Source of the DNA: a bacterium
GTDB lineage: Bacteria; Joyebacterota; Joyebacteria; Joyebacterales; Joyebacteraceae
Direction of reading: 5' to 3'
DNA: 64,000 nt
NCBI GenBank assembly: GCA_025774935.1
Contig: JALGZK010000013.1
Location: forward strand, 1 to 64,000
Below, one piece after another: positions 1-64,000 of the stretch; position 1 is the first letter of the stretch; the number at the start of each line of letters is the position of its first letter. Both the position numbers and the translations under genes were made by a program. The notes beneath the pieces are model-generated. The model did no database searches, had not been told where the DNA came from, and was given only the letters and a program-made list of their open reading frames with translations.

Positions 1-100
1 CGCCCCGCTCCCTCGCGAGTGGACGCCGAGATCCTCGTTCTCCGGATCCCTGCTGTCCTGCCTCGAGCAGTCATACGACACCGTGATGTCGGTGCCCGGA
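1..100 (-). pseudogene. Fragment of a second TonB-dependent receptor gene
   Basis: These 100 bases match 5811-5910, inside the intact TonB receptor gene, at about 81 of 100 positions without gaps. Read on the minus strand they encode a peptide containing DPENEDLGVHSRGSG, against DPENADLGVHSRGSG in the intact gene. Similarity stops sharply after position 100. The roughly 280 residues that should lie on the N-terminal side are not in the following sequence, which instead carries a plus-strand promoter and gene. The C-terminal side lies outside the window. A truncated paralogue or duplication remnant is the best reading, but what lies to the left is unknown. Confidence 0.6.
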
Positions 101-157
101 GCGCGTCGCAGGCACAAGCCTCCCAATCCCACCCTCGCCATGCCCACAGAACCGTGA

Positions 158-186
158 TTGACCCCGCCTTGCCGGTGTGCTATCCT
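158..186 (+). promoter_or_regulatory. Sigma70-type promoter for the secreted-protein cluster
   Basis: TTGACC (158-163), a 17-base spacer and TATCCT (181-186) match the housekeeping promoter pattern. It sits about 130 bases upstream of the start at 320 and probably drives that gene and the next one. Confidence 0.55.
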
Positions 187-319
187 CCATGCGCTTCAAC
201 CCACAGATTGGCCTGACAGCGCCTCGCCCACCGAGGCGCGCGGCCGTTGTCGCCGGAGCAAGCTCCGCCCTGAGCGCTCGCCCTCTGCGGCAACTCGTTC
301 TCACGAAAGGAGGGTGGGT

Positions 320-922
320 ATGCGGAACGGGACCGTACTGAGTCTCGTGTCCGTGGCCCTGTGTCTCCTGCTGCTCGTGCCGGCTGCTCGCGCCGGCGGG
401 GAAGCGTCGACCGAGGAGCACGCGACCGCGGCACGCTCAACACACAGGCTCCAGTCTGCAGTCATCGGCGCGGCCGGCGCCCCGGGGTCGAGTTCCGGAC
501 TCCGCTGTTGGGGGACGCTCGGCCAGCCGGTGACGGTGACCGGGGGCACCTCCGCGGGGATCGCCGTCAGCTCGGGCTTCTGGACCGCGCCCAAGCTCCG
601 CACGGACGTCCCGCTGGAGTTCTCCGAGAGCGCCTCCCCCGCGCCGCCGACGGCGCTTCTCCCGAACTTCCCGAACCCGTTCAATCCCTCGACGACGATC
701 CGATACACGCTCGGCGAGGAGACCGCCGTCACGCTCACCGTTTTCAACGTCCACGGCCGCGAGGTCAGGACGCTCGTTCGCGGAACGGAACAGGCGGGAC
801 CGCACGAGGCAGTGTGGGACGGCAGGGACAACCACGGCCAGGATGTAGGCTCCGGGCTGTACTTCTATCTGCTTCGGGCGGGCGACTTCCGGAACACGCG
901 GAAGATGGTCCTGCTCAAGTGA
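320..922 (+). CDS. Secreted protein with FlgD-like Ig C-terminal sorting domain
   Basis: A 200-residue exported protein of unknown specific role. The start at 320 is chosen because AAGGAGGG lies just upstream and a clear signal peptide follows (VALCLLLLVPAARA). The middle is short and unrecognised, with a Gly-rich stretch. The last ~85 residues are a FlgD-type Ig module: NFPNPFNPSTTIRYTL, then VFNVHGREVRTL, then VWDGRDNHGQ, ending NTRKMVLLK. That module is the usual C-terminal sorting domain of type IX-like secretion substrates in FCB-group bacteria, so the protein is inferred to reach the cell surface or medium. The next gene starts 13 bases downstream and is probably co-transcribed. Confidence 0.8.
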   Translation: MRNGTVLSLVSVALCLLLLVPAARAGGEASTEEHATAARSTHRLQSAVIGAAGAPGSSSGLRCWGTLGQPVTVTGGTSAGIAVSSGFWTAPKLRTDVPLEFSESASPAPPTALLPNFPNPFNPSTTIRYTLGEETAVTLTVFNVHGREVRTLVRGTEQAGPHEAVWDGRDNHGQDVGSGLYFYLLRAGDFRNTRKMVLLK

Positions 923-935
923 GGAGGGAACCGAC

Positions 936-2201
936 ATGAAACACTTCTCAGTCTGGCTCTCGGTTCTGATCGTGCTCGCCGCTCTGACGTCCGCGGCCGT
1001 AGCCGCCGTGCCGCGCCTGATCAACTACCAGGGCGCGCTGAGCGACTCCAGGGGCGTCGCCGTCGAGGGCACCCACACGCTCACGTTCTCGTTCTACTCG
1101 AGCACGGACGCCGGAGCGCCCGCAGTCTGGAGCGAGGTGCACCGGAACGTCGACGTGACCGATGGGCTGTTTCACGTCATTCTCGGCAGCGTCAGTCCGA
1201 TCCCCGACAGGACCTTCGCGTCGGGCGAGCTCTGGATCGGCATCACCGTCGACAACGACGCGGAGATCGAGCCGCGCATGCAGATGACGGCGGTCCCGTG
1301 GGCGATGCGGGCGGCCGTCGCGGACGCCATCGCGGACGACTCGGGCAGCGTGCGCGGACGGGAGCTGCTCCCGAGCCCTCCGGCGCGGGCCGCGCGGGAG
1401 CTCATGTCCCACCAGGAGTCCGAGATGCTCCGCACAGACTTCCTGGACATCTGCGACCTCTACTACGATCTGGGTTCGCTCATGGGGAACGAGAACCTCC
1501 ACGTGCTCTCGATCGACGCCCGCGGCAAGTTCGAGAACCTGAGCTGGGAGGAACTCTCTATCTTCGGGGAAGTGCGGGAACCGGCGAGCGAGCTGCGCAC
1601 CGCGCTGAATGACTTCTACGCACTCCTCCTCTCGCAGGCGGGGCGGGGCGGAGACGGCTCGGGCTCGCCGCTGACCCCGGGGTTCCCGGACGCCGAGTAC
1701 TCGCTGTACGGGAGCACGAGGAACAACTCGACCGCGATGTTCGCCGCGCGCCTGACGCTCAAGATCGCGCAGGGCGTCTGGGCGGGAGCCAGCAGGGGCT
1801 GCGATGAGACCATCGCCGGCTTCAACCTCGCGCTCGCGTGCATACCGGTGGACATCGTCCTCTTCGCCGCTGAGGAGACGTACGACCAGTTCGGGGAGAA
1901 GGACAACGACATCGACAGCGCGGAGATCGAGGGCTCCTACGAGCGGGCCGGCCACATCCACGGCGACATCGAGTTCGTCCAGGCCACGTCGGACAGCATC
2001 GCGGGCATGGTCTACGGCCTCGACGAGAAGATCGACATCCTGAACGCGAAGGTGGACATCCTGACCGAGCTGGTGGAGGGACTCAGGGAGACCAACTGCG
2101 ACATCATCCGTCTCCTGAACACGCCGTCGGGACAGCGGAGCTCCGATGCGCTCCCCTGCGCGGACCAGCCGGGCTATCCATACGAGTGGGCGGAGGAGTA
2201 G
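936..2201 (+). CDS. Secreted INYQG-type protein with long C-terminal region
   Basis: A 421-residue exported protein. A signal peptide (residues 1-23, cleaved near AVAAVP) is followed at once by RLINYQGALSDSRG, a signature seen at the mature N-terminus of many secreted FCB-group proteins, where it heads a beta-sandwich of about 120 residues (to about PWAMRAAVAD). The remaining ~290 residues are mostly predicted helical, with two possible coiled segments near the C-terminus (DEKIDILNAKVDILTELVEG). No catalytic motif is recognisable. It has a good Shine-Dalgarno (GAGGAGGGA) and lies 13 bases after the preceding gene. It carries neither the FlgD-Ig nor the WG-type tail found on neighbours. Confidence 0.8.
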   Translation: MKHFSVWLSVLIVLAALTSAAVAAVPRLINYQGALSDSRGVAVEGTHTLTFSFYSSTDAGAPAVWSEVHRNVDVTDGLFHVILGSVSPIPDRTFASGELWIGITVDNDAEIEPRMQMTAVPWAMRAAVADAIADDSGSVRGRELLPSPPARAARELMSHQESEMLRTDFLDICDLYYDLGSLMGNENLHVLSIDARGKFENLSWEELSIFGEVREPASELRTALNDFYALLLSQAGRGGDGSGSPLTPGFPDAEYSLYGSTRNNSTAMFAARLTLKIAQGVWAGASRGCDETIAGFNLALACIPVDIVLFAAEETYDQFGEKDNDIDSAEIEGSYERAGHIHGDIEFVQATSDSIAGMVYGLDEKIDILNAKVDILTELVEGLRETNCDIIRLLNTPSGQRSSDALPCADQPGYPYEWAEE

Positions 2202-2277
2202 CCGCCCGTCGCTCGGGCCCGCCCGGGCGACCACTCAGCGTGGATGCCTGGTTCTCTGCATCACGAAGGGAGCGATC

Positions 2278-3735
2278 ATGAAGAGACTGGGTGTGCTCTT
2301 GATCCTGGCGCTCGTTGCGGTGCTTGCCGCGCCCACCCTCGTCCGGGGCGACGGGCGGCCCGCCGGGCGAGCGCAGTACGGGACGGGCAAGAACCCCTGC
2401 TCCGTCGCGACCGGCCTGCTCGACGGCGACGGCCATCTCGACCTCGTGGTCGCGAACAGCGGGACCTCGAACGTCTCGGTCCTTCTCGGGAACGGTGACG
2501 GGTCGTTTCAGACTCACGTCCTGTACGAGGTCGAACAGAACCCGCGTTCCGTCGCCGTCGGCGATCTGGACGGAGACGGGAACGCCGACATCGCGGTGGC
2601 GAACTCCCGGAAGGACACCATCTTCATGTGCTACTGGGTCTCGGTGCTTCTGGGAGAGGGCGACGGGACCTTCGCGCCCCGGACGAGCTACGCCGCGGGG
2701 AAGAGACCGTCGTCCGTGGCGATCGCGAGCCTCGGAGGAGACTCCCACCTCGACCTTGTGGTGGCGGCCTGCGGCACCACGCAGGTCTCCGTGCTCCTCG
2801 GGAACGGGGACGGGACGTTCGGGAACAGCGTGGAGTACGAAGCCGGCGAGAACGCGTTCTTCGCGGCCGTCGGCCGCCTGGACGGAGACGCCCACGCGGA
2901 TATTGCGGTCGCCAACGTCGGGACCTCGACCGTATCGGTTCTCCTCGGGAACGGGGACGGGACGTTCGATGACAGCGTGGAGTACGACGTGGGAATGAGG
3001 CCCAGCGCCGTTTCGATCGGTGACCTGGACGGAGACGGAAGCAACGACCTGGCTGTGGTCAACGCCTACCCGGACACCGTCACCTGGAGCTACTGGGTCT
3101 CCGTGCTCTTGGGGAACGGCGACGGGTCGTTCCAGGAACGCGTAGGCTACGAGGTCGGTGCTGCTCCCTACTCCGTCGCCATCGGACAGCTCGACGAAGG
3201 CGGCGACGAGGACCTCGTCGTTGCCAACTGCCTGAGCAGCGACGTCTCGGTGCTTCTGGGAGAAGGAGACGGGACGTTCGAGCCGTCGGTGGAGTACATC
3301 ACGGGCCCGAGCCCGTACTGCGTCGCCATCGACGACCTGGACGGGGACGGGGACGCCGACCTCGTCGCGGCGAACTCCCAGGGCAACAGCGTCTCCGTCC
3401 TCATCGGGAACGGGGACGGGACGTTCGGTGGCATCGTCGGAGTGGCCGAGGGGCTCCCGGCGTCGTTCGCGCTCGCGGGACCGAACCCCTTCACGTCCGA
3501 CGTCACGATGGCGTACACGGTTCCGTCGCCGGGAGCTGCGGTGGTCCTGAGGATTCACGACGTTGCCGGCCGCTCTGTGAGAACGCTGGTCGACCGGCGT
3601 CAGGCAGGAGGTGACTACCGGGCGGTCTGGGACGGCCGCGACAACCGGGGCCTCCCCGTCGCATCGGGGGTCTACTTCTGCCGGGCCCAGATCGGCGAGT
3701 GGAGCGAGACCGGGAAGGTCGTCCTGATCCGATAG
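2278..3735 (+). CDS. Secreted FG-GAP/VCBS repeat protein with FlgD-Ig tail
   Basis: A 485-residue exported protein. A signal peptide (MKRLGVLLILALVAVLAAP) precedes seven tandem ~53-residue repeats of the form SVAxGDLDGDGxxDLVVAN...VSVLLGNGDGTF, the FG-GAP/VCBS type that builds calcium-binding beta-propellers. Asp-rich loops (DLDGDGNAD and similar) are the probable calcium sites; repeats 3, 4 and 6 have altered loops. A seven-bladed propeller is inferred from the count. The final ~85 residues are a FlgD-Ig sorting domain (AGPNPFTSDVTMAYTV to GKVVLIR). The phrase coding LLGNGDGTF is nearly identical between repeats in DNA, suggesting recent repeat homogenisation. It is probably a surface-exposed adhesion or binding protein; the ligand is unknown. 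Confidence 0.88.
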   Translation: MKRLGVLLILALVAVLAAPTLVRGDGRPAGRAQYGTGKNPCSVATGLLDGDGHLDLVVANSGTSNVSVLLGNGDGSFQTHVLYEVEQNPRSVAVGDLDGDGNADIAVANSRKDTIFMCYWVSVLLGEGDGTFAPRTSYAAGKRPSSVAIASLGGDSHLDLVVAACGTTQVSVLLGNGDGTFGNSVEYEAGENAFFAAVGRLDGDAHADIAVANVGTSTVSVLLGNGDGTFDDSVEYDVGMRPSAVSIGDLDGDGSNDLAVVNAYPDTVTWSYWVSVLLGNGDGSFQERVGYEVGAAPYSVAIGQLDEGGDEDLVVANCLSSDVSVLLGEGDGTFEPSVEYITGPSPYCVAIDDLDGDGDADLVAANSQGNSVSVLIGNGDGTFGGIVGVAEGLPASFALAGPNPFTSDVTMAYTVPSPGAAVVLRIHDVAGRSVRTLVDRRQAGGDYRAVWDGRDNRGLPVASGVYFCRAQIGEWSETGKVVLIR

Positions 3736-4151
3736 GCGGTACAGCTCCTCAGTTCTGCCCTCTCCCCCAGGCAGCGATGCCCTCGTCTTTTGCGTGACTG
3801 TGGGTCAGTCATGTGGTATCATGGTTGCGGCACTCTCCGCCCCTCCCTGTCCACGGGGCTGTTCCTCGCTTCTGCCGCCTCTACTCTGCCCCACCGGACG
3901 CATCCCGGAGGAGCAGCGCCTTCACAGTACCGGGATCCTGGGAAGCAGCCACGGGGCGTTCGACGCTCCTCCGGAGAGAACCTCGGCGAACGCCCAGAAC
4001 CGAAGGGGGTGATCACCGCTGCGGACTGCTTCGACTGGGTTCGCTGCCAGCGCCGCCGTTGCAGCGCCCGGGCGACCCGTGCACTGGGGGTAGTCGAATG
4101 TCCCCGCCACTCGGCGACCGTGGAGGCCGCCTCAACAGGAGGGAAGACGCC
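3736..4151. other. Intergenic region, no gene seen
   Basis: This 416-base stretch has short open frames in every direction, but their translations are Arg/Pro-rich and match nothing. It should contain the promoter of the gene at 4152; a TATCAT (3817-3822) is a possible -10 box, but no -35 lies at good spacing. I see no convincing structured RNA. Confidence 0.4.
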
Positions 4152-4859
4152 GTGAAGCGGGTCCGTGTACCGAACTCCCGCGCCCGGCATGCGGAGCCCT
4201 ACCTGAGATGTCTCCAGCTTCTGCTTGTCTCGGCGCTCCTCATCGGAGGAATCGCCCTCGGGGCGAATGCTGACGTGATCCAGATCAGTTCGCCCGAGGA
4301 TTCGTTCGTTGAGGATTCCGAGCCCACCGTGAACTTCGGGTTCCTGGGGGGACTCTATGTCGGAGACAAGGTCCCAGGTGCTCCGAACAGCATCGCTCGT
4401 ACCTACATCAAGTTCGACCTCTCATCGATTCCCGCAGGGGCCGTGGTCAATGCCGGGACGCTCTACTTGTACAACACCGTGATCTACTACCCGGCGGTCA
4501 CCGTCGGGGCGCACTTCCTCTCGAACGACAGCTGGACAGAGGGGAGCATCACGTGGAACAACGCACCTACCGTATACAACGCCTCCCCCACCGATTCGAA
4601 GACTATCAGCATGGCCGTGTGGACCTCCTGGGACGTAACGCCGGACGTCCAGGCGGAGTGGGCCGGCGACGGGGTCTACAGCGTGGTGATGAAGGAGCCT
4701 GCTGCCGATGAGGGAGCGGACGGCAACTACGTTCTCTTCAACAGCAATGACGACCCTCAGCCCGGTGATCGTCCGTATCTGCAGATCGACTACTCCCCCG
4801 ACACGGCCGTCGAGGAGATGAGGACGAGCTGGGCCATGATCAAGGCCATGTTCGACTAG
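4152..4859 (+). CDS. Secreted DNRLRE-domain protein with WG-type C-terminal tail
   Basis: A 235-residue exported protein. GTG at 4152 is chosen because AGGAGGG lies 8 bases upstream; longer readings add only Arg/Pro-rich sequence. After basic residues comes a hydrophobic export signal (LLLVSALLIGGIALGANA). The body is a DNRLRE-type beta-sandwich, with hallmark phrases RTYIKFDLSSIPAGAVVNAG, SWTEGSITWNNAP and the closing RPYLQIDYS. DNRLRE domains are found in extracellular, often polysaccharide-related proteins. The chain ends AVEEMRTSWAMIKAMFD, the most divergent of four similar tails in this window. A strong terminator follows. Confidence 0.82.
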   Translation: MKRVRVPNSRARHAEPYLRCLQLLLVSALLIGGIALGANADVIQISSPEDSFVEDSEPTVNFGFLGGLYVGDKVPGAPNSIARTYIKFDLSSIPAGAVVNAGTLYLYNTVIYYPAVTVGAHFLSNDSWTEGSITWNNAPTVYNASPTDSKTISMAVWTSWDVTPDVQAEWAGDGVYSVVMKEPAADEGADGNYVLFNSNDDPQPGDRPYLQIDYSPDTAVEEMRTSWAMIKAMFD

Positions 4860-4888
4860 GCTCGAGACAGGATCGCGCACAACACAGG

Positions 4889-4920
4889 GACACCCGGCCG
4901 CCGGGCCGGGTGTCTTGTTT
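4889..4920 (+). terminator. Rho-independent terminator
   Basis: A perfect 11-bp stem (4889-4899 with 4904-4914), a four-base loop and TTGTTT immediately after. It ends the 4152-4859 transcript. Confidence 0.85.
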
Positions 4921-5012
4921 CGGGTCGGGGCGAGCGAGACTCAGACTCGCGCGGCAGGGGTGATTGACCACGGACGGTGGCGAGACCGACAATAGAGCGA
5001 CGTACGACAGCG

Positions 5013-6779
5013 TTACTGACGCGGAGCCACGCTCACCGCCTCAAACCTCACCCCCACCACCCACTCCTGCCCGGGCAGAGGGTACCCGGCCCTCGTCTCG
5101 TAGTGCGCGTTGAGCAGGTTCCTCACACCGACGTCAAGGCTCATGCCCTGCCAGGGGAGCGGCGCCGAGACCATCGCGGCCGCAACCGTGTACGACGGCA
5201 GCGTCTCCGTGTTCGCCCCATCGATCCAGACTGCGCTGACGCTGCGCACGCCTGCCTCCACCCGGACGCGACCCCACCGGCACCTCCACCAGAGATAGCT
5301 CTGCTCTTCCGGCCGGTACGGCGGCGTGAGTCCCGTGTTCACGTTCTCTGCCGTCGCGAAGTCACCCGAGTAGCCGACGGCGAACACGCCGAAGTCCGCA
5401 CTCAGATCGATCTCCCATCCCGAGAGGTCGACCTCGTCCTGGTTGCTGGGACGCCAGATGAAGTCGTCGCCCGACTCCCACACGATGAGGTCCGTGGCCT
5501 TCGACGAGTAGTACGTGATGGCGGCCGACCACGGACCGGAGCTCATCCTTGCGCCGGTCTCGGCGATCACGACGCGTTCGGGATCCAGCTCGGGGTTCCC
5601 CGCGGTCCACGGATCCTCAGGCCAGTAGAGCTCGTTCATGGTCGGGGCGCGGTAGCTCGATCCGATCGAGAGCCATGCGCTCCAGATCTCCTGCTCGTAC
5701 GCGGCACCGAGCGCGCCGGAGAGAGCGCCACCGAAGTCCGACGTGTGCTCGCCCGCCGCCTCGGCTGCGAGCTTGAAGAGCCCGGCCTCCCCTACCCAGC
5801 TCGCGACGGCCGTCCCGCTCCCTCGCGAGTGGACGCCGAGGTCCGCGTTCTCCGGGTCGCTGCTGTCGAGCTGCGAATAGTCGAACGAGGCGGTGATGTC
5901 GGCGCCGGGCAGTCCCGCCTCGGCGAAGTCGTACTTCGCAATCGCACCCGTGGAGTACGTGCGGTGGGTCGGAGACTGGAAGGAGTCCTCGAAGTGCTGT
6001 CGCCAGTAGGTCCAGTAGAACGTCGCCTCGGCCGACCCGAGGTTCGGGAGCCCGAACCTGAGGATCCTGAGCCTGTCCTCCATCGACCCCGCGAACGCCG
6101 CGTTGTACTGCGGCCCGGGGACGCCGCGGTCCATGTCGACCGCGGTCAGCGAGGCGTTCACGAACGGGTTCGCGTACCGGAACTCCCCACCCCACCCGAT
6201 GGAGGAGGTCGACTCCATGTACGGATCCCGCGAGAGAACGCCGAACTTCCAGCTGTAGTCCTTGCCCCCGTACCCGATCCGGTAGGCGTTCTCGTACGTC
6301 CCGACCGCACCCGAGATGGCGAGGCCGAAGCGGATCGGCGTCCGGAGGGAGACCGCCGCCTGTGCAGGAGTCCCCACCTCGAGCCGCGAGAACGGACCAC
6401 GCATGACCGTCCCCCTCGTCCCGAGGATCCCGAGGAGCGGAAGATCGAACGTCCCGTTCTGCACGCTGTTCAGGGGAACGCCGTCGTACTCCATTGCGAC
6501 GTGCTCGACGGGCAACCCCCGCACCGACGGGTACGCCGTCGTACCGTAGTTGCTGACCGGGACGTGGGGCGTCCACTCGAGCTCCCGAATGGGCTCGCCC
6601 TCGATCTGGCGGACTTCAGCGCTGAACGCCTCGAAGCGGACCGGGCGGTCCGAGGTGACGACGACTTCGCTTGCGTAGTACGTGGGGACGTCGTCCTCAA
6701 TGACCAGCTCGATGTCGAGGCTGTCGGCAGCAGTCGTCGAGAAGACAATCGCGGCCACGAGGCTCAGAACTGGTGTCAC
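5013..6779 (-). CDS. TonB-dependent outer-membrane receptor
   Basis: A 588-residue outer-membrane receptor that would import a siderophore, vitamin or similar ligand using TonB energy. GTG at 6779 is chosen: GGAGGA precedes it and a signal peptide follows (VLSLVAAIVFSTTAADS). SEVVVTSDRP resembles a BtuB-like TonB box. The plug domain runs to about residue 140 (YPSVRGLPVEHVAMEYDGVP). The rest is a beta-barrel that ends in the usual receptor style (GVRNLLNAHYETRAGYPLPG...VGVRFE). It is somewhat short for the family. It lies 141 bases downstream of the cytochrome gene on the same strand. No TonB/ExbBD or cognate ABC transporter is in the window, so the substrate is open. A diverged copy of its middle part lies at 1-100. 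Confidence 0.87.
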   Translation of the reverse strand: MTPVLSLVAAIVFSTTAADSLDIELVIEDDVPTYYASEVVVTSDRPVRFEAFSAEVRQIEGEPIRELEWTPHVPVSNYGTTAYPSVRGLPVEHVAMEYDGVPLNSVQNGTFDLPLLGILGTRGTVMRGPFSRLEVGTPAQAAVSLRTPIRFGLAISGAVGTYENAYRIGYGGKDYSWKFGVLSRDPYMESTSSIGWGGEFRYANPFVNASLTAVDMDRGVPGPQYNAAFAGSMEDRLRILRFGLPNLGSAEATFYWTYWRQHFEDSFQSPTHRTYSTGAIAKYDFAEAGLPGADITASFDYSQLDSSDPENADLGVHSRGSGTAVASWVGEAGLFKLAAEAAGEHTSDFGGALSGALGAAYEQEIWSAWLSIGSSYRAPTMNELYWPEDPWTAGNPELDPERVVIAETGARMSSGPWSAAITYYSSKATDLIVWESGDDFIWRPSNQDEVDLSGWEIDLSADFGVFAVGYSGDFATAENVNTGLTPPYRPEEQSYLWWRCRWGRVRVEAGVRSVSAVWIDGANTETLPSYTVAAAMVSAPLPWQGMSLDVGVRNLLNAHYETRAGYPLPGQEWVVGVRFEAVSVAPRQ

Positions 6780-6920
6780 GTGTCCTCCGTTCTTCCCTGG
6801 GGATTCCCATCGACGCCGGCTCAGGCACTCGTCGCGTTCTGCCCGGGCGTGCATGTGATCGCTCGCGGGTGCCGCGGCAGCCCGTCAGGTGCATTACCCT
6901 GCTGGAAGCCACATGCGGCT

Positions 6921-8768
6921 CTACTCCCTCTCCTCATCATCGACGTCGGTGGCGCCTCTGAGTAACTCTCTCAGAACCTCCTGATGGACCTTGCTGGTCT
7001 TCGCCTCTCCCCATCGCTCCTCCACGGTTCGCCAGAACATGGAGGGGGTCTCCTGATGACAACCCAGGCACACGTTGCTTCGCCCTATCTTCTCCATTTC
7101 CTCTCTGTTGAACGGTCTGGCTCCGACGTGGCTTGTCGCCTGAATCTGGCGCCCGTCTTCGTCCACGATGCGCTCCAATTCAAACGGGACGTCCACTCCG
7201 TTCCAGGCAGTTACGTAGTGACCGGAACCGAGTCCCAGTGCCTTGGGTTCGCTGTGGCAGTCTTCACAGGTGCGAGTCTCTCTGGAGACGGTGTGAGGCT
7301 GTATCGGATTATGGGCGATTCCGGAGTGTCCGTCCGCGGTCGTGAACACCTTGTTCAGCTCCACCGCCTCGCCGTCCTCACCGATCCGCGTGAAGATGGC
7401 CTGGCAGCCCGGAATGAAGGGGCTGACCTTGCCTTCGGAGTTGATGCCCAGGGTCGGCGTCTCCCATCTCAGATAGCTTCGCGATTCCTGCCACTTGTAG
7501 GTGCCGTCCTCGGCCGCGTCCACCCAGTCATAGCCTCTCTTCCCCATGTCCATCCTGGTATGGCAACCGTAGCACTGAGGCGCCCACCTCGAGTGGCATG
7601 CGTAGCACTCGAGTCCGTCCATGTGCCCCTCGATCTGCATGGCAACGGGCAGGGCGTTCCTCTCGTTCAACGAGCGGACCTGGGGAATCCGGTGGGTCCT
7701 CCCGCTGGTCTTGCCCCTGAGCACCGCCCCGTCATTCTGCTTCTCCGTGTTCGTCATGCGGTTGCCGCGAGACGTTGTCAGATCACTGTACTCGCCGAGA
7801 TTCCCGTGACAATCCGTACACTCCACCTCGACGGCCTGCTCGCGTTTGCTGTAGATGTTCCCGTCCCCATGAATGTCGTCCAACGTGTGGCAGTCGATGC
7901 AGTCCATGCCCGCCTCGAAGTGCAGGTCCTTCTGCAGGTGGTTGTAGTGCTTCCCGTGCAGCTTCGGCTGCTTGCCTCCGTCCGCAGCGAAAGGAGTCCC
8001 GTAACCGTCGGATTCCATCATCCCGAGGAAGCTCACTCCTGTCCTGCCGCCGCGGTTGTGGCAGTGAACGCATTGCTCCGCGGGTATCTTCGTCGTGATC
8101 TCATGCCTGATGGGATGGCCGGGCTCATCCCTGGGGATGGTGAGGTCGGCCGAGTGGCTCAGACCGTCATCCGCGTACAGGACGTGACAGGCCGAGCAAC
8201 CCGAGGCGCGATAATCCCCATGCCTCTTCGCGCCCTCTGTCCAGACATGACACCTCAAGCACTGGTTCCGTAGGTAGTCATCAACGGGCTGTTCCGACTC
8301 GCCGTAGTGAGGTAGTGCCTCGAGTTCCTCCAGGGCGCCCAGATCCCACGGAACGTCGCCGTCCTCGTCCCTGACCTGCCTGACTCCATAGAGGGCGTTC
8401 TTGTCCTCCTGCGCGGCCCAAAGGTATCGCGCCCCGCTGATGACCCCCGCGGAGGTTGCATGGAGGGACTTCTTCACCGTGCTCACGATGGCGCCGTGAC
8501 AGAGACCGCAGGTCTCTTCCACGATGTTGAGGTCGCCGGGATTGGGGTAGAGTCCCTCGTGGGCAGCGCCCCTGGCGCGAGCGTCGGCGTTACCTTGGTG
8601 GCAGTCCACGCAGGAGAGGGCATCGTGCTTCTCTCCAATGGACTCGATGCCCTGATGGCACAGGAGACAACCTTCGGGCTGGCTCTCATCTGCGAGCACT
8701 GCAGAGGTGGATGAGATTCCAGCCAGGAGGAAGACGAGAATGAGGGTTGCTGTCGGTCCTCTGGACAT
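6921..8768 (-). CDS. Dodecaheme c-type cytochrome
   Basis: A 615-residue exported multiheme cytochrome. ATG at 8768 has AAAGGAG upstream and opens a signal peptide (LILVFLLAGISSTSAVLA). I count twelve CxxCH heme sites: CLLCH, CVDCH, CGLCH, CLRCH, CSACH, CVHCH, CIDCH, CTDCH, CYACH, CYGCH, CEDCH and CLGCH, spread from about residue 34 to 575. No membrane helix is visible apart from the signal, so it should be periplasmic or extracellular. The role is inferred to be electron transfer or multi-electron reduction; no substrate is indicated. The upstream GNAT gene reads into it in the same frame without a stop, but this gene has its own ribosome-binding site and signal, so it is treated as separate. 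No cytochrome maturation genes are nearby. Confidence 0.9.
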   Translation of the reverse strand: MSRGPTATLILVFLLAGISSTSAVLADESQPEGCLLCHQGIESIGEKHDALSCVDCHQGNADARARGAAHEGLYPNPGDLNIVEETCGLCHGAIVSTVKKSLHATSAGVISGARYLWAAQEDKNALYGVRQVRDEDGDVPWDLGALEELEALPHYGESEQPVDDYLRNQCLRCHVWTEGAKRHGDYRASGCSACHVLYADDGLSHSADLTIPRDEPGHPIRHEITTKIPAEQCVHCHNRGGRTGVSFLGMMESDGYGTPFAADGGKQPKLHGKHYNHLQKDLHFEAGMDCIDCHTLDDIHGDGNIYSKREQAVEVECTDCHGNLGEYSDLTTSRGNRMTNTEKQNDGAVLRGKTSGRTHRIPQVRSLNERNALPVAMQIEGHMDGLECYACHSRWAPQCYGCHTRMDMGKRGYDWVDAAEDGTYKWQESRSYLRWETPTLGINSEGKVSPFIPGCQAIFTRIGEDGEAVELNKVFTTADGHSGIAHNPIQPHTVSRETRTCEDCHSEPKALGLGSGHYVTAWNGVDVPFELERIVDEDGRQIQATSHVGARPFNREEMEKIGRSNVCLGCHQETPSMFWRTVEERWGEAKTSKVHQEVLRELLRGATDVDDEERE

Positions 8769-8884
8769 AGGTTCCTCTCCTTTGCTGAATGCCCGCAGCA
8801 TGGCGGGCGACGAATCGCGAGTAAGTCGCGCGCGTTGCGCGAGTGCGGAACGCGCGACACCGATGTGTGCCAGCTCCGTGAACC

Positions 8885-9458
8885 CTACCCCCCCCCGCCT
8901 CCCCCGCCACTCCCTCTCCAACAGACTCATCATCACGAAGTCGCTGAACTCCCCTTCGTGGAAGTACCCGTCACGCTGCACGCCCTCGCGCACGAACCCG
9001 AGCTTCTCCCAGAACTGGATCGCGTCCTCGTGGAACCCGACCACGCCGACCGCCACGCGGTGCATCCCCATGTACTCGAACGCGAAGTCGAGGAGAAGCC
9101 GCCCGACTTCCGTCCCGTACCCCTTCCCCCACGCGTCGCGCTCGCCGATCACGATCGACATGTCCGTCGTGCGCCACTCGGGGAACATGCGCAGGAGCCC
9201 ACACTCGCCGATGACACCATCGTCCTCGTCCCTGATGATCACATACCATGCGCGCGACTCGTCGGCGACGACGCCCTCGAACCACTCCTCAGCCTCGGCC
9301 TCGCTCAGGGGCTTCGTCGCACCGATCATCCCGCGAAGCTCGGGATCGTCGAGCCACCGCCGGACGTGCGGAAGGTCCTCCCGCTCGATCTGCCGGAGCG
9401 TCACCCCGTCGCCCATGATGAACCTGGGACCCAGACGCCTTCGTTCGGATTCCCCCAT
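8885..9458 (-). CDS. GNAT acetyltransferase (RimJ/RimL-like), stop lost at a G9 run
   Basis: A GNAT-family N-acetyltransferase with LRQIEREDLPHVRRWLDD near the N-terminus, the acetyl-CoA loop region around ERDAWGKGYGTEVGRLLLDF, and the family's C-terminal phrase AIQFWEKLGFVREGVQRDG. ATG at 9458 overlaps the stop of the preceding methyltransferase (TGATG), so translation is probably coupled. After LLEREW the frame enters a run of nine G and continues with no stop into the cytochrome gene. If the run were one G shorter, a TAG at 8887-8885 would be in frame and give a normal 190-residue protein. The end given here is that expected stop. A sequencing error, a frameshift mutation or a slippery site are all possible. 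Confidence 0.75.
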
Positions 9459-10117
9459 CACGCCCCCTCCGTCACACGCTCGATCGAGTACACACCACCG
9501 CAGAACGAGATCTGCGTGTACTCGACGCGCAGTCCCGCCGACTCGAGCGCAGGCACGGCGGACTCTCCCACCCAGTACCACTCGTCATCGTCCCACACCT
9601 CCGACGACTCCCGCTCCGCTTCCAGAAGCTTCGCCGTCGGAAACGAGACGTCGCCGACAACGATCCGGCCGCGGGGAGCCAGGTGCCTCTCCGCGAGCCG
9701 CCCCACGAGCCGCACCTTGGAGTCGGGGTCGAACTCGTGGAAGACGTAGGCCGAGACGATCCGGTCGAACCGGCGGCCGGTGGCGAGAGGCCACTCGCCC
9801 CGGAGGTCGGCCTTGACGAGCTCGACCTCGGGCAGCCGCTCCCGCGCCTTCGCGAGCATCTTGACCGAGAAGTCCATCCCGCAGACAGCTGCCCCGGCCC
9901 GGACGACCCGCTCGGCCAGGGCCCCCGTCCCGATCCCGACGTCCAGGACCGTCATGCCCGACTCGGGCGCCGCCAGACGCACGATCGTGTTCAGGACCTC
10001 CTCGTAGCCCTCGAACGGGAACCCGCGGTCGTCTCTGACCGAGTCGTCGTAGCTCGCTGCCCAATCGTCGAAGAGCTTCTCCCGGTCGCCAGTCACGCGC
10101 TCCTCCTCAAGCGACAT
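9458..10117 (-). CDS. Class I SAM-dependent methyltransferase
   Basis: A 219-residue cytosolic methyltransferase, YrrT-like by general appearance. The SAM-binding motif I is VLDVGIGTGALAERV; motif II is near VCGMDFSVKMLAKARE; DRIVSAYVFHEFD is motif IV. The acceptor cannot be read from the sequence. ATG at 10117 is preferred over an in-frame TTG at 10144, though neither has a strong ribosome-binding site. It is first in a likely operon with the GNAT gene, whose start overlaps its stop, which suggests a shared small-molecule or protein modification role. Confidence 0.8.
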   Translation of the reverse strand: MSLEEERVTGDREKLFDDWAASYDDSVRDDRGFPFEGYEEVLNTIVRLAAPESGMTVLDVGIGTGALAERVVRAGAAVCGMDFSVKMLAKARERLPEVELVKADLRGEWPLATGRRFDRIVSAYVFHEFDPDSKVRLVGRLAERHLAPRGRIVVGDVSFPTAKLLEAERESSEVWDDDEWYWVGESAVPALESAGLRVEYTQISFCGGVYSIERVTEGA

Positions 10118-10157
10118 GGTACCCGCCGCCGCCTGACCCGGCAATCAGCTTCGGCAC

Positions 10158-10171
10158 TGAGTGTTCACTCA
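10158..10171. promoter_or_regulatory. Operator-like inverted repeat between divergent genes
   Basis: TGAGTG-TT-CACTCA is a 6-bp inverted repeat between the divergent starts at 10117 and 10415. It resembles sites bound by TetR-type repressors, but no regulator is encoded nearby, so this is only suggestive. Confidence 0.3.
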
Positions 10172-10201
10172 TGAATCCCCTCACGCAATCGCATCAAACC
10201 C

Positions 10202-10231
10202 TTGCCTCATTCACACCCCTTGTGGTATAGT
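10202..10231 (+). promoter_or_regulatory. Sigma70-type promoter
   Basis: TTGCCT (10202-10207), an 18-base spacer and TATAGT (10226-10231). It would give a leader of about 175 bases before the start at 10415. The leader ends in a small hairpin (10385-10399) just ahead of the ribosome-binding site. Confidence 0.55.
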
Positions 10232-10414
10232 CCGTACTTGAGTGTCCTTGGGGTTCGCAGACCCAGCCATTCGGCCTCCGGCATCCGGGCACGACCAGCC
10301 AGCATGGTGCAGGGGCGGCCAACGCCTGAATTCCAGAGATCGATGACTGCTCGGTCAGCGGGCTCCGTCGCGTGCAGCCTGAAATGCGCGTAGCGCGCAA
10401 TGCGGGAGGCAGAC

Positions 10415-11212
10415 ATGCGTAAGTTGGCTATTGTCCTCGCGATCCTCGTGATCGCAGCGCCGGCTCTTGCGAACGAGATCGACAAGATCAACGCGAACGA
10501 GATCCCGACACACGACCCGCCGATTCCGGGTCCGGTGTGGGACGGCGGTCGCGACGTCCTGTTCGATAACGGTCCGCTCGAGTCGTTCCCGGGTGTGTCA
10601 ATGCTCGAGGATTTGACGCTCGGCTCGGGTACCTATGGATGGGGTGCTCAGATCCTGAACGACAACCGTATGTCCGACGACTTCACGATCCCTGCGGGCG
10701 AGACCTGGAACATCTCTGCCGCGACCTTCTTCTGCTACCAGACCGGCAGCACGACCATCTCGACGATCACTCAGGTCTACGTCCAGATCTACGACGGACC
10801 TCCGGATCTCGGAACCTCGAACGTCATCTGGGGCGACCTCGCCACGAACAGGCTGAACACGACCGTGTGGTCCGGTGTCTACCGCCAGCTCGAGAGCAAC
10901 CCTGGCGCGACGAACCGGCCGATCATGGCGAACACCTGTGACGTCGTCGTCTCGCTCGGCGCTGGTACGTACTGGTTCGTGTTCCAGTTCGACGGCAGCC
11001 TGAGCTCTGGCCCGTGGGCTCCGCCGATCGTGATGCTCGGCGTGCCGACGACCGGTGACGGCTACCAGTACACGAACAGCTCGGGAGTCTTCAGCCCCGT
11101 GTTCGACAGCGGCGATCTGGGCGCGAAGGGCTTCCCCTTCATCATCGAGGGTTCGATGCCCACGCCGGTCGAGCAGTCAACCTGGGGTGGCATCAAGGCC
11201 CTGTATCAGTAG
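10415..11212 (+). CDS. Secreted protein with WG-type C-terminal tail
   Basis: A 265-residue exported protein without a recognised domain. ATG at 10415 is chosen over one at 10400 because GGGAGGC lies just upstream and the signal peptide starts there (LAIVLAILVIAAPALA). The mature part is rich in Thr, Ser, Asn and aromatic residues in a beta-sheet pattern (FTIPAGETWNISAATFFCYQ; TYWFVFQFDGSL), as in secreted beta-sandwich proteins. It ends PVEQSTWGGIKALYQ, one of four matching tails here. A long hairpin follows. Function unknown; secretion is strongly supported. Confidence 0.8.
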   Translation: MRKLAIVLAILVIAAPALANEIDKINANEIPTHDPPIPGPVWDGGRDVLFDNGPLESFPGVSMLEDLTLGSGTYGWGAQILNDNRMSDDFTIPAGETWNISAATFFCYQTGSTTISTITQVYVQIYDGPPDLGTSNVIWGDLATNRLNTTVWSGVYRQLESNPGATNRPIMANTCDVVVSLGAGTYWFVFQFDGSLSSGPWAPPIVMLGVPTTGDGYQYTNSSGVFSPVFDSGDLGAKGFPFIIEGSMPTPVEQSTWGGIKALYQ

Positions 11213-11250
11213 TCCCGTGCTCAGGGCTTGAGCCCCTGCACCGAAGTGAC

Positions 11251-11284
11251 GAGACGCCCTGCGAGTTCTCTCGCGGGGCGTCTC
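11251..11284. terminator. Long intergenic hairpin between convergent genes
   Basis: A 15-bp stem (11251-11265 with 11270-11284, one T-G pair) and a TTCT loop lie between the plus gene ending at 11212 and the minus gene ending at 11334. There is no clear T run on the plus side. It is probably a bidirectional terminator. Confidence 0.65.
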
Positions 11285-11333
11285 TCGTGTGACATCACCT
11301 TCACGCAGCTCGTGCGTTGTCCGCTCGCCCGGC

Positions 11334-12104
11334 TCACCCCCCGGTGGTCTTCCTCAGATACCAGATCTTCCCCGAGAACAGAAACGTCCTGTCACCGCCT
11401 TCCGGGAAGAACGGCTCGAGCGCATCGAGGAGCCACTCACCCGCTTCCTCGAACGACTCCCCCCTCCTCCGGACGGCCGCGATGATGTTCGACGTCGAGA
11501 GCTGGTAGTCGGTGAACCGTCGCCTGCTCATCGCGATCTCGTTCGAGAACTCATCCTCGCCGCAGAGCTCGAACCCGTACATGCCGGCGAACTTCGGGTT
11601 GACGTCGGTCGGGCCGCGGTCCGGGCTCGGATACCGGACGAGATACACGCCGTCGAACCAACCAGCGAACCTCGGGTCGCCCTTCATCTCCTCGGTGAAC
11701 CAGCTCGTGTAGATCACGAACCACCCGGAGGCCCTTAGGACGCGGTTCACCTCCGCCCGGAACTGGTGCGTCTCGAGCCAGTGCAGCGCCTGCGCGACCG
11801 TGACGAGATCGAACTCGCCACCTCCGAACGGGAGCTCCTCGGCGAGCGCCACGCGGTACGTGACCCTCGGATGCGCGGTCGCCTGCGCGAGCATCTCCTC
11901 GGATGCGTCGACACCGATCACGCGCTCGGCGAGCTCTGTGAGAGGGATGGTCGACTGGCCGGTCCCGCACGCGACGTCGAGCGCCAGCGGGAACGGGTCC
12001 GTGACGTCCGCGAACTCCCGGAACTTCGCGAGCGCCTTCGGATGGACGCACGGGCGCGCCCGCGCGTAGCGCTTCGCCACCCCTTCCTCGCGGAACCAGC
12101 CCAC
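11334..12104 (-). CDS. Class I SAM-dependent methyltransferase
   Basis: A methyltransferase of the UbiE/COQ5-like class, about 256 residues. Motif I is ALDVACGTGQSTIPL, followed by VIGVDASEEMLAQA, and FDLVTVAQALHWLE fits motif IV. Homologues act on diverse small molecules; the acceptor is unknown. GTG at 12104, preceded by GGGGG, is preferred because the conserved part starts there; an in-frame TTG at 12125 would add seven residues. It lies 28 bases downstream of another methyltransferase and 230 bases from the next plus-strand gene. With 9458-10117 and 12133-12912 it makes three methyltransferases within 3.5 kb. Confidence 0.8.
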   Translation of the reverse strand: MGWFREEGVAKRYARARPCVHPKALAKFREFADVTDPFPLALDVACGTGQSTIPLTELAERVIGVDASEEMLAQATAHPRVTYRVALAEELPFGGGEFDLVTVAQALHWLETHQFRAEVNRVLRASGWFVIYTSWFTEEMKGDPRFAGWFDGVYLVRYPSPDRGPTDVNPKFAGMYGFELCGEDEFSNEIAMSRRRFTDYQLSTSNIIAAVRRRGESFEEAGEWLLDALEPFFPEGGDRTFLFSGKIWYLRKTTGG

Positions 12105-12132
12105 GTGATACCCCCGCGCGTACAAGCCGTCG

Positions 12133-12912
12133 CTACCCGGTCTCCCCCGGTTTCACTGCCCGCGTCGCCGCGAACGTCGCCATGTGCTCATCCAGGAGCT
12201 CGCCTTCCGTCCGGCTCTCGTAGAACCCGTGGAGTACGAACCCCGCGTCGAGCTGCCCGCCGATCTGATCGGTCAGCGTGTGGCCGAACTCGAACGCGCG
12301 CTTCTCCGCAACGAGCTCCCGCACCCGCTCCTCCCCCAGAGCCTCGACGTCCGCGTACGGGAGCGAGTCCGTGACCACGAGCTCTCCCCGGTCCATCGCG
12401 TCCTCGTCGAAGATGTAGACGACGCCGTTCGAGAACCCGGAGAGAAGCGAGCCACCCGGCCTGAGCACCCGATACGCCTCACGCCAGACCGGTCGGACGT
12501 CCGGGACGAACGAGTTCGATACCGGGTGCACGATGAGGTCGAAGACCCCGTCCTCGAACATCGAGAGGTCGGCCATGTCGCCCTGGACCGTCGCGATCTC
12601 GAGCGCCTCGCGCGAGGCGACCGCGCGGTCCTGCTCGAGCTGCCGGGGGGACGCGTCGAGGACCGTGACGCGGGCTCCCGCCGCGGCGAGCTTGGGGCCC
12701 TGCTGTCCGCCGCCCGACGCGAGGCAGAGGACGTCGGTCCCTTCGAGCGGCGGGAACCACGACGCGGGGACCGGTGTCGTGGGCGTGAGGAAGATGCTCC
12801 AGTTCCCCCGCCGCGCCTCGGCCACGGTCTCGGCGTCGACGGGAACGGTCCACCTGTTCCCGCGCGCGACAAGTTGGTCCCACGCCTCGGAGTTGTGCTT
12901 GAGAACGTCGAT
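12133..12912 (-). CDS. Class I SAM-dependent methyltransferase starting at ATC
   Basis: A 259-residue SAM-dependent methyltransferase. The conserved core [20 protein letters not shown] is the SAM motif, and [16 protein letters not shown] follows. The first ATG/GTG/TTG in frame is GTG at 12825, but the reading frame is clearly coding further upstream: [20 protein letters not shown] matches the conserved N-terminus of this family as I remember it. That N-terminus begins exactly at ATC (12912-12910), 8 bases after GGAGGG. No other start lies in between. It is therefore annotated from ATC. A G-to-C sequencing error or real ATC initiation would both explain this. It follows marC by 28 bases. Confidence 0.82.
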
Positions 12913-12920
12913 GGTGGGTT

Positions 12921-12926
12921 CCCTCC
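12921..12926 (-). promoter_or_regulatory. Ribosome-binding site that points to an ATC start
   Basis: GGAGGG on the minus strand, 8 bases upstream of ATC at 12912. It is the only good site for this gene and sets the start at ATC. Confidence 0.6.
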
Positions 12927-12940
12927 GGGTCGTTCGCCCT

Positions 12941-13534
12941 CTACCCCGCTCGGCCCATGAACTGCGCGACGCCCGTCATGAGCATCTGGATCGCGACCGC
13001 GACGAGGAGCATTCCCATGAGCCTCTCGATCGCGATCAGGACCTTCGTCCCGAGCAGTCGCACGAGCGGCCCGGACATCGAGATGATGATGCCCGACACG
13101 AGCCACGCGAGCCCGAGAGCCGCAAGCCACTCCGGCCATCTGCCCGGCTCCCGGTTCATGATGAGGAGGACCGCGGCCATCGCGGACGGCCCGGCCACGT
13201 AGGGGATCGCCAGAGGCACGACGAACGGCTCGCCCGACGACACCGGCTCTCCCAGGCCGCCCGTCTGAGGGAAGACCATCCTGATCGCAATGAGGAGGAG
13301 GACCACGCCGCCGGCCGCGGTCAGCGCGGGCCCGGAGATCTGGAGCAGCCGGAGGAGGTACTGCCCCGTGAAGAGGAACGCGCACAGCACCAGGAGCGCG
13401 ATGATCATCTCGCGCACGATGATGCGAGTGTGCCTCCTGCGGTCGACGTTCCCGAGCGCCGTCATGAAGAGCGGGATGTTCCCGAACGGGTCCATCACGA
13501 GGAAGAGGAGCATCGCTGCTGAGAAGACCGTCAT
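12941..13534 (-). CDS. MarC-family integral membrane protein
   Basis: A 197-residue inner-membrane protein of the MarC/YchE/YhgN family. The usual six hydrophobic segments are visible, starting with [20 protein letters not shown], which contains the family signature DPFGNIPLF, and a central [18 protein letters not shown]. The family's function is uncertain; the early link to multiple antibiotic resistance is not supported for most members. The length is typical. The small membrane protein encoded 33 bases upstream is probably in the same transcript, and the methyltransferase at 12912 follows. Confidence 0.88.
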
Positions 13535-13567
13535 CGCTGTCCTCGATTCCGGCGGGAGGGCCTCCGG

Positions 13568-13795
13568 CTAGTCCCTGAGATACGAGCGCGCACCCTTGAG
13601 CACGAAGATGAGCCCCATCGTGATCAGGAAGACGCCGACCAGGATGAGCCCCTCGTCGAAGTCGCGGGCGGCCACTCCGCCCGAGACCGTGAAGTAGTCG
13701 TCGAACGCGTCGCCGATGAACCCGAAGCCCACGCCGAGGATCGCAGCCCCGCCGAGCATCTTCGTCCAGTGCGACTCCCGCATCCTGCGCCACAT
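13568..13795 (-). CDS. Small membrane protein with two helices
   Basis: A 75-residue protein with two hydrophobic segments (MLGGAAILGVGFGFIGDAF and LILVGVFLITMGLIFVLKG) separated by a short polar loop. I do not recognise a family. It has a strong ribosome-binding site (GGAGGAG) and lies directly upstream of the MarC gene on the same strand, so the two are likely co-expressed. TATACT on the minus strand near 13852 is a possible -10 box. Confidence 0.7.
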   Translation of the reverse strand: MWRRMRESHWTKMLGGAAILGVGFGFIGDAFDDYFTVSGGVAARDFDEGLILVGVFLITMGLIFVLKGARSYLRD

Positions 13796-14214
13796 AGTTC
13801 GCTCCTCCGGGAGAGATCATGACCCGCTCGCTTCGCGTCCGGCCAGTATACACGACAATGTCCGCGGACCCGAGCGCTACCCCGCTCCCTGCCATGAGGC
13901 CTCTCCGCGGTCCTCGACCCTGAACCCCTGCCGAGTCCCGGGCATTGAAGCACGTGAAGCACCGGCAAGAGATCCCCCCTGCAGCTGACCCATCACCAGC
14001 GGACCCTCGTCCGCGGGATTCGGAATCCGAGAAGGAGGCCTATACTACGAAGGAGCGGCACGTGGACCGTCGCCACGGACACCCGGGATGGACGAGGGAG
14101 CGGTCCCCGGGGACGACGGCGGGTCCGAGGCCGCGATTACCGAGAGCCCGGTCAGCAACAGACCGCGCAGTCAAGCTTGCAGCACACTCACGGCACAGGA
14201 ATGGAGTCCGACAG
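13796..14214. other. Divergent intergenic region, no gene seen
   Basis: This 419-base stretch lies between divergent genes. Two TATACT-like boxes are present, one on the minus strand near 13852 and one on the plus strand near 14043, but neither has a good -35. No coding sequence or recognisable RNA is apparent. Confidence 0.4.
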
Positions 14215-14670
14215 ATGAGACGCACACTCGTGGCAGCAGTGCTCGTGACGCTCACGATCGCGCTCGCAGCGGCAACGGCAGGAGCCGGCAAGCCGAGCTT
14301 CACGCCGCAGATCTACGCCGACGGCGCAGCCTGGGGGACCAAGGCGACGACCGAACTCCCGGAGCCGAACGCTCACAACATGCAGTCGTACGACAAGCTC
14401 TTCGTCATCACCAACAGCAACAACCCCGACCCTCAGATGCCGGTAGGTGAAGCGGCGCCCGGCAACCCGGACTACAACGGCGGCCGCTGGTACACGCACA
14501 CCGCCGTGTGGACCGCCGCGGGGTTCGCCGCGCACGGAACCGTGCCGATCCTGATGTCGTACGACGACGTCATGCTCCACGCCGGCCTCGGACACCTCGA
14601 CATCACGGCCGGCACGCCCGGCCCGCCGCCCCCACCGTTCTTCTCCTGCCCGCTCCTGCCGGTGAAGTAG
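14215..14670 (+). CDS. Secreted protein of unknown function
   Basis: A 151-residue protein with a signal peptide (LVAAVLVTLTIALAAATAGA). The mature part includes QSYDKLFVITNSNNPDPQMP and GGRWYTHTAVWTAAGFAAHG, and ends in a Pro-rich stretch (GTPGPPPPPFFSCPLLPVK). I do not recognise a domain, but the phrase around LMSYDDVMLHAGLGHLDI is reminiscent of small secreted proteins from desiccation- or attachment-related families; that is only an impression. GGAG lies upstream of ATG at 14215. A hairpin terminator follows. Confidence 0.7.
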   Translation: MRRTLVAAVLVTLTIALAAATAGAGKPSFTPQIYADGAAWGTKATTELPEPNAHNMQSYDKLFVITNSNNPDPQMPVGEAAPGNPDYNGGRWYTHTAVWTAAGFAAHGTVPILMSYDDVMLHAGLGHLDITAGTPGPPPPPFFSCPLLPVK

Positions 14671-14716
14671 CCTCAGGCGTCCGCGTCGGCGGACGACCCG
14701 GAAGCCACATACAAGA

Positions 14717-14746
14717 CGAGCCGCCCTCCGTGAGGAAGGCGGCTCG
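14717..14746. terminator. Hairpin terminator, copy 3 of a dispersed repeat
   Basis: CGAGCCGCC and GGCGGCTCG form a 9-bp stem around a 12-base loop. It differs by one base (G for C) from the core of the copies at 16765-16794 and 19235-19264. It lies between convergent genes and probably stops both. Confidence 0.75.
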
Positions 14747-14765
14747 ATCTTCGAATCCCCGAGCT

Positions 14766-14942
14766 TCACACGTCGTCGCGGCGCTCGGGAGCACCCGCAG
14801 CCGGCTGTCTCGCCTCCTCGCGAGCCGCTTCCTCGCGTTCGGCACGCTTCCGCTTCGCGCACTTGAGAACCAGGACCTGCGCGACAGTGGCCACGACCGC
14901 TGCCCCAGCTGCGATGAGCGCCGAGACCGTCGACTTCTCCAT
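14766..14942 (-). CDS. 58-residue single-helix membrane protein
   Basis: A short open frame beginning MEKSTVSALIAAGAAVVATV and continuing AQVLVLKCAKRKRAEREEAA, so one N-terminal hydrophobic helix is followed by a highly charged tail. GAGGGAG lies 6 bases upstream of ATG at 14942. It lies 57 bases downstream of another small membrane protein on the same strand, which strengthens the case that it is real. No family recognised; a membrane-anchored small protein is the inference. Confidence 0.6.
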   Translation of the reverse strand: MEKSTVSALIAAGAAVVATVAQVLVLKCAKRKRAEREEAAREEARQPAAGAPERRDDV

Positions 14943-14999
14943 TGCTCCCTCACGATGGCCTGCTCGCGAGCCCAGGTCCGCCCGCGAGCAGGAGGAGGC

Positions 15000-15209
15000 C
15001 TAGCTCTGCTTCCTCGCTATCGCCGCCAGGCCAGCCAGCCCGCCGCCCACGACGATGAGCGACGCGGCGCTGCACCCGGCGAGGATGTGCTGGATCTCTT
15101 CGTACGCGCCCGTGCCGCTCAGTGCGCGCGAGCTCATGATCATGGCCAAGCCCCAGAGGCACGCGTTCACGATGATGATAATCCCGATGACCACTGCCGG
15201 TCTGTTCAT
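15000..15209 (-). CDS. Small membrane protein with two helices
   Basis: A 69-residue protein with two hydrophobic segments (VVIGIIIIVNACLWGLAMIM and a Gly-rich SLIVVGGGLAGLAAIA) joined by a loop containing a single Cys in ILAGCSAAS. A strong ribosome-binding site (GGAAGGAG) precedes ATG at 15209. No family recognised. Together with 14766-14942 it forms a pair of tiny membrane proteins. Confidence 0.7.
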   Translation of the reverse strand: MNRPAVVIGIIIIVNACLWGLAMIMSSRALSGTGAYEEIQHILAGCSAASLIVVGGGLAGLAAIARKQS

Positions 15210-15411
15210 GTCTGCTCCTTCCGATCGGACCGCGAGTCAGCTGCACCAGGCACTGGCGCGGCAAGTGCCGGCCGAGCGCAGCGAGGCCCCCTCGCAGTTG
15301 ACGTGACAGGGCCGAAGCGACGCCGCCCGCGGCACGGCTGCGGCGCTGTCACGGGGGTCCGGGCGGCGGAGCGGCGGCAGCTGCATTCGCCAGTCAGACG
15401 CCGGCAGTCCC

Positions 15412-15660
15412 TCACGCGAACCGAAACCGGACCTCATCGCGCGACACGGCGACGATCGTCACGCGACCGCCAATCAGCGCGAACTCACGTTGGGACTTGG
15501 CGAAGTAGACGTTGTAGGACGCCGAATTGTGCATCTGCGTCCACTCGACGACCATCGAGAACACGTTGTCCGAGACGGCTCCCGCGTAAATGATCCGCCA
15601 CCGGGAGAGCCAACCTCGGCGAACTACGGTAGCTTCTCCAAGCCTCAGGACGTATTCCAC
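15412..15660 (-). CDS. Small conserved-looking protein of unknown function
   Basis: An 82-residue protein with alternating beta-strand pattern: VEYVLRLGEATVVRRGWLSR, then NSASYNVYFAKSQREFALIG and GGRVTIVAVSRDEVRFRF. No signal peptide or membrane helix is seen, so it is probably cytosolic. GTG at 15660 lies 10 bases after GGAAGGAG; an ATC three bases earlier lies at the more usual spacing of 7, which matters because other genes here appear to start at ATC. Family unknown. Confidence 0.55.
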   Translation of the reverse strand: MEYVLRLGEATVVRRGWLSRWRIIYAGAVSDNVFSMVVEWTQMHNSASYNVYFAKSQREFALIGGRVTIVAVSRDEVRFRFA

Positions 15661-15791
15661 GATGCTCGAACTCCTTCCATCGCCGTGCGCCTGACTCCTG
15701 TTCTCGTGCAGCACGCCTCGGTCTATATACACCCGTTCTCGCGCGGTATTCGACCCGTCCCGCTTGCCGCGTCCGGCTGACGACCCTCTCT

Positions 15792-16517
15792 CTAGGCTTC
15801 CTTGAGTTCGCTCGCGAGCCTCTCGTGCAGCCGCGTCAGAACGTCCCTGGTCGTCGGGGCCTCCGGGTAATCCGGCTCGGATTCCGGCTCCATGCCGATG
15901 AGCTCGGAGAGGGCGCGCTCGACCCAGTCCGCCTTGTCGTAGGTGGTCTCCCTCTCCATCTCGTTGCTGCCGGCTGCCCTCCAGACGACTGCGCCCGCCT
16001 CGAGATCGAACACCTGCGCGACCACCTCGACGGTGCGATTGGACTTCTTGGTGTACGTGACGTCGTCCCCTTCGCTCTCGGAGTCCTCCGACTCCTCGAC
16101 ATCACTGCGGAGGACGCGCACGAGCACCATGTAGCGGTCGTCGACCCCGCTGTCTGCGATCCCGTGCAGGGACTCAGGACTCAGGGCGCCGGTGGACCTG
16201 TACTCATCCATGAGCGCGTCGTACTGCTCCGAGCCAAGCGCCTGATACAGCTCCTCTGGGTCGCGGGCTGGAATCGCATCGTCTCCGTCCTCGAGTTCCT
16301 CACGCAGGAAGGTGCCCCACAGTCTCTCAGACTGCGGGTCCGTCTCGTCCACGGCGTCGACCACGCTGCCGACGACGAGACCGTCCTCCCTCATGTCCTG
16401 TGAGGAGAATCCCTCCGCGCACCAGATGCCTTCGACGGTGGCGCAGCCCGTCAGAACCAGAAGCGAGATCAGGAACAGCGCGCCAGCCCACTTCACGAGG
16501 ATTCCGACCACCCGCAT
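15792..16517 (-). CDS. Lipoprotein of unknown function
   Basis: A 241-residue lipoprotein. The signal ends in the lipobox LTGC (LFLISLLVLTGC), so it should be anchored by a lipidated Cys. The mature part is acidic, with an Asp/Glu/Ser-rich stretch around residue 150 (DVEESEDSESEGDD). VVAQVFDLEAGAVVWRAAGS resembles segments of lipoproteins that gauge or assemble envelope components, but I cannot name a family. ATG at 16517 follows GGAAGGGGGAAGG; a reading from 16580 adds only Cys/Arg-rich residues. Confidence 0.75.
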   Translation of the reverse strand: MRVVGILVKWAGALFLISLLVLTGCATVEGIWCAEGFSSQDMREDGLVVGSVVDAVDETDPQSERLWGTFLREELEDGDDAIPARDPEELYQALGSEQYDALMDEYRSTGALSPESLHGIADSGVDDRYMVLVRVLRSDVEESEDSESEGDDVTYTKKSNRTVEVVAQVFDLEAGAVVWRAAGSNEMERETTYDKADWVERALSELIGMEPESEPDYPEAPTTRDVLTRLHERLASELKEA

Positions 16518-16753
16518 GGTCCTTCCCCCTTCCGGACAACTGCACAGGAACTCGCTGCGACGAGGAACCACGAGCCGCACCGGCCGAACCGCGCCCGGAT
16601 TTCCGGCCGCGCACGCGTCCCACCACGATCAGGCCGGCACGGAGCATACACTACCTGGGTGCTGCATGTAAGCGATTCCAGCAGCTGTCGGACCGCCCCC
16701 GGCATCGAAACGGCGCACCGCCCGCCCACAGCCGCCCGCTCCTCGCACCGCTC

Positions 16754-16795
16754 CCACACGAAACGAGCCGCCCTCCCTGAGGAAGGCGGCTCGCG
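16754..16795 (-). terminator. Hairpin terminator, copy 1 of a 42-bp dispersed repeat
   Basis: Identical over 42 bases to 19224-19265. On the minus strand it is a 9-bp hairpin (CGAGCCGCC with GGCGGCTCG) followed by TTTCGTGTGGG. It lies just downstream of the minus-strand barrel gene ending at 16814 and is its probable terminator. Confidence 0.8.
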
Positions 16796-16813
16796 CGCGC
16801 GCGGCAAGCCAAC

Positions 16814-17428
16814 CTAGTTCATCGTCGCCGTGAACCGAAGCGCGAAGCTCGTCCCGCTCCAGTTGTCGTCGACCCCCGGCTCCGGGAGAGAGTGATACGA
16901 GAAGCCCCCCGCGATCCCGAGAGCCCAGCCGTTGCTGACCCACCACTCTTTGCCAATGGTCAGGTCCAGAACGGGTCCCGCGTCCGTGTTTCCGGAGACT
17001 ACTCCACTCGTCGACAGCGACCCGAACCCGAGCGACCCTGAGAAGTAGACGTTCGCAGGCATGAGGTAGTACGTCACCCCCGCGCCGTAGGCCGAGAGAT
17101 CGAGGTCGGTTCCCGTGGCCGTCCCGCTGTCGCCGTTCATCTCGACGGTCGGATCACTGATGAGCCAGCCGAAGATCGTCCCGTGCAGGGCGAGGTTCGG
17201 CGTCACGATCGCACCGATGGCGAAGTTCAAGTCTGCCGTCGTGCCGGACAGCTTGAGTGTCTCTCCGCCTGAGCTGAGCTCTGAATTACCTGTGCCTCCC
17301 CCACCGGAGAGCCGCAAGAAGAAGCCGTCCTCGTGGTCCCGGTCACCCGCCCAGGACGCACCGGCCGCAACGACCAGCAGGGCCAGGGTCAGCACAAGCC
17401 AACTACTCGCGCGAGTTCGAGCAGTCAT
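16814..17428 (-). CDS. Small outer-membrane beta-barrel protein
   Basis: A 204-residue exported protein, signal LVLTLALLVVAAGASWAG. The mature part is a repetition of amphipathic strands with Gly/aromatic girdles, such as LNFAIGAIVTPNLALHGTIF and YGAGVTYYLMPANVYFSGSL, and ends SGTSFALRFTATMN. The final residue is Asn rather than the usual aromatic, but the strand pattern and size match 8-stranded barrels of the OmpW/OmpA type. A GAGGAGGAG ribosome-binding site precedes ATG. Function unknown. Confidence 0.78.
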   Translation of the reverse strand: MTARTRASSWLVLTLALLVVAAGASWAGDRDHEDGFFLRLSGGGGTGNSELSSGGETLKLSGTTADLNFAIGAIVTPNLALHGTIFGWLISDPTVEMNGDSGTATGTDLDLSAYGAGVTYYLMPANVYFSGSLGFGSLSTSGVVSGNTDAGPVLDLTIGKEWWVSNGWALGIAGGFSYHSLPEPGVDDNWSGTSFALRFTATMN

Positions 17429-17618
17429 GCCACTCCTCCTCTTCAGCCTCGAGCGGATTCACCGACGAGTCCGCTCACTGTGTGAACTCCCACAGAGCCT
17501 CTGTCACGAGGACAGGGCAATCACTTCTCACACCGCAGCAGCACCATCCTCTCTGTTGACACAGCACCGGCCACCTCTGCCCACGTGACGTGGAGACCGG
17601 AAGCGACGCGAGTGCCCG

Positions 17619-18512
17619 TCACCGGTATCGCGACTTCATCCGTCCCCATGTCTCTCGTTCCACCGGAGACGGCGTCTCCAGATCCACGACCCATACATCG
17701 TAGGGCGGCATGAAGTTGTGGCTCACGCTCCTGGAGTATATGACGACATCGCCGTCGGGGCTCACGGCACTGTTCCAGTCAAAGAGAGCGTCTCCCGTGA
17801 GCTCCAGCCGACCTGAGCCGTCTCTGCTCACGACGACGATGTCCCCGGATTCCGACGCCCCCATCCCTGTGAAGACGATGTGCTCGCCATCCGGAGTCCA
17901 GCGGGCGAATCCGCCGACTTCGAACCTGTGCACGGGGCCGCCTGCGAACGGCGCCACCGCCAGCGAGTCGCCGTCCGTGAAGAACGCGATCCACTCCCCG
18001 TCCGGTGAGATCGTCCCGCCGTACCCCGGCCAGACGAACCGAGTGTTCCCGTCCGAGAGGTCGAGAGCCCAAGTCTCCCTTCCCCTGGAGTTCAGCACCG
18101 TGTACAGAACCTCCGTGCCGTCGGGTGTGAGGCACATCCCTGGATCGTCCCAGATGTCGCTCACCGGCCAGACGGTGGACGGTCCTCCAAGAAGGTCGAA
18201 GACCACGAACTCCGGACCGGGGCGGTAGTACACGATGTGGTCCCCGTCGGGGAGCCAGAGGGGGTAGTAGGCCCCGAGAGTGTCGGCGTTGACGACCGTC
18301 GCGTCCTGTCCCGACGCGGAGACCCGCCAGATCCTGGTGGTGTACCAGTCGTCGCCGATCGGACGGCTGCAGACGAACTCGGTGTCGTCCGGCGACCAGT
18401 CGGGAAGGAAGGCGTCCTCGAGGACGAGCGTGTTCGCCGAGTCGGCCGGCGCAACCCAGCCGAAGAACTGAACCAGAACGATGAGAGCGGCAAAGGACCA
18501 CGTCCGCTTCAT
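17619..18512 (-). CDS. Exported PD40 beta-propeller with WG-type tail
   Basis: A 297-residue exported protein (signal SFAALIVLVQFFGWVAPADS). The mature part is a TolB-like WD40/PD40 propeller with repeated elements such as LPDWSPDDTEFVCS, YPLWLPDGDHIVYY, TISPDGEWIAFF and FARWTPDGEHIVFT. TolB-type propellers usually bind proteins in the periplasm. The propeller runs straight into the ending PVERETWGRMKSRYR, with no separate domain, which shows that the tail is an add-on. It follows two small envelope genes on the same strand with a 28-base gap. Confidence 0.84.
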   Translation of the reverse strand: MKRTWSFAALIVLVQFFGWVAPADSANTLVLEDAFLPDWSPDDTEFVCSRPIGDDWYTTRIWRVSASGQDATVVNADTLGAYYPLWLPDGDHIVYYRPGPEFVVFDLLGGPSTVWPVSDIWDDPGMCLTPDGTEVLYTVLNSRGRETWALDLSDGNTRFVWPGYGGTISPDGEWIAFFTDGDSLAVAPFAGGPVHRFEVGGFARWTPDGEHIVFTGMGASESGDIVVVSRDGSGRLELTGDALFDWNSAVSPDGDVVIYSRSVSHNFMPPYDVWVVDLETPSPVERETWGRMKSRYR

Positions 18513-18540
18513 GATGCACCTCCACCGAATCGAGCCGAGC

Positions 18541-18765
18541 CTAGTCATCCACGATGTAGATATCAGGACTGCCCTTGATCGCGCCGAAGGTGGCTCCGAC
18601 CGCAGTACCCGTGACGGCGCCGACCGCGATGGGCGCCGCGATGTGCGTGTGCGAGATCTCCCACAGGTCCGCCAGTCCACCGACGACGAGTCCCAGGAGG
18701 ACTCCGATAGGGAGACCGAACGCCGCGCCCTGCCACGCGCCCCGGCCCCGCCTCAGAAGCGTCAT
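18541..18765 (-). CDS. Small Gly-rich membrane protein
   Basis: A 74-residue protein with two Gly-rich hydrophobic segments (GLPIGVLLGLVVGGLA and PIAVGAVTGTAVGATFGAI), the pattern of glycine-zipper membrane proteins. ATG at 18765 lies 5 bases after the stop of the upstream lipoprotein gene; ATG at 18795 is also possible and would overlap that gene by 25 bases. Neither has a strong ribosome-binding site, so translation may be coupled. No family assigned. Confidence 0.6.
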   Translation of the reverse strand: MTLLRRGRGAWQGAAFGLPIGVLLGLVVGGLADLWEISHTHIAAPIAVGAVTGTAVGATFGAIKGSPDIYIVDD

Positions 18766-18770
18766 CGAGG

Positions 18771-19034
18771 TCAGCTCAGCAGCTGGGCGCTCCATCGCAG
18801 CCCCGCTGCGCTGACTCTCGCTCCACTCGAGAACACGCCATCCACGAGTCGCAGATCAGCGCTGACGTGGGACGAGCCGTCCTTGAACTCGAGGGTCGTC
18901 TTGTGGGCGTGGCTCTCATCAACCAGACGAGAGAGAGCAGCGCTGTCCTGCCGTGTGGCATCGATGTGGTGAACCTGGGCGCACCCCGCCAGGACGGAGA
19001 CGCACAGGACTAGTGCCAAGCACCGTCTCGACAT
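18771..19034 (-). CDS. Small lipoprotein
   Basis: An 87-residue lipoprotein with lipobox LAGC (lipidated Cys at residue 18). The mature part has a beta-strand pattern (HKTTLEFKDGSSHVSADLRL) and no recognised domain. ATG at 19034 follows a G-rich stretch. It opens a run of three same-strand envelope genes leading to the PD40 protein. Confidence 0.65.
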   Translation of the reverse strand: MSRRCLALVLCVSVLAGCAQVHHIDATRQDSAALSRLVDESHAHKTTLEFKDGSSHVSADLRLVDGVFSSGARVSAAGLRWSAQLLS

Positions 19035-19223
19035 CGCCCCCCCGCGAGGGCTCAAGTGGCGTTCGAGCAATGACCGGAAGCTCATAATCTGGCTGCGATG
19101 GCATCAATCATATGTGATTCCACTATGGCAATCCAGCGCAAACACCATCCTGTCGGCACCCACAACGGCCGAAGAGGAGCGGGCAGAAGCCCGCAGGCAA
19201 TCACCCGTTCCTGGCACCTCCCG

Positions 19224-19265
19224 CCCACACGAAACGAGCCGCCCTCCCTGAGGAAGGCGGCTCGC
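19224..19265 (-). terminator. Hairpin terminator, copy 2 of a 42-bp dispersed repeat
   Basis: Identical over 42 bases to 16754-16795. It lies about 40 bases downstream of pckA and carries the same 9-bp stem and TTTCG tail on the minus strand, so it should end the pckA transcript. Confidence 0.8.
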
Positions 19266-19304
19266 TCGCACGAGATCCCGACCTATGGCCGGGCAGGTGC
19301 TCTC

Positions 19305-20978
19305 CTACGCGTCGACGTCGGCCGTCGCCCGGCCCGGGCACTCCGCTGCCACGGACGGGTCGATGCCCTTGTCGCCGTACTGCTTCTCGTAGCTGTCCAT
19401 GAAGTCGCACGCGAGCTTCTTCGCACGCTCCTCATACGCCTTCGGGTCGTCCCACGTGTTCACGGGCTGCAGGATCGACTGGTCCTTCAGACCCGGAACC
19501 TCCTTCGGGATCCAGACCTTGAAGATCGGGTCCTGCGTGTACTCGGCGTCGTCCAGCTCGCCGCCAAGGGCCGCGTTCACCATCCGGCGCGTCGACGGGA
19601 GGTCCATCCTGTGGCCGGTGCCGAACGGGCCGCCGGTCCAGCCGGTGTTCACGAGGTAGACCGTGGATCCGTGCTCGTCCATCTTCTCGCCGAGCATCCT
19701 GGCGTAGACGTCCGGGTTCCTCGGCATGAACGGCTGGCCGAAGAACCTCGAGAACGTGCTCACCGGGTCGACGATTCCCGTCTCCGTCCCCGCGAGCTTG
19801 CTCGTGTAGCCCATCAGGAACCAGAACATCGCCTGCTCGCGCGTGAGCTTCGAGATGGGAGGAAGCACGCCGTTCGCGTCGGCCGTCAGGAACAGGATCG
19901 TCTTCGGGTGCCCGGCCATCGACGAGTCCTTGATGTTCGTGAGGTACGTCAGCGGGTACGAACCGCGCGAGTTCGGCGTGTAGCGGTCGTCGTACAGGTC
20001 GAACGTCCCCCACGGGTACATCATCGCGTTCTCGATGATCGCCCCGTGCTTCTCGACCTCGTCCTCGTGGAAGCACGCCTTGTAGATCTCGGGCTCGTTC
20101 TCGGGATCGAGATCGATCAGCTTCGCGTAGCAGCCGTTCTCGAAGTTCGCGATGCCGTCGTCGCTCCAGCCGTGCTCGTCGTCGCCGAGGAGCGCGCGCG
20201 AGGCGTCGGCCGAGAGCGTCGTCTTCCCCGTGCCGGAGAGTCCGAGGAGAAGCGCGCTGTCGTTCTTCGTACCTTCGTTCGCGCTGCAGTGGATCGGGAG
20301 GATCCCCTCGGCGGGCAGCAGGTAGTTCATGACCGTGAAGATGAGCTTCTTCATGCTGCCGCAGTAGCCCGAGCCGTAGACGATGCCGATGTTCCTGCTC
20401 GGGTTGACGACGACGGCCATGGTCGACGTACCACCGATCCTGGGATCGACGCGGAGCCGCCCCTCGTAGCGCGAGGGATCGAGCTTCCTGTACGGGAGCG
20501 AGATGAGCGTGAAGTGGCGATCCTTGAAGACGCTCTTCTGCAGGGTCTCCTCGTTCCACGGGCGGAACATGTTCATGATGAACAGCGAGTGGAGCGCGCG
20601 GTCGCAGTACGTGTGAACCGGAAGCCCGTACTTGGGATCGGCACCGACGACCCGCTCGGTGAGGTAGAGGTGCTCGACCTTCCCGAGCATATCGAGCGCG
20701 TCCTCGAGGATCATGTCGAACGTCTCGGGGTCCATCGGGATGTTGTTCGGGCTGTCCCAGTCGACCGTGGTCGTGGTCTCGTCGTCCTTGACCAGGTAGG
20801 TGTCCTTCGGGCTCCGGCCGTTCGAGTCGGTCGGCGTCCAGGTCGCGAGGGCGCCGTTGGCCGCGGGGATGGCCTCGCGGTACTTGATGGCGTCCTTGAT
20901 GAGCTGCTCTCGCGGGACGTTGACGTTCACGTCTCCCCTCTTCTGGACGAGGGCGCTCAGTCTCTCCTGCAGACTCAT
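19305..20978 (-). CDS. pckA: Phosphoenolpyruvate carboxykinase (ATP)
   Basis: 557 residues, usual for the ATP-dependent enzyme that converts oxaloacetate and ATP to phosphoenolpyruvate, CO2 and ADP in gluconeogenesis (or the reverse when fixing CO2). The kinase-1a (P-loop) motif is GLSGTGKTTLSAD; kinase-2 lies at KLIDLDPENEPEIY; HSLFIMNMFRP and NTGWTGGPFGTGHRM are further family signatures. ATG at 20978 has GAAGGAGGAG upstream. It is monocistronic, with its own promoter and a hairpin terminator. Confidence 0.97.
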   Translation of the reverse strand: MSLQERLSALVQKRGDVNVNVPREQLIKDAIKYREAIPAANGALATWTPTDSNGRSPKDTYLVKDDETTTTVDWDSPNNIPMDPETFDMILEDALDMLGKVEHLYLTERVVGADPKYGLPVHTYCDRALHSLFIMNMFRPWNEETLQKSVFKDRHFTLISLPYRKLDPSRYEGRLRVDPRIGGTSTMAVVVNPSRNIGIVYGSGYCGSMKKLIFTVMNYLLPAEGILPIHCSANEGTKNDSALLLGLSGTGKTTLSADASRALLGDDEHGWSDDGIANFENGCYAKLIDLDPENEPEIYKACFHEDEVEKHGAIIENAMMYPWGTFDLYDDRYTPNSRGSYPLTYLTNIKDSSMAGHPKTILFLTADANGVLPPISKLTREQAMFWFLMGYTSKLAGTETGIVDPVSTFSRFFGQPFMPRNPDVYARMLGEKMDEHGSTVYLVNTGWTGGPFGTGHRMDLPSTRRMVNAALGGELDDAEYTQDPIFKVWIPKEVPGLKDQSILQPVNTWDDPKAYEERAKKLACDFMDSYEKQYGDKGIDPSVAAECPGRATADVDA

Positions 20979-21034
20979 GACTCCTCCTTCTCAGGCCCAA
21001 TGGTGACTTCAGTGTCGAACGTTCCGAATTCCCG

Positions 21035-21063
21035 ATGATACATGAACAGCCGGTCAGGGGCAA
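21035..21063 (-). promoter_or_regulatory. Promoter of pckA
   Basis: On the minus strand TTGCCC (21063-21058), a 17-base spacer and TATCAT (21040-21035). An AT-rich patch just upstream (21061-21071) could act as an UP element. It gives a leader of about 50 bases. Confidence 0.6.
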
Positions 21064-21297
21064 AGAAAAAAGGCCGGTACGTGGGCCGTTCCCACGCATC
21101 GCGGCATGCCGTACCGGGACGATTTCTGGACACGCTTCACACTCTGCGAACTCCGCCCTCTCGCCCGCCCGCCACCCCCGGAAATCCCCACCCGCTGGCA
21201 CGTTCATTGCTTGATTCCGGCAGTGAGAACGACAGAAGCACGCACCAGCGCGGGGCTCGACGGACCGCGCCCGCAACCCATGGACGGAGGTCTCGCC

Positions 21298-23355
21298 ATG
21301 AAGGTCAGACTGATAGCGCTCGTTGTCATCACCGCGGCGATGATCATCGCGTCGTGCGACCAGCTGGACGCCCGCGCGCTCCCGAACACCTCCCGCGCGG
21401 CGATCGACGCGGCCTACGAGGAAGGCGCGATCGACTTCGATCGCATGATCCTCCTCAAGGCCTACACGATCTACGCCCCGGAGGAGCTGCCTCTCGAGTT
21501 CCGCGGCCACGATCCCGACAAGTGCGGGACGGCGACCGCCCGGGAGATCGAGGAGGCGCTCACGCTCGTCGAGGCCGAGATCGCAACCGAGATCCGCGGC
21601 ATGAGGGCCCGGCCGGTCTGCGACACCTCGTACGACACGGCGCACTTCCGGATCCACTACGACACGTCGGGGCCGCACATGATCTACGGCTGGCCGTCGA
21701 CGACGTACCGCGACGCCATCGCGACGGCGCTTGAGAACTGCTGGACCGAGGAGACCGTGACGATCGGGTTCCGCGAGCCGCCATCGGACGGCACCGACCC
21801 GGACGGCGGCGGAGGGAACGGCCTGTACGACGTCTACCTCCAGGACCTCACCGGCGTCTACGGCTACTGCCAGGGAAGCTACACCGTCCCCGCGACGGCG
21901 CGGATCGACTGCACGAGCTACGTCGTCATCGACAACGACTACGCGGGCTTCGGCTACCCCGACCCCGTCGACCCGATGAAGGTGACGGTCGCGCACGAGT
22001 TCTGTCACTCGTGCCAGTACTCGCACGACTACACCGAGCCGACGTGGTACCTCGAGTGCACGTCGACGTGGGTCGAGGACGTCATCTACGACTCGATCGA
22101 CGACTACCGCGGCTACGTCTTCTACTTCTACAACTACCCCTACGCGTCGCTCGACTGGAACGACGGCACCGGCCTCCGCATGTACGGCTCGTGCGTCTGG
22201 AACTTCTTCCTGATGGAGCACGTCTCGATCGATGTCATCCCGGACATCTGGTACGCGTGCGAGACGGCGGGTGACCTCTGGTCGAAGATGAACTCTGTCC
22301 TCGGCTCCCACGGCACCTCGCTCGAGGAGGAGTTCAAGGAGTTCGCGATCTGGAGCTGGTTCACCGGCTCCAGGAACGACGGGACCCACTTCGAGGAAGG
22401 CGCGTTCTGGCCGCTCGTCGCAGCCGAGCGCACCTACACGACGTACCCCGTCATCGCCGGCGGCCCGATCAGCGCGCACCGGCCCGATCACCTCGCGTGG
22501 AACTACATTCACATGAGCAACCCGGGCGGCAGCGAGGACGTGCTCGACGTCACGTACGACGGCCCGAGCACCGGCGGGTTCCCGAACTTCGCGTGCCTGA
22601 ACACGAAGACCAACGCAGGCGTCACCGACGAGTTCGGTGAGATCAACCTGAACGGCTGGGGGAACGGGAACAGCTCGGTCGGCGCGTGGGACGGCCTCCA
22701 GCAGGTCGCCCTCGTGGCGGTGAACGTTAGCACGAGCTCGAACGACATGAGCTACACGGTCGACGCCGACCGCGCGACGCCCGTGGGCGGTTCGTTCTAC
22801 GCCGTCGTGGTTGAGGGCGAGGACGACGTGACGCTCAGGTGGACGCTTGCCGAGCCCGCCACGGTCGAGCACCTGGACGTCTACCGCGCAACCAGCAGCG
22901 ACGGCCCGTACGAGCTCATGAACGACACGCCGATCGCCCCGGTCTCACCCGGCGCGTACGTCGATGGCGAAGTCGAGCCCGGCGACTCGCTCTGGTACCG
23001 CCTCATGGCCACCATGTGGGACGGTTCCGAGGACATCGTCGCGAACGCCGCGCAGATCACGATCGACGGCTCCCTGGGCGTTTCGCTCAGGCCCCCGATG
23101 CCGAACCCGTTCAGGGACGGCACCGTCTTCGAGTTCACCGTCCCGTTCGACTCCGCGCGCGCGACGCTCACCGTCTACGACGTGAGGGGCCGCGTCGTCG
23201 CGACCGTCGTCGACGACGTCCGCGGCAAGGGCAGGCACACGGCGTCGTGGCAGGGCATCGACTCGAGGGGCGTGAAGGTCCCCGCCGGCATCTACTTCTG
23301 CTCGCTCCAGGTCGGCGACGCCGTCGTGACCCAGAAGGCGATGGTCCTGAGATAG
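21298..23355 (+). CDS. Secreted MXAN_6640-type metalloprotease with FlgD-Ig tail
   Basis: A 685-residue exported protein. ATG at 21298 (GGACGGAGG upstream) opens a hydrophobic signal ending in ASC, so it may be lipidated at Cys (IIASCDQLD). The catalytic domain contains VTVAHEFCHSCQYSHDY: HEFCH is the HExxH zinc motif, and WYLECTSTWVEDVIYD downstream supplies a candidate third ligand region, as in MXAN_6640-family putative metalloproteases. A fibronectin-like segment follows (TLRWTLAEPATVEHLDVYRA), then a FlgD-Ig sorting domain (PPMPNPFRDGTVFEFTV to TQKAMVLR). Substrate unknown; surface or extracellular proteolysis is inferred. Confidence 0.87.
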   Translation: MKVRLIALVVITAAMIIASCDQLDARALPNTSRAAIDAAYEEGAIDFDRMILLKAYTIYAPEELPLEFRGHDPDKCGTATAREIEEALTLVEAEIATEIRGMRARPVCDTSYDTAHFRIHYDTSGPHMIYGWPSTTYRDAIATALENCWTEETVTIGFREPPSDGTDPDGGGGNGLYDVYLQDLTGVYGYCQGSYTVPATARIDCTSYVVIDNDYAGFGYPDPVDPMKVTVAHEFCHSCQYSHDYTEPTWYLECTSTWVEDVIYDSIDDYRGYVFYFYNYPYASLDWNDGTGLRMYGSCVWNFFLMEHVSIDVIPDIWYACETAGDLWSKMNSVLGSHGTSLEEEFKEFAIWSWFTGSRNDGTHFEEGAFWPLVAAERTYTTYPVIAGGPISAHRPDHLAWNYIHMSNPGGSEDVLDVTYDGPSTGGFPNFACLNTKTNAGVTDEFGEINLNGWGNGNSSVGAWDGLQQVALVAVNVSTSSNDMSYTVDADRATPVGGSFYAVVVEGEDDVTLRWTLAEPATVEHLDVYRATSSDGPYELMNDTPIAPVSPGAYVDGEVEPGDSLWYRLMATMWDGSEDIVANAAQITIDGSLGVSLRPPMPNPFRDGTVFEFTVPFDSARATLTVYDVRGRVVATVVDDVRGKGRHTASWQGIDSRGVKVPAGIYFCSLQVGDAVVTQKAMVLR

Positions 23356-23522
23356 GACGCGCCCGACAACCGAATACGTGGTAGAGTCGACCCCGCGATT
23401 CATGCGAAGGTGTCCCGCGAGACGCCCGTGAGTCGTGGGGTCGACCGCGTTCCGCGCCCTGATCGGCGCGCGCACCGACCCCCGACGGCACCCGCGCCCC
23501 GGACACCCCCGGACCCCGGCCG

Positions 23523-23530
23523 AAGGGAGG
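23523..23530 (+). promoter_or_regulatory. Ribosome-binding site that points to an ATC start
   Basis: AAGGGAGG lies 7 bases upstream of ATC at 23538. It is the only good ribosome-binding site ahead of the symporter's first membrane helix. Confidence 0.6.
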
Positions 23531-23537
23531 TCCCGCG

Positions 23538-24941
23538 ATCGACCGCATCGTTCTCTCGTTCTGCTTCCTCTGCGTCCTTCTGCTCCTAGGACAGCTCATC
23601 AGATCGAAGGTCCGCTGGTCGCAGCGCCTGCTCCTGCCGGCGTCCGTCCTGGGCGGGCTCGTCGGCCTCATCGTCATCCAGATCCTGAAGAGGAACGCCC
23701 CCGGGGCGGCCCCGTTCCTGGACGCCGCGACCGCCGGCTGGACGAGGCTCCCGGGTTTTCTCATCAACATCGTCTTCGCGACGCTCTTCCTCGGGACGGC
23801 GATTCCCTCGCTCAAGACCGTGTGGCGTTGGTCTGGCCCGCAGCTCGCGTACGGGCAGATCGTCGCGTGGGGGCAGTACGCCGTCGGCCTCGGGATCACG
23901 CTCGCGATCCTCGTGAAGGTGTTCGGCATCCCTCCCATGTTCGGGGCACTCATCCCGGTCGGGTTCGAGGGCGGCCACGGGACGGCCGCGGGACTGGCAC
24001 CCGTCTTCCTCGACAAGGGCTGGCCGGAGGGCGTGCACCTCGCGCTCGCCTCCGCCACCATCGGAGTCGTCGCGGGCGTCTCGATCGGCATGGCGCGCGT
24101 TAACTTTGCCGCGCGGAAGAACTACTCGAAGGGCGCCGCGGACGAGCTCGCCGAGACCGAGACGCGCGGGAGCGGCATCGTCCCGAAGAGCGAGCGGAAG
24201 CGGGCGGGGCTCCTGACGTTCAGCATCGACTCCGTCGAGACGCTCTCGGTCCACGTCGGGGTCGTCGCCGTCGCGATCGCGATCGGCTATGGGCTCAAGC
24301 TCGGCCTCGCCGGACTGGAGCGCATCTGGCTCACGAACCCCGACCACTCGATCCTCGGGAGCTTCCCCCTCTTCCCCCTCGCCATGATCGGCGGCGTCAT
24401 CGTCCAGAAGCTCTTCGACAGGTTCGACCGGAAGGAGGTCCTCGACCACGGGCTCATGCAGCGGCTTCAGGGGATGTCGCTCGACTTCCTCATCGTGGCC
24501 GCGCTCGCGACGCTCAAGATCGAGGTCATCGTCGCGAACCTGGCCCCGTTCCTCATCCTGATGGTGGTCGGCATCGCCTGGAACGTCTTCTGCGTCGTCT
24601 TCCTCGCCCGCCGGATGCTCCCCGACTTCTGGTTCGAGCGGAGCGTTGCGGAGTTCGGGCAGTCGACGGGCGTCACGGCGACGGGCCTTCTCCTTCTCCG
24701 GGTCGCAGACCCCGATCTCGAGACGACCGCGGTCGACGCCTTCGGCTACAAGCAGCTCCTCCACGAGCCGTTCATGGGCGGGGGCCTGTGGACGAGCACC
24801 GTGGTGCCGCTTCTCTACATCTTCCGGGACAACCCGTGGCCCATCTGGTGGATAACTATCGGCGCGATCGCCGTCTGGCTCTTCGTCCGGTTCGTGATCT
24901 TCAGGAAGGCCTGGGCGCCCGGGGCTCCTCCCCCCGCGTGA
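23538..24941 (+). CDS. GltS-like sodium:glutamate symporter, starting at ATC
   Basis: A polytopic inner-membrane protein of the GltS sodium:dicarboxylate symporter type, 467 residues. N-terminal helices IVLSFCFLCVLLLLGQLI and LLLPASVLGGLVGLIVIQIL match the start of GltS. Two Gly-rich reentrant-like segments follow (LIPVGFEGGHGTAAGLAPVF; SVAEFGQSTGVTATGLLLLR). The frame is open from 23463 and contains no ATG, GTG or TTG until GTG at 23820, which would delete about 94 residues and the first helices. ATC at 23538 has AAGGGAGG 7 bases upstream and is taken as the start. Glutamate itself is unproven as substrate. Confidence 0.82.
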   Translation: MDRIVLSFCFLCVLLLLGQLIRSKVRWSQRLLLPASVLGGLVGLIVIQILKRNAPGAAPFLDAATAGWTRLPGFLINIVFATLFLGTAIPSLKTVWRWSGPQLAYGQIVAWGQYAVGLGITLAILVKVFGIPPMFGALIPVGFEGGHGTAAGLAPVFLDKGWPEGVHLALASATIGVVAGVSIGMARVNFAARKNYSKGAADELAETETRGSGIVPKSERKRAGLLTFSIDSVETLSVHVGVVAVAIAIGYGLKLGLAGLERIWLTNPDHSILGSFPLFPLAMIGGVIVQKLFDRFDRKEVLDHGLMQRLQGMSLDFLIVAALATLKIEVIVANLAPFLILMVVGIAWNVFCVVFLARRMLPDFWFERSVAEFGQSTGVTATGLLLLRVADPDLETTAVDAFGYKQLLHEPFMGGGLWTSTVVPLLYIFRDNPWPIWWITIGAIAVWLFVRFVIFRKAWAPGAPPPA

Positions 24942-24999
24942 CGCCGGGACGCCCTCCGGGAGGCGTCCGAACCGTCACCGAAATCCGCAGAAAAAACGC

Positions 25000-25029
25000 T
25001 TGCATGCTGAGGGCCACTCGCTCTAGAGT
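25000..25029 (+). promoter_or_regulatory. Sigma70-type promoter
   Basis: TTGCAT (25000-25005), an 18-base spacer and TAGAGT (25024-25029), about 110 bases upstream of the YHS lipoprotein gene at 25143. Confidence 0.45.
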
Positions 25030-25142
25030 GCCCCAAAGCTTCCCGACAGACATCATGGCCAGCCACCGTGGAAGCGCGGCGACGGGTGGAATTGACACGC
25101 GGGACGCGCGGGCGTCCGGCGAACTATGAGGAGGTGCACGCG

Positions 25143-25562
25143 GTGAAGCTCTCGACGGCAGTGTTGGTGGTGGGACTCCTCGGCATCGGGCTCTTCGTCT
25201 TCTCCGGATGCCAGCAGCAGGCCGAGCAGGCGGAGACCGCCGGCGAGGCCGCAACGGAAGAGGTCGGACACATGGCGCGGGAAGGCGATATGGAGCCGGA
25301 CGCCGCCATGATGGCCGACATGCCCGAGGACAAGGCCTACGACATCACGTGCGGGATGATCATCGACAAGGAAGGCGCGGTGACCGCCGAGTACCAGGGC
25401 CACACGTTCTACTTCTGCAGCGAGCCGTGCAAGGAGATGTTCGAGGCCGAGCCCGAGAAGTACGTTCAGAAGATGAGGGACATGAAGGCGAAGGCCAAGG
25501 CGATGCAGGAAGAGGGCGAGGGGGCTGCGAAGGAAGCCGGCGAGACGATGGAAGGCATGTAG
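25143..25562 (+). CDS. YHS-domain lipoprotein
   Basis: A 139-residue lipoprotein. GTG at 25143 follows GAGGAGG. The signal ends in lipobox FSGC and leads into a Gln/Glu/Ala-rich linker with several Met residues. The YHS domain is at about residues 65-110: YDITCGMIIDKEGAVTAEYQ, then FYFCSEPCKEMFEAEPEKYV. The TCGM and FCSEPCK cysteines are the metal-binding positions of YHS domains, which are associated with copper and other soft-metal handling. The C-terminus is a charged helix (MRDMKAKAKAMQEEGEG). It sits between the symporter and a PP-loop enzyme, with its own promoter and terminator, so it is probably monocistronic. Confidence 0.85.
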   Translation: MKLSTAVLVVGLLGIGLFVFSGCQQQAEQAETAGEAATEEVGHMAREGDMEPDAAMMADMPEDKAYDITCGMIIDKEGAVTAEYQGHTFYFCSEPCKEMFEAEPEKYVQKMRDMKAKAKAMQEEGEGAAKEAGETMEGM

Positions 25563-25585
25563 CCTCTCCCCTGCTTGAATGCAAT

Positions 25586-25620
25586 CGGGCCGCTCCGTCA
25601 CCGGGGCGGCCCGCTCTCTT
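25586..25620. terminator. Hairpin terminator between convergent genes
   Basis: CGGGCCGC pairs with GCGGCCCG in a hairpin at 25586-25613, followed by CTCTCTTTGT. It terminates the YHS gene and may also stop the convergent PP-loop gene. Confidence 0.7.
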
Positions 25621-25666
25621 TGTCCCTCGTCGCTCGTGGCGCGTGCGGCGCGCCCGCCGCTCCGGC

Positions 25667-26677
25667 CTACGTCACCCCGCCAATCCTCATCGGCGCGAGC
25701 ACCTCGTCGTCGATGGCAGCGACGGTAAGCTCGTGCAGCACGTTCCCGGTTCCGTCCCTGCAGACGACACCCGCCAAGGACTCCGTGCGCGCCTTGCTGT
25801 ACCTGACCGCGATCGACGCCGCGAGCTCGAGGTCGGCTGTCGAAGGGTCTCCCCTCACGACCGTGAGCGGCCCCTCGATGTCGACGAGCTTGAGGACGCG
25901 GTCCGTCGGCAGGATCCTCTGCTCGAGGAGCGCGTTCTCGGCCTCAGTCCTCCCGACCGCGGCCTTCGCCCTCGGGCTCAGGCGGAAGTGGCGGCCGGCC
26001 TTCAAGAGCCGGACGTCCTCGATCTCGAGCCCTCCCTTGTGCCTGATCAGATCGCGCACGCGCTCGGAGAAGACCTTGTCGGTCAGCAGGCACCCGCCCG
26101 CGGGACACGGGTAGTCGTAGACCTCGAGCTCCTCAGCGAGGGAGATCTGCTCCTTCCGGCCGCGCCCGGTGATCGAGAGGAGCTTCTCGCGGTCGATCCA
26201 GCCCTCCCTCTCGGGGACGGTCGGCTTCATCACGCCCGCGCAGAGGGGGCGCACGATGTACCCGTCGAGCCCCGACTCCCGCTCGATGACGCGCATCGCG
26301 TCGCGGCGCTGGGACATCGGCCGCTGCCCCAGTACCTCCCCCGTCACGATGAACGAGGCCCCGATCTCCTCCATGTACTCCTTCGCCTTACCGAACATGA
26401 GGATCCGGCAATCGAGGCAGGGGTTCATCCCGCTCCCGTGGCCGTGCTTCGGGTTCTCGACGATGGGGAGGTACTCCTCGGTGGCGTTCACGACCTTGAG
26501 GTCGATGCCGAGCTGGCGGACGGCCGTCCGCGCGGCCGAGCAGGAGGCGTCCCTGGGCGTGCAGTTGCAGAAGGCGGTCACCATGTTGAAGGCCACCACC
26601 TCGATGCCCTGCTCGAGCACGAGCTTGAGTGCGAGCGTGCTGTCCAGTCCTCCGGAGAGGAGCCCGACTGCCTTCAC
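25667..26677 (-). CDS. PP-loop ATPase, tRNA-thiolation-like
   Basis: A 336-residue cytosolic enzyme. The PP-loop is LLSGGLDSTLALKL at the N-terminus. Cys-rich elements (AFCNCTPRDASC; MNPCLDCRILMF; DYPCPAGGCLL) and the phrase TGEVLGQRPMSQRRDAMRVI mark a family related to ThiI/MnmA-type tRNA sulfurtransferases that is often annotated only as a PP-loop protein. RNA modification by adenylation and sulfur transfer is inferred; the target is unknown. GTG at 26677 lies 8 bases after AGGGAGA and just before the PP-loop. Confidence 0.8.
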   Translation of the reverse strand: MKAVGLLSGGLDSTLALKLVLEQGIEVVAFNMVTAFCNCTPRDASCSAARTAVRQLGIDLKVVNATEEYLPIVENPKHGHGSGMNPCLDCRILMFGKAKEYMEEIGASFIVTGEVLGQRPMSQRRDAMRVIERESGLDGYIVRPLCAGVMKPTVPEREGWIDREKLLSITGRGRKEQISLAEELEVYDYPCPAGGCLLTDKVFSERVRDLIRHKGGLEIEDVRLLKAGRHFRLSPRAKAAVGRTEAENALLEQRILPTDRVLKLVDIEGPLTVVRGDPSTADLELAASIAVRYSKARTESLAGVVCRDGTGNVLHELTVAAIDDEVLAPMRIGGVT

Positions 26678-27692
26678 GGTGGTGTCTCCCTGCCCTCGCC
26701 CCTGTCTCCGCCGGGGCGTCCTTCGGTCGGCGCGTCCTCCGTTATGATGCTGCAGTACGTGAGTGGTCGCCACGGGCGACTTCCCCACACAGAGAGTATA
26801 GCGCGTTGCCGGCGGCTTCGAAGCGACGAATCCGCCCCCCTCTAATGGAGGGGCGGCTCGCGGCCCGCGGGGCCCGCACCCCCGAGAGCGAATCTCCAGT
26901 CAACTTCCTCCGCCCGGTATCGCTCTAAGGGTATGAAGGGCCACGATGCGCGGCACGGCCCGAATCGAGATCTCCTGTCAGGAACTCCTCGAGTACGACG
27001 CAGGGCTCAGCAGTACCGAACCCGCACACGGGAGGCGGGCCTCGACGGAGCCCCTGCAGGAGGTCTCGACGAGGACCCGCACCGCACCGGGCGCCTCGCC
27101 AGGATCGAGAAGAAAAACCCGGACCCAGTCTGAATACACCGAGGGCAGCGGCGTCGAAGATGTTGTCTACCTGAGCGAGGATGCTTCGAGCTCCTCGACA
27201 GGGCCCCGGAAGAGAGGAAACACCGTCCTGGGCGAGAGGACGGTCTTCCGACCGGAAGGGAGCACGACCGGGTGACTTCACCGAACTAGGCAGGAGACAC
27301 CCACACTTCAGGATAGACGCCTGGGATGAGCGCTGCCCACTCTGCGGCAGCGTTCGTCTTTGTGGGAGCGAAGGTGCCGGCGCCCGTACCCGGTTCACCG
27401 AGCCGGGCCTCCCATCAGCGGGTGCCGGCCCGAGCTCCCAATGCCATTCTGTTACATTCGGGGGCGGCCGATCGCGGTCGCCCCCGATTCGCTTCATCCC
27501 CGGAAGGCCCATTACCGACGCAAGAGACCCCGATTCCCACCGCTCGTCGAGCCCCGCGGGCGCCCAGCCGGACGCTCCCGAGCATTCCTTGACACGGGCA
27601 TGATTCCTGCATCCTCGGGATGAGTTCGCAGACACCGAGGCGTACACCAGGACAGGTATCAGGAAGACAGAAGGCCCGACAAGGAGGCTTCG
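26678..27692. other. Gene-poor kilobase
   Basis: About 1 kb without a credible gene. Open frames exist on both strands but their products are Arg/Pro/Gly/Ser-rich with no ribosome-binding site, signal or motif. A minus-strand TATACT (26802-26797) 16 bases from TTCGAA is a weak promoter for the PP-loop gene. A GC hairpin lies at 26832-26856. TTGACA at 27589-27594 is a perfect -35 box for the lipoprotein gene at 27693, but no good -10 follows. Confidence 0.5.
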
Positions 27693-30011
27693 ATGAGGCG
27701 TCTCTCTGTTCTCTTCACGGCCCTTGCTGCCGTTGCGCTCGTGCTCGCGTCATGTTCGTCGTCGACCGGCCCGTCGGACGGCGGCGGAGACGATGGCGGC
27801 GGGAGCGGCGCGCTCCCCACAAGGACGATCTCAGGAACGGTCGACGTCGCGACCGGCTCGACCCTCGATGCAGGGGACCTGAGGGTCATGACATTCGCTG
27901 GCTGGTCCGACGTCGGCTCGAACGGCTCGTTCACGGTCGACGCGATCGACTCCGACACCTACCAGTGGCTCGTCTTCACATCGAGGACGTCCGGCAATCC
28001 GGTCATGCTCGGCCTCTACGATCCGGGCGCGCGGAGCGTGATGGCGAACACCACGTCGACCGCGCTCGCGCTCACTATGTCCCTCCCCCACCTCGTGTGG
28101 AGCGGGGACAGCGACCGACAGAGCTACGTCCAGCAGGTCCAGCTGGACGGGGGCTGGACCACGCTCGAGGCGGCGCTCGTCGCGGCGTGGGAGACCGACG
28201 CCGAGACGGCGCTCGACTACGAGACGAACCCCGTCATCTACCAGCAGGTCGTCGAGATCGCCCGCAACGCGATGGAGACCCTGGGCTCCGGAGGCCGCGA
28301 CGGCGTCGATCCGCCGCACCTCGAGTACAACGGTGGCGTGGGCGAGATCGACATCGTGAACCCTCGACACATCTGGTACACCCTTCAGCAGTTCGAGTGG
28401 GACTGGACCCCGAGCGGCACCTGGGTCGCCGACCGCGACGACGAGCCCGACTTCGAGTGGGGCTGGCCGACGGTCGTGACGGCGGCACCGCGGACCATTC
28501 ACTTGAACGTCAACGACGGCACCTACTTCTACTGCTTCGAGAAGGGCGACGACTTCACGATGATCGACCAGTGGAGCGACGCGGTCGGCCGGGCGACGGC
28601 CCTCAACACGACCGACTCCGCCGACCACCTCCTCGAGCTGGTGACAGGTTACAGGTGCTCGCCGAACCCGATGTTCCTCGGCGACCACGTCAACATCCCG
28701 TCGATCTACGCCAACGAACTGTCCCAGGCGCTCGTGCAGCGGCAGCCCGAACGGTTCGTCTCGTCGTTCTGGCACCTGATGGCGCAGTACTCCGACGACT
28801 GGTCCGACTGGATGTGGGACGGTGACGCGCCCGGCGCCGCCGAGGACTACCTCGAGGCGGTCGGCTGGATCGCGGGCGACGTCTGCTTCGCCATCGACCT
28901 CCTCTCGTACAACACGGACTCCGGGCCGTTCTGGTGGGACTGGTGTCTCGTCGACGAGAGCCCCTGCTACGAGGTCGAGATCGTCGATGGCATCGTCTCG
29001 TCTATGGGCACCTTCTACGGGCCCGATGCCGAGTTCACGATCGCCCCGCCGGCCGGGGTGGTCGGGACCGAGTTCGAGTTCGACGCGACGCTGACGGTCG
29101 ACGACGAGGACCCGATCGGGAGCCTCCAGTTCCGCTGGGACTGGGAGAGCGACGGCACGTGGGACGCCGACTGGTCGAGCAGCCAGCAGAGGACGCACAC
29201 CTACACGCAGGGTGGCGCGTACACGGTGACCATGCAGGCGAAGGACACGGACGACCTCATCGGCACCGTCACGCACAACGTGAACGTCGGCGGCGGCGCC
29301 GGTTCGGCGAACCACGTGAAGCTCTTCCTCGACATGTACCCGTGGTACAGCACGGCGACCCTCACGGTGCTCGAGAGTCTCGGGTTCACCGAGGGCACGG
29401 GTCCCGACACGTACGAGGTCCTGAGCTCGACGTCGATGTCCTGGGCCGAGCTCGTGCCGGGCGAGGACCTGGTCATCATCTGCAACGACCAGCCTCAGGG
29501 CTTCTACGACAGCTACGCGGCGAACCAGATCCGGTTCAACAACTTCGTCCACCAGGGCGGGTCGCTCTTGTGGGAGGCGTGCGACCAGGGCTGGAACCTG
29601 GGGTCGATGGCCAACGCCGGCGTGGTGCTGCCTGGCGACGTCGGTCTCATCTTCGACTACGACTGGCTGAACTACGTCGACGACCCGGTGCTCCCGCTCG
29701 TCTCGGGGCTCCCGGAGACGCTCGACCACAACTACGCGAGCCACGAGAGCTTCACGGACCTGCCGGACGGCGCGACCGTCTACTGCAGGGACGAGAGCTG
29801 GAACCCGACGCTCGTGGAGTACAGCGTGGGCGGAGGCTGGGTCGTCATGTCCGGCCAGCCGCTCGAGCATCAGTTCGACTACGTCTACGGGAAGCCCGAC
29901 ATGGACGAGCTCCTGCCCAGGATCATCTCCTACTTCACCGGGCGCGCCATCCGGAAGGAGATCCCCGGGTACGAGCCGTCGCTCTCGAACGAGCGTCCCA
30001 GCAAGGAGTAG
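27693..30011 (+). CDS. Large PKD-domain lipoprotein
   Basis: A 772-residue lipoprotein with lipobox LASC (MRRLSVLFTALAAVALVLAS then Cys). A Gly/Ser/Asp linker follows. Residues about 50-115 form a small beta domain (TISGTVDVATGSTLDAGDLR). The middle (about 130-440) is Trp-rich and unrecognised. A PKD domain lies at about 455-540 (FRWDWESDGTWDADWSSS, then HTYTQGGAYTVTMQAKD). The C-terminal ~200 residues (VKLFLDMYPWYSTATLTVLE; FVHQGGSLLWEACDQGW; LEHQFDYVYGKPDMDELLPR) resemble the glutamine-amidotransferase-like fold of DUF4350-type proteins. It has a clear GGAGG site and a terminator after it. Role unknown. Confidence 0.82.
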   Translation: MRRLSVLFTALAAVALVLASCSSSTGPSDGGGDDGGGSGALPTRTISGTVDVATGSTLDAGDLRVMTFAGWSDVGSNGSFTVDAIDSDTYQWLVFTSRTSGNPVMLGLYDPGARSVMANTTSTALALTMSLPHLVWSGDSDRQSYVQQVQLDGGWTTLEAALVAAWETDAETALDYETNPVIYQQVVEIARNAMETLGSGGRDGVDPPHLEYNGGVGEIDIVNPRHIWYTLQQFEWDWTPSGTWVADRDDEPDFEWGWPTVVTAAPRTIHLNVNDGTYFYCFEKGDDFTMIDQWSDAVGRATALNTTDSADHLLELVTGYRCSPNPMFLGDHVNIPSIYANELSQALVQRQPERFVSSFWHLMAQYSDDWSDWMWDGDAPGAAEDYLEAVGWIAGDVCFAIDLLSYNTDSGPFWWDWCLVDESPCYEVEIVDGIVSSMGTFYGPDAEFTIAPPAGVVGTEFEFDATLTVDDEDPIGSLQFRWDWESDGTWDADWSSSQQRTHTYTQGGAYTVTMQAKDTDDLIGTVTHNVNVGGGAGSANHVKLFLDMYPWYSTATLTVLESLGFTEGTGPDTYEVLSSTSMSWAELVPGEDLVIICNDQPQGFYDSYAANQIRFNNFVHQGGSLLWEACDQGWNLGSMANAGVVLPGDVGLIFDYDWLNYVDDPVLPLVSGLPETLDHNYASHESFTDLPDGATVYCRDESWNPTLVEYSVGGGWVVMSGQPLEHQFDYVYGKPDMDELLPRIISYFTGRAIRKEIPGYEPSLSNERPSKE

Positions 30012-30071
30012 TCGGAGGGCAGTACACAAAGGAGTGTTTCCGCGCATCGCTCGCACCGCGATGCTGGAGAA

Positions 30072-30101
30072 GGAGGCCGCGGGTCCGTGCCCGCGGCCTC
30101 C
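30072..30101 (+). terminator. Hairpin terminator
   Basis: A perfect 12-bp GC stem (30072-30083 with 30090-30101), six-base loop, then GTACGTTTG. It ends the PKD lipoprotein transcript. Confidence 0.75.
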
Positions 30102-30213
30102 GTACGTTTGGGCTCCTCAGGCGAGTTGAATGGCGGCGTGACCCGCGAATATCCCCGCATCACGGACGAACCCGGAGCCCCACCGTGCCGGCGGATTCTG
30201 GGAGGCAAACGAT

Positions 30214-30238
30214 GAGCGCCGGCAGGACGCCGGCGCTC
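30214..30238 (-). terminator. Hairpin terminator for the minus-strand sensor gene
   Basis: GAGCGCCGGC and GCCGGCGCTC form a perfect 10-bp stem around AGGAC. On the minus strand it is followed by ATCGTTTGCC. It lies about 60 bases after the end of the PAS/GGDEF gene. Confidence 0.65.
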
Positions 30239-30296
30239 TCGATGCGATCGCGATCTGTCGTTCGAACTCCCGCGCCCTCACTCCCCCGGCGGATCC

Positions 30297-31208
30297 CTAC
30301 CTTCCCTCGATCCTCACGCGGTTCGTTCCGCCCGCGTGGCACTCGGAGAGCATACGGTCCGCCCTCTGGAGGAGCGACTCGACGGTGTCGCCGCGCCGGG
30401 CGACCGCTCCGCCGATCGACGCGCCGATCTTGATCGTCGTACCCTGTCCGGAGAGCTCAGTCTTCTTCACGAGGATGCGGAGCCGCTCGGCCGCCTTCTT
30501 GAGCCCCGACCGCCCCACGTTCCTCACGATCCCGAAGAGCTCGGTCGAGCTCCACCGCCCGAGCGCGTCCATAGGACGCGAACTGTGGACGATCGTCCCG
30601 GCCACGGCCCGGACGATCTCGTCGCCGACCTCGGCGCCGTGCTCCGTCCTCACCCGCTTGAGACCGTCCAGCCCCAGGAAGAGGACGCCGAACGGACGAC
30701 CGAACTTGTCGAACTCGGCGAGCCGCACCGACAGCTCGTCCTCGAGATACCGCCTGTTCGGGAGACACGTCACGGGATCGAGGAGCATGGAGTCGCCCGC
30801 TGCGTCGAAGCGGTCGCCGATCGCGGCGCGCCTCGAGTTCTCGGTGAACGTCTGGATGACGCCGGTGATGTCACCGCCGTTCGAGCCGTCGCGGACGGCC
30901 GCCACGTGGATCATGACGGGGACGCGGTGTCCGTCCTTGCAGCGGACGAACGTCGTCGCCTCGCGGGAGCGCCCGTCCTCGAGCGTCGCCATGAGCGGGC
31001 AGTCGCCCTCGCAGAGGCTCTCGTCTTCGCGGCCCGTGCACGCGAGGAGGTTATCGGCGCACCGACGGCCGACCACGTCCGCTCTCGCGAACCCGGTGAG
31101 CTGCTCGGCGGTCCGATTCCAGTAGCTGATCGTCAGGTCCCGGCCGATGTAGCAGACGCCTTCCGGAAGCTGATCGAGCACGGTCTGGCAGATGTCAGTC
31201 TTCGCCAT
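30297..31208 (-). CDS. PAS-GGDEF protein with a degenerate GGDEF site
   Basis: A 303-residue soluble protein. A PAS domain spans about residues 8-125 (GVCYIGRDLTISYWNRTAEQ) and includes a Cys cluster (LLACTGREDESLCEGDCP) like that in the kinase at 47317. A GGDEF-type domain spans about 135-300. Its signature positions read GRWSSTELFGIV where active enzymes have GGDEF or GGEEF, and the metal-binding strand is FLGLDGLKRV instead of the usual DID-F-K. It is therefore probably not an active diguanylate cyclase. It may bind nucleotide or act as a redox or ligand sensor. Monocistronic. Confidence 0.85.
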   Translation of the reverse strand: MAKTDICQTVLDQLPEGVCYIGRDLTISYWNRTAEQLTGFARADVVGRRCADNLLACTGREDESLCEGDCPLMATLEDGRSREATTFVRCKDGHRVPVMIHVAAVRDGSNGGDITGVIQTFTENSRRAAIGDRFDAAGDSMLLDPVTCLPNRRYLEDELSVRLAEFDKFGRPFGVLFLGLDGLKRVRTEHGAEVGDEIVRAVAGTIVHSSRPMDALGRWSSTELFGIVRNVGRSGLKKAAERLRILVKKTELSGQGTTIKIGASIGGAVARRGDTVESLLQRADRMLSECHAGGTNRVRIEGR

Positions 31209-31438
31209 GGTCGCACACTCCCTGTCGCACGCTCCGTGTCGGGGCGGCGCACACCGTCGTGGCTGCGAGCCCTCGCGGGTTTCCAGTCTGGCGACCATAA
31301 TGCATGAATCATGCCATTCGTTGGGACTTGCGTCTGGCGCTCCCGGGCGCAACTGCGCCCCCGCCCGGGCGACATCGAACCGCCCGGCACTCCAATCACC
31401 GATCGTTGCTCGCCGCCCGCAGGTTGGCGAGAAATCCC

Positions 31439-31467
31439 TTGACTGAGTGAGCACCAGCCTGTATACG
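31439..31467 (+). promoter_or_regulatory. Sigma70-type promoter
   Basis: TTGACT (31439-31444), a 17-base spacer and TATACG (31462-31467), about 78 bases upstream of the start at 31545. The rest of the 336-base region 31209-31544 contains no visible gene. Confidence 0.65.
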
Positions 31468-31544
31468 TGCCCCGACCCTACCGACATTCCAGAACGGGGC
31501 AGGTATGCCCATTCGCGCAACACCCGTCAAAGGAGGTGCAAGCG

Positions 31545-32153
31545 ATGACGCGTCCAAGAACGCTGAGGTGTGTGCTTCTTCTCACCGCCGTCCTTGTGCT
31601 CGGGTCCTCCCCCGCGGCTCACGGTGACTACGTCTGGGGGACCAGCACGGCCGAGCCGGCGACCGACCCCGCGTTCGAAGGGTACTGGCAGTACTGCTTC
31701 GAGATCGGCTGGGACGTCTCCGAATTCGGACACGCGATGAGTAATGTCTTCATGGTGCTCGGACTCGAGGACTGCTTCTGCGCCTGCGACGAGGAGTACT
31801 TCGCTGCCGAAGAGCCGGCAGGAAGCAGCCAGGGCGTCGGAGGGTGCACCGTCTACTACTCCTGCGAGTTCAACTGCCAGGGCGATCCCCACTACCCGGG
31901 GGACGGCCCGACGATGAAGTTCGAGCCGATGGACGATGACTGCGAGCTCGACGTCACGGGGACCATGACCGGGTGCTTCTACTCGCTCTTCCCGCCGACC
32001 GGCGTCATGCTGGTCCCCGACGTCCTCTGCATCAAGTTCGCGACGAACGTCGTGACCGGCGACCTGGTGGGCGTACTCCCCTTCTGCGAGTGCGGCGCCA
32101 CCCCCGTCGAGACCGCGACCTGGGGGGCGGTCAAGTCGCTGTACAGACCGTAG
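31545..32153 (+). CDS. Cys-rich secreted protein with WG-type tail
   Basis: A 202-residue exported protein. AAAGGAGGTG precedes ATG at 31545, and the signal peptide is LRCVLLLTAVLVLGSSPAAHG. The mature part is Cys-rich (LEDCFCACDEEYF; GGCTVYYSCEFNC; VLCIKFATN; LPFCECGA), suggesting several disulfides, and otherwise unrecognised. It ends PVETATWGAVKSLYRP, one of four matching tails in the window. A strong bidirectional terminator follows. Export is well supported; function unknown. Confidence 0.82.
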   Translation: MTRPRTLRCVLLLTAVLVLGSSPAAHGDYVWGTSTAEPATDPAFEGYWQYCFEIGWDVSEFGHAMSNVFMVLGLEDCFCACDEEYFAAEEPAGSSQGVGGCTVYYSCEFNCQGDPHYPGDGPTMKFEPMDDDCELDVTGTMTGCFYSLFPPTGVMLVPDVLCIKFATNVVTGDLVGVLPFCECGATPVETATWGAVKSLYRP

Positions 32154-32206
32154 CCGTCGCCCCCGGCTCGCGGCACTTCGCTCCGAGCGAGCCGCCTGCA
32201 ACGACA

Positions 32207-32238
32207 CCGGGCCGCTTCCCCGTAAGGAAGCGGCCCGG
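32207..32238. terminator. Bidirectional hairpin terminator
   Basis: A perfect 13-bp stem (32207-32219 with 32226-32238) around a six-base loop, between the secreted-protein gene and groL, which converge here. Confidence 0.8.
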
Positions 32239-32289
32239 TTCGCACTTCTCGGCTGGGCAGCCGGCCGGAGCCGGCGGTCCTTCCGTTCG

Positions 32290-33939
<1,650 letters not shown>

Positions 33940-34242
33940 CTAGAGGACCGCCAGGACGTCCTCGTCCTTCATGAAGAGGTACTCCTCGCCGTCGATCGTG
34001 ATCTCGCTGCCGGACCACTTTCCGAAGAGGATCTCGTCCCCCACGCTGACCTCGACGTCGACCCTCTTGCCTTCCTCGTTCATCCTGCCCGGACCGGTCG
34101 CCATGACCTTCCCGCGCTGGGGCTTCTCCTTGGCCGTGTCGGGAACGATGATCCCGCCCGCGGTCTTCTGGAGATCTTCTTCGAGCCTCTTCACGAGAAT
34201 CCGGTTCGACAGGGGCTTGATGTTGAGCTTCTTCGCGGCCAT
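33940..34242 (-). CDS. groS: Co-chaperonin GroES
   Basis: 100 residues, the lid of the GroEL chamber. Signatures: KPLSNRILVKRLEEDLQKTA, IIVPDTAKEKPQRGKVMATG, and VGDEILFGKWSGSEITIDGE. ATG at 34242 is preferred to ATG at 34248 because the GGAGGAGG site would be too close to the latter. First gene of the groS-groL operon. Confidence 0.97.
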   Translation of the reverse strand: MAAKKLNIKPLSNRILVKRLEEDLQKTAGGIIVPDTAKEKPQRGKVMATGPGRMNEEGKRVDVEVSVGDEILFGKWSGSEITIDGEEYLFMKDEDVLAVL

Positions 34243-34281
34243 CGGCATACCTCCTCCTCGTTGACAGCCAACTGAACGTGT

Positions 34282-34308
34282 CTAGCACTCTAATCTTCAG
34301 ACTGCTAA
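34282..34308 (-). promoter_or_regulatory. CIRCE operator (HrcA binding site)
   Basis: CTAGCACTC-N9-GACTGCTAA matches the CIRCE consensus TTAGCACTC-N9-GAGTGCTAA at 16 of 18 arm positions. It overlaps the -10 box and likely transcription start of groS-groL, the usual location for HrcA repression. hrcA itself is not in the window. Confidence 0.92.
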
Positions 34309-34335
34309 TGTAGGCGAAAGGGCCCTGGGGCGCAA
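34307..34335 (-). promoter_or_regulatory. Promoter of groS-groL
   Basis: On the minus strand TTGCGC (34335-34330), a 17-base spacer and TACATT (34312-34307). The start point would fall inside the CIRCE element. Confidence 0.75.
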
Positions 34336-34402
34336 GGGGTTTTTCGGCGCTCTATGGGGTAGGATGCGGGGCCCAGGGGAGGGTCGCCCGGAGGTGCGCC
34401 GG

Positions 34403-35173
34403 CTACTCGCTCGCGGCCTTCTCGTGGATGAGCGCGAGCCCCAGAAGCGTGAGGTCCGGCTCCACGATGTTGATCGCCTTCGTGAAGATCGAGAGCTTCT
34501 CCGCAAGTCCTCCCGTCGCGACGACGGTCGGCTTCTCCCCCCACTCGTCTGCGAGCCTCCGGACGATCTCGTCGACCTGTCCGACCACCCCGAAGATGAT
34601 CCCGGACCGGAGCGACTCCTCGGTCGACTTCCCGATCACGGTCGCAGGCGGGTCGAACGGCACGCCGTGGAGGAGCGCCGCGCGCCGGAAGAGGTTCTCG
34701 GCGGAAGTCACCACGCCGGGCGCGATCGCGCCGCCCAGGTAGTGCCCGTCCGCGGTCACGACGTCGAAGGTCGTCGCCGTCCCGAAGTCGACGACGATGG
34801 CCGGGCCGTTCACGAGCTCCCGGACCCCGACCGCGTTCGCGAGCCTGTCGGGCCCGACCTCGCGCGGATCCCGGTAGTCGATCGTGATCCCGAGGTCGAT
34901 GTCGGGACCCACGACCACGGGCCGGACCTTCAGCACCTCCTCACACATCCTGACGAACGCCTCGGTGAGCGCCGGCACTACGGAGCAGACCGCCACGCCG
35001 GAGATCTCCCTGAGGTCGACGCTGCACTGCCCGCAGAGCTCCTTCACGAGGATCCCGAACTCGTCGGACGTGCGCCGCGGGTCGCTCGTCACGCGCCAGC
35101 GGAAGAGGAGTTCCTTCTTCTCGAGAAGCCCTATGACGATGTTCGTGTTGCCGATGTCGACTGCGAGAAGCAT
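34403..35173 (-). CDS. coaX: Type III pantothenate kinase
   Basis: 256 residues. CoaX phosphorylates pantothenate, the first step of coenzyme A synthesis. The N-terminal phosphate-binding motif is AVDIGNTNIVIGL; VGPDRLANAVGV and VVDFGTATTFDVV are the other hallmark ASKHA-fold motifs; GGAIAPGVVTS follows. A good ribosome-binding site (GGAGGAG) precedes ATG. It is last in the uvrB-nadC-birA-DUF3307-coaX run, 30 bases after the DUF3307 gene, and clusters three cofactor genes. Confidence 0.96.
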   Translation of the reverse strand: MLLAVDIGNTNIVIGLLEKKELLFRWRVTSDPRRTSDEFGILVKELCGQCSVDLREISGVAVCSVVPALTEAFVRMCEEVLKVRPVVVGPDIDLGITIDYRDPREVGPDRLANAVGVRELVNGPAIVVDFGTATTFDVVTADGHYLGGAIAPGVVTSAENLFRRAALLHGVPFDPPATVIGKSTEESLRSGIIFGVVGQVDEIVRRLADEWGEKPTVVATGGLAEKLSIFTKAINIVEPDLTLLGLALIHEKAASE

Positions 35174-35203
35174 CGGAGGCTCCTCCCGCGCCGTCCGGCG
35201 CGG

Positions 35204-35977
35204 CTAGAAGATGACTGACCTGACGAGAATTCCGGTCGCAATCGCGACCAGGATGCTCGCGAGTGTACCGATGATGCGGTAGCAGTTCACGGTCTCCTTC
35301 TCGGAGCCCGTGCCGAGTCTCAGACCCCTCACGGCGACCACGATCCCGAGCGCTATCCACTGGTTGAGGATGACGAGCGTGAACATGAGGAAGCGCTCGA
35401 GGTAGCCGATCACGCGCTCCATCTCGTACGTGTCCGGCTCCCCGGCCTTCCGCTCGGGAACGACGCCGGGGAAGCGCTGCTGCAGTTTCAGAACGACCAT
35501 TGAGCCGCCCCGCGCGTTCAGGACGTAGCCCGCGAAGAGCACGGCGCCGGTCCGGAGCCACCCGAGCCAGACGCCCGGATACGGGATCAGTATGCCTCTC
35601 TGCGCGCCGTGCCCTCGGAGGATCACGAACGCGGCCAGGACCGTCGCCACGTGAAGTCCCTGATCGAGGAAGAAGGCGGCGAGCGACTTGCCCCACTCGC
35701 CCCCGAGATGGATCCTCACCGCATCGACAGCAGTGTGGATCAACGCGATCGCGGCGACGGCCGCCGCGATGGTCCAGCTCATGAAGGGAGCAAGCACCGC
35801 CAGGTGAGTGGCGAACGTCCAGAACCCGTGCTCGAGGAGAGCCCCGGCGCTCGTCTCCTTACGCTTGGCGACGCCCTGCGTCTGCACGAGGAAGTCCGCG
35901 AGAACGTGTCCGACCACGAGGAGGATGAGGAGCGTCTCGGACCTGTCTCCGAGCGCGAAGCCCAATCGGTACGTCAT
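35204..35977 (-). CDS. DUF3307 integral membrane protein
   Basis: 257 residues with several membrane segments. The N-terminal half carries the DUF3307 signature VVGHVLADFLVQTQGVAKRK and a later ALIHTAVDAVRIHL, HVATVLAAFVIL. The function of DUF3307 is unknown. The C-terminal half (LNQWIALGIVVAVRGLRLG; LASILVAIATGILVRSVIF) is further membrane sequence, including a segment with family-typical Arg. It sits between birA and coaX, an unusual insertion in an otherwise cofactor-related run, which suggests co-transcription rather than shared function. Confidence 0.82.
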   Translation of the reverse strand: MTYRLGFALGDRSETLLILLVVGHVLADFLVQTQGVAKRKETSAGALLEHGFWTFATHLAVLAPFMSWTIAAAVAAIALIHTAVDAVRIHLGGEWGKSLAAFFLDQGLHVATVLAAFVILRGHGAQRGILIPYPGVWLGWLRTGAVLFAGYVLNARGGSMVVLKLQQRFPGVVPERKAGEPDTYEMERVIGYLERFLMFTLVILNQWIALGIVVAVRGLRLGTGSEKETVNCYRIIGTLASILVAIATGILVRSVIF

Positions 35978-36041
35978 TCGTCTCCCCTCTCCCCGTCTGC
36001 TCCGGGCGGCGCCTCGCCGCGCACCAGACGACTCCCCGATG

Positions 36042-36821
36042 TTACGACGAGATCACCGTCAGCGTCACGTCCCCGATCGGGAGTACCTTCTCCTGAGCCC
36101 CGGCGGGAAGCCTCACGATGATCCCGCCGTCGTCGTCGAGCGCGTGCACCGTCCCCTCGAGGATCTTCCCCCTGGCCGTCACACGCACCTGCTGCCCGAA
36201 GACGACCGAGAGCTCCCGCCACTCCTCCACGAGCTCGTGGTGGTCCGGGCTCTTATATAGGAAGTACCGCGTCTCGAACTCGCGCGCGATCCGCGCGAGG
36301 AGCGCTCCACGCACGAACGTACGCCCGGTCTCCCGGAGGAGGGAGGTCGCCTCGTACCACTCGAGGTCCGGCAGGTCCTCGGGCGCGACGTTCACGTTCA
36401 GCCCGACGCCCACGACGAGCGCCCCGTTCCCTCCCGTCTCGACCATGATGCCCGCGAGCTTCCTGCCGTCGACGACGACGTCGTTCGGCCACTTGATGCT
36501 CGTGGCGATCCCGGCCGCGTCGCCGGCGGCCCGCGCCACCGCGAGCGCGCCCACGATCGAGAGACCACCCGCCCGCTCCGCAGTGAGGTGGGGCCTCAGC
36601 ACGACGGAGAACCAGAGACCGCCCTCGGGAGAGTGCCACGCGCTCCCGCGCCTCCCCCGCCCGGACGCCTGGGTCTCCGCCAGGACGATCGTTCCCTCCG
36701 GCGCGCCGCCCTGCGCGATGCGCCTGGCGACGTCGTTCGTCGAACCGACCTTCCCGAACGAGTGGATCCGCCAGGCGATCCGCCGGCTGCGGCCTTCTTC
36801 CTGATCGCTTCCGTTCGTCAC
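36042..36821 (-). CDS. birA: Biotin-protein ligase
   Basis: 259 residues. The enzyme adenylates biotin and attaches it to the carboxyl carrier of acetyl-CoA carboxylase. The biotin-binding motif is TQASGRGRRGSAWHSPEGGL; IKWPNDVVVDGRKLAGIMVE is the second catalytic signature, and the C-terminal small beta domain follows (VTARGKILEGTVHALDDDGG). There is no N-terminal helix-turn-helix, so it is a ligase only, not a repressor. GTG at 36821 overlaps the nadC stop (GTGA), which indicates coupled translation. Confidence 0.95.
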   Translation of the reverse strand: MTNGSDQEEGRSRRIAWRIHSFGKVGSTNDVARRIAQGGAPEGTIVLAETQASGRGRRGSAWHSPEGGLWFSVVLRPHLTAERAGGLSIVGALAVARAAGDAAGIATSIKWPNDVVVDGRKLAGIMVETGGNGALVVGVGLNVNVAPEDLPDLEWYEATSLLRETGRTFVRGALLARIAREFETRYFLYKSPDHHELVEEWRELSVVFGQQVRVTARGKILEGTVHALDDDGGIIVRLPAGAQEKVLPIGDVTLTVISS

Positions 36822-37666
36822 GACCGTTCCTCTAGATCGAGCGAGAGATCGAGCGCGGGGGCCGAGTGGGTGAGAGCGCCCACGGAGATGAAGTCGGGGC
36901 CGAGCTCCGCGATCGCGCGGAGTCCTTCGAGCGTGACGCCGCCCGAGACTTCCACCTCCGGCGCCGGGTCGTGCGCGCGCGCCGCCGCGATCGCCTCGCG
37001 CATCCCGTCGAGCGTCATGTTGTCGAGCATGATGCGGTCGGCGCCGGCCTCGATCGCCTCCTCGAGACCCGCGAGATCGGTAACCTCGACCTCTACCTTG
37101 AGAGCGGGCTCCGCGGCCCGGACCCCCTCGACCGCCGGACGGATGCCTCCCGCCGCGACGATGTGGTTGTCCTTGATGAGGGCCATGTCCCAGAGCCCCA
37201 TGCGGTGGTTCGCACCGCCCCCGACGGCGACCGCGTACTTCTCGAGGTGCCGCATGCCGGGGGTCGTCTTCCTCGTGTCCGTGACCGTGGCGCCGGTCCC
37301 TTCGATCTCGGCCGCGTAGCGGGACGCCGCGGTCGCGACGCCGGAGAGGCGCTGGAGGAAGTTCAACGCCGTCCGCTCGCCGGTCAGGATCGTGCGCGTT
37401 GGACCCTCGACCGTCGCGACGACGAGCCCCGGCGTGACGGGTGAGCCCTCCTCGATGAGGGGCGTCACCTCGACGGCGGGCCCGAGCGCGCTCAGGACCA
37501 CCTCGACGACCGGCATGCCCGCGAGGACGCCTTCCTCCTTCGCGACGATCCTCCCGAAGGACACGTGCTCCTCGGGGATCGTGGCGACCGTCGTGACGTC
37601 GCCCGTCCCGATGTCCTCCTCGAGCGCCAGCCTGACGATAATGCTCACGGCCTCCTCGAACGTCAT
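36818..37666 (-). CDS. nadC: Nicotinate-nucleotide pyrophosphorylase (carboxylating)
   Basis: 282 residues. NadC turns quinolinate and PRPP into nicotinate mononucleotide, CO2 and PPi in de novo NAD synthesis. Signatures: [11 protein letters not shown] at the N-terminus, [39 protein letters not shown], and the C-terminal [22 protein letters not shown] at 37666 overlaps the uvrB stop (ATGA). nadA/nadB are not in the window. Confidence 0.97.
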
Positions 37667-39849
37667 CGCTTCTTCCCCCGCTTCCGGTCAGGGCTGTCTG
37701 GCCCGTGCAGGACCCCGTCGTGCTTCTTCTTCGGCTTCTGCGCGCCATTCGAGCGTCGCGACCTCGGGAGCGTCTGCGGCCGGCCCTGGCCGCCGCCCCA
37801 TCGCTTCCCGTCCGGGCCGGACTCTGGGGCGCTCGCCCCCGTCGCCTTCGACGTCCGGGCGTCGAGCTCGCCCGCCATCCTGAGCTCGTCGATCCTGTCC
37901 CGGAGGGAAGCGGCCTTCTCGAACTCGAGCCGGGCCGCGGCTCCGATCATCTGCTCCTCGAGGATAGCCATCATCTGTTCGCGGTCGAGAGCCGGGTCGA
38001 GCTCCAGCATCTCCGCGTCGTGCTCGTAGTCCGCCTTGGCGTCCGCGACCGCCGTCGCGCGCATGATCTCGTCGACCGACTTGACGATGCTCCTGGGCTC
38101 GATCCCGTGCTTCTCGTTGTACGCCATCTGCAGGTTGCGCCGGCGCGACATCTCCGTGAGCGCGCGCTCCATCGATCCTGTCACCCTGTCGGCGTAGAGG
38201 ATGACCTTCCCGCCCAGATTCCGCGCGGCGCGCCCGGACGTCTGGATGAGCGACGTGTCGGATCGGAGGAACCCCTCCTTGTCGGCGTCGAGCACGGCGA
38301 CGAGCGAGACCTCGGGGAGATCGAGCCCCTCCCGGAGGAGGTTGATCCCGACGAGCACGTCGAACTCGCCGAGCCGGAGCCCCCGGATGATCTCCACCCG
38401 CTCGAGCGCGTCGATGTCAGAGTGGAGGTACCGGACGCGGACCCCGAACCCGTGCAGGTAGTCGGTCAGGTCCTCCGACATCCGCTTCGTGAGCGTCGTC
38501 ACGAGCACGCGCCCTCCGCCCTCCACCTGTCCGCGGATCTCCTCGAGCAGGTCGTCGACCTGGCCCTCGACGGGCCGGACGACGATCTCGGGGTCCACCA
38601 GACCCGTCGGGCGGATGATCTGCTCCACCACGACGCCCTCGCTCTTTTCGAGCTCATAGGGGCCGGGCGTCGCCGAGACGAACACGACCTGGTGCATGAA
38701 TCCCTCGAACTCCTCGAAGACGAGCGGGCGGTTGTCGAGCGCCGACGGCAGCCGGAACCCGTACTTGACGAGCGTCTCCTTCCGCGACCGGTCGCCGCGG
38801 AACATCCCGCGGAGCTGCGGCACGGCGACGTGAGACTCGTCGATGAACAGGAGGAAGTCGTCCGGGAAGTAGTCCAGGAGAACCGCCGGCCGCTCCCCCG
38901 GGGCGCGTCCGGAGAGGTGGCGGGAGTAGTTCTCGATCCCGGAGCAGTAGCCCATCTCGCGCATCATCTCGATGTCGAACCGCGTGCGCTGCTCGATCCG
39001 CTGCGCCTCGAGGAGCTTGCCCTCCGCCTTGAACTTCCCGAGCTGCTCCGTAAGCTCAGCCTCGATTCCCTTGATGGCGAACTCGACGTTCTCCGGGGTC
39101 GTCACCCAGTGCTTCGCCGGGTAGATGGAGATCCTCTCGAGATCCTCCACCGGCTTCCTCGTCACGAGGTCGACGATCGAGATCTTCTCGACCTCGTCGC
39201 CGAAGAACTCGATCCGGATCGCCCGCTCCTCGTACGACGGCCGGACCTCGATAACGTCGCCGCGGACGCGGAAGGTACCCCGCGCGAACTCGACGTCGTT
39301 CCGGTCGTACTGCATGTCGACGAGCTCCCGGAGCATCGCGTCGCGATCGCGGTGCTGGCCGACCTCGAGCGCCAGGAGGAGCTCACGGTAGACCTCGGGC
39401 GAACCGAGCCCGTAGATGCACGAGACGGACGCCACGATGATCACGTCGCGCCGCTCGAGGAGCGACGCCGTCGCCCGGAGCCGAAGCCGGTCGATCTCGT
39501 CGTTGATGTCGGCGTCCTTCTCGATGTAGGTGTCGGTGACCGGGACGTAGGCCTCGGGCTGGTAGTAGTCGTAGTAGCTCACGAAGTACTCGACCGCGTT
39601 CTCCGGGAAGAACGACCGGAACTCCGCGAAGAGCTGGGCGGCAAGCGTCTTGTTGTGAGAGATGATGAGAGCGGGACGGTTGAACGTCGCGATCACGTTC
39701 GCGATCGTGAACGTCTTCCCCGACCCCGTCACGCCGAGGAGCGTCTGGTGGTGGTCGGCGCGCTCGATCCCCTGGACGAGCTCCTTGATCGCGTTCCCCT
39801 GGTCGCCCTGGGGCTCGAATCCCGACACGAGTTCGAACTGCTTCTCCAC
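37663..39849 (-). CDS. uvrB: Excinuclease ABC subunit B
   Basis: 728 residues. UvrB is the DNA-binding helicase-like subunit of nucleotide excision repair. Walker A is [17 protein letters not shown]; the damage-probing beta-hairpin contains [12 protein letters not shown]; the DEAD-like box is [14 protein letters not shown]; helicase motifs V/VI are [12 protein letters not shown] and [12 protein letters not shown]. The C-terminal UVR motif is near [20 protein letters not shown]. An extra basic, low-complexity tail of about 60 residues ([16 protein letters not shown]) follows. GTG start. It heads the cofactor run and overlaps nadC. Confidence 0.97.
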
Positions 39850-39874
39850 GCGCTCACCCGCTCCGTTCTCTGCG

Positions 39875-39900
39875 TCCGTTCGTCGCTTCCGTTCGTCGCT
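39875..39900. repeat. Two tandem 13-bp repeats upstream of uvrB
   Basis: The 13-mer TCCGTTCGTCGCT occurs twice in a row (39875-39887, 39888-39900) between uvrB and the RodZ-like gene. No function is apparent. Confidence 0.6.
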
Positions 39901-40044
39901 TCCGCCCGGCGCTCCCGGCAGCCCCTCACTCCGTCCGGCCGCACCCGGCCCGTCCCCCGAGAACGAGGCGTCCCGGGCCAGGCCGCGGGACGCCGTGTTC
40001 TGGACGGGGCCACGACCGCTCCCCCGCCTGTTCCTGAGTCGAGT

Positions 40045-40854
40045 CTACTCCCTGATGCCGTCTTCTGTCACCACCAGGCCCTCGACGAGCCGCCGGTCCG
40101 AGCCCGCGGTTCCGAGCGGCTCTCCGTTCAGGAAGAGATCGAGCCCGCCGCCGTTCCCGACGTCGAGCGTGAACTCCTCCTCCGCCTCCCAGAGGCGCCG
40201 CTGGCCGGGGAGCATCGTGATGTCGGTGACGACCTCGCCGTCGACCGCGACCTTCACCCACGTGCGCTCGCGCGCGACCGCCATGAGCTCGAGCTTGTTC
40301 CAGACGATCATCGTGTCCTCGGGCGCCGCTTCGTTCTGCCCTTCCACGACGATCGGGGCCTCGAGGACCTGCTCCTGACCCTCAGGATCTTCGGCGTCCC
40401 CTGAGTTGCCCGCGTTCCCGGCTTCCGTCTGACCGGCGGCGGCGGGGTCGTACTCGAGGGGCGGCGCAGGCTGTGACACCCACTTCACGACGAGGACGAT
40501 CACCACGATCGCGACGACGACACCGGCCGCGATCAGCGCCCAGCGCCGCTCGAAGCTCTTCCGCCGCTCGTGGATCTCGACCTCCACCGCGTCCCACTCG
40601 TCCAGCTCGTCGGACTCCTGCTGCTGCGTGAACCGGAGGTACATCTGGACAACGTCTTCCTCGTCGAGCCCGAGGAAGTGCGCGTAAGTGCGGAGGTGTC
40701 CCTTGACGTAGACGGCCGCCGGGAGCGCGCTGAAGCGATCGTCTTCGAGCGACTCGACGATCGAGCGGCTCATCCGCGTGGCCTTCACCACGTCGTCTAC
40801 CGTCCGGCCCTGGGACTCGCGTGTCGTTCTGAGGAGCTCGCCCACGGACTCCAT
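40045..40854 (-). CDS. RodZ-like helix-turn-helix membrane protein
   Basis: 269 residues. The N-terminal ~75 residues are a Cro/RodZ-type helix-turn-helix (GELLRTTRESQGRTVDDVVK; MSRSIVESLEDDRFSALP). A membrane helix is at about residues 105-125 (ALIAAGVVVAIVVIVLVVKW), then a Pro/Glu/Ala linker and a C-terminal DUF4115-type periplasmic domain (ERTWVKVAVDGEVVTDITML; FTLDVGNGGGLDLFLNG). This is the RodZ architecture, which links MreB to cell-wall growth. mreB is not in the window, so a shape role is inferred. GGGAGG precedes ATG at 40854. Confidence 0.85.
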   Translation of the reverse strand: MESVGELLRTTRESQGRTVDDVVKATRMSRSIVESLEDDRFSALPAAVYVKGHLRTYAHFLGLDEEDVVQMYLRFTQQQESDELDEWDAVEVEIHERRKSFERRWALIAAGVVVAIVVIVLVVKWVSQPAPPLEYDPAAAGQTEAGNAGNSGDAEDPEGQEQVLEAPIVVEGQNEAAPEDTMIVWNKLELMAVARERTWVKVAVDGEVVTDITMLPGQRRLWEAEEEFTLDVGNGGGLDLFLNGEPLGTAGSDRRLVEGLVVTEDGIRE

Positions 40855-40902
40855 GGCTGCCTCCCGGGCACGGCCCCGCGCCGCCGCGCCTGGCAACTGA
40901 CC

Positions 40903-42273
40903 CTAGTACTCGTATCGAACGGTGTACTGGACTATCGTCTCGCCGTCGGCCTCGACGGGCACCTGGAACTCGATCGTGTGCGCCTCGACCTTCTCGTACT
41001 CGAGCGACGTCTCCGTGACCGTCCAGAACCCGTGCGGGTGCTCGACGACCCTGACGACCACGTCCTCTTCCTTGTGGTTCCGGACGCTGATCTCGTAGTC
41101 CTCCTCGTGGACGCGGTTCGTGATCTTCCGCGAGGCCAGCACCGTCCTCTCGGCCTTCACGTCGAACGCGTTCCCCATGAGGAGCGCGACGTCCTCGTCC
41201 TTCGGCGTGTGGTCGAGCCTGTCCTCGCCGATGAACTGGAGGTCGCCGATCGAGTCCTCCTTGTACATCCGGACCTTGCCCGCGGGAAGCGCGCGGCCGA
41301 GCCCCGCCTCCTCCGAGTTCACGAACTCGAGGAGCACCCTGACGTCGCTGCCGCGGTACGAGTCGAACTCGAGCACCTTGTCGACCACCACGCCTGTGCT
41401 TGGGAAGAACGAGAGCTGCTTGATCTCGCGGTCGGCTACGGTGGCCGGGGTATCGAGCTTGTAGAGGTAGTACTCGAAGAGCTGCTCCTCGGCAAACGCA
41501 GGGGCCTCGGCCATCATCTCGAGAGCCACGTCGGCCTTGAGCCCGCGCGCCATCGGCATCGGCTCGCGCACGCGGTGCACGTCGCCGGCCACGAGGTCGA
41601 GCCGCGCGTCCTTGTAGCTCGCTCCCGAGCGGTTGTCGATCGACACCCACGCGGCGAGATCGATCTCCGTGTCGTCGTCGTTGATGACACCGACGTACTC
41701 GGCGTGCCAGTTGATGCTCGAGGTCATGTAGGTGACCTCGACCAGCCGGTCGCCGGCCTTCTCGGCGCCGATCTTCCACACGAGGGTCGGCTTCGAGATG
41801 AGCCCCTCGGGGAGCATCGGGAACCTGATGTACATGACCTTCTCGCGGCTGATCACCGCCACCGGACCCGCACCCCTCCCCTGGTCGAGGACGATCGCCG
41901 CGGAGTCGACGGAGACGAGCCTCCCGCTGAAGAGGTCGGCGTCCTCCGTCACGACGTCGATGTCCTTCTCGAGGTAGCGCTCGAGGATCTTCGACGAGCT
42001 GGCGAGGTCGAACCTGTAGTTCTGTTCCCAGACCGACGCGTCGTCCCCGTCGAGCACCTTGAAGTGGACGCTCGTCGGGTCGATGCGCTGCGCGACGTTC
42101 CGGAACGGGACCTCGCTCACGCCTTCCGGGATCTCGATCGACCGGACGTCCTTCACGAGCGCGAGGTCGGTGTTGTAGACCGTGATCGCCACCCCCGGCC
42201 CTGGCTCGGGCGCCTGCGCGGCTGCCGAGACGGCGACGAGGATGGGCAGGATGATGAACAGACACCTTCTCAT
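40903..42273 (-). CDS. Exported DUF4139-domain protein
   Basis: 456 residues with a signal peptide (CLFIILPILVAVSAAAQA). The N-terminal domain starts ITVYNTDLALVKDVRSIEIP and the DUF4139 core follows (WHAEYVGVINDDDTEIDLAA; ASYKDARLDLVAGDVHRV). The C-terminal half is a beta-sandwich with ASRKITNRVHEEDYEISVRN and ends VQYTVRYEY. DUF4139 proteins are periplasmic or outer-surface proteins of unknown role. It lies 28 bases after uppP and 48 bases before the RodZ-like gene on the same strand, so it belongs to an envelope-gene run. Confidence 0.85.
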   Translation of the reverse strand: MRRCLFIILPILVAVSAAAQAPEPGPGVAITVYNTDLALVKDVRSIEIPEGVSEVPFRNVAQRIDPTSVHFKVLDGDDASVWEQNYRFDLASSSKILERYLEKDIDVVTEDADLFSGRLVSVDSAAIVLDQGRGAGPVAVISREKVMYIRFPMLPEGLISKPTLVWKIGAEKAGDRLVEVTYMTSSINWHAEYVGVINDDDTEIDLAAWVSIDNRSGASYKDARLDLVAGDVHRVREPMPMARGLKADVALEMMAEAPAFAEEQLFEYYLYKLDTPATVADREIKQLSFFPSTGVVVDKVLEFDSYRGSDVRVLLEFVNSEEAGLGRALPAGKVRMYKEDSIGDLQFIGEDRLDHTPKDEDVALLMGNAFDVKAERTVLASRKITNRVHEEDYEISVRNHKEEDVVVRVVEHPHGFWTVTETSLEYEKVEAHTIEFQVPVEADGETIVQYTVRYEY

Positions 42274-42301
42274 GGGTTTCCCCCCTTTCGAAAGCGGCCA
42301 G

Positions 42302-43102
42302 CTAGCTTCTCACAAAACTGAGGATCAGTCCAATGATCCCGACGGCCCAGCAGTACCAGGCGAACCGGGAGAACTTGCCGGCCGTGACGGCCCGGAGGAG
42401 GATCATGATGGCCGGAATGGCCGACAGGAACGCCGCGACGGTCCCCGCGGCGATGGCGGCCCCGTGCGCCGCCCCCGCGTCGAGGGCGTCCCCGAGGCTC
42501 GCGGCGGTGGCCCCCAGGATGACCGGGATCGAGAGGAGGAACGCGAACTCGGCCGCGGCCCGCCTCTCGAGCCCCGCCCCGAAGCCCGCGGCGATCGTCG
42601 ACCCCGACCGGGAGATCCCGGGCAGTATCGCGAGCGCCTGGGCGCACCCGATCACGATCGCGTCCTTCCGGGTCGTCGCGGTCTTCGTCCCCTCGGGGAA
42701 CCTCCGCGTCGCCATCAGAATCACCCCCGTCGCGATCAGGAGGACCGACACGAGTGCCGGGCTCCCGAAGGCGGCTTCGACGCGGTCCTCGAGGAGGAAC
42801 CCCACGACGCCCGCGGGGATCGTGCCGAGGAGGAGGTGGAATCCGAGCCGCGCGTTGTCCGCCTCGTGCGGGAGGCGGAAGACCCACCGGACGACCGACG
42901 CGACGACCGCGATGACACGCTTCCAGAAGAAGATGACCACCGCGAGCGCCGTCCCGAAGTGGACGAACACCTCGAACGTGACGCCCGGGCTCTCGACGCC
43001 GAAGAACGACTCGGCGAGCGCGAGATGCCCCGAGCTCGAGACGGGCAGGAACTCGGTGAGCCCCTGGAGCACGCCGAGCAGGATCGCCTGGAGGATCGTC
43101 AT
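42302..43102 (-). CDS. uppP: Undecaprenyl-diphosphatase
   Basis: 266 residues, integral inner-membrane. The enzyme recycles the lipid carrier for peptidoglycan and O-antigen synthesis. Both active-site motifs are intact: LQGLTEFLPVSSSGHLALAE near the N-terminus and LPGISRSGSTIAAGFGAGLE. The predicted helices and length match the BacA/UppP family. ATG at 43102 has GGGGAG upstream. It lies 52 bases downstream of the UbiA gene. Confidence 0.96.
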   Translation of the reverse strand: MTILQAILLGVLQGLTEFLPVSSSGHLALAESFFGVESPGVTFEVFVHFGTALAVVIFFWKRVIAVVASVVRWVFRLPHEADNARLGFHLLLGTIPAGVVGFLLEDRVEAAFGSPALVSVLLIATGVILMATRRFPEGTKTATTRKDAIVIGCAQALAILPGISRSGSTIAAGFGAGLERRAAAEFAFLLSIPVILGATAASLGDALDAGAAHGAAIAAGTVAAFLSAIPAIMILLRAVTAGKFSRFAWYCWAVGIIGLILSFVRS

Positions 43103-43154
43103 GTGGATGAACTCCCCGGTTGGTCCGCGAGTGACGGCAGAAGCAGCGCCGGGA

Positions 43155-44039
43155 TCAGAACACTCCCGCGACGAACGCCACGAGCCCGAGCACCATCACG
43201 ATCTTGAGCGCCCGCGAGAGCGCGCGAAACGTCTCGCGCGACGGCTCGGGCCGCGAGAGCACGAAGCGCCACCCGAGGATGCCCTCGAGGAGCACGACCA
43301 CAGCGAGGTACCCCGGGCCGAAGTTCCCGAGAGCGTACGGGACGATCGCGAGCGCCATCGCCACGATCGCGACGAGCCTGGCCGCAGCGAGCGAGGCCGC
43401 GGGACCGGCCGCCACCGCGAGCGTGCGGACGTCCGTCGCCCGGTCGCCCTCGACGTCCTCCCCGTCCTTCACGATCTCCCGCGTGAGGTGGATCAGAAAC
43501 GCGAGCCAGAACGGGAGGAAGGTCGCACCGACGTTCCGCTGCGTGATCCCTCCCATGAGGAGGGGCGACGCCGCGACCGCGGCCACGACGACGTTCCCGG
43601 CTACCGGCGCGCCCTTGGCCGCGCTCGAGTAGAGGATCGTGAGGGCGACCCACGCAGCGACGAGCGTGAACGCCTGAATCCCCGGGCCGCCGGGGCGCGA
43701 CAGCACGACCGCACACGCGAGCGCGGCGGCGTACCCGCCGAGACCGATCTCGCGGGCTCTCTGTGGTCTGATCCGGCCGGCCGCCACGGGCCGCTCAGGA
43801 CGGTTCACGCGGTCGGTCGCGAGATCGGACACGTCGTTCAGCGCGTTCGCGCCCGACGTGGCGAAGAACGCGGCCGCGGCCCCGAGCGCCGCCGGCCCCC
43901 ACGCGGTGGGCCGCGCCGCCACGAACGCCCCCACGAACACGGCCGCCGCGGCGATCGCGCCGTTCAGCGGCCGGACGAGCGACACGACTGCCGCGCCGTC
44001 AAATGCGGACCTGGACCCCTGCCCAGAGCTCCCAGCCAT
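43155..44039 (-). CDS. UbiA prenyltransferase, DGGGP-synthase-like
   Basis: 294 residues, integral membrane. The first Asp-rich motif is GANALNDVSDLATDRVNRPE, followed by RPVAAGRI; the second is REIVKDGEDVEGDRATDVRT. The NDxxDxxxDxxNRPxRP pattern resembles archaeal digeranylgeranylglyceryl-phosphate synthase and chlorophyll synthase more than MenA or UbiA proper. In FCB bacteria such enzymes are proposed to make archaeal-like ether lipids. A GGGP synthase, the partner, is not in the window, so the substrate is unproven. ATG at 44039 overlaps the end of the Wzi gene by 41 bases and has GAGGA upstream. Confidence 0.8.
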   Translation of the reverse strand: MAGSSGQGSRSAFDGAAVVSLVRPLNGAIAAAAVFVGAFVAARPTAWGPAALGAAAAFFATSGANALNDVSDLATDRVNRPERPVAAGRIRPQRAREIGLGGYAAALACAVVLSRPGGPGIQAFTLVAAWVALTILYSSAAKGAPVAGNVVVAAVAASPLLMGGITQRNVGATFLPFWLAFLIHLTREIVKDGEDVEGDRATDVRTLAVAAGPAASLAAARLVAIVAMALAIVPYALGNFGPGYLAVVVLLEGILGWRFVLSRPEPSRETFRALSRALKIVMVLGLVAFVAGVF

Positions 44040-45768
44040 CGCGGTCCTCGCCGAGTACGTTCTCCCGGTTCTCCACGCTCTGCCAGGCTAACCCGAACCC
44101 CGCGAAGACTCCCCGGAGGTCCTCGTACCCGACCTCGAGCGACAGACGGTCGGTCGTCCACACGACCCCCGACGGAAACGAAGGTGCAGGGTCCATGCCG
44201 GCGACGAACCGGTCGGTGACCCGCCCCTCGCCCTTCCGCGAATGTCGGTACGTGACGCCCGCCGACCACTCGTGCGTCGCGTGCCAGACGCCCTCGAGCG
44301 TCAGGAGATCGGAGTCGGGACCGAGCGCGAACCCTGTCGGCATCCCGGCGTGCTCGAACCGGTACCCGAGACGGGTGGCGGTGTAGGTGTACTTCCGAAC
44401 GCTCGTGTACTCGGCCGTGAGCGCGTAGTCCCTGCCCGCGGCCTCGCCGAACCAGGCGGCACCGAGCGTGACGCCGTACTTGTCGGGGTGGTCGGTGTTC
44501 CTGTCGTACTGGAGATCGTCGATGAGGAACTCGCCGTAGAGGTCGAGCCCCCGCACGGGTCGGTAGAGGAGGTCGAGCGACCACAGGATGTTGTCGTTCT
44601 CGCGCTCGTTGTGCTGCATGAGGTAGTAGGGGAAGATCGGAATCACGTAGACGGGGTCCGGCGTCGTCCCGGAGTAGATGACGGTCTCCGAGAACCCGAC
44701 GCTCCCCCACGCGCCGTCGAACGACAGCCGGTGCGCCGCGAGGTACATCTGCTCCCACTCGGGGAAGTCCTCCCCCGGGAGCGCGTCGTACTCGACGAAC
44801 GCGTGCAGCGCGTGGAACGAGAGCGCCCCGACGAGGAACCGGCCGTCGATCTGGTCGAACGTGGGCGCCGCGCCGGAGATCGCGAGCCTCCCCCACCTGG
44901 CGCGTCCCCAGGCCGGGTCGCGCCGTCCCGCGGCCACGGCGAACCACGGCCGCTCGAGGATGAAGTACGCCCGCTCGACGCTCGTGGCCACGCCCCGCCA
45001 CGTCCGGACCCTCGGCGTGAGGCGGACCGTCCTCGCGCCCTCCTGGCCGCCGAAGAGGAACCACGCGTCGGAGTAGAACCCGACGAGGTCGCGCACGCCT
45101 CCCCAGAGGTCGTACCGGACCTCGACCGCCACGTCGAGCGTCTCGTCGTCCTCGTCGCCACGTCCGTCCTCGTCCCCATCCCCGTGTCCCTCGCCATCGT
45201 CGCCGTCCCGCATCGACGTCGGGCCTCCGGGGATCGTGCCGGGCCAGAGATCGAAGACCTCGACTTCGGGGCCGTACCGGAGCTGGCTCATGGCCTGGAA
45301 CCCGAGCCCGACCATCGCTTCGTCGCTCTCGGCGAAGAGCGCCGGCACGTCGACCTCCCCGTGGAGGAACTCGGCGACCAGGCGCTTGAACGTCCAGACC
45401 TCTCGTTCGCTCATTCCGTCGGTCACGGACGCGCTCGGCTTCTTCTTCCCCATGGCGTCGACGAGCGCCTGCGCCACCGCCGCGCGCGAGACCGGCAGGG
45501 TCGAGAGGTCGACGTAGATCGCGCCGCGGGCGACGAGCCTCGCGAGGAGCGGGTACGACCAGTGCCCGACCGGCACGTCCTGCGGCGTCCTCGGGTTCGT
45601 CCACTCGGCCGAGCGCGCGTCGTCCTCGCGCGCCGCGGCGGTGGTCGGGGCGTCGGCCGCACCGGCGTCGGCCGCGGCGAGGCCCGGGCACGCAAGGGCG
45701 AACGCGAGACAGAGCGCCGCCGCGCACGCGGCGAGGGTCGGGAGACGTGTGAGCTTCGTATCGTCCAT
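43999..45768 (-). CDS. Wzi-like outer-membrane protein with SLH-type N-terminus
   Basis: 589 residues. Signal ACAAALCLAFALACPGLAAA. An SLH-like segment follows (VGHWSYPLLARLVARGAIYV). The rest is a large outer-membrane barrel of the capsule-assembly Wzi type: YFILERPWFAVAAGRRDPAW, DFPEWEQMYLAAHRL, SETVIYSGTTPDPVYVIPIF and a strand-rich C-terminus ending WELWAGVQVRI. An acidic Asp/Gly insertion (DGDDGEGHGDGDEDGRGD) near residue 190 looks like a surface loop. Capsule or polysaccharide anchoring is inferred. Its 3' end overlaps the UbiA gene. Confidence 0.82.
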   Translation of the reverse strand: MDDTKLTRLPTLAACAAALCLAFALACPGLAAADAGAADAPTTAAAREDDARSAEWTNPRTPQDVPVGHWSYPLLARLVARGAIYVDLSTLPVSRAAVAQALVDAMGKKKPSASVTDGMSEREVWTFKRLVAEFLHGEVDVPALFAESDEAMVGLGFQAMSQLRYGPEVEVFDLWPGTIPGGPTSMRDGDDGEGHGDGDEDGRGDEDDETLDVAVEVRYDLWGGVRDLVGFYSDAWFLFGGQEGARTVRLTPRVRTWRGVATSVERAYFILERPWFAVAAGRRDPAWGRARWGRLAISGAAPTFDQIDGRFLVGALSFHALHAFVEYDALPGEDFPEWEQMYLAAHRLSFDGAWGSVGFSETVIYSGTTPDPVYVIPIFPYYLMQHNERENDNILWSLDLLYRPVRGLDLYGEFLIDDLQYDRNTDHPDKYGVTLGAAWFGEAAGRDYALTAEYTSVRKYTYTATRLGYRFEHAGMPTGFALGPDSDLLTLEGVWHATHEWSAGVTYRHSRKGEGRVTDRFVAGMDPAPSFPSGVVWTTDRLSLEVGYEDLRGVFAGFGLAWQSVENRENVLGEDRDGWELWAGVQVRI

Positions 45769-45823
45769 GGATGTCCGTGGAGTGGAGAGCGAGACGGGAT
45801 CCCGGGACGACGGCGGCGCGGTT

Positions 45824-46918
45824 CTACGGGCGGCCGTGCAGCTCGTCCGCGCGACGGTACGCCTCGACGGCGTCGACGCTGCGTCCCATGCGGTCCATCA
45901 GGACCCCGATCTGGTAGTGGATCTTCGGGTCTTCCGGCTCGGCCGCGGCGGCCTTCCGGAGGTACGTCTCCGCGTCGTCGAGCCGGTCCTGCGCGGCGAG
46001 CGCGAGGGCCAGGTGGTAGCACGTCTCGGACGTCTCGCCCTCGAGCGCCACGACGCGCTGGAGCTCCGCGACGGCCCGCCCGAACTTCCCCTTCCGCGCG
46101 TAGACGAGTCCGAGCTGGAAGTGGGCTACGGGGTTGTCGATCGAGTACCGGACCGCGAACTCCAGCTCGGCCTGCGCCTCGTCCTCCCGTTCGGCGCCGA
46201 GGAGCGCCGCCCCGAGGTTGAAGTGCGCCTCCGCGCTCCCGGGCTCGATCTCGACTGCCTTCCGGAACTCGTCGATCGCGTCCTCGAGCATCCCCTTCTC
46301 ACCGTAGATCGCGCCGAGGTTCAGGTGCCGCTCGGCGTTGTCGGGGTCGATCTCGATCGCGCGCTTGAACGCGAGGATGGCCTCGTCGGTCCTGCCCATG
46401 CGGTCGAGGGCGTAGCCGAGGTTGGTGTGGGCCTTCGCGCAGGCGTAGTCGGCCTCGATGGCGGACTGGTACCAGCGTTCGGCCTCCTCGAACTCGCTCC
46501 GGCGCGCGTACGTGACGCCCAGGCGGTAGTACGGCTCGGGATCGTCGGGCGCGAGGTCGATCGCGGCCGAGTGCTGCTCGATGGCGGCGTCGTGCCGACC
46601 CAGCAGGTCGTAGACGCGTCCCAGGTTGTACCGCGCCGCCGCGCTCGTCGGCGAGGCCTTCGCGGCCCGCTCGAACTCGGTCACCGCGGGCTCGAGGAGC
46701 CCGAGCTTCCGGTAGCAGGTCCCGCATGCGAGCATCGCGTTGACGTCGGTCGGCCGCCTCCCGAGAAGCTGCTGAAGGACGACGACCGCGTCCGCGTACC
46801 GCGAGGACCCCATGTAGGTCGACGCCAGGTCCCACAGCGTCCCGACCTCATCCGGCGCCGACTTGAGCTTCCTCCTGAAGTCGAGGAGCTCGTTCTGCAT
46901 CACGGTTCTTCTGGCCAT
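45824..46918 (-). CDS. Tetratricopeptide repeat protein
   Basis: 364 residues made almost wholly of about ten TPR units, e.g. AAARYNLGRVYDLLGRHDAA, AKAHTNLGYALDRMGRTDEA, AERHLNLGAIYGEKGMLEDA and AEAHFNLGAALLGAEREDEA. No signal peptide or membrane helix is seen, so it is cytosolic. It should be a protein-interaction scaffold. It lies 55 bases upstream of the Wzi gene and 36 bases after the response regulator on the same strand, so it may connect that regulator pair to envelope genes. Confidence 0.88.
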   Translation of the reverse strand: MARRTVMQNELLDFRRKLKSAPDEVGTLWDLASTYMGSSRYADAVVVLQQLLGRRPTDVNAMLACGTCYRKLGLLEPAVTEFERAAKASPTSAAARYNLGRVYDLLGRHDAAIEQHSAAIDLAPDDPEPYYRLGVTYARRSEFEEAERWYQSAIEADYACAKAHTNLGYALDRMGRTDEAILAFKRAIEIDPDNAERHLNLGAIYGEKGMLEDAIDEFRKAVEIEPGSAEAHFNLGAALLGAEREDEAQAELEFAVRYSIDNPVAHFQLGLVYARKGKFGRAVAELQRVVALEGETSETCYHLALALAAQDRLDDAETYLRKAAAAEPEDPKIHYQIGVLMDRMGRSVDAVEAYRRADELHGRP

Positions 46919-46954
46919 GGCTCCGCTCGAGTGCCCCCCTGAGCCCTTCCGGAC

Positions 46955-47320
46955 CTAGACCTTGCCGCGTGCCGAGAGGACCTCCTTGATCTTGTCCTTG
47001 AGCTCCGTGAGATCGGCGGACTTCACGACGTACGCGTCCGCCATCCACGAGGCGAAGTCCTGCTTGTATGTCGAGTAGGCCGAGTTGAGGATGACCGGCA
47101 GATCCCGCCGCTTCGCCATGATCGTCCTCAGGCAGTCGATCCCGTCCATCCCGTCCAGCCGGATGTCGAGCACCACGAGATCCGGCGGGTCCTCCGCGAT
47201 CTGCTCCAGGGCCTCCTCCGCGCTCTCCGCACTCGCCACGTCGTAGCCCTCGCGCTGGAGTTCCGTCTCGTACAGCTTCCGGACGTTCTTCTCGTCGTCC
47301 ACCACCAGGAGCTTCGTCAT
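46955..47320 (-). CDS. Single-domain response regulator
   Basis: 121 residues, a lone receiver domain. Acidic pocket DD at residues 8-9 (LLVVDDEKNV), phospho-acceptor Asp52 (LVVLDIRLDGMDG), the conserved Ser/Thr region (LPVILNSAYS) and Lys in DAYVVKSADL are all present. There is no output domain, so it should act on a partner protein. Its ATG overlaps the stop of the upstream kinase (ATGA), which makes a cognate pair very likely. Confidence 0.94.
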   Translation of the reverse strand: MTKLLVVDDEKNVRKLYETELQREGYDVASAESAEEALEQIAEDPPDLVVLDIRLDGMDGIDCLRTIMAKRRDLPVILNSAYSTYKQDFASWMADAYVVKSADLTELKDKIKEVLSARGKV

Positions 47321-48588
47321 GATGCGCCTCCGGTTCCTTCGCTCGTGTTCTGTGAGGTTCCCGCCTCGGCCGCGCCGAAGCGCTTCTCGTGCTCGATCTC
47401 TCCTGAGGTCCGCACGATTGGAATCGATATCTCGAACGTCGTCCCCACGCCGACCTCGCTCATCACCTCGATCTCGCCGCCGTGGTTCTCGATGATCCTC
47501 CTCGTCACGGCGAGGCCGAGCCCCGAGCCGGCCTTCCGGGTCGTGAAGAACGGCATGAACAGCTTCCCCATCACTTCGCTCGCGATGCCGGGCCCGGTGT
47601 CATCGACACGGACGATGATGTCCTGTCCGCGCTGACCCGTCGCGATGCGAAGCTCGCCTCCGTCTGGCATCGACTGGATGGCGTTCGTCATGATGTTGAG
47701 GAACGCCTGCTTGAGCTGGTTGGCGTCCCCCATCGTCACGGGAAGCCCGTCCGCCAGGTTGCCAGTGAGCCTGATGCGCGACGAAAGGATGCCGTGCGAC
47801 AGGAGCTTCCTCACGTCCTTCACGATCTCGTTGACCTCGACTGGCCGGAGGTTCGGCTGAAGGTGCCGCTCGAGCGTGAGCTGCTCGCGGAGGATCTGTT
47901 CGAGTCTCGTCACCTCTTCGAGGATGATGCCGGTGTACTCACGGCGGGGGTCCTCCGCTTCGAGCGCCTCGTGGAGCTGCCGCGCGAAGCCGCCGACCGC
48001 GATCAGCGGGTTCCGGATCTCGTGCGCGACGTTCGCCGCCATCCGCCCGATGCCGGTGAGCTGCTCGACCTCCTGAAGCTGCTTCTGGAGCTTCACCCGG
48101 TCCGTGACGTCCTTGATGTACTGGATCGCCTGGACCGTCTCGCCCTGGTCGTCCCTGACCGGGAAGGTATAGACGTCGACTCCCCTGCGGTGGTAGCCGG
48201 ACGTCGTCTCGAGCCGCGTGATGAGGGTCGGCTTGCCCGTGGCGAAGGTGTTGTGCGCGGGGCAGGCCTCGCAGGCGTGGTCGCCCCGGCAGTACACCTC
48301 GTAGCAGTCCCGGCCGACCACTTCCTGGGGCTTCTTCCCCAGAAACGCGGCCTCGGCCTTGTTCACCGCGACGACCTTGAAGTCGCGGTCGACGATGATG
48401 AGGCCGTCGGTGATCCCGTCGAAGATGGCCTGGAGCTGTCGCTTGCTGCGGTAGATCTCGCTCTCTTCGCGGCGCACCCGTCTGAGCCTCGCGGCGCACA
48501 CGAACGTGGCCACGACGGCCCCGGCGGCGGCGCCGACCACGAGCCAGAGGAGCGGGCCCAGCGTTCCGACCGGGCCTTCGGCGATCAT
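47317..48588 (-). CDS. PAS-domain sensor histidine kinase
   Basis: 423 residues from ATG 48588, which has a G-rich site 8 bases upstream; ATG at 48672 is an alternative. A single membrane helix (LLWLVVGAAAGAVVATFVC) is followed by a PAS domain (FDGITDGLIIVDRDFKVVAV) containing the Cys cluster CRGDHACEACPAH. The H-box is MAANVAHEIRNPLIAVGGFA (His189), and ATPase boxes N, G1 and G2 are NIMTNAIQSMPDGGELRIA, RVDDTGPGIASEVMGKLF and TTRKAGSGLGLAVTRRII. The PAS Cys cluster may bind a metal or sense redox. It overlaps its response regulator by four bases. Confidence 0.92.
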   Translation of the reverse strand: MIAEGPVGTLGPLLWLVVGAAAGAVVATFVCAARLRRVRREESEIYRSKRQLQAIFDGITDGLIIVDRDFKVVAVNKAEAAFLGKKPQEVVGRDCYEVYCRGDHACEACPAHNTFATGKPTLITRLETTSGYHRRGVDVYTFPVRDDQGETVQAIQYIKDVTDRVKLQKQLQEVEQLTGIGRMAANVAHEIRNPLIAVGGFARQLHEALEAEDPRREYTGIILEEVTRLEQILREQLTLERHLQPNLRPVEVNEIVKDVRKLLSHGILSSRIRLTGNLADGLPVTMGDANQLKQAFLNIMTNAIQSMPDGGELRIATGQRGQDIIVRVDDTGPGIASEVMGKLFMPFFTTRKAGSGLGLAVTRRIIENHGGEIEVMSEVGVGTTFEISIPIVRTSGEIEHEKRFGAAEAGTSQNTSEGTGGAS

Positions 48589-48699
48589 CCCGCGAATCCC
48601 CCCGTTAGCGACGCACGTCTCCGGCCCGTCCGGCGGCGCCCAGGGCATCGGACCCCACCCGGACGCGGTCATAGTATGGAGAAGACTGCCGGGTGTCAA

Positions 48700-48711
48700 G
48701 GTCAATTGACC
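48700..48711. promoter_or_regulatory. Perfect palindrome between divergent genes
   Basis: GGTCAATTGACC is a perfect 12-bp palindrome between the kinase start (48588) and the mscS promoter (48766). It could be an operator for either direction. No regulator can be named. Confidence 0.35.
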
Positions 48712-48765
48712 GTGAGAACTGCACTTCCGGCCGCGCGGCGAGTCTGCGCGCGACCCGAAACCCCC

Positions 48766-48795
48766 TTGACAACCGGAGCGCCGAGCGCCTAGATT
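48766..48795 (+). promoter_or_regulatory. Sigma70-type promoter of mscS
   Basis: TTGACA (48766-48771), an 18-base spacer and TAGATT (48790-48795). The leader to ATG at 48903 is about 100 bases. Confidence 0.75.
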
Positions 48796-48902
48796 CCGGG
48801 CATCCGAGACAACACGACCTCCCTCCGAGCGCGCTCCCCGCCGTGCGCTCCGGGCGTCCGGACTGCGGGTCCTGGCCGCAGCCACCACCGAAGGAGACGC
48901 GA

Positions 48903-49706
48903 ATGAACTGGGACTACGTCATCCCCTACGTCAACGTCACCGTCCTCCAGGTCGTCACGGCGCTGGTGGTGCTCGTCGCCGGCCTCTTCGCCGTCAGGAT
49001 CGTCGTCGGGGTCTTCAAGAGGCAGATGCGCCGCACCAGGCTCCATGACGTCCTCGTGGAGTTCCTCGCGAGGTTCCTCTCGATCCTCCTCTACATCCTC
49101 GTCCTTCTCCTGGTGCTGGTCTCCCTGGGCGTGACGGTCGGCTCGCTCCTCGTGAGCATCTCGGCCGTGATCGGCCTCGTCCTCGGTTTCGGCATGCAGG
49201 ACACGGTCAACAACATCGCGTCCGGGACCTGGATCGCCGCCCTCGGACCGATCGACATCGGAGAGGCCGTGGAGATCAACGGGAAGAGGGGAAAGGTGAG
49301 GGCCGTGGGCATCATGGCGACCGAGCTCCTGACACCGGACAACGTCCTCATCACGATCCCGAACGGCGAGGTATGGGGGACCTCGATCGTGAACTACTCG
49401 AGGGAGCCGATCAGAAGGGTAGACGTCGACGTCGGCATAGCCTACGGGGAGGACATCGGGAAGGCCGTCCAGGTCGCGACCGAGTTCATGAAGAACGACG
49501 GTCGGGTGCTCAGCGACCCGGAGCCGTCGGTCTTCGTCAAGGAGCTCGCGAACTCGTCGATCAACCTCTCGCTCAGGCCATGGTCAGCGGGGGACGATTA
49601 CTGGGCCGTGAAGAACGACATGACGAAGGGGATCTACGAGGCCCTCGGGGCCGCGGGCATCGAGATCCCGTTCCCGCAGGTAGACGTTCACATGAAGGGT
49701 CAGTAG
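48903..49706 (+). CDS. mscS: Small-conductance mechanosensitive channel
   Basis: 267 residues, the short MscS type that vents solutes during hypo-osmotic shock. Three N-terminal helices ([37 protein letters not shown]; then the pore helix) lead to the pore signature [20 protein letters not shown], followed by the beta domain ([20 protein letters not shown]). It has a GAAGGAG-like site before ATG at 48903. mscL follows 46 bases later, so the two release valves are probably one transcript. Confidence 0.94.
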
Positions 49707-49752
49707 GGCGCCGCGGCGACGGTTCCCGGGGCGGCCTCGAAAGGAGGCAGGG

Positions 49753-50214
49753 ATGTTCAAGGAGTTCAAAGAGTTCGTCATGCGCGGCAACGTCATGGAC
49801 ATGGCGGTCGGCATCGTCATCGGCGCCGCGTTCGGGACGATTGTGAAGTCGCTCGTCGCCGACGTCATCATGCCACCGATCGGCCTCTTCCTCGGCAACA
49901 TCGACTTCTCAAACATCTTCGTCACGCTCAAGCAGGGCACGCCCGCCGGGCCCTACGAGACGCTCGCGATGGCGCAGGAGGCAGGAGCCGTCACGATGAA
50001 CTGGGGCGTCTTCATCATGACGATCATCTCGTTCCTCATCGTCGCGTTCGCGATCTTCATGATGATCAAGCAGGTCAACAGACTGAAGCGCGAAGAGGAG
50101 GCTCCGCCGGAAGAGCCGACGACGAAGGAGTGCCCGTTCTGCCTGAACGAGATCCCGATCAATGCCACGCGCTGCGGGTTCTGCACGTCGCAGCTCGACG
50201 CGGCGGCAGCGTAG
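49753..50214 (+). CDS. mscL: Large-conductance mechanosensitive channel with C-terminal zinc ribbon
   Basis: 153 residues. The MscL signature starts at once: [40 protein letters not shown], and the second helix [20 protein letters not shown]. The pore-lining helix is intact. After about residue 115 a Glu-rich linker leads to [18 protein letters not shown], a CxxC...CxxC zinc-ribbon-like tail found on some MscL proteins. Its role is unknown. GGAGG lies upstream. Confidence 0.95.
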
Positions 50215-50336
50215 GGAACGACAGATGCACGGGGGGAGCGGCCGCCGGTCGCTCCTCCCCCGCTACCGCCCACGTAGTGGGCGTTTTCACGGGACACCGC
50301 CCTGCCGGGCGCCCGGTACACGGAACAGGAGACCCC

Positions 50337-51254
50337 ATGAAGGCACCCTGCATCGCGCTCCTCCTCGTTGGGCTGGTCGCGTCGGCCGTCTTCGCGGCGG
50401 ACGACCCCGACGCCCCGGACACGCTCAGCGCCAGCGAGTGGTACATCGCCACGAACATCGGCTTCACCGTCAACCAGTCCAGCTACAGCGATAACTGGGA
50501 CGGGAGCGAGGTGAGCGCGTACAGCTGGGCGTTCGACTCGCGCTCGCTCGCCCAGAAGAGGATCACGCCGAACGTCGTCACGAACAAGAGCACCCTGCGG
50601 CTCGCCTTCGGCCAGACCCGAACGCAGGACAACGACACGCGCGAGTGGGAGGACGTGAAGATCTCGACCGACGTCATCGACCTCGAGTCACTGTTCGGGT
50701 TCAACGTCGGGTGGCCGGTCGGTCCGTATGGAGCCGTCCGGATCGAGAGCGATTTCTACGACGACAGCGACCCGACGAAGACGCGTTACTTCAACCCGAC
50801 GACGTTCACGGAATCAGCGGGGTTCTTCCGCGACTTCTTCGCGAACATCAAGACGAAGGAGTTCTCGATACGACTCGGCCTTGCATCCAGACAGTACCTG
50901 AACGCCTCGGTCCTCGATACGATGACCGGCACGCGGAGCAACGACTGGATAAACGACGCCGGCGTCGAGTTCATCACGGAGCTCCGCTACCCGTTCTCCG
51001 GCGACCTGCTCATCTACGGCACGAGGCTCTGGACGTACAAGGCCCTCCAGAACTCCGACGCCGACGAGTGGAAGGGGACTCCGGAAGAGGACTACTGGGA
51101 GGCCGTCGAGGTCGACTGGGAACACAGCCTCGGTCTCAAGCTCTCTGAGCTCTTCGCGCTCAACTTCTACCTGCAGTTCAAGTACGACAAGAAGATCGTC
51201 GACGACTGGCGGGTCAAGCAGACGCTGGGGGTCGCGTTCACCTGGCGGGTCTAG
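50337..51254 (+). CDS. DUF3078-type outer-membrane protein
   Basis: 305 residues, signal ALLLVGLVASAVFA. The DUF3078 pattern is visible: GFTVNQSSYSDNWDGSEVSA, KSTLRLAFGQTRTQDND, then FGFNVGWPVGPYGAVRIESD. The C-terminus is a barrel-like set of strands (LLIYGTRLWTYKALQNSDAD; LFALNFYLQFKYDKKI) ending VAFTWRV, with an aromatic-then-hydrophobic finish. Function unknown. It lies 122 bases after mscL, separated by a GC-rich region. Confidence 0.83.
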   Translation: MKAPCIALLLVGLVASAVFAADDPDAPDTLSASEWYIATNIGFTVNQSSYSDNWDGSEVSAYSWAFDSRSLAQKRITPNVVTNKSTLRLAFGQTRTQDNDTREWEDVKISTDVIDLESLFGFNVGWPVGPYGAVRIESDFYDDSDPTKTRYFNPTTFTESAGFFRDFFANIKTKEFSIRLGLASRQYLNASVLDTMTGTRSNDWINDAGVEFITELRYPFSGDLLIYGTRLWTYKALQNSDADEWKGTPEEDYWEAVEVDWEHSLGLKLSELFALNFYLQFKYDKKIVDDWRVKQTLGVAFTWRV

Positions 51255-51433
51255 CCAGGCCACTGCGGGCACCGGCGACTCCCGCGCGCTGCTGGTCGCC
51301 GCCACTGCACCGCCGCTCGGGCCAGAGCGCGATTCCTGTGATTCGCGTTCCGACAAGCTCTCGGGGCTGACATTGCATAGCCAACTGGCCTTATCTTTGC
51401 ATGTTGGCAAGCTGTCCGTAACGTCTTCCCCGG

Positions 51434-51462
51434 CTTGACAGCCCCGGGGGGGAACGGTATAT
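51434..51462 (+). promoter_or_regulatory. Near-consensus promoter 14 bases before the next start
   Basis: TTGACA (51434-51439), a 17-base spacer and TATATT (51457-51462). The usual start point would fall near 51469, leaving a leader of only about 7 bases before ATG at 51476. Confidence 0.8.
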
Positions 51463-51475
51463 TCGCCCCTGACCT

Positions 51476-52729
51476 ATGGTAACCAGACAGCAGACAGAAA
51501 CCTATCGAACGAGCACACTCCTCGCGCAGTTCGGCCGACTCCCGACAACTGCGCGGTTCTACTCCGTGCTCTCCGTTCTCGTGATCGTCCTCGGCGTGAC
51601 GTCCGGGCTCACGCTTCACAAGGTCGTGAGCGGCGACCCGGTCGGCCTGAACCCGCGGACCCCCATCTTCGGCGGGCTCTCGCCGTGGGGCCGCGTGACG
51701 AACGAGGCCGCATCCGACTACTTGAAGTCCAGCTTCGACGTCCTCGGCGTCGTGACGCCCATCCCAGGCGACGCCCAGAGCTTCCAGTACACTGCTTCGG
51801 CCGGAGAAGGGCTCGAGTCGATCGCCGCCAGCCACGGGATCGACCTCGACCTTCTCGCGAGCGCCAACGGCGCGAGCTACGCACAGGTTCCGCGCAGGGA
51901 GAAAGAAGTACGGCTGCCGCTCCTCTACTCGAGGGACCGGTCCTGGGACCGCTCGCTCGAGTTCCTTTACCCGGTCTCGACGTACGCCCCTATCGGCGGC
52001 AACGGCAAGGCCAAGCGGGGCGCCCCCGTCATAGTCCGCCACGCGGTCGCGCGGGGCGAGTGTCTCTGGAACATCGCGAGGAAGTACCACGTCAAGATGG
52101 AGACGATCGTCGCGATGAACGATCTCCCGAGCGCCCGCTATCTCAGGCCGGGACAGATCCTCGAGATTCCCGACACCGACGGGACGTACGTCAGCATCAA
52201 GAAGGGCGACACGATCGACGGCGTCTGCAAGAAGTACAGCCTCGAGGTCACGGAGCTCGTGAACGCGAATCCCGGCGTCGACGTCCACGCGCTCCACGTC
52301 GGGCAGAAGCTGTTCGTTCCGGGAACGGAAGCCCTCAGCGAGATCTTCAGGTTCGGCTGGCCGGTGCACGGCAGGATCTCGAGCCGGTACGGGAACCGCT
52401 ACCACCCCATCTTCCATCGGCGGATGATGCATACCGGCCTCGATATCGCGGCCCCTTCGGGGACCCCGATCCGCGCCGCACTCGCGGGACGCGTCGTCTC
52501 CGCGGGATGGAAGGGAGGTCTCGGGCGGGCCGTCGTCATCGAGCACCCGAACGGGTACCAGACGACGTACGGGCACTGCTCGAAGATCCTCGTGAAGAAG
52601 GGGCAGACCGTGAAGAGGGGCGAGCAGATCGCGAAGGTCGGAACGACCGGCGTCTCCAACGGCCCCCATCTCCACTTCGAGGTGCGGCAGAGCCGGAAGC
52701 GCATCAACCCGGAGCGCGTGCTGTACTAG
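51476..52729 (+). CDS. LysM-M23 peptidoglycan hydrolase
   Basis: 417 residues. A membrane helix (VLSVLVIVLGVTSGLTLH, about residues 31-48) anchors or exports the protein. Three LysM-like modules follow, the clearest at GECLWNIARKYHVKMETIVA and GDTIDGVCKKYSLEVTELVN. The C-terminal M23 metallopeptidase domain has zinc-site motifs HTGLDIAAPSGTP and NGPHLHFEVRQ plus TTYGHCSKILVKKGQ. It should cut peptide cross-links or activate amidases during wall growth and division. No ribosome-binding site precedes ATG, and the promoter lies 14 bases away, so translation may be leaderless. A strong terminator follows. Confidence 0.92.
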   Translation: MVTRQQTETYRTSTLLAQFGRLPTTARFYSVLSVLVIVLGVTSGLTLHKVVSGDPVGLNPRTPIFGGLSPWGRVTNEAASDYLKSSFDVLGVVTPIPGDAQSFQYTASAGEGLESIAASHGIDLDLLASANGASYAQVPRREKEVRLPLLYSRDRSWDRSLEFLYPVSTYAPIGGNGKAKRGAPVIVRHAVARGECLWNIARKYHVKMETIVAMNDLPSARYLRPGQILEIPDTDGTYVSIKKGDTIDGVCKKYSLEVTELVNANPGVDVHALHVGQKLFVPGTEALSEIFRFGWPVHGRISSRYGNRYHPIFHRRMMHTGLDIAAPSGTPIRAALAGRVVSAGWKGGLGRAVVIEHPNGYQTTYGHCSKILVKKGQTVKRGEQIAKVGTTGVSNGPHLHFEVRQSRKRINPERVLY

Positions 52730-52756
52730 CCTGCCCAGACACGAACGTGAACGCAC

Positions 52757-52782
52757 GAGCGCCCCGCAGTCGCGGGGCGCTC
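52757..52782. terminator. Bidirectional hairpin terminator
   Basis: GAGCGCCCCGC and GCGGGGCGCTC form a perfect 11-bp stem with loop AGTC, followed by TTCAGTTGTG. It separates the convergent M23 and HD-domain genes. Confidence 0.8.
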
Positions 52783-52842
52783 TTCAGTTGTGCCAAACCA
52801 GACGGTCCGTTCTCCCGCACCGGCGTCGGGCGGACGCTCGTG

Positions 52843-53388
52843 CTAGAGCCCGAGGTCGTCGCTGATCCCCTGCATCGACGCGAGCGCGACCCCGATGAAG
52901 TCCTCGAGCGTGAGTCCCATCTCGCTGCACGCCTGGATCTGCTCGCGCGAAGCGCCGGCCGCGAACCGCTTCTCGCCGAACCGCCGCATCACGAAGTCGA
53001 CGTCGAGGCCCGCCAGCTTCTTGTCGGGGTGCATGAGCGCCGAGGCCACGATGAGGCCCGTAACCGGGTCGCTCGCGTAGAGCGCCCTGTCCATCTGGCT
53101 CTCCCGCGGGACGTGGTCGTTGTGCGCCTTCACCGCGTGGATGATCTCGTCCGAAAAGCCCATTCCGGCCAGCATTTCGGCCGAAAGGAGCCCGTGGCGG
53201 TCCGGCTCGTCGAAGGTCTCGTCGTAGTCCAGGTCGTGCATGAGCCCCGCCATCGCCCACGATTCCGTGTCCTCACCGAGCCTCTCCGCGAGCCCTGCCA
53301 TGACGGCCTCGGTCGCCAGCATGTGCTTGAAGAGGTTCTTGTTCTTGCAGTTCTCCTTGAGGACCTTGATGTTCTCGTCTCTCGTCAT
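52843..53388 (-). CDS. HDIG-domain hydrolase-like protein
   Basis: 181 residues, soluble. The HD pattern is intact: FKHMLATEAVMAGLAERLGE, AMAGLMHDLDYDETFDEPDR with metal-binding HD, then HGLLSAEMLAGMGF and IIHAVKAHNDH. Such HDIG proteins are metal-dependent phosphohydrolases, often on nucleotides; substrate unknown. ATG at 53388 follows GGGAGGG. It lies 61 bases after recG on the same strand. Confidence 0.86.
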   Translation of the reverse strand: MTRDENIKVLKENCKNKNLFKHMLATEAVMAGLAERLGEDTESWAMAGLMHDLDYDETFDEPDRHGLLSAEMLAGMGFSDEIIHAVKAHNDHVPRESQMDRALYASDPVTGLIVASALMHPDKKLAGLDVDFVMRRFGEKRFAAGASREQIQACSEMGLTLEDFIGVALASMQGISDDLGL

Positions 53389-53449
53389 GCGCCCTCCCCC
53401 CACTGCCGCCTGCCGCCGTCGGTCCGATCACCGAAGCGCCGGCCGCGTG

Positions 53450-55540
53450 CTACCCCACGTCGATGAACGTCTCCCTGTCCCTGAACCTCCGCTCGATCGC
53501 CGCCCTCACGAGCGCCGCCTCGGCCCCTTTCATCCCCGGATCGTCGTCGACGAACGCGAACGCGTCGTCGCGCGCGCGAACGAGGAGCCGCGAGTCGCGG
53601 GCGAGGTCGGCCACAGAGAACCGCGGGAGCCCGTGCTGCCTGACACCGAGGAACTCGCCCGGCCCCCTGATCTCGAGGTCGCGCTCGGCTATCTCGAACC
53701 CGTCGTTCGTATCGGCGAGGACGCTGATCCTCTCCCTCGCCTCGTCGGACGCGCCGGGCCCGACCATGAGGACGCAGTACGACCTGTGCGCTCCTCTCCC
53801 GACCCTCCCGCGCAGCTGGTGGAGCTGCGCCAGTCCGAACCGCTCGGCGTGCTCGATGACCATCACGGTCGCGTTCGGCACGTCGACCCCTACCTCGACG
53901 ACGGTCGTCGACACGAGGAGGTCGGTCGCGCCCTTCTTGAACCCGTCCATCACCGCGTCCTTCTCCTCCGGCTTCATCCGACCGTGGATGAGACCGACGG
54001 TCGCGTCCTCGAAGACCTTCCCCTTGAGTTCCTCATACATCTTCGTCGCGGCCGAGAGCTCCACCTTCTCTGACTCCTCGACGAGCGGGTAGACGACGAA
54101 GACCTGCCGCCCCTCCCCGATCTCCTTCCTCAGGAACTCGTAGACGCGGGTGCGCGCCGCCTCGTCGCGGACGGCGGTCGCGACCGGAGTCCTTCCCGGC
54201 GGCAGCTCGTCCAGGACGGACACGTCGAGGTCACCGTAGACGGTGAGTGCGAGCGTCCTCGGGATGGGGGTAGCCGTCATGACCAGGATGTCCGGCGTCT
54301 TCCCCTTCGCCCGGAGCGCCGCGCGTTGAACGACGCCGAACCGGTGCTGCTCGTCGACGACCGCGAGCGCGAGGTTCCCGAACTTAGTTCCCTCCTGGAT
54401 GAGCGCGTGAGTCCCGACGACGACCTCCGCCTCGCCGCTCTCGATGAGACGGAGCGCCTCCTCCCGGTCGGCCGCCTTCATGCCTCCGCGGAGGAGCACG
54501 ACCCTGTCGCCGAGCGGCTCCAGGAGCGCCGTGATGTTCTCGTAGTGCTGCTCCGCGAGGATCTCGGTCGGAGCCATGATCGCTGCCTGGTATCCGTCGG
54601 CGACCGCCTGGTGCATCGCCGCCGCCGCCACTACCGTCTTCCCGGAGCCGACGTCGCCCTGTAGGAGCCGGTTCATCGCCCGGGCGCCGGCCATGTCCCT
54701 GCGGATCTCGCCGATGACCCGCTCCTGCGCCCCGGTCAGCTCGAACGGCAGCGACGCGAGGAGCCGCCCGTGCTCCTCATCGCTCCAGTCGAACCGGACC
54801 GCCGGGCCGCCGGTCGCGCCGCGGAGTTTCCTGAGCGCGACGATGACCTGAAAGAGGAAGAACTCCTCGTACGCCAGACGCGACCGCGCCCGCTCCGCCC
54901 GCTCGAGCGACGGCGGGAAGTGGACGTCCCCCATCGCGTCGCGGAGTCCGGGCAGAGAATGCTTCCTCCGGACGCCGGCCGGTAGCGGATCGACGAGCCC
55001 GTCGATAAACCGGTCGATGGCCGTCTTCATGATGCGGCGAATGCGCCTGCCGGAGAGCTCCCCGATCTGCGAGTACTCGGGGACGATCCTGCCGGCGTGG
55101 ACGAGCTCCGCGGCCTCGTCCTCCCGGATGACCTCGAACGCGGGGTTCACGAACTCCGTCCGCCTCGCGTGCTTGTCGAAGCGCACCTCGCCGGACACGA
55201 CCGCCTTCGTCCCCTTCTCGAGCACGTTCTGGAGGTAGGGCTGGTTGAACCACCGGGCGAAGATCGCTCCGGTGTCGTCCTCGAGGGCCGCCACGAACGT
55301 CGACCGCCGGCCGCGCCTTGCCACGTCGCACGAGAGCACGCGGACAACGACCGTCACGCGGTCCCCGACCTTGAGCGTGTCGACGTCGGCGATGCGGGAC
55401 CAGTCGGTGTACGCGCGGGGCACGTAGTAGAGGAGGTCCTCGATGGTCTCGACGCCGCCCTTCTCGAAGAGCGCGGCCATCTTGGGGCCGACGCCCTTCA
55501 GGTATCGGACGTCGGAGTGGAGAGTCGTCTCGGTGGCGAT
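53450..55540 (-). CDS. recG: ATP-dependent DNA helicase RecG, starting at ATC
   Basis: 696 residues from ATC 55540. RecG remodels stalled replication forks and Holliday junctions. An N-terminal wedge domain starts DVRYLKGVGPKMAALFEKGG. Walker A is LLQGDVGSGKTVVAAAAMHQ; the DExx box is VVDEQHRFGVVQRA; later motifs are MTATPIPRTLALTVYGDL and QLRGRVGRGAHRSYCVLM. RecG usually has about ten residues before YLKGVGPK, and ATC with GGAGG 6 bases upstream gives just that. The alternatives are TTG at 55639 or GTG shortly after, which would add an Arg/Pro-rich, non-coding-looking stretch. Confidence 0.94.
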   Translation of the reverse strand: MATETTLHSDVRYLKGVGPKMAALFEKGGVETIEDLLYYVPRAYTDWSRIADVDTLKVGDRVTVVVRVLSCDVARRGRRSTFVAALEDDTGAIFARWFNQPYLQNVLEKGTKAVVSGEVRFDKHARRTEFVNPAFEVIREDEAAELVHAGRIVPEYSQIGELSGRRIRRIMKTAIDRFIDGLVDPLPAGVRRKHSLPGLRDAMGDVHFPPSLERAERARSRLAYEEFFLFQVIVALRKLRGATGGPAVRFDWSDEEHGRLLASLPFELTGAQERVIGEIRRDMAGARAMNRLLQGDVGSGKTVVAAAAMHQAVADGYQAAIMAPTEILAEQHYENITALLEPLGDRVVLLRGGMKAADREEALRLIESGEAEVVVGTHALIQEGTKFGNLALAVVDEQHRFGVVQRAALRAKGKTPDILVMTATPIPRTLALTVYGDLDVSVLDELPPGRTPVATAVRDEAARTRVYEFLRKEIGEGRQVFVVYPLVEESEKVELSAATKMYEELKGKVFEDATVGLIHGRMKPEEKDAVMDGFKKGATDLLVSTTVVEVGVDVPNATVMVIEHAERFGLAQLHQLRGRVGRGAHRSYCVLMVGPGASDEARERISVLADTNDGFEIAERDLEIRGPGEFLGVRQHGLPRFSVADLARDSRLLVRARDDAFAFVDDDPGMKGAEAALVRAAIERRFRDRETFIDVG

Positions 55541-55545
55541 TCCGG

Positions 55546-55551
55546 TCCTCC
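55546..55551 (-). promoter_or_regulatory. Ribosome-binding site that points to an ATC start
   Basis: GGAGGA on the minus strand, 5 bases before ATC at 55540. It is the only strong site ahead of the conserved RecG N-terminus. Confidence 0.55.
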
Positions 55552-55697
55552 GTTCTCGGGACGCGCCGGGACGTGCGGGGCGACCGCGGGCGGCCGGGCG
55601 TGGCCACCGTCGGGTCACTCGTCGCGGCGGAGTCGCCAAGGATTCTAGACCAGCGCCGAAACGGGGTCAAGACGGCCGAGACGGCCCCCGAAAGACC

Positions 55698-55726
55698 TTG
55701 CAAGGCCGTGGGACCCGTGCTAGATT
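55698..55726 (+). promoter_or_regulatory. Promoter of rpmB
   Basis: TTGCAA (55698-55703), a 17-base spacer and TAGATT (55721-55726), giving a leader of about 27 bases before ATG at 55759. Confidence 0.7.
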
Positions 55727-55758
55727 CATGAATTCGTGACCGAACTACGGAGGACACC

Positions 55759-55962
55759 ATGTCGAGACGCTGCGATATCTGCGGGAAACACCCGCGCGTG
55801 GGACACAACGTCAGCCACGCTCACAACGTGACGAAGCGCCGGTGGTCGCCGAACCTCCAGCGCGTGCGCGTCGTCGTGAACGGCACGCCGAAGAAGATCC
55901 TCGTCTGCACGTCCTGCATCCGCTCGGGCGCGGTGGACAAGCTCAAGAAGACGGCATCGTAG
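55759..55962 (+). CDS. rpmB: 50S ribosomal protein L28
   Basis: 67 residues. Begins [20 protein letters not shown] and continues [18 protein letters not shown], the L28 signature. It retains a zinc-type Cys set: CDIC near the N-terminus and CTSC near the C-terminus ([18 protein letters not shown]), so this is the zinc-binding form of L28. GGAGG precedes ATG. It is monocistronic, with its own promoter and terminator. Confidence 0.97.
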
Positions 55963-55988
55963 ACGGGGAAGCGGGTGTGGAAGAACGA

Positions 55989-56020
55989 GAGGGGCCCTCG
56001 GAAGAGGGCCCCTCGTCTCT
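55989..56020 (+). terminator. Rho-independent terminator of rpmB
   Basis: GAGGGGCCCTC and GAGGGCCCCTC form a perfect 11-bp stem around GGAA, followed by GTCTCTTT. Confidence 0.88.
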
Positions 56021-56060
56021 TTGGTGGCGTCGCCGGACAGGGCGCGAGCGTCCCCGGGAG

Positions 56061-56516
56061 CTACACCTCTCCCCCGGTCCCGTCCCCCGCTCCCTTCGTG
56101 ATCTTGCGCATCCTGACGGTCGTGCCCGTCTCCTCCGACATCTCGAATTCGACCTCGTCCATCGTCGCCCGCATGATGAAGACCCCCCGCCCCGAGCACT
56201 TCATGCAGTGCTCTTCGTCGGTCGGATCCCACACGCAGCTCTCGTCGAAGCCCTCGCCCTCGTCGTGAACGCTGATCCGGATCTCGTCAGGGTCCCACTC
56301 GCAGTTGACGGTCACCTTCTTGTCCTTGTCGAGCCGGTTGCCGTGGACTACGGCGTTCGTCACCGCCTCGATCATAGCCAGCGCCACTTCGTTCTGGGTC
56401 TTCCCGTCGAGTGTCTTGAAGTGCTCGCAGCCGAGGAGAATCTCGTCGACACGCTCAAGCGTCTCGTACTCGCTAGGAAGCACGAGTCTCTGGCTCCCAG
56501 ACCCCGCATCAGACAT
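56061..56516 (-). CDS. RsbW-like anti-sigma factor/serine kinase
   Basis: 151 residues of the GHKL ATPase fold. The N-box is LAMIEAVTNAVVHGNRLDKD, the G1 box is IRISVHDEGEGFDESCVW, and G2 is around MKCSGRGVFIMRATMDEVEF. This is the partner-switch kinase that either binds a sigma factor or phosphorylates its STAS antagonist. An unusual Cys pair (CMKC) precedes G2. It lies 22 bases downstream of the STAS gene on the same strand, so the two make a classical pair; no sigma factor is in the window. Confidence 0.9.
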   Translation of the reverse strand: MSDAGSGSQRLVLPSEYETLERVDEILLGCEHFKTLDGKTQNEVALAMIEAVTNAVVHGNRLDKDKKVTVNCEWDPDEIRISVHDEGEGFDESCVWDPTDEEHCMKCSGRGVFIMRATMDEVEFEMSEETGTTVRMRKITKGAGDGTGGEV

Positions 56517-56538
56517 GGTCGCTCTCTCGGTCGGGTCG

Positions 56539-56874
56539 CTAGAAGCTCTCGATCGCTTCCTTCTCCGTTGCGTACGTGTCAAAGATCGTCAACAGCTTCG
56601 TGATCATGAACAGGCTCTGGATCCGGTCGGAGACGTGCGCGAGCTTGAGCGCGCCCTCGCCCCTCTGGACGCTCGTGTAGACGGCCATGAGCGCCCCGAG
56701 CCCCGTGCTGTTGATCCACGGCACGCCCTTGAGATTGACCACGAACTTCGTCGTGCCCTTGTCGAGGAGCTGCTTGATCTCGTTCCTCAGGTTCTCACTC
56801 TCGGGTCCTCCCATGAGCTTCCCCGAGACGTGAACGATGGCGACATCACCTTCCATCTGGGTCTTTACCTTCAA
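56539..56874 (-). CDS. STAS-domain anti-sigma-factor antagonist
   Basis: 111 residues, a single STAS domain of the RsbV/SpoIIAA type. Starts VKTQMEGDVAIVHVSGKLMG; the phosphorylatable Ser lies in VPWINSTGLGALMAVYTSVQ. It is expected to be phosphorylated by the downstream RsbW-like kinase and, when unphosphorylated, to release that kinase's target. The pair probably controls a general stress or signalling output. Confidence 0.93.
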   Translation of the reverse strand: MKVKTQMEGDVAIVHVSGKLMGGPESENLRNEIKQLLDKGTTKFVVNLKGVPWINSTGLGALMAVYTSVQRGEGALKLAHVSDRIQSLFMITKLLTIFDTYATEKEAIESF

Positions 56875-57558
56875 AATCCACCTCCATCGTCTTGCGACTC
56901 GGTCGCCGGAACGGGCGAGGCGACCATGACATGCCCAACGCGGCCCCCGTGTACCACGGGGACCGGATACGATGGCGCGACTCTAACACATGCGAGCCGG
57001 CGAATCAAAGCGGAAACGCGACGCCGGAGGCGGGACGGCGACCGGTCCTGCGCGGCAGCGACACCGTCCGCGAAGACGCCGCACCGCATCCTTGCGCCTG
57101 GGTCCGACCCGACCCCACCCGGCCCCCGAGCGTCCAAGAGGGTCGGAGGAACGCCCTCCGTAGCGGCCCGCCTCGGGACCTCGGGACCGGCTCGAACGCC
57201 CCACTTTCGGCCCGTTCCTGAGCCGATTCTGGCGTAGAACTTGCTTTTGACCCGCGTGCAGGGCTCTCCTGCGGTGGATCGACCGCGGGGGCCGTGCGGC
57301 CTGCCATGGGCGGCCGTGCGGCGCCCCGCCGACGGGGCCGTTCAGCCCCTGGAGACGACAGAAGGCCCCTCACCCACCTCCTCCTCCCGGGAGGGAGGGA
57401 GGCGTCGGGTCGCAAAACGCATTACCTGCCTGCGGCGGGGAGATCCTGCCGGGGCGAGCGCGCGCCCTCCGGGGGCCGGGAGCGCGGCCGGGTCCACGTG
57501 GGTAGGGACCCGATCACACCCGTTCCGCCACCGGTCGCCGGGGCGGATGGAGCGGACC
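56875..57558. other. Divergent intergenic region, no gene seen
   Basis: This 684-base stretch separates the partner-switch pair from the large kinase. Open frames here are Arg/Pro/Ala-rich with no ribosome-binding site, and the frame of the kinase is also open upstream but reads as non-coding. No convincing promoter box or RNA was recognised. Confidence 0.45.
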
Positions 57559-60500
57559 ATGAGCAGACTGCCAAAGACGGTATCCCTGATCATCATTCTG
57601 GCTCTCTTCGCGATGACGGTCGACCCCATCCTGGGCCACGTCATCGGTCGGAGCGTCCCCTTCCTGAACATGAGGCTCGCCGGGGACCTCTTCCACGAGG
57701 TCATCTACCGCGCGGTCATCCTCCTGGTCGTCGCGGGAGTCTACCTCGCGCCCGGCATGTTCATGTCGCGCGTCAAGCTCGCCGAGGAAGAGGCGAAGCA
57801 CCTGAACGGGAAGCTCGAGACGGTCCGGAGCATCATCGGGTTCACGATCCGCGAGACCGACGTCGAGCCGCTCGTCGCCGAAGCGTGCGAGCAGCTGATC
57901 TCGACGCGGAACTACGAGAAGGTGTGGATCGGTATCTTCGACGGGAACGGTGGCCTGGCGGCCGCCGCCGAGGCGGGATGGGGCGAGGAGTTCGACGCGC
58001 TGCGGGACGCTATGAGGAACGGGAAGCGACCGACGTGCGCGCGTTCCGCGATCACGCAGCCCGACCCGGTCGTGTTCCAGGACCCGGTCGCCGAGTGCGG
58101 CGACTGCCCGCTCAAGCCGAAGCACTACGGCCGCGGGAATCTCATCGTGCGCATCGCCGCCGGCGACAAGACGTACGGCGTCCTGTGCGTGTCCGCGCCG
58201 CCTCACACCGTGGGCGACGACGAGGAGAAGTCGCTCCTCCTGAAGGTGGCATGGGACCTCGGAATGACCCTCCGGGCGATCGAGCTCGAGAGGATGCGCT
58301 CGCGAACAGCGGACGAACTCGAGAGCGAGAGGAAGTCGGCGGAGGCGCTCGCCCGGCTGACCGACGCGGTCGTAGCGTGCGACGCCCCCGTCCACGAGAT
58401 TGCCGAGAGCGTTCTCGCTCACGCCATGGCCACGACCGGTAGCAGCGAGGGTGTCGTCTGGATGTTGGACCCCAGGACCGGCGAGCCCATCGTCCAGTCG
58501 TCAAATGGCCTCCCCTCGTCATCGAGCGCCGCGTTCGCGCAGTCCGGCAATGAGACCGGCGAGGCGGAGACCGGCGAGGCCGGGCCCCCGCCCGCTGACA
58601 CGTCCCCCTCGGGGCGGTACCCCGGGCTCTGGACGTGCGTCCTCGAGACCTCAAAGACGCTCCGGACGAACGAGCCACAGCTGAGCGACGAGTGGGATGG
58701 CGTGACCGGCACGGCGTCCCCTATTTCGAGCTTCCTCGGTGTGCCCGCCGTCGCGGCGGGCCACCTCCTCGGCGTGATCGCCGTGGCGAACTCGAGCCGC
58801 GGCTACACGCCGGAGGACGAGCAGGCGCTCGAGCGCCTCGCCGACATCTACGCCGCCGCGGCCCAGCGCCGGCTGGCGGAACAGGAGATCAGCGTGGCGG
58901 AGCGGGCCGTCGACAACTCGCTCGACCCCGCCGTGATCGCCGACGACACGGGCGCGGTCGTTCGCGTCAACGACGCCTTCCTGAAGACGTGGAACTACAG
59001 CGAAGTCCCACAGGTTCTGGGCGTCCCGGTCGGCCGCTTCCTCGTGAACCAGCAGGCCGTCTCGGAGATGCTCAACGAGCTCAAGGCCGACGGCCGGTGG
59101 GCCGGCGACCTCGAGGCCAAGCACTCAGACGGTTCCTCGTTCCCCGTCTCAGCCTCCGCCACCGTCGCGACCGACCAGTCCGGGAAGACCCTCGCGCTGG
59201 CGTTCTCGTTCGTCGACGAGACAGAGCGCAGGACGTCTACGCTCGAGCGCGAGATCGTACGCGCCGTCTCGGCGAAGGCGGGTTCGAGCGAGGACATGCA
59301 CGAGCTCTACCGGACGGTGCGACAGCAGCTCGGCAAGCTCATCGACACGCGGAACTTCTTCGTCGCTCTCTACGACGAGGAGACCGAGAGGATCGATCTT
59401 CCGCTCTTCCTCGACGAGAAGGACCAGAACCAGTTCGAGACGCTCCCACCGGGGAAGACCCTGACCGGCCACGTCGTGAGAACCCGTGCGCCGCTCCTGG
59501 CAACTGAGGAGGACGTGGCCCGCATGGTCACGACCGGCGAGATCGAGGTCGTGGGCACGCCGTGCAAGTCGTGGCTGGGCGTTCCCCTCCTCTCTCCCGA
59601 AGGAGCGATCGGTGCCATCGCGGTCCAGAGCTACACCGACGCGCGCGCATTCGGCGAGGACTCCGTGGATCTGATGTGCGACATCGCCGCGGTCGTAGCG
59701 ACCGCGGTGTCCCGGAACGAGGCGGAGGGCGCCAAGAGGCACGGTGACGGGCGCTTCAACGCGATCGCGGAGACGTCGAACGACGCGCTGATCAACGTCG
59801 ACAGCCGCGGGAAGATCATCTTCTGGAACAAGTCGGCGGAGAACATGTTCGGGTACACGCCAGACGAAGCCGTCGGTCAGTCGTTCTCGCTCGTGGTGCC
59901 CGAGGGCTTCCTGCAGGCGCACGTCGACGGTCTCATGCGCGCGGTCTCGGCCGACGGTCAGGGCTACGTCCGGGCCAACGTCGAGGGCATCGGTCTTCGC
60001 AAGGACGAGAGCGAGTTCCCGATGGAGCTCTCCATCGGCGCCTGGAAGTCGAACAACGACACCTTCTTCACGGCCGTCATCCGCGACATCACCTCGAGGA
60101 AGCAGGCGGAGGAAGAGCTCCAGTTTTTGGGCTCGATCCCCCTCCAGGTGTCGGACGCGCTGATCGTGACCGACCTCAACTTCCGCGTGACCTACGTCAA
60201 CAAGGCCGCCGAGTATCTCTACGGGTATCCCGGCGGCGAGCTCGTCGGAAAGACGCTCGACGTCCTCTCCGCCGAGCCCTGGGGTGACGACTTCCAGGAC
60301 GAGATCCACCGGACGGTCTCGTCAGGGCGCGTGTGGAGCGGCGGGCGCATGAACCGACGGAAGGACGGAAGCACGTTCCTCGTCGAGTTCCGCGTCTCCC
60401 CTCTCAGGGACAGGCAGGGGCGTCTCTCCTCGTACATCTCGATCTTCCACGACATGACCGAGCGCAAGCGGGCGGAGCAGCTGCTCCAGACGCTGAACGC

Positions 60501-62193
60501 CGCGGCCCTCGGCATGGAGCGCCACCTCACGGCCGATCAGATCCTCGAGGCGGTCGCCGACGAGCTCGAGAGAGTCGGGCTCTCGTGCGCGGTGCTCATG
60601 GCGTACCCAGGCAGGAGCGAGGTCACGCTGAGCTACGTGAGCAAGAGCGTCGTCTTCCCGGAGGCTGACGAGTACATCGACACGCTCGCCGTCGCGGGCG
60701 TTCCGGTCTCGGCGAACCCCGCGGACCCGATCCGGAGGGTCACGCGCGAGCGGCAGGCGATCTTCATCGAAGGTCAGCGGGGAGCCGTGGGCGGCAAGTC
60801 GGCGGCGTCCACGTGGGAGGAGGGCGACGGCCTCGCCGACATGCTCTACGCCGAACGCTCGATCCTCGCTCCGCTCATCGCCGGCGAGGACGTCATCGGC
60901 GTTCTGGCCGTGCGCTCGGGTGAGCTCACGAGGAAGGACTCACCGGCCATCACGGCGTTCGCCAACCAGCTCGCTGCCGCGCTCCGCAAGGCGAACCTCA
61001 TGCAGGAGCTCGAGAACAGCCTTCAGGAGCTCAAGAGAACGCAGGACATCCTCCTGCACGCGCAGAAGATGGAGGCGATCGGGAACCTCGCCGGAGGAGT
61101 CGCGCACGACTTCAACAACCTCCTGACCGCGATCACCGGCTACGCGGAGCTCGTGCTCCGCAGGGTCGAGGAGGGTGACCCGACGCACTCGGACGTGTCA
61201 CAGATCAAGAAGGTCGGCGAGCAGGCGGCGGCCCTCACGGGTCAGCTCCTCGCGTTCAGCAGGAGGCAGCCCCTCCAGAAGAAGGTGCTCTGCCTGAACG
61301 ACGTCATCTCGAACACCGACAAGATGCTCCGCAGGCTCATCGGCGAGGACGTCGAGCTCGTCGTCAACCTGGACGGAGCGCTCAGGGAGGTGAAGGCCGA
61401 CTCGTCCCAGATCGAGCAGGTCATTATGAACCTCGCCATCAACAGCCGCGACGCGATGCCGGGCGGTGGAACGCTTACGATCCGCACCGAGAACGTCGCG
61501 CTCGGTGAGGAGGACTGCCAGGACGTCGGTGAGGCCACCCCGGGCGAGTACGCGCGGATCATCGTTCGGGACACGGGCGAGGGCATCGACCAGGCGGTCG
61601 TCGACCGCATCTTCGAGCCGTTCTTCAGCACCAAGGAGGCCGGCAAGGGCACGGGGCTCGGCCTGTCGGTCGTCTACGGCATCGTCGCGCAGCACGGCGG
61701 CTGGATCGGGGTGTCGAGCGAGATCGGCGAGGGGACGACGTTCGAGGTGTACATGCCCGTCACGAACGACGTGACCGAGGAGGAACCGGTCGCGGAGGTC
61801 GCGATGGAGAAGATCCTCGGACACGGCGAGCGTATCCTGCTCGTCGAGGACGAGGACAACGTCCGTGACTTCGCCAGGAGAGCGCTCTGCGAGGGCGGCT
61901 ACGAGGTCCTCGAGGCAACGAGCGCCGAGGAGGCGTTGGACATCTTCGAGAACGAGGAGAGGAAGGTCGACCTCATCTTCAGCGACGTCGTCCTGCCGGC
62001 CAAGAGCGGACTTCAGCTGGTCGAGGAGCTCCTATCGGTGAGCCCGGAGCTCCATGTTCTCCTCTCGAGCGGGTACACAGATCAGAAATCGCAGTGGTCC
62101 GTGATCGATGAAAGGGGACTCGCGTTCCTTCCGAAGCCCTACGACATCAGCGAGCTCCTCCGCACGATCCGGGAGACGATCGAACCCATCTAG
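57559..62193 (+). CDS. Large hybrid sensor histidine kinase
   Basis: 1544 residues from ATG 57559 (GGAG upstream; ATG 57547 is nearly as good). Two membrane helices (TVSLIIILALFAMTVDPI; AVILLVVAGVYLAPGMFM), then, in order, GAF (about 88-235, with CGDCPLKPKHYG), GAF (about 265-430), PAS (about 440-560), GAF (about 580-725), PAS (about 735-850), PAS (about 860-980) and GAF (about 985-1140). The H-box is LAGGVAHDFNNLLTAITGYA (His1183); HATPase boxes include NLAINSRDAMPGGGTL and STKEAGKGTGLGLSVVYG. A C-terminal receiver has Asp1476 (LIFSDVVLPAKSG). It combines many inputs with an internal phosphorelay. Output partner unknown. Confidence 0.94.
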   Translation: MSRLPKTVSLIIILALFAMTVDPILGHVIGRSVPFLNMRLAGDLFHEVIYRAVILLVVAGVYLAPGMFMSRVKLAEEEAKHLNGKLETVRSIIGFTIRETDVEPLVAEACEQLISTRNYEKVWIGIFDGNGGLAAAAEAGWGEEFDALRDAMRNGKRPTCARSAITQPDPVVFQDPVAECGDCPLKPKHYGRGNLIVRIAAGDKTYGVLCVSAPPHTVGDDEEKSLLLKVAWDLGMTLRAIELERMRSRTADELESERKSAEALARLTDAVVACDAPVHEIAESVLAHAMATTGSSEGVVWMLDPRTGEPIVQSSNGLPSSSSAAFAQSGNETGEAETGEAGPPPADTSPSGRYPGLWTCVLETSKTLRTNEPQLSDEWDGVTGTASPISSFLGVPAVAAGHLLGVIAVANSSRGYTPEDEQALERLADIYAAAAQRRLAEQEISVAERAVDNSLDPAVIADDTGAVVRVNDAFLKTWNYSEVPQVLGVPVGRFLVNQQAVSEMLNELKADGRWAGDLEAKHSDGSSFPVSASATVATDQSGKTLALAFSFVDETERRTSTLEREIVRAVSAKAGSSEDMHELYRTVRQQLGKLIDTRNFFVALYDEETERIDLPLFLDEKDQNQFETLPPGKTLTGHVVRTRAPLLATEEDVARMVTTGEIEVVGTPCKSWLGVPLLSPEGAIGAIAVQSYTDARAFGEDSVDLMCDIAAVVATAVSRNEAEGAKRHGDGRFNAIAETSNDALINVDSRGKIIFWNKSAENMFGYTPDEAVGQSFSLVVPEGFLQAHVDGLMRAVSADGQGYVRANVEGIGLRKDESEFPMELSIGAWKSNNDTFFTAVIRDITSRKQAEEELQFLGSIPLQVSDALIVTDLNFRVTYVNKAAEYLYGYPGGELVGKTLDVLSAEPWGDDFQDEIHRTVSSGRVWSGGRMNRRKDGSTFLVEFRVSPLRDRQGRLSSYISIFHDMTERKRAEQLLQTLNAAALGMERHLTADQILEAVADELERVGLSCAVLMAYPGRSEVTLSYVSKSVVFPEADEYIDTLAVAGVPVSANPADPIRRVTRERQAIFIEGQRGAVGGKSAASTWEEGDGLADMLYAERSILAPLIAGEDVIGVLAVRSGELTRKDSPAITAFANQLAAALRKANLMQELENSLQELKRTQDILLHAQKMEAIGNLAGGVAHDFNNLLTAITGYAELVLRRVEEGDPTHSDVSQIKKVGEQAAALTGQLLAFSRRQPLQKKVLCLNDVISNTDKMLRRLIGEDVELVVNLDGALREVKADSSQIEQVIMNLAINSRDAMPGGGTLTIRTENVALGEEDCQDVGEATPGEYARIIVRDTGEGIDQAVVDRIFEPFFSTKEAGKGTGLGLSVVYGIVAQHGGWIGVSSEIGEGTTFEVYMPVTNDVTEEEPVAEVAMEKILGHGERILLVEDEDNVRDFARRALCEGGYEVLEATSAEEALDIFENEERKVDLIFSDVVLPAKSGLQLVEELLSVSPELHVLLSSGYTDQKSQWSVIDERGLAFLPKPYDISELLRTIRETIEPI

Positions 62194-62266
62194 GCGGGCC
62201 GGGCCTGGCCCCCCGCCGGCACGGACTGCCTCCCCCTCAGGGGGACGGCGTCCACTCGAGGTTACC

Positions 62267-63139
62267 GTGAAGCGAAAGATAACGACCATAAGCATCTCGC
62301 TCTGCGCGGGCGCCGCCTTCTGGGCGGCCGATGCGTACGTCGCCTCAAGAAGCGCGACGGGAGCCAGCTTCGTGGACCTCCTCTGGAGCGAGGCGCCGTT
62401 CCTGGCGCTGTTCGTGAGGTTCGGTGTCGTGGCCGGAATCCTCGGCGCCGGCATCATCGCCGTCTGGATCGGCGGGCGCATCGCCCGGTCGCGGAGGGCC
62501 GCGGTCGAGGTGGACGTTGCGCAGGATGGGGCTGAGGGCGAAAGACCTGCGGTCATGGCGTGGAACGCCGACGGAATCGCGAGCGCGGACGGCGACTCCC
62601 CCGACGTCCCCGACAGGCAGGTCTGGGAGATCCACACGGACGGATTCCTCGACGGCCCCGAGCCGGATCAGGGACTCGAGACCGCGGAAGGGGCCGAGGA
62701 CGAGACGTTCGCGTCCGAGGACGGGCCGATCGACGAGCCCGAGTTCGAGGAGATCGTCCACACTTCCGAGGACGAGGAATCGCGCATCGAGGAGATCGGG
62801 ACCGACGAGACCCAGGCCGACGAGACGGAGGCCGACGGCTCGGAGGAGACTCACTACGCAGGTGATACCGACGGCGAGGCAGATACCGACGTCGTGGCCG
62901 ACACCGACGCCATGTCAGACGGCGACGACGTGGCCGACGGCGACGAGATGGCCGACGACGACGAGATGGCCGACGACGATCACCCGGCCGGGAACACCCC
63001 CGAGGAGATCCTGCAGAGCGCTGTCGACGAACTCGCGCAGGACAAAAGGTACCACACTGCGTGGGGCGCGTACATGGACGCCGGCGGACGGTACGCGGCG
63101 GCCCTCGGCAGCGGCCTCGCCGAGGACCCAGCCCCGTGA
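62267..63139 (+). CDS. Membrane-anchored sensor, N-terminal piece (split GAF)
   Basis: 290 residues from GTG 62267. Two membrane segments (TTISISLCAGAAFWAADAYV; FLALFVRFGVVAGILGAGII) are followed by a very acidic Asp/Glu/Ala linker of about 150 residues encoded partly by an 18-bp tandem repeat. The last ~45 residues (EEILQSAVDELAQDKRYHTA; WGAYMDAGGRYAAALGS) match the first half of the GAF domain in the adjacent large kinase (CEQLISTRNYEKVWIGIFDG). The stop falls where that domain should continue, and the rest is in the next frame. This is probably one gene broken by a frame change or read as two coupled proteins. Confidence 0.75.
   Translation: MKRKITTISISLCAGAAFWAADAYVASRSATGASFVDLLWSEAPFLALFVRFGVVAGILGAGIIAVWIGGRIARSRRAAVEVDVAQDGAEGERPAVMAWNADGIASADGDSPDVPDRQVWEIHTDGFLDGPEPDQGLETAEGAEDETFASEDGPIDEPEFEEIVHTSEDEESRIEEIGTDETQADETEADGSEETHYAGDTDGEADTDVVADTDAMSDGDDVADGDEMADDDEMADDDHPAGNTPEEILQSAVDELAQDKRYHTAWGAYMDAGGRYAAALGSGLAEDPAP
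62930..62980 (+). repeat. 18-bp tandem repeat coding an acidic linker
   Basis: Nearly three copies of an 18-base unit of the form ATGGCCGACGACGACGAG start at 62930, 62948 and 62966. It encodes repeats of MADDDE in the linker of the split sensor. Confidence 0.7.
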
Positions 63140-64000
63140 AGTGTGCCGACTGCCCGATCCGCGGCGCCTACCGCGGACGCTGGGCCATGACCGCCCGACT
63201 TGAGAATGACGGGCAGCTTGTCGGTATGCTCTCCGTATCTATCTCCAAGAAGCGCGCCCGCGACTCGCGCGAGCACAGGCGCTTCCAGGAATTCGCATCT
63301 TCGCTCGGCGCCGAGCTCGGCTGCTCGATCACCGACCAGCGCTGCGCTCCTGTCGACGACGCCCTGATGATACTCGCGAGCGCCGCGGCCACTTCGCCGG
63401 GCGCCGGGTTCGTGACGGACCCGGGCGGGATCGTGAGACACGTTAACGCGTCCTGCCTGGAGCTCTGGGGGTACGAGGACCGGGAGGAGGTCGTCGGCCG
63501 GGCCGCTGCGACCCTCTGGGACTCGGAGGAGATCCACGCACTCGTCCAGAGCACGCTCGAGGAACAGGGCCGCTGGACGGGCACCCTCGCCGCGAAGCGA
63601 AAGGACCTCAGTCTGGTCGAGGTCGAGGCGTCGGCGCGGATAGTGACGAGCGAGGGCGGCGAGCCGCTCGGCGTCGCCTATTCATGCAGGCTCGTCGCGG
63701 GAGCCGGGTCGGACGACGAGTCCTCGGGCGAGAAGGCACTCGCGTCCGTGGGCGCATCGCCGGCATCGGACGACACCACATGGACGGCCACGGAGGCCGC
63801 GGCCGGCGGGAAGGGCGAGACGGACGGAGTCGAGACGCAGTCCGGCGCCCCGATGGACGCGGACGGAGCGGGGGTCGGACCCGATGCCCCCGAAGGCGGG
63901 ACGGGGCCGCCGGAACCGGGCGACCGTTCGTTGTCCGGCGGCAGAACACAGGATGCTCCGGAGACCACGCCCGGCGTCGCGGACGTCGTGCCTGACGCGG
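63136..64000 (+). CDS. GAF/PAS sensor, C-terminal piece (split GAF; runs off the window)
   Basis: An open frame of at least 288 codons that starts GTG at 63136, overlapping the previous stop (GTGA), and stays open to the window end. It begins with the second half of a GAF domain: KCADCPIRGAYRGRWAMTAR, then GQLVGMLSVSISKKRARDSR, matching ECGDCPLKPKHYGRGNLIVR in the adjacent kinase. A PAS domain follows at about residues 85-185 (GAGFVTDPGGIVRHVNASCL; LWGYEDREEVVGRAAATLWD). The rest is a low-complexity Ala/Gly/Asp/Glu linker. Any output domain lies outside. It has no separate ribosome-binding site beyond the overlap. Confidence 0.75.
   Translation, partial: MKCADCPIRGAYRGRWAMTARLENDGQLVGMLSVSISKKRARDSREHRRFQEFASSLGAELGCSITDQRCAPVDDALMILASAAATSPGAGFVTDPGGIVRHVNASCLELWGYEDREEVVGRAAATLWDSEEIHALVQSTLEEQGRWTGTLAAKRKDLSLVEVEASARIVTSEGGEPLGVAYSCRLVAGAGSDDESSGEKALASVGASPASDDTTWTATEAAAGGKGETDGVETQSGAPMDADGAGVGPDAPEGGTGPPEPGDRSLSGGRTQDAPETTPGVADVVPDA

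Follow-up and report, generated by a model that had tools for sequence, protein, structure and literature searches.

Does the minus strand of this locus encode an acetyltransferase fused to a multihaem cytochrome, or two genes whose boundary has been displaced? In the window, by which we mean the whole 64,000-nucleotide stretch of a Joyebacteraceae contig analysed here, an uninterrupted open frame runs from the ATG of a GNAT N-acetyltransferase gene at 9458 to the stop of a cytochrome gene at 6921, spanning 845 amino acids. A first-pass annotation had reported that the GNAT gene loses its stop at a run of nine G and reads on in frame through the twelve haem sites of the cytochrome, and the sequence agrees on each point, with exactly 12 CXXCH motifs in the cytochrome. 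Very probably, however, the arrangement is not a new fusion protein, and reflects an ancestral stop displaced by an ordinary change in homopolymer length, arising either as a real mutation or as a one-base miscount.

The frame change is located at a G9 homopolymer at 8888–8896 on the minus strand (C9 on the plus strand), the single run of at least eight G within the window. A TAG at 8885–8887 directly follows it, one base out of frame. When the run was shortened to G8 in simulation, the GNAT product became 190 amino acids long and ended EWRGRRGG at this TAG, as the first-pass annotation had foreseen for a run with one G fewer. The simulated G9 gives the 845-amino-acid GNAT–cytochrome fusion, and G7 and G10 give products of 256 and 257 amino acids, respectively, with a different tail read in the other frame. 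At every simulated length from G7 to G10, the GNAT domain is intact and the cytochrome retains its own start.

The GNAT coding region, taken as far as the last G of the run (8888–9458, minus strand; 190 amino acids), carries a full-length PF13302 domain over residues 19–156 of 190 (E = 2.9e-24; 86.8 bits against a curated cut-off of 25.4), and by PF13420 the acetyltransferase domain reaches residue 175. Its dN/dS against the sister species is 0.20, and the body of the gene is, by sequence comparison, under constraint. Clear orthologues occur in two genomes of the same genus and in thirteen others of the family. The closest of them, in the same genus (L013/L003), is 88% identical and ends in TGGCGGGGGAGGCGGGGG followed by an in-frame TAG; it is the same sequence with G5 in place of G9, so that the two runs differ by four nucleotides, or by three if the true length here is G8. 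Of the family orthologues whose 3′ end is complete, all 14 terminate 5–18 residues past a conserved C-terminal tryptophan, their tails differ and none carries a G run longer than G5 at this end; the fifteenth (G001) runs off its contig and was left out of the count. The sister's in-frame TAG and the varied ends of the family orthologues thus show the TAG behind the run to be the old GNAT stop, lying in a tail under weak constraint. The comparison of this site in related genomes, proposed in the first-pass annotation, finds a sister with G5 and an in-frame TAG among 14 orthologues that all end at a stop of their own.

The spacer behind the TAG (8769–8884, minus strand) holds the cytochrome ribosome-binding site and is probably read in frame by chance. 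The 39-codon linker from the run to the cytochrome gene has a codon score of −0.18 in the fused frame, whereas GNAT scores 0.37 and the cytochrome 0.09; this value falls slightly short of the 5th percentile for true coding windows and yet lies within the top 7% of open shuffles. The linker is therefore not clearly coding, the rank among open shuffles being a weak hint that it is. When the linker is shuffled, about 31–34% of the resulting sequences are open in the relevant frame, and the chance of matching the frame of the cytochrome is one in three; since openness of this kind is so common, it is unremarkable that a frame whose stop has been displaced should read on into the cytochrome. A scan of the spacer returned no promoter or terminator match, and RNA folding at the junction is no stronger than in shuffles (z = −0.75). 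In the fused frame, the linker would contribute peptides such as GGVGFTELAHIGVAR.

The downstream gene (6921–8768, minus strand) encodes a 12-haem c-type cytochrome resembling ExtM. Its ATG at 8768 lies behind a Shine–Dalgarno-like AAAGGAGAGG and opens an N terminus that resembles a signal peptide, in keeping with the ribosome-binding site and signal that the first-pass annotation had ascribed to it. A perfect inverted repeat, GCCCGC-CATGCT-GCGGGC, is found just upstream of this ribosome-binding site (8791–8808, minus strand). The NCBIfam ExtM model (NF040943) matches with E = 6.4e-93, its 312 bits falling below the cut-off of 800, and the match begins near the cytochrome ATG (model position 11 at residue 23), which fits a separate exported protein. 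ExtM carries 12 haems and is part of the Geobacter extHIJKLMNOPQS cluster (PMC5877670). The cytochrome here shares with it the number of haems, a similar length and the match to the ExtM model, but scores well short of the model's cut-off as given above, and it lies between a GNAT gene and a TonB-type barrel gene, with no ext cluster shown. A search of the PDB with the cytochrome gave no match, and no homologue was found in the 19 other family genomes, which are all the other members of the phylum examined. It was probably acquired recently, and perhaps works with the adjoining barrel in electron transfer.

On the minus strand, the gene order is methyltransferase, GNAT, 12-haem cytochrome and TonB-type barrel. 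The SAM methyltransferase (9458–10144; Pfam Methyltransf_25, E = 1.4e-15) has a stop that overlaps the GNAT start (TGATG), and no DNA match to it was seen in the sister locus. The TonB-dependent-receptor-type barrel (5013–6854; PF00593, E = 1.4e-26) has a homologue placed immediately behind GNAT in the sister species (DNA match to L013 6740–6850). In that species, GNAT is conserved within L013 3209–5992 and flanked by neither methyltransferase nor cytochrome, the locus having been rearranged around it. Since the cytochrome is absent from the 19 relatives and the sister GNAT adjoins the barrel gene, the GNAT–cytochrome pair is, judged from these sequences, peculiar to the present genome among the 20 genomes of the phylum examined.

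Together these comparisons suggest the following course of events. GNAT ancestrally ended at the TAG that adjoins the G run. The run, about five G long to begin with, has lengthened to nine in the present species, and a growth not divisible by three has put the TAG out of frame by one base. The next 39 codons happen to be open, and in frame with the adjoining cytochrome gene. If G9 is real, the change would be a replication slip with little or no effect on fitness, in a variable C-terminal tail that leaves the GNAT domain whole, and GNAT would gain a tail of roughly 40 residues leading into the cytochrome signal peptide. The cytochrome would still be made, presumably for the most part, from its own start, and some of the long fusion may be made as well. 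If G9 is a miscount, the gene would simply be a GNAT of 190 amino acids.

Between these two causes, we lean, with modest confidence, towards a real slip, either fixed or mixed in the population. The alternative, a consensus or assembly error over a true G8, with a GNAT of 190 amino acids that stops at the TAG, is a serious contender that we hold to be less probable. It has the attraction that G8 restores at once, and in exactly its ancestral form, a stop that is conserved in the sister, and residual errors in long-read assemblies are mostly homopolymer miscounts (PMC8442456). The rest of the assembly gives it less encouragement. Runs of at least eight G number 42 in 3.24 Mb here, compared with 76 and 49 in the two genomes of the same genus, and are thus not enriched. 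We inspected the other 41 with a codon-usage frame model, in the stretches of sequence around the runs. All 16 of the other runs that lie within genes, four of them G9, keep frame, and two more, located at the margins of genes, are likewise consistent with their frames. About 190 kb of this genome yielded no further frame break of a single base; the one break elsewhere is a 5-base deletion and not a homopolymer change. These results indicate that homopolymer errors are not frequent in this assembly and tilt the balance somewhat from a consensus error towards a real slip, although they do not clear the G9 site itself, and 0 of 16 is compatible with errors in up to about 19% of runs. The natural length of the run has, moreover, clearly shifted since the split from the sister (from G5 to eight or nine), and for a run that changes length naturally in an unconstrained tail, out-of-phase lengths are to be expected.

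Four candidate frame breaks were checked in the course of this survey. Three proved to be ordinary gene ends, and the fourth is the 5-base deletion, at about 651 of L077 (about 1750 of G000:C24), which affects one member of a multi-copy family in comparison with its paralogues here and in both sister genomes. At another site (L051 1571–1578; G000:C1), a gene ends in G8, CG and an in-frame TAG, where a one-base change would displace the stop likewise.

The first-pass annotation had also raised phase variation. On this reading, alleles of G7, G8, G9 and G10 would coexist and toggle the product among a short GNAT, one with a different tail and a GNAT–cytochrome fusion. We consider this unlikely, although each phase does yield a distinct product. 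Polymorphism is common in Neisseria homopolymers of at least eight nucleotides (PMC5084427), the tract at a Campylobacter locus is most often G9 (PMC7168839), and because poly-G of such length varies in these genera, mixed run lengths in the population would be unsurprising. Little would be switched, however: the GNAT domain survives at every run length and the cytochrome can be started independently, which makes an on/off switch improbable. Nor is the long run conserved, reaching at most G5 in the 14 orthologues, or part of a genome-wide enrichment. We regard as very improbable the further case in which G9 is real and varies in the population so that some cells make an acetyltransferase joined to an exported 12-haem cytochrome, or alter cytochrome output through GNAT ribosomes overrunning its start.

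A natural fusion, or programmed slippage that makes both products on purpose, can be set aside with near certainty: the frame is open across the junction, but the pair is absent from all 19 relatives examined, the sister GNAT terminates at its TAG, the linker lacks a clear coding signature and the cytochrome signal peptide would be internal, behind a cytoplasmic enzyme. Transcripts of E. coli and Buchnera had homopolymer insertions at A or T only, and G/C runs showed no slippage (PMC5574713), which makes transcriptional slippage at the G9 unlikely too. The first-pass annotation had likewise doubted a natural fusion, and the orthologues that stop at this spot and a sister cytochrome-free GNAT locus support that doubt. 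Among its other options, true mutation and assembly error both stand, and phase variation with an effect and a programmed slippery site find no support in the intact domain, the independent cytochrome start or the relatives.

The locus matters mainly for annotation, where an automatic pipeline would report an acetyltransferase–cytochrome fusion of 845 or 886 amino acids that the relatives lack. Should the run prove genuine and of mixed length in nature, it would illustrate on a small scale how a homopolymer can lengthen at a tolerant gene end to the point of joining neighbours.

Two known classes of site invite comparison. Like the singleton fs-genes catalogued by GeneTack (PMC3711429), the present case is a frame transition found in one genome, absent from homologues and placed between genes with separate homologues, but here two frames are joined by a stop displaced at a G run, rather than one gene being broken. 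With the poly-G contingency loci of Neisseria and Campylobacter it shares a run of 8–10 G at which a one-base change alters the end of a protein; unlike them, it has the run behind a whole domain, has no on/off effect, does not recur in relatives and is known from one assembled genome.
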